In this document: in pieces, positions 1 through 8,553 of the stretch
Layout: the number at the start of each line of letters is the position of its first letter
Position numbering within the stretch: position 1 is the first letter of the stretch
The notes under the pieces: model-generated
What the model was told of the DNA's origin: nothing
Seen by the model: only the letters and a program-made list of their open reading frames with translations
Databases searched by the model: none
Position numbers and translations under genes: made by a program
Assembly: GCA_028716025.1 (NCBI GenBank)
Contig: JAQUQP010000012.1
Coordinates: forward strand, 13,518 to 22,070
Direction: 5' to 3'
Length of the DNA: 8,553 nucleotides
Origin: a bacterium
GTDB lineage: Bacteria > UBA6262

Positions 1-582
1 TCGAAATCCTTCTTTCAGTAATTCGGCGGTTAAATTCCAGCGGAAAAAAGCGGTTTCTCCGGGGCTGTCTCCCATTATTTTCCCCAGGGGCTTAACATTT
101 TTGATCAACATGATCTGCGGATTCATCATATTTGGTTCGGTAAAGACAAGCACCCCACCGGATTTCAAAACTCTTTTAATTTCATTCAAAGCCGGTTTAA
201 GCTCAAGGTGATGCAGGACGGAACTACCGACAACCGCGTCAAAAGTTTCATCCTGGAAACTCAGGGAATGGATATCTTCAACTTTAAAAGAAACATTACT
301 CCCGGCACCGATCTGGCTGGCTTTAGCGATAAAATCAGGCGAAATATCGATGGCTGTTACCGACGCACCAGTAGGCGCCAATTGCCGGGTGAATACGCCT
401 GTACCACAGCCTATCTCCAACACTTTTGTTCCCCGGGTTAGCCTGCCCAGCCGGATAAAATATTGGGCTCTCCTGACCGCTCTTTTCCTTCCGGCCGGAG
501 TATCCCAGCCCCAGATCTCTTCAGCCCGGCTTAGTATTTTTTCATCATGCTTTAATTCTTGTTCTATCCTGTTTGCGCTCAT
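1..582 (-). CDS. Class I SAM-dependent methyltransferase, C-terminus beyond window (partial)
   Basis: The frame is open from an ATG at 582 to the left edge, giving 194 visible residues and no stop. The fold is a Rossmann-type SAM methyltransferase: glycine-rich motif I VLEIGCGTG at residues 54-62, an acidic end of strand 2 (AIDIS, 77-81) that should hold the SAM ribose, VEDIHSL (101-107), DAVVGSSVLHHL (115-126) and LKSGG (139-143). These match the Methyltransf_11/25 type. An N-terminal WGWDTPAGRKRA segment (24-35) precedes the core, as in many methyltransferases of glycan clusters. The start lies one base after the asnB stop (TAATATG), so translation is probably coupled; AAGGA at 594-598 is a rather distant ribosome site. 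The substrate cannot be read from sequence; a sugar O- or N-methylation, or a ubiquinone/lipid-type C-methylation, would all fit. The family is secure, the substrate unknown. Confidence 0.9.
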   Translation of the reverse strand, partial: MSANRIEQELKHDEKILSRAEEIWGWDTPAGRKRAVRRAQYFIRLGRLTRGTKVLEIGCGTGVFTRQLAPTGASVTAIDISPDFIAKASQIGAGSNVSFKVEDIHSLSFQDETFDAVVGSSVLHHLELKPALNEIKRVLKSGGVLVFTEPNMMNPQIMLIKNVKPLGKIMGDSPGETAFFRWNLTAELLKEGFR

Positions 583-583
583 A

Positions 584-2482
584 TTATACTTTTTCCTTAT
601 CAATGAAAATGCGGTGCCAAAGTTCCAGATTCAACAAATTCCAGAGACGATACCCGTGGTTTATCTTCCCGGCCGTATGTTCCCCGATCAATTTCCGGAT
701 AAATTCACCACGAAAATAACCGCGCTGCAGACTGCGTTGGCTAAGCAAGATATCCCGCACATAATCTTTTAATTCCCGCCTGAACCATTTTTCAATGGGC
801 ACACCGAAACCCATCTTTCCCCGTTTTAATATTTCCGGGGGCAAAAGGCTGGCAAAGGCCTTCCTTAAAATATACTTGCTCTGCTGGCCTTTTAATTTAA
901 GACCAACCGGTAAACTGGCTGCCAATTCCATAAATTCATGATCCAGGAAAGGAGATCTGGTTTCCAGGGAATTGGCCATGCTCGCTATATCCATTTTAAC
1001 CAACAGGTCTTCAGGTAAATAGGTCATGATATCAGTATACAATAACTGGTCCAAAAAATTATCAGCCGGGGCCTGGTTGAAAACTGCGGTCATATACCGA
1101 TATGTATCGGTCGTGGCAATAGTTTGTTTAAAATGGTCGCTGTAAAGATGGCTTTGGTACTGCTGGTCAAAAATACAATGCCAGGCGATATTCCTCCTGG
1201 CGGGAGTTTCACCCATAGCTAAAGCAAAACGCTTAAAAGCCCGTAACAGGTTTTTTTGATGCTCGCTGTGTGGTAAACAACTGATCATCTTTTTCACAGT
1301 ACTATTGGATAGTAAAGGCCGCAGGAAATCCAGGCGTGCCGCTAGCATATTGGCCCGGTAGCGCAGGTAACCGGCAAAATTTTCATCCCCGCCATCGCCG
1401 TTCAGCGCCACTGTTACAAAACGTTTTGTTTCCCTGGCCACGTAATAAGATGGTAAAGCGCTGGAGTCGCCAAAAGGTTCATTATAGTGCCAAACCAATT
1501 TAGGCAGAATTTCGATGGTCTCGGGCTTAACGATAAATTCCTGGTGCTGGGTTTTAAAATGCTGGGCCGCCAGCCGGGCATAACCAACTTCGGAAAAATC
1601 ATCTTCCTCAAAACCGATACTGAAGGTTTTCACAGGTTGGGCGCTTAAGCGACTCATCAAGCCAACGATTATAGAAGAATCCAGCCCGCCGGATAAAAAA
1701 GCCCCTAATGGCACATCGCTGATCAAGCGTATTTTTACCGCTTCGGTCAGTTTTTCCCTGACCTGTTCAGCCGCCTCAGATTCAGTTACTTTTATTTTAT
1801 TCCGGAAATCCAGGTCCCAATAACGGGAAATTTCTACTTTCCCTTCTTTTGAGCATTCCAAGATACTCGCCGGAGGCAGTTTGCGGACCTCCTTAAATAT
1901 CGTCAACGGACTGGGCACATACTGATAGGTAATATAGTAATGGATGGCTTCAGGATCTATCTCTGGCTTAAAACCAGGCCATTCTAGTAATGCTTTCAGC
2001 TCTGAAGCAAAAACCAGAGTCCCGTTGCAGACCGCATATACCAATGGTTTTTTGCCTACCCGGTCGCGGGCCAACAGCAGTTTCCGACTTTTCTCATCCC
2101 AAACCGCGAAAGCGAACATGCCGCGCAGGTGCTTAACACAATCGTGGCCGTATTCCTCATAAAGATGGACTACCACTTCAGTATCAGTACGGGTATAGAA
2201 GCGATGCCCCCGGATTTCCAGTTGCTTACGCAATTCAGGGAAATTATATATTTCTCCGTTAAAAACCACGGCTACGGTCTTATCTTCATTATAGATAGGC
2301 TGCTGGCCGGTCTGCAGGTCAATGATCGAAAGGCGGCGGTGCCCTAAACCGATATTCCCAAGGAGATGAGCGCCCCAGGCATCCGGCCCACGGTGAACCA
2401 GGGACCCGCACATTTTCTCTATTATTTTAGGCGACACCGGCTCTGGTGACCTAAAATTATATATGCCGCAAATCCCGCACAT
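584..2482 (-). CDS. asnB: AsnB-type asparagine synthase (glutamine-hydrolysing) / glycan amidotransferase
   Basis: A complete protein of 632 residues, within the usual 600-650 range for long AsnB-type enzymes. The N-terminal class II glutamine amidotransferase domain (about 1-210) begins directly with MCGIC, so Cys2 becomes the N-terminal nucleophile after Met removal. It has HRGPD (30-34), GHRRLSI (47-53), FNGEIYN (74-80) and TDTE (99-102). The C-terminal synthetase domain (about 235-600) has the PP-loop SGGLDSS (264-270), which adenylates the acceptor carboxylate, and GDGGDE (362-367). Ammonia from glutamine is transferred to that carboxylate. In free metabolism the acceptor is aspartate, but homologues are common in exopolysaccharide clusters, where amidation of a uronic acid or other glycan carboxylate is suspected. 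The flippase and glycosyltransferase neighbours favour such a role here, though this is inference. The gene overlaps the upstream one by 26 bp and has only a weak, purine-rich ribosome site, so coupled translation is likely. Confidence 0.93.
   Translation of the reverse strand: MCGICGIYNFRSPEPVSPKIIEKMCGSLVHRGPDAWGAHLLGNIGLGHRRLSIIDLQTGQQPIYNEDKTVAVVFNGEIYNFPELRKQLEIRGHRFYTRTDTEVVVHLYEEYGHDCVKHLRGMFAFAVWDEKSRKLLLARDRVGKKPLVYAVCNGTLVFASELKALLEWPGFKPEIDPEAIHYYITYQYVPSPLTIFKEVRKLPPASILECSKEGKVEISRYWDLDFRNKIKVTESEAAEQVREKLTEAVKIRLISDVPLGAFLSGGLDSSIIVGLMSRLSAQPVKTFSIGFEEDDFSEVGYARLAAQHFKTQHQEFIVKPETIEILPKLVWHYNEPFGDSSALPSYYVARETKRFVTVALNGDGGDENFAGYLRYRANMLAARLDFLRPLLSNSTVKKMISCLPHSEHQKNLLRAFKRFALAMGETPARRNIAWHCIFDQQYQSHLYSDHFKQTIATTDTYRYMTAVFNQAPADNFLDQLLYTDIMTYLPEDLLVKMDIASMANSLETRSPFLDHEFMELAASLPVGLKLKGQQSKYILRKAFASLLPPEILKRGKMGFGVPIEKWFRRELKDYVRDILLSQRSLQRGYFRGEFIRKLIGEHTAGKINHGYRLWNLLNLELWHRIFIDKEKV
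594..598 (-). promoter_or_regulatory. Probable ribosome binding site of the methyltransferase gene
   Basis: Minus-strand AAGGA sits within the last codons of asnB, 11 bases before the ATG at 582. The spacing is long, so re-initiation after the asnB stop one base upstream of the start may matter as much as this site. Confidence 0.5.
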
Positions 2483-3962
2483 GATAAACCGCCCACTCTC
2501 CGAACTCTGCCAAAGGACTAGTCAAGCCCAAGTCTTTTGGATCAGCATAATTCTTATTTATGACCAAACAGTTGATAGAGTATTTTCGTATAAAAAATTC
2601 CAACGGGTATTTTAGCAAAGGATAAAAATCCCCCACCAGTTCATTGAACATATAGTGATGTGTGCCCCATAATACGTGTTTCCTGGCGTGATATACGATC
2701 GCGTCGCAGATATTGGTCGGCAAACACAGGAGATGATCCAGTTCCGGATGACCGAGTAAGTACTCGATCAGTTCATGACTGCCTTTATCGAGAGACGAAC
2801 TATCCTTTTCAAACCAATGCTGACGGTATTTATAGACCAAGACAACAATAATGGCAGTGACTACTACCGCCCAGATGACCAACAACACCCTGAAGGTACA
2901 GGTTCCTGTGCAGAACCAGGAAGTCCCGAGAAGAAAAGCTCCGGGAAAGGCAGTGAATTTCAGGTATTTATAGCCTTCACCAAAAAGTTTTAACTTGCTT
3001 ATATAGGTAGTAAGTAAAAAAGCGATGATCCCCGACAGGAACCACAAAACGTATATACTCTGGCCGGCATTACGCCAGCCGGTCCTGTGCTCATATAATA
3101 GGAATAGCACAGGTAATATAAACGGTTGATGAGCCAGTAGAAATCTCATCCCGGACCACAAATTCAAATGAGCCAGGCGCAGATTGTTCCGCAAAGATGA
3201 TCTTTGCTCCTGCCGGTACGCGGGACTATCATAAACCTGATGGGCCCCTAACGCTGGCCAGTATTTATTCCAAAAAGAAACAATATCATAATGCCCGCGG
3301 AGGATCTTGAGATAATATCCTCCGGAAATTAGGAAAGATAAGGCCATAGCGGCCAGGAGCAAGCCCAGTGGCAGCCAGCTCATATAAGCCAAGCTGGCTA
3401 TTATAGTTAAAATACAGAGGAACTGAAAAGCCATTTTATGCGTGAATAATACGAGCATTACGGCTACCAGGCTTAAACCTAACAACCAATACTGCTGATA
3501 GCGCAGAAAAAGATCTAATGACAACAAGACCAGGGTGAGTTGTACATTGCCCAGGAAACGGGCATTAAGATTAATCCCTTCCAGTAATAAAGTTAAAGTA
3601 AAAATATAGGTTATTCCGGACACCAATATAGCTGATCCGGAATGAGTAGTCAGCCCCACCGCCAACAGCAACAAAAGCAAGTTGATCAGGTCAAGCAACG
3701 GACTGACCAGCCAATGATACTTACGCAGCAGCGCCGGCGGAAAAACTGCCAGAAAAACAGAAAATCCAGGAGGATACCATTGTTCGGTAATATCCAGCAG
3801 ATAATAATCCGGCAGGATCAATGGCAACTTTTTTTGTTTTCTCAATAATTCCGCGGTCAATAAGAAATAGTATGCGTCACTGCCCCGGTATCGTTGTGAC
3901 CAGATCGGAGCGATCCTTACGAACAAATGCAGGATAATAATGAAGAGCACCGCTAATACCAT
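2457..3962 (-). CDS. Polytopic membrane protein, putative GT-C-type glycosyltransferase or polymerase
   Basis: A complete 501-residue protein with about 11-12 hydrophobic segments between residues 2 and 377, then a hydrophilic C-terminal domain of about 120 residues (378-501). After the first membrane helix comes RGSDAYYFL (26-34) and then a loop ending in WYPPGF (62-67). An acidic residue in the first outer loop followed by a YPPG-like element is the layout of GT-C enzymes (PMT/ArnT/STT3-like), which use polyprenyl-linked sugar donors on the outer membrane face; Asp29 would be the candidate catalytic residue. A second conserved-looking stretch, LFGEGYKYLKF (326-336), precedes the last helices. 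The start ATG follows an AGGGA ribosome site that overlaps the flippase stop codon. Position next to a flippase suits transfer or polymerisation of exported glycan. I do not recognise a specific family, and a Wzy-like polymerase is an alternative. Confidence 0.85.
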   Translation of the reverse strand: MVLAVLFIIILHLFVRIAPIWSQRYRGSDAYYFLLTAELLRKQKKLPLILPDYYLLDITEQWYPPGFSVFLAVFPPALLRKYHWLVSPLLDLINLLLLLLAVGLTTHSGSAILVSGITYIFTLTLLLEGINLNARFLGNVQLTLVLLSLDLFLRYQQYWLLGLSLVAVMLVLFTHKMAFQFLCILTIIASLAYMSWLPLGLLLAAMALSFLISGGYYLKILRGHYDIVSFWNKYWPALGAHQVYDSPAYRQEQRSSLRNNLRLAHLNLWSGMRFLLAHQPFILPVLFLLYEHRTGWRNAGQSIYVLWFLSGIIAFLLTTYISKLKLFGEGYKYLKFTAFPGAFLLGTSWFCTGTCTFRVLLVIWAVVVTAIIVVLVYKYRQHWFEKDSSSLDKGSHELIEYLLGHPELDHLLCLPTNICDAIVYHARKHVLWGTHHYMFNELVGDFYPLLKYPLEFFIRKYSINCLVINKNYADPKDLGLTSPLAEFGEWAVYHVRDLRHI

Positions 3963-3968
3963 ATAAAT

Positions 3969-3973
3969 TCCCT
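3969..3973 (-). promoter_or_regulatory. Ribosome binding site of the GT-C-like gene, overlapping the flippase stop
   Basis: On the minus strand the flippase stop TAG runs into the site as TAGGGA, six bases before the ATG at 3962. The overlap of stop codon and ribosome site resembles the reconstructed junction at the mobile element. Confidence 0.75.
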
Positions 3974-5462
3974 ATCGGCGATAAATGTGTTTGGACAAAA
4001 AATCCTTGAGCCAGTTCGGCATATCTATTTTTTCGATAATACCCAGGTCTTCAGGAGCGAATAAAGATAGTTTCCTGGCCAGTATATATAGCAGTCCTAA
4101 GCCACCCAGACAAGCTATTAATCCATACCACCATAATGGCTTGACTAAAAGCAAACCAGCTCCCAGCAATAGAGGAATAGTCACGAGCAGCGGATAGATC
4201 TGCCGGCTCTGCAGGTACTTGGAGATCAAAACCAAAAATAGTACCGTGCTAACCAACATCGCCAGCGTGGTAGCGATCGCGGCCCCCTTTAAACCCAGCA
4301 CCGGGACCAGTGTTAGATCAGCCGCCAGATTGACCAAGGCCATCGCTATATTTATGAGCATTGACTGTTTGATCCATTCATAAGCCGTGAATAACGGGCC
4401 ATAAAAGACGGCTAGGCCGTTAAAAGCCACTCCGCATAACAGGATAAAAAATGGCGGCAGGCAAGCCATGAATTTATGACCAAATAATATTGGTACCATG
4501 ATCTGCCCCGCGAATAAACTAAGTATCAATAATCCGGTCCAGGCCACCATAGCCTGAGGTATCAGCCGCTGGACATACCGCTTTACCAGATCATCTCTAT
4601 TGGTAACGACAAAAGATACCAGTAGCGGCCCCAGTACCACATTCGTCAACATCCCGATCTGCTGGATCATGGACATCCCGCGATAGGCTACGGAGTAGAT
4701 CCCGACATCAGCCAGGGTCATATATTTCTTGATAACGATAATATCAATCCAGTTAACCGCGTAAGCGCTGATCGATCCTAGGATGATCGGGTACGAAAAA
4801 CGCAGAATCCTTTTTATTGTCGTCAGATCCAGTTCCAGCGGTAAAAAAAGCCGGCGGTCCAAACTTAACAAACACCATAGTAAGGTCAGAAAACTGGTCA
4901 AAGCCAATAACGCGATAATAGAAGTCACGCTCTTTGACCATAATCCGGCAAACACACAGCAGAGAGCCAATACCTGGATCAGCTTTTCCAAGGCCTGGGA
5001 GATGGAATATTGCCGGATCATCCTGACTGCCTGGAAAATATATTGGATAAAACTTAACAGGGTCAGCACGACCACAGTGACTAGCAGCAACCAGAGCCGG
5101 TTAAACGGCAGGCCTATATAGGCGGCGATCTCTTGGCGCCAGAAAAATACCAAGACGCAGGCCAACAACAGACAAATCGCAATAATAAAACTCCGGCCCC
5201 AGAAAACTTTATTTACTTTCCCTTCCTGAATAAACTCTTCCCTGCCGTACCGGATAACCGCGGCACTGGTCCAATTCACGAAAAAACTAAACAATCCCTG
5301 CACGACCAGCAGGAACAGCGCTAATATTCCGTAACCGTCAGGGCCAAGAATACGCGTCAATAACGACATATAAGCTACTGACAGCAACAACAGGGCCCCG
5401 TTGCCAAAGATCAACCAACTGTAATCCTTAAAAGAAGATTTAACTTCAGGAAATTCGTCCAT
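3972..5462 (-). CDS. Wzx-like oligosaccharide flippase (MOP superfamily)
   Basis: A complete 496-residue integral membrane protein with about 12-14 hydrophobic helices, the normal size for polysaccharide flippases of the MOP (multidrug/oligosaccharidyl-lipid/polysaccharide) exporter superfamily. The N-terminus is typical: a short cytoplasmic lead, then a first helix, then TRILGPDGYGILALF (36-50), the loop between the first two helices that is characteristic of RfbX/Wzx and Polysacc_synt proteins. A central ADVGIYSVAYRG stretch is also typical of the family. Such proteins move undecaprenyl-linked oligosaccharides from the inner to the outer face of the cytoplasmic membrane. ATG at 5462 is preceded by AAGGTG at 5472-5477 with a 9-base spacer. 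The gene starts 16 bp after the ATP-grasp gene and ends 9 bp before the GT-C-like gene, clearly one operon. The gene is not given a symbol because the transported glycan is unknown. Confidence 0.92.
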   Translation of the reverse strand: MDEFPEVKSSFKDYSWLIFGNGALLLLSVAYMSLLTRILGPDGYGILALFLLVVQGLFSFFVNWTSAAVIRYGREEFIQEGKVNKVFWGRSFIIAICLLLACVLVFFWRQEIAAYIGLPFNRLWLLLVTVVVLTLLSFIQYIFQAVRMIRQYSISQALEKLIQVLALCCVFAGLWSKSVTSIIALLALTSFLTLLWCLLSLDRRLFLPLELDLTTIKRILRFSYPIILGSISAYAVNWIDIIVIKKYMTLADVGIYSVAYRGMSMIQQIGMLTNVVLGPLLVSFVVTNRDDLVKRYVQRLIPQAMVAWTGLLILSLFAGQIMVPILFGHKFMACLPPFFILLCGVAFNGLAVFYGPLFTAYEWIKQSMLINIAMALVNLAADLTLVPVLGLKGAAIATTLAMLVSTVLFLVLISKYLQSRQIYPLLVTIPLLLGAGLLLVKPLWWYGLIACLGGLGLLYILARKLSLFAPEDLGIIEKIDMPNWLKDFLSKHIYRR

Positions 5463-5471
5463 ACCGGTTCA

Positions 5472-5477
5472 CACCTT
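5472..5477 (-). promoter_or_regulatory. Ribosome binding site of the flippase gene
   Basis: Minus-strand AAGGTG lies in the 16-bp gap after the ATP-grasp stop codon, nine bases before the ATG at 5462. It supports that start. Confidence 0.75.
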
Positions 5478-5478
5478 A

Positions 5479-6564
5479 TTAAATTCTTTTAAAATCCGAA
5501 GTTTCTTGTTTATCAAAAAACGCCTCTTCCAAGCCCCTGAGCACGACACCGGTCCGGTAGGCAAACCGCGGTAAAATATCCTCTCCCAGGATATGTTTCC
5601 TGAGCAGAATGTCCGGTTCATTGAACCCGACCAAAGCCTTGATCGAGGTGGTACCGGAAAAACGGGGGTTGATCTCGAAAATATAGATCCTGTCACCCTG
5701 TTTGCGGCATTGGATATTGATCACACCGCGGGCATGCAGTGCGCTCCCGATCTTTTCACAGTAATTACTGATCTCCGGAAAGGGACCTACCTCCCCTTGG
5801 GAAATACCAGTACTGATCGACAAATTAGGCCCTAACTCCATCCGACCGGTCCGGTTAAGCACCCTGGTGCGACAGCTTAACGATGACCGTAAATCTCTTT
5901 TCACGCAGATAGAATTCAAAAGATTACCATCCATGTCAAACAATACGCTGACCGTATATTCATTTTCCGGAGTCCCGACATACTCTTGGATAATGATCTC
6001 GGGACTTAGTTTCGATTCCAGGACATAGCGCCCGAACACATTTAGTTCTTCCCTGTTCTGGACAACGAACGTGTGGGCACTGCCGCCGCTGCCGATAGAT
6101 GGTTTCAAGATCGCCGGAAAATGATCCCAAAATTCAAGGTCAGCCAAGGTGGCACAGACCATAAAAGCGGGACAGGAAAAACCGTGTTCACGTAAAAATT
6201 CCATAGTGGCGGATTTACGCATACAAGTCTCGATAACTGTCTGCGGATTTACAGGCAAGAATATCCCCTCTTGCCTGATCGCATCCTGGTTTTTAGAAAA
6301 AACAAGCAATTCCGGTTCAGAACCATGGAACAAAGCCCGGACCCGATGTTTTTTACATATCTTCAGGACGTCCAATAAATAGTTGGGGTCGCGGGCCGGA
6401 GGCAGGATATATTTATGATCCACATATTTAAATCCTTTGGAATATTGGGACATATCGCAGCCCACGATCTCATAAGGGACTGTGGACATACGCAAGGCCT
6501 TTAAGATTTGCTCACCATGGCCACCGCCGCCTATACCAGTAACCATAACCACTATTTTTTCCAT
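5479..6564 (-). CDS. ATP-grasp carboxylate-amine ligase, CarB/PylC-like
   Basis: A complete 361-residue protein. An N-terminal Rossmann-like pre-ATP-grasp domain (about 1-110) carries the glycine-rich turn TGIGGGGHGEQILKAL (9-24). The ATP-grasp domain follows: AILKPSIGSGGS (151-162), with Lys154 the likely ATP-phosphate lysine and a glycine-rich loop; IIQEYV (191-196) at the adenine/hinge region; ENEYTVSVL (200-208); and the metal-binding strand FEINPRFSGTTS (296-307), with Glu297, Asn299 and Arg301 in expected positions. ATP-grasp enzymes of this class activate a carboxylate as an acyl phosphate and join it to an amine or another nucleophile. In glycan loci, CarB-like members may attach amino acids or amide groups to sugars, but their substrates are mostly unknown. 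The start follows AAAGGA at 6574-6579, formed by the last two sense codons of the upstream gene. The catalytic class is clear, the substrate is not. Confidence 0.92.
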   Translation of the reverse strand: MEKIVVMVTGIGGGGHGEQILKALRMSTVPYEIVGCDMSQYSKGFKYVDHKYILPPARDPNYLLDVLKICKKHRVRALFHGSEPELLVFSKNQDAIRQEGIFLPVNPQTVIETCMRKSATMEFLREHGFSCPAFMVCATLADLEFWDHFPAILKPSIGSGGSAHTFVVQNREELNVFGRYVLESKLSPEIIIQEYVGTPENEYTVSVLFDMDGNLLNSICVKRDLRSSLSCRTRVLNRTGRMELGPNLSISTGISQGEVGPFPEISNYCEKIGSALHARGVINIQCRKQGDRIYIFEINPRFSGTTSIKALVGFNEPDILLRKHILGEDILPRFAYRTGVVLRGLEEAFFDKQETSDFKRI

Positions 6565-6570
6565 ATTAAT

Positions 6571-7224
6571 TTATCCTTTCAGTAACTTGGTCATTACTTC
6601 CCCAGCTACCGTCCCGGGAGTGAAAGATCCCAGTAGTTTTTTAAAATCAAAGGGTATAAACAATATTTTTGCCGTCTCGCTGCTTGTATCATAATAACTA
6701 CAACTGAGTTGTTGTTGCCCGTCCCGGGGAAATCCGCAGGAACCATCATTGATCACTAAAGCTGTCCCCGCCCGATCAACATACGGGTGATGAGTATGGC
6801 CCATGACCACTACGGAATAACCCACTGTTTCGGTTTCGGTCAAAGACTGGGCCTGGTAACAGTAACCGCTTAAAGGATCAGCCGGACGACCATGGACAAG
6901 CAATATCTTTTGCCGGCCAACAGTAATGATCCTGGATCGCGGCCAGTCTGGAACAAGCCCTTTCATCAACAGGCTCAACCGGTAGATGCGGTTCTTTTCA
7001 TCAGGTAATGGCAATAAGCCCTTCACCATAGCTTCGTGGTTTCCCAGAAGGCAGGGAATATTCAGGTGTTTTAGTTCCTCTATTACTGCCAACCCGGCTG
7101 GTAAATATCCAATCGCGTCTCCTAAAAAATATATCTGTTCAGCACCTTCTTGACGCAAACTGTCCAGGCAAGCCAGTAAACCAGGCAAATTACCATGAGC
7201 ATCTGAGAGAAAACCGATTTTCAT
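6571..7224 (-). CDS. Calcineurin-like metallophosphoesterase (YfcE/MJ0936-like)
   Basis: A complete 217-residue cytoplasmic protein with the full two-metal metallophosphoesterase motif set: DAHGN (8-12), GDAIGY (35-40), GNHE (61-64), HGRP (111-114) and GHTHHPY (142-148). Predicted metal ligands are Asp8, His10, Asp36, Asn62, His111, His143 and His145. The size and motif spacing match the small YfcE/MJ0936-type phosphodiesterases (Metallophos_2), which cleave phosphodiesters with Mn2+ or similar metals. A tail of roughly 25 residues (193-217) follows the core fold. The gene is the first after the inserted mobile element; its ribosome site TAGGAG touches the element's edge. It ends 6 bp before the ATP-grasp start. 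Its substrate is unknown; a role in hydrolysing a nucleotide-sugar, cyclic nucleotide or lipid-phosphate intermediate is possible, but nothing in the sequence decides this. Confidence 0.93.
   Translation of the reverse strand: MKIGFLSDAHGNLPGLLACLDSLRQEGAEQIYFLGDAIGYLPAGLAVIEELKHLNIPCLLGNHEAMVKGLLPLPDEKNRIYRLSLLMKGLVPDWPRSRIITVGRQKILLVHGRPADPLSGYCYQAQSLTETETVGYSVVVMGHTHHPYVDRAGTALVINDGSCGFPRDGQQQLSCSYYDTSSETAKILFIPFDFKKLLGSFTPGTVAGEVMTKLLKG
6574..6579 (-). promoter_or_regulatory. Ribosome binding site of the ATP-grasp gene, made of upstream codons
   Basis: Minus-strand AAAGGA is formed by the final Lys and Gly codons of the metallophosphoesterase gene and is followed at once by its TAA stop; nine bases separate it from the ATG at 6564. 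This arrangement favours translational coupling of the two genes. Confidence 0.75.
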
Positions 7225-7231
7225 TGTCAGG

Positions 7232-7237
7232 CTCCTA
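7232..7237 (-). promoter_or_regulatory. Ribosome binding site of the metallophosphoesterase gene, abutting the mobile element
   Basis: On the minus strand this reads TAGGAG, followed by a 7-base spacer (CCTGACA) and the ATG at 7224. Its first two bases are the TA target duplication and the rest is host sequence, so the site is exactly at the element boundary and intact. It also fixes the start codon of the gene. Confidence 0.8.
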
Positions 7238-7268
7238 GTGTCCTGTCTCTGAAATCTCTTTACATTTG
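7236..7268 (+). repeat. Left terminal inverted repeat of the MITE-like element (with flanking TA)
   Basis: This arm begins TAGTGTCCTGTCTCTGAAAT and continues to 7268. It is the inverted complement of 7487-7519 except at 7245 and at 7261-7262. In plus-strand RNA the first of these differences would still pair as G-U (7245 with 7510), while in minus-strand RNA it would be an A-C mismatch. The first two bases are the TA counted as target duplication. Confidence 0.9.
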
Positions 7269-7362
7269 AAAGTCATATTTGAGTCGAATTCAAGGAACGA
7301 CGACGAAGTCGTATCCTCTGCGATACTTCGAGGAGGAGTGACTCAGGCCAAAGATGACTTTC
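7268..7362. other. Foldable arm 1 inside the mobile element
   Basis: GAAAGTCAT (7268-7276) is a perfect 9-bp inverted match of ATGACTTTC (7354-7362). Just inside, TTTGAGTC (7278-7285) can pair with GACTC (7340-7344) and AAA (7350-7352), leaving a five-base bulge. At the tip, CGAAGT plus ATC (7304-7309, 7313-7315) pairs with GAT plus ACTTCG (7322-7330), with a three-base bulge and a CTCTGC loop. Together these make one long imperfect stem-loop. This is seen by eye; no folding energy was calculated. Confidence 0.6.
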
Positions 7363-7378
7363 CCGAAGAACTGAGGTC

Positions 7379-7476
7379 TTTTGCCCCAGATACTATGTTG
7401 CTCGTTACTTATCCCCCTTTTTGCTTTCGCAAGAAAGCAGGGGCACGGCACTCCTCGCGCCTGGAATCAGGCAAAA
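7379..7476. other. Foldable arm 2 inside the mobile element, with a GCAA-capped hairpin
   Basis: TTTTGCC (7379-7385) is the inverted complement of GGCAAAA (7470-7476) and can close this arm. Within it, TGCTTTC (7422-7428) and GAAAGCA (7433-7439) form a perfect 7-bp stem capped by GCAA, a GNRA tetraloop on plus-strand RNA. It is extended by CCCC pairing with GGGG (7440-7443) across a one-sided TTTT bulge. A further small hairpin, GCCTG-GAAT-CAGGC (7459-7472), competes with the closing stem. No run of T follows the main hairpin on either strand, so it is not a canonical terminator. Confidence 0.6.
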
Positions 7477-7486
7477 ATATCTCCCG

Positions 7487-7519
7487 CAAATGGCAAGAGA
7501 TTTCAGAGATAGGACACTA
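7487..7519 (-). repeat. Right terminal inverted repeat of the MITE-like element (with flanking TA)
   Basis: Read on the minus strand, this arm begins TAGTGTCCTATCTCTGAAAT and matches the left arm at 30 of 33 positions. Its outermost bases double as the TAG stop codon of the glycosyltransferase gene (7519-7517), so the element's end is also coding-relevant sequence. Confidence 0.9.
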
Positions 7520-8553
7520 AATTAAAAGCTGTTCAATTGACTTTTTTACGCTTTCGTTACTCCAGGTTTTTACGGCATATTCATGGAACTTTACAGCCAG
7601 TTTATCAGCTAGAGGTTGATCCTGTAATAACCTGATTACGGTTTTAGCCAAGGCTTCAATATTACCCGGTTCCGTTAATAACGCGTTTTGTTCATCCACC
7701 AACAACCCTTCGATCCAGTCCATTTTGTAAGCCACTACCGGCAGTTGGCATAGGGCTGCTTCTCTTAGAGCTGTCCCGGTCAACGTGGAAATAAAAACAC
7801 TGGCTTGCCGGTAATAAGAAACCAGTTCTTCATTTTTCTTCGCTCCCAGAAATTCTACGTATCCGGCCAAACCCAATTTTTGGCTTAATTCCTGTAGAGC
7901 GTTCTGTTCCGGCCCGGCACCGATCAGCCATAACCGGGCTTTAATTCCCTGCCGTTGGATTATGGCTAATGATTGAATAATGTCAGCCACCATCTTCTCC
8001 CGGTGCAGACGACCGACATATAAAAGGACTGGTTCTGTTTTCTTACCCATCCCGATTGGTTTGGAGAGAGCTGTAAAAAACTCCCAAGTTGGCAATTCAT
8101 CAACCAGGACGTCAACGATCTTTAATTTTTGGCATCCCTTTTTATCCGCCGAGAGCCAATTTATATAGGTCTTAATATTACGTCCGGTAGCTACCACATC
8201 AGCTAGGGCAAAACTAAACCTGGTAAAAATCCTCTCCAGCCAGATAGGCAGACCGGAAAGCGATTTGTGGGTACTCTGGTATATTTGTTCCGGCATACAT
8301 ACCGGGATTAGTATCAACCGGTGGCGGGTCAGCAGTTTCAAGCCTAAAGCATACCACCAGGAAAATATCAAGTCTGAAGTAATATAAACGTTAATTTTAT
8401 TTTTACGGACAAAACGGAACAACCGCCATGGAGCAACCAACATATCAATTTTTGGCCAGCCGCTGGCCAAGGAAACCAGGGGACTGGATCCAGCGGTGAT
8501 CGGCTGCGCTTTTTGTCCTGCCAGATAGACAACGTAAACTTCTGCCAAAACCA
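7517..8553 (-). CDS. GT4-family (GT-B fold) glycosyltransferase, N-terminus beyond window (partial)
   Basis: The frame runs open into the right edge, giving 344 visible residues plus the TAG stop at 7519-7517. Residue numbers here count from the TTG at 8548, which reads most naturally as an internal leucine. The C-terminal domain is a typical Glycos_transf_1 unit: LLYVGRLHREKMV (175-187), RLWLIGAGPEQ (205-215), VEFLGAKKNEELVSYYRQASVFIST (231-255), then LREAALCQLPVVAYK (261-275), which holds the second Glu of the family's EX7E nucleotide-sugar site (Glu263). The first Glu position is Thr255. The preceding part is an N-terminal GT-B domain with only the first strand and glycine loop missing. 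Such enzymes transfer a sugar from a nucleotide-sugar to a lipid-linked acceptor in the cytoplasm. Its stop codon uses the TA duplicated by the inserted element plus the element's first base. Confidence 0.9.
   Translation of the reverse strand, partial: VLAEVYVVYLAGQKAQPITAGSSPLVSLASGWPKIDMLVAPWRLFRFVRKNKINVYITSDLIFSWWYALGLKLLTRHRLILIPVCMPEQIYQSTHKSLSGLPIWLERIFTRFSFALADVVATGRNIKTYINWLSADKKGCQKLKIVDVLVDELPTWEFFTALSKPIGMGKKTEPVLLYVGRLHREKMVADIIQSLAIIQRQGIKARLWLIGAGPEQNALQELSQKLGLAGYVEFLGAKKNEELVSYYRQASVFISTLTGTALREAALCQLPVVAYKMDWIEGLLVDEQNALLTEPGNIEALAKTVIRLLQDQPLADKLAVKFHEYAVKTWSNESVKKSIEQLLI

Follow-up and report, generated by a model that had tools for sequence, protein, structure and literature searches.

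A TA-duplicating, MITE-like element probably inserted at a glycosyltransferase stop codon, and its relatives at other bacterial operon junctions

How can a 280-bp element lie between two genes of a tight polysaccharide operon and seemingly leave both of them whole? The question is raised by one junction of the window, the whole 8,553-nucleotide stretch of DNA that was analysed. The window's minus strand encodes, in a closely packed row of genes, a glycosyltransferase, a metallophosphoesterase, an ATP-grasp protein, a flippase, a protein without a Pfam match, an asparagine synthase, and a methyltransferase, and the element separates the first two. The features of the junction are listed below; G001 to G005 are every genome returned for the phylum.

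7238..7517, no strand: MITE-like inverted-repeat element of 280 bp, with TA on both flanks and relatives in G001, G002, and G003
7238..7260, plus strand: left terminal inverted repeat GTGTCCTGTCTCTGAAATCTCTT, 23 bp
7495..7517, minus strand: right terminal inverted repeat GTGTCCTATCTCTGAAATCTCTT, 23 bp
7517..8551, minus strand: glycosyltransferase (group 1; PF00534, PF13692), 5' end outside the window, stop TAG at 7519-7517
6571..7224, minus strand: metallophosphoesterase (PF12850, PF00149), 3' of the element, start intact
7518..7519, no strand: TA target-site copy on the glycosyltransferase side, bases 1-2 of the glycosyltransferase stop codon
7236..7237, no strand: TA target-site copy on the phosphoesterase side, read from the sequence
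7232..7237, minus strand: TAGGAG, formed by the TA copy and host GGAG, the likely phosphoesterase Shine-Dalgarno site, 7 nt from the ATG

The terminal inverted repeats differ by one mismatch in 23 positions, and 22 of the 24 end bases compared in the window element match. On the minus strand the glycosyltransferase ends with TTA ATT TAG, in which the TA is at 7519-7518 and the G at 7517 is the complement of the element's last base. The stop is followed by the element, the second TA (7237-7236), GGAG (7235-7232), CCTGACA, and the phosphoesterase ATG (7224-7222). An earlier sequence-only reading had described the stop TAG as the duplicated TA plus the first G of the element, which was confirmed base by base, and the ribosome site TAGGAG as the other TA copy plus host GGAG, the sequence of which is as described. 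It had also proposed that removal of the element and one TA leaves a stop codon running into the ribosome site; the junction computed in this way is ATT TAG GAGCCTGACA ATG, where the single TA between stop and ATG is the stop codon's own, and this is the predicted empty sequence of the window locus. The flippase/GT-C junction TAGGGA, for which the same design had been claimed, indeed reads CGA TAG GGAATTTAT ATG.

The junction is very probably the product of a non-autonomous, TA-duplicating, MITE-like element that inserted in the TA of the glycosyltransferase stop codon and left both genes intact. Both ends of the element begin with G, and TA plus G would rebuild TAG at the same codon upstream, while the second TA and host GGAG would keep the downstream ribosome site and start intact. 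Since the first base of the element would rebuild the stop, both genes seem to have been left whole. An element that duplicates TA and has ends starting with G or, by the same logic, with A could thus land safely in the TA of a stop codon.

Alternatively, the glycosyltransferase once ended elsewhere and the element shortened or lengthened it, the neat stop being a by-product. The C-termini of two close glycosyltransferase relatives, P0122 (80% identical) and P0123 (79%), fall in the same alignment column as that of the window protein, which argues that the stop position is old and that the length of the protein was very likely unaltered by the insertion. The genes of P0122 and P0123 probably adjoin those of the phosphoesterase relatives P0002 and P0003 in their own metagenome contigs, since the lengths given for the contigs (5547 and 4413 bases) are the same for both pairs of proteins. 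The last residue is I in the window protein and S in both relatives, which would fit a changed end, as would a sister copy at G001:C61 that does extend a protein; given the shared column and the sister loci described below, a changed length is considered most improbable. The start residue of the phosphoesterase is the same in 6 aligned relatives.

Relatives of the window element in G001, G002, and G003 are 67-80% identical to it over nearly the full length. At an E value of 0.001 there are 15 matches in G001, 11 in G003, and 2 in G002, counts that include arm self-matches and partial copies. G004 lacks matches at 0.001, as does G005 at 1e-6 and, for a query of the second of two core types (type 2), also at 0.001. 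In the window, G001, G002, and G003 together, 19 insertion events of the family were counted. The count leaves out the copy nested in G003:C14 and three partial ones whose ends are unclear, at G001:C24b, G001:C71b, and G001:C18b. The sister copies are mostly 265-305 bp long and have terminal inverted repeats. The only frame inside the window element, of 84 aa (7266-7520), has no Pfam match, so that no transposase is encoded. The target-site duplication is TA, as read from the empty orthologs of four sister copies, with disagreement in 6 of 26 comparisons. The family is accordingly filed as TA-duplicating and MITE-like. One of its copies in G001 is split by a contig break (end of L012, start of L007; G001:C51 and C62) between an M50 peptidase gene and trpS; these genes are neighbours in G002 and less than 400 bases apart in G004, so the two contigs very likely join.

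IS630/Tc1/mariner elements duplicate a TA target, and the TA duplication of this family is a trait of elements mobilised by them. The family would have been moved by a transposase. A search of G001-G005 brought up no complete DDE_3 transposase, and none with ends that match the element; PF13358 matches one 79-aa, stop-containing frame in G004 and nothing in the other four of these five draft genomes, and no ends matching the element were found near the G004 frame.

The family has so far been seen only in one small bacterial lineage. An end-pattern scan of genome contigs gave three matches, of which only L002 is a true relative; it is a contig of G001, a metagenome-assembled genome (bacterium isolate STB_115). 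L001 (Acidobacteriaceae) and L003 (Treponema) were put aside, each having one end only within an 8-kb stretch. The L001 match (1355-1375) is identical to the element end over 21 bp, TA included, and lies beside an acetyltransferase-like ORF in a metagenome-assembled genome; its partner end was not found in the stretch examined. Plasmid records gave 4 chance-level pieces of the element, and viral contigs gave no match to the end pattern. The best matches to the window's asparagine synthase (asnB) in G001 and G003 share 84% identity with it, so by sequence comparison the window very likely belongs to the same lineage. Named TrpS relatives at about 58-63% identity, among 120 relatives listed, come from Firestonebacteria, Omnitrophota, Elusimicrobiota, and Ratteibacteria.

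The flanking phosphoesterase and glycosyltransferase had no match in G001-G005 at 1e-25 and 1e-20, in a search run without a positive control; in G001 the phosphoesterase reaches at best 33% identity. Around asnB, both G001 and G003 offer the glycosyltransferase nothing better than weak matches (28-29%) and the phosphoesterase none, and the element is absent there. Empty orthologs were therefore sought at the junctions of sister copies. The search used 12 protein pieces from 11 junctions, combined in two chimeric queries, and four insertions gave a clear result: G003:C5, G001:C18a, G003:C21 (ybaB-recR), and G003:C14 (5' of zapA). In all four the closest ortholog is fitted better when the element and two bases are removed than when the element alone is removed, and it fits a TA duplication with no gap at the junction. 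The scores are as follows.

G003:C5 against L104: TA model 152, no duplication 142
G001:C18a against L121: TA model 99, no duplication 89
G003:C21 against L109: TA model 160, no duplication 154
G003:C14 against L122: TA model 168, no duplication 158

At G003:C5 the empty site reads CTA|ATTTAAAAG and the filled site CTA[element]TAATATAAAAG. At G001:C18a the filled upstream gene ends with GAC TA[G, and the empty L121, the sole ortholog found, has AAT TAA at the same codon. The peptidase at G001:C51/C62 ends with TTC TA[G, and its G004 ortholog (L069) has TTT TAA at the same codon; the G002 ortholog extends slightly beyond it. A stop at the same codon in the empty orthologs of these two insertions further speaks against a changed gene length. 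At G003:C21 the insertion is directly 5' of the last codon and stop, and GGG TAG from the element replaces GGA TAG, so that the end of the protein is unaltered. Over all 26 comparisons of filled sites with orthologs, the TA model is better in 19, often by one match and including two G003:C8 comparisons that did not really align. It ties in one (G003:C47 against G002) and is worse in 6, namely 3 of 3 at G001:C22, 1 of 3 at G003:C21 (against G002), and 2 of 3 at the truncated copy G001:C3a. TA is present on both flanks in only 7 of the 19 events, G001:C3a included. As aligned here, the sister loci show TA duplication and stop rebuilding. The TA duplication and stop reconstitution claimed for the window are thus supported by these empty sites and by the C-termini of P0122 and P0123, and the empty sites extend the stop-rebuilding reasoning to the family. 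Such orthologous empty sites show how a mobile element can occupy a tight operon without breaking its genes.

The inverted-repeat element and its family are beyond chance, and the choice of a stop-codon TA is not. The background for this comparison, 398 kb with 337 genes and 85.5% coding, came from 17 stretches of G001 and 3 of G003 only, with a home-made and crude gene caller. Its junction regions contain 2996 TAs, of which 312 are in co-directional gaps of at most 40 bp, and 118 of these 312 are stop-codon TAs. Such short junctions hold 12 of the 19 copies by the caller and 13 by eye, the additional one being G001:C71a (deoC stop, element, pilT start), where a caller frame ran over the site. 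The same gaps account for 10-20% of intergenic TAs, and the excess of 12 in 19 has a p of 4e-8 against 10% and of 5e-5 against 20% (gaps above 300 bp dropped). Within the 13 short-junction copies a stop-codon TA was used by 3, where a share of 38% predicts about five, and the idea of an enriched stop-codon target was dropped. The enrichment is thus one of short junctions and does not extend to their stop codons, whose TA is ordinary as a target.

The excess at short junctions could also mean that the element is aimed at translation junctions, through sequence, transcription, or structure, rather than landing at random TAs followed by selection. Selection would yield the same picture, as genic insertions would be lost and long gaps would hold promoters; in addition, stop-codon TAs show no excess and the background caller is crude. 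Such targeting is regarded as a fairly unlikely alternative to insertion at ordinary TAs.

The upstream stop is TA plus G in 3 of the 13 short-junction events; in 2 others (G003:C21 and G001:C61) it lies within the element, and in 8 before it. The sequence-only reading had asked whether other copies also have a TAG of this kind at the 3' ends of genes, and 3 of the 19 events do, the window included. Its suggestion that the insertion may have been tolerated because the termini supply a stop fits better in a broader form, in which the ends of the element cost translation little when they lie in an operon junction; to call the exact stop codon special is too strong. For a ribosome that enters the window element from either end, two of the three frames close early, at an immediate TAG or at a TGA that follows four codons. 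The harmlessness of the ends may be the reason that such insertions persist, and the cost of operon insertions becomes testable by counting.

The ends may also matter for downstream starts. In all 7 copies that have a start codon no more than 8 bases away, the outward end carries AGGA or GGAG, and an eighth candidate, G001:C34 (5' of a MutS-like frame), has a possible start 2 bases after the element. Translation would start from these sites; a loose rule finds a Shine-Dalgarno-like tetramer at 148 of 177 background starts, so the AGGA/GGAG match alone is weak. At G003:C47 and G001:C24a the element separates the start codon from a purine-rich site that would otherwise have served it. Silence does not hold for two copies: at G001:C61 RmlD acquires residues encoded by the element, and the gene after the G001:C22 copy starts with TTG where three orthologs have ATG, the stop before this copy lying at another codon position than in the orthologs.

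Folding predicts that the element strand is one long hairpin of -114 kcal/mol with a z of -7.6. Two terminator-like hairpins are present on the minus strand soon 3' of the glycosyltransferase stop (window 7461-7442 and 7501-7479), and these would compete with the long hairpin. The stability of the hairpin, the terminator-like sites in the gene direction (2 in the element against a shuffle mean of 0.4), the ends that match within a copy and differ between copies, and the single orientation to neighbouring genes of all 12 type 1 core events (judged by eye) could indicate that the element is retained, beyond mere tolerance, for a structured RNA that affects the operon mRNA by attenuation or processing. 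However, there is no Rfam match to the element at gathering scores, and orthologous junctions lack the element, which is therefore dispensable. Matching ends are also expected from young copies or homogenised ends, the orientation could follow replication (306 of 317 background neighbouring gene pairs are co-directional), and by eye 5 of the 7 type 2 core events are in the opposite orientation. A retained RNA function is thus a possibility of low probability beside simple tolerance.

The ends within one copy match at 93% over 22 positions and those of different copies at 66% (0 of 20,000 permutations; 18 of the 19 events, the truncated G001:C3a left out). Position 5 is C, G, or A and agrees between both ends in 18 of 18 copies; position 14 is any base and agrees in 17 of 18. 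Similarly, AGGAGAC 5' of argD (G003:C47) and GGGTAG at ybaB (G003:C21) are each found at both ends of their copy. Between copies, conservation is lowest in the outer ends: in 17 copies (G001:C3a and the contig-split M50-trpS copy left out) the identity over outer positions 4-19 is 0.79/0.78 for type 1 and 0.52/0.57 for type 2, and that of the core is 0.89 and 0.85. A MITE moved by one transposase should have ends better conserved than its core, and the ends of ERIC and Correia elements are better conserved between copies than those of this family. The matched ends could result from copies that are young and stem from different sources, from more than one transposase, from template switching between the arms, or from selection for pairing. 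A more speculative and rather doubtful proposal is that the element acts as translation punctuation. Its ends would close the upstream frame and open the downstream one, so that it spreads nearly free of cost via operon junctions, and they would be kept identical copy by copy through hairpin template switching or the pairing itself, not through the sequence preference of one transposase. If so, an end altered at one junction gets copied to the other end. Ends that match and yet change fast are a natural case for asking whether inverted-repeat arms homogenise after insertion.

Related behaviour has been described for other small repeats, and the comparisons below are by description. BOX, RUP, and SPRITE are small interspersed repeats of Streptococcus pneumoniae, and the RUP ends resemble IS630-Spn1 (PMC3049150). 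Annotated coding sequences that overlap BOX have a repeat-encoded stop codon in 36 of 58 cases, with strong evidence for truncation absent (PMC3049150). Small repeats that encode upstream stop codons without clear truncation are therefore already in print for BOX, as excerpted from PMC3049150, and in this respect BOX resembles the present family; a stop rebuilt from the target TA is not described in the excerpted text. ERIC and Correia (NEMIS) elements are likewise non-autonomous, strongly base-paired, and found within transcribed operons, and one Correia form, with stops in every frame, is confined almost entirely to intergenic DNA (PMC2229807, PMC3049150). The Chunjie MITE of Geobacter uraniireducens (Chen et al. 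2008) has a 235-bp full-length copy and 37 further copies, and, unlike the window element, a Chunjie copy disrupts a phosphate uptake operon according to the excerpted review (PMC10969869). MITE stop codons and fusions are covered by Delihas's review (PMC2229807). Among the titles and abstract openings in the literature matches listed, a coverage that most subscription journals fall outside, neither a stop rebuilt from the target TA nor a start site from MITE ends is described.

Two further copies have unusual surroundings. Nested inside the copy in G003:C14 (L022:1146-1679) is another, at 1195-1460, whose core belongs to the other type and which has TA on one flank only. Additionally, the copy in G002:C34 (L023:1502-1770) lies in a tRNA cluster, between tRNA-Lys (1425-1497) and tRNA-Glu (1774-1845).
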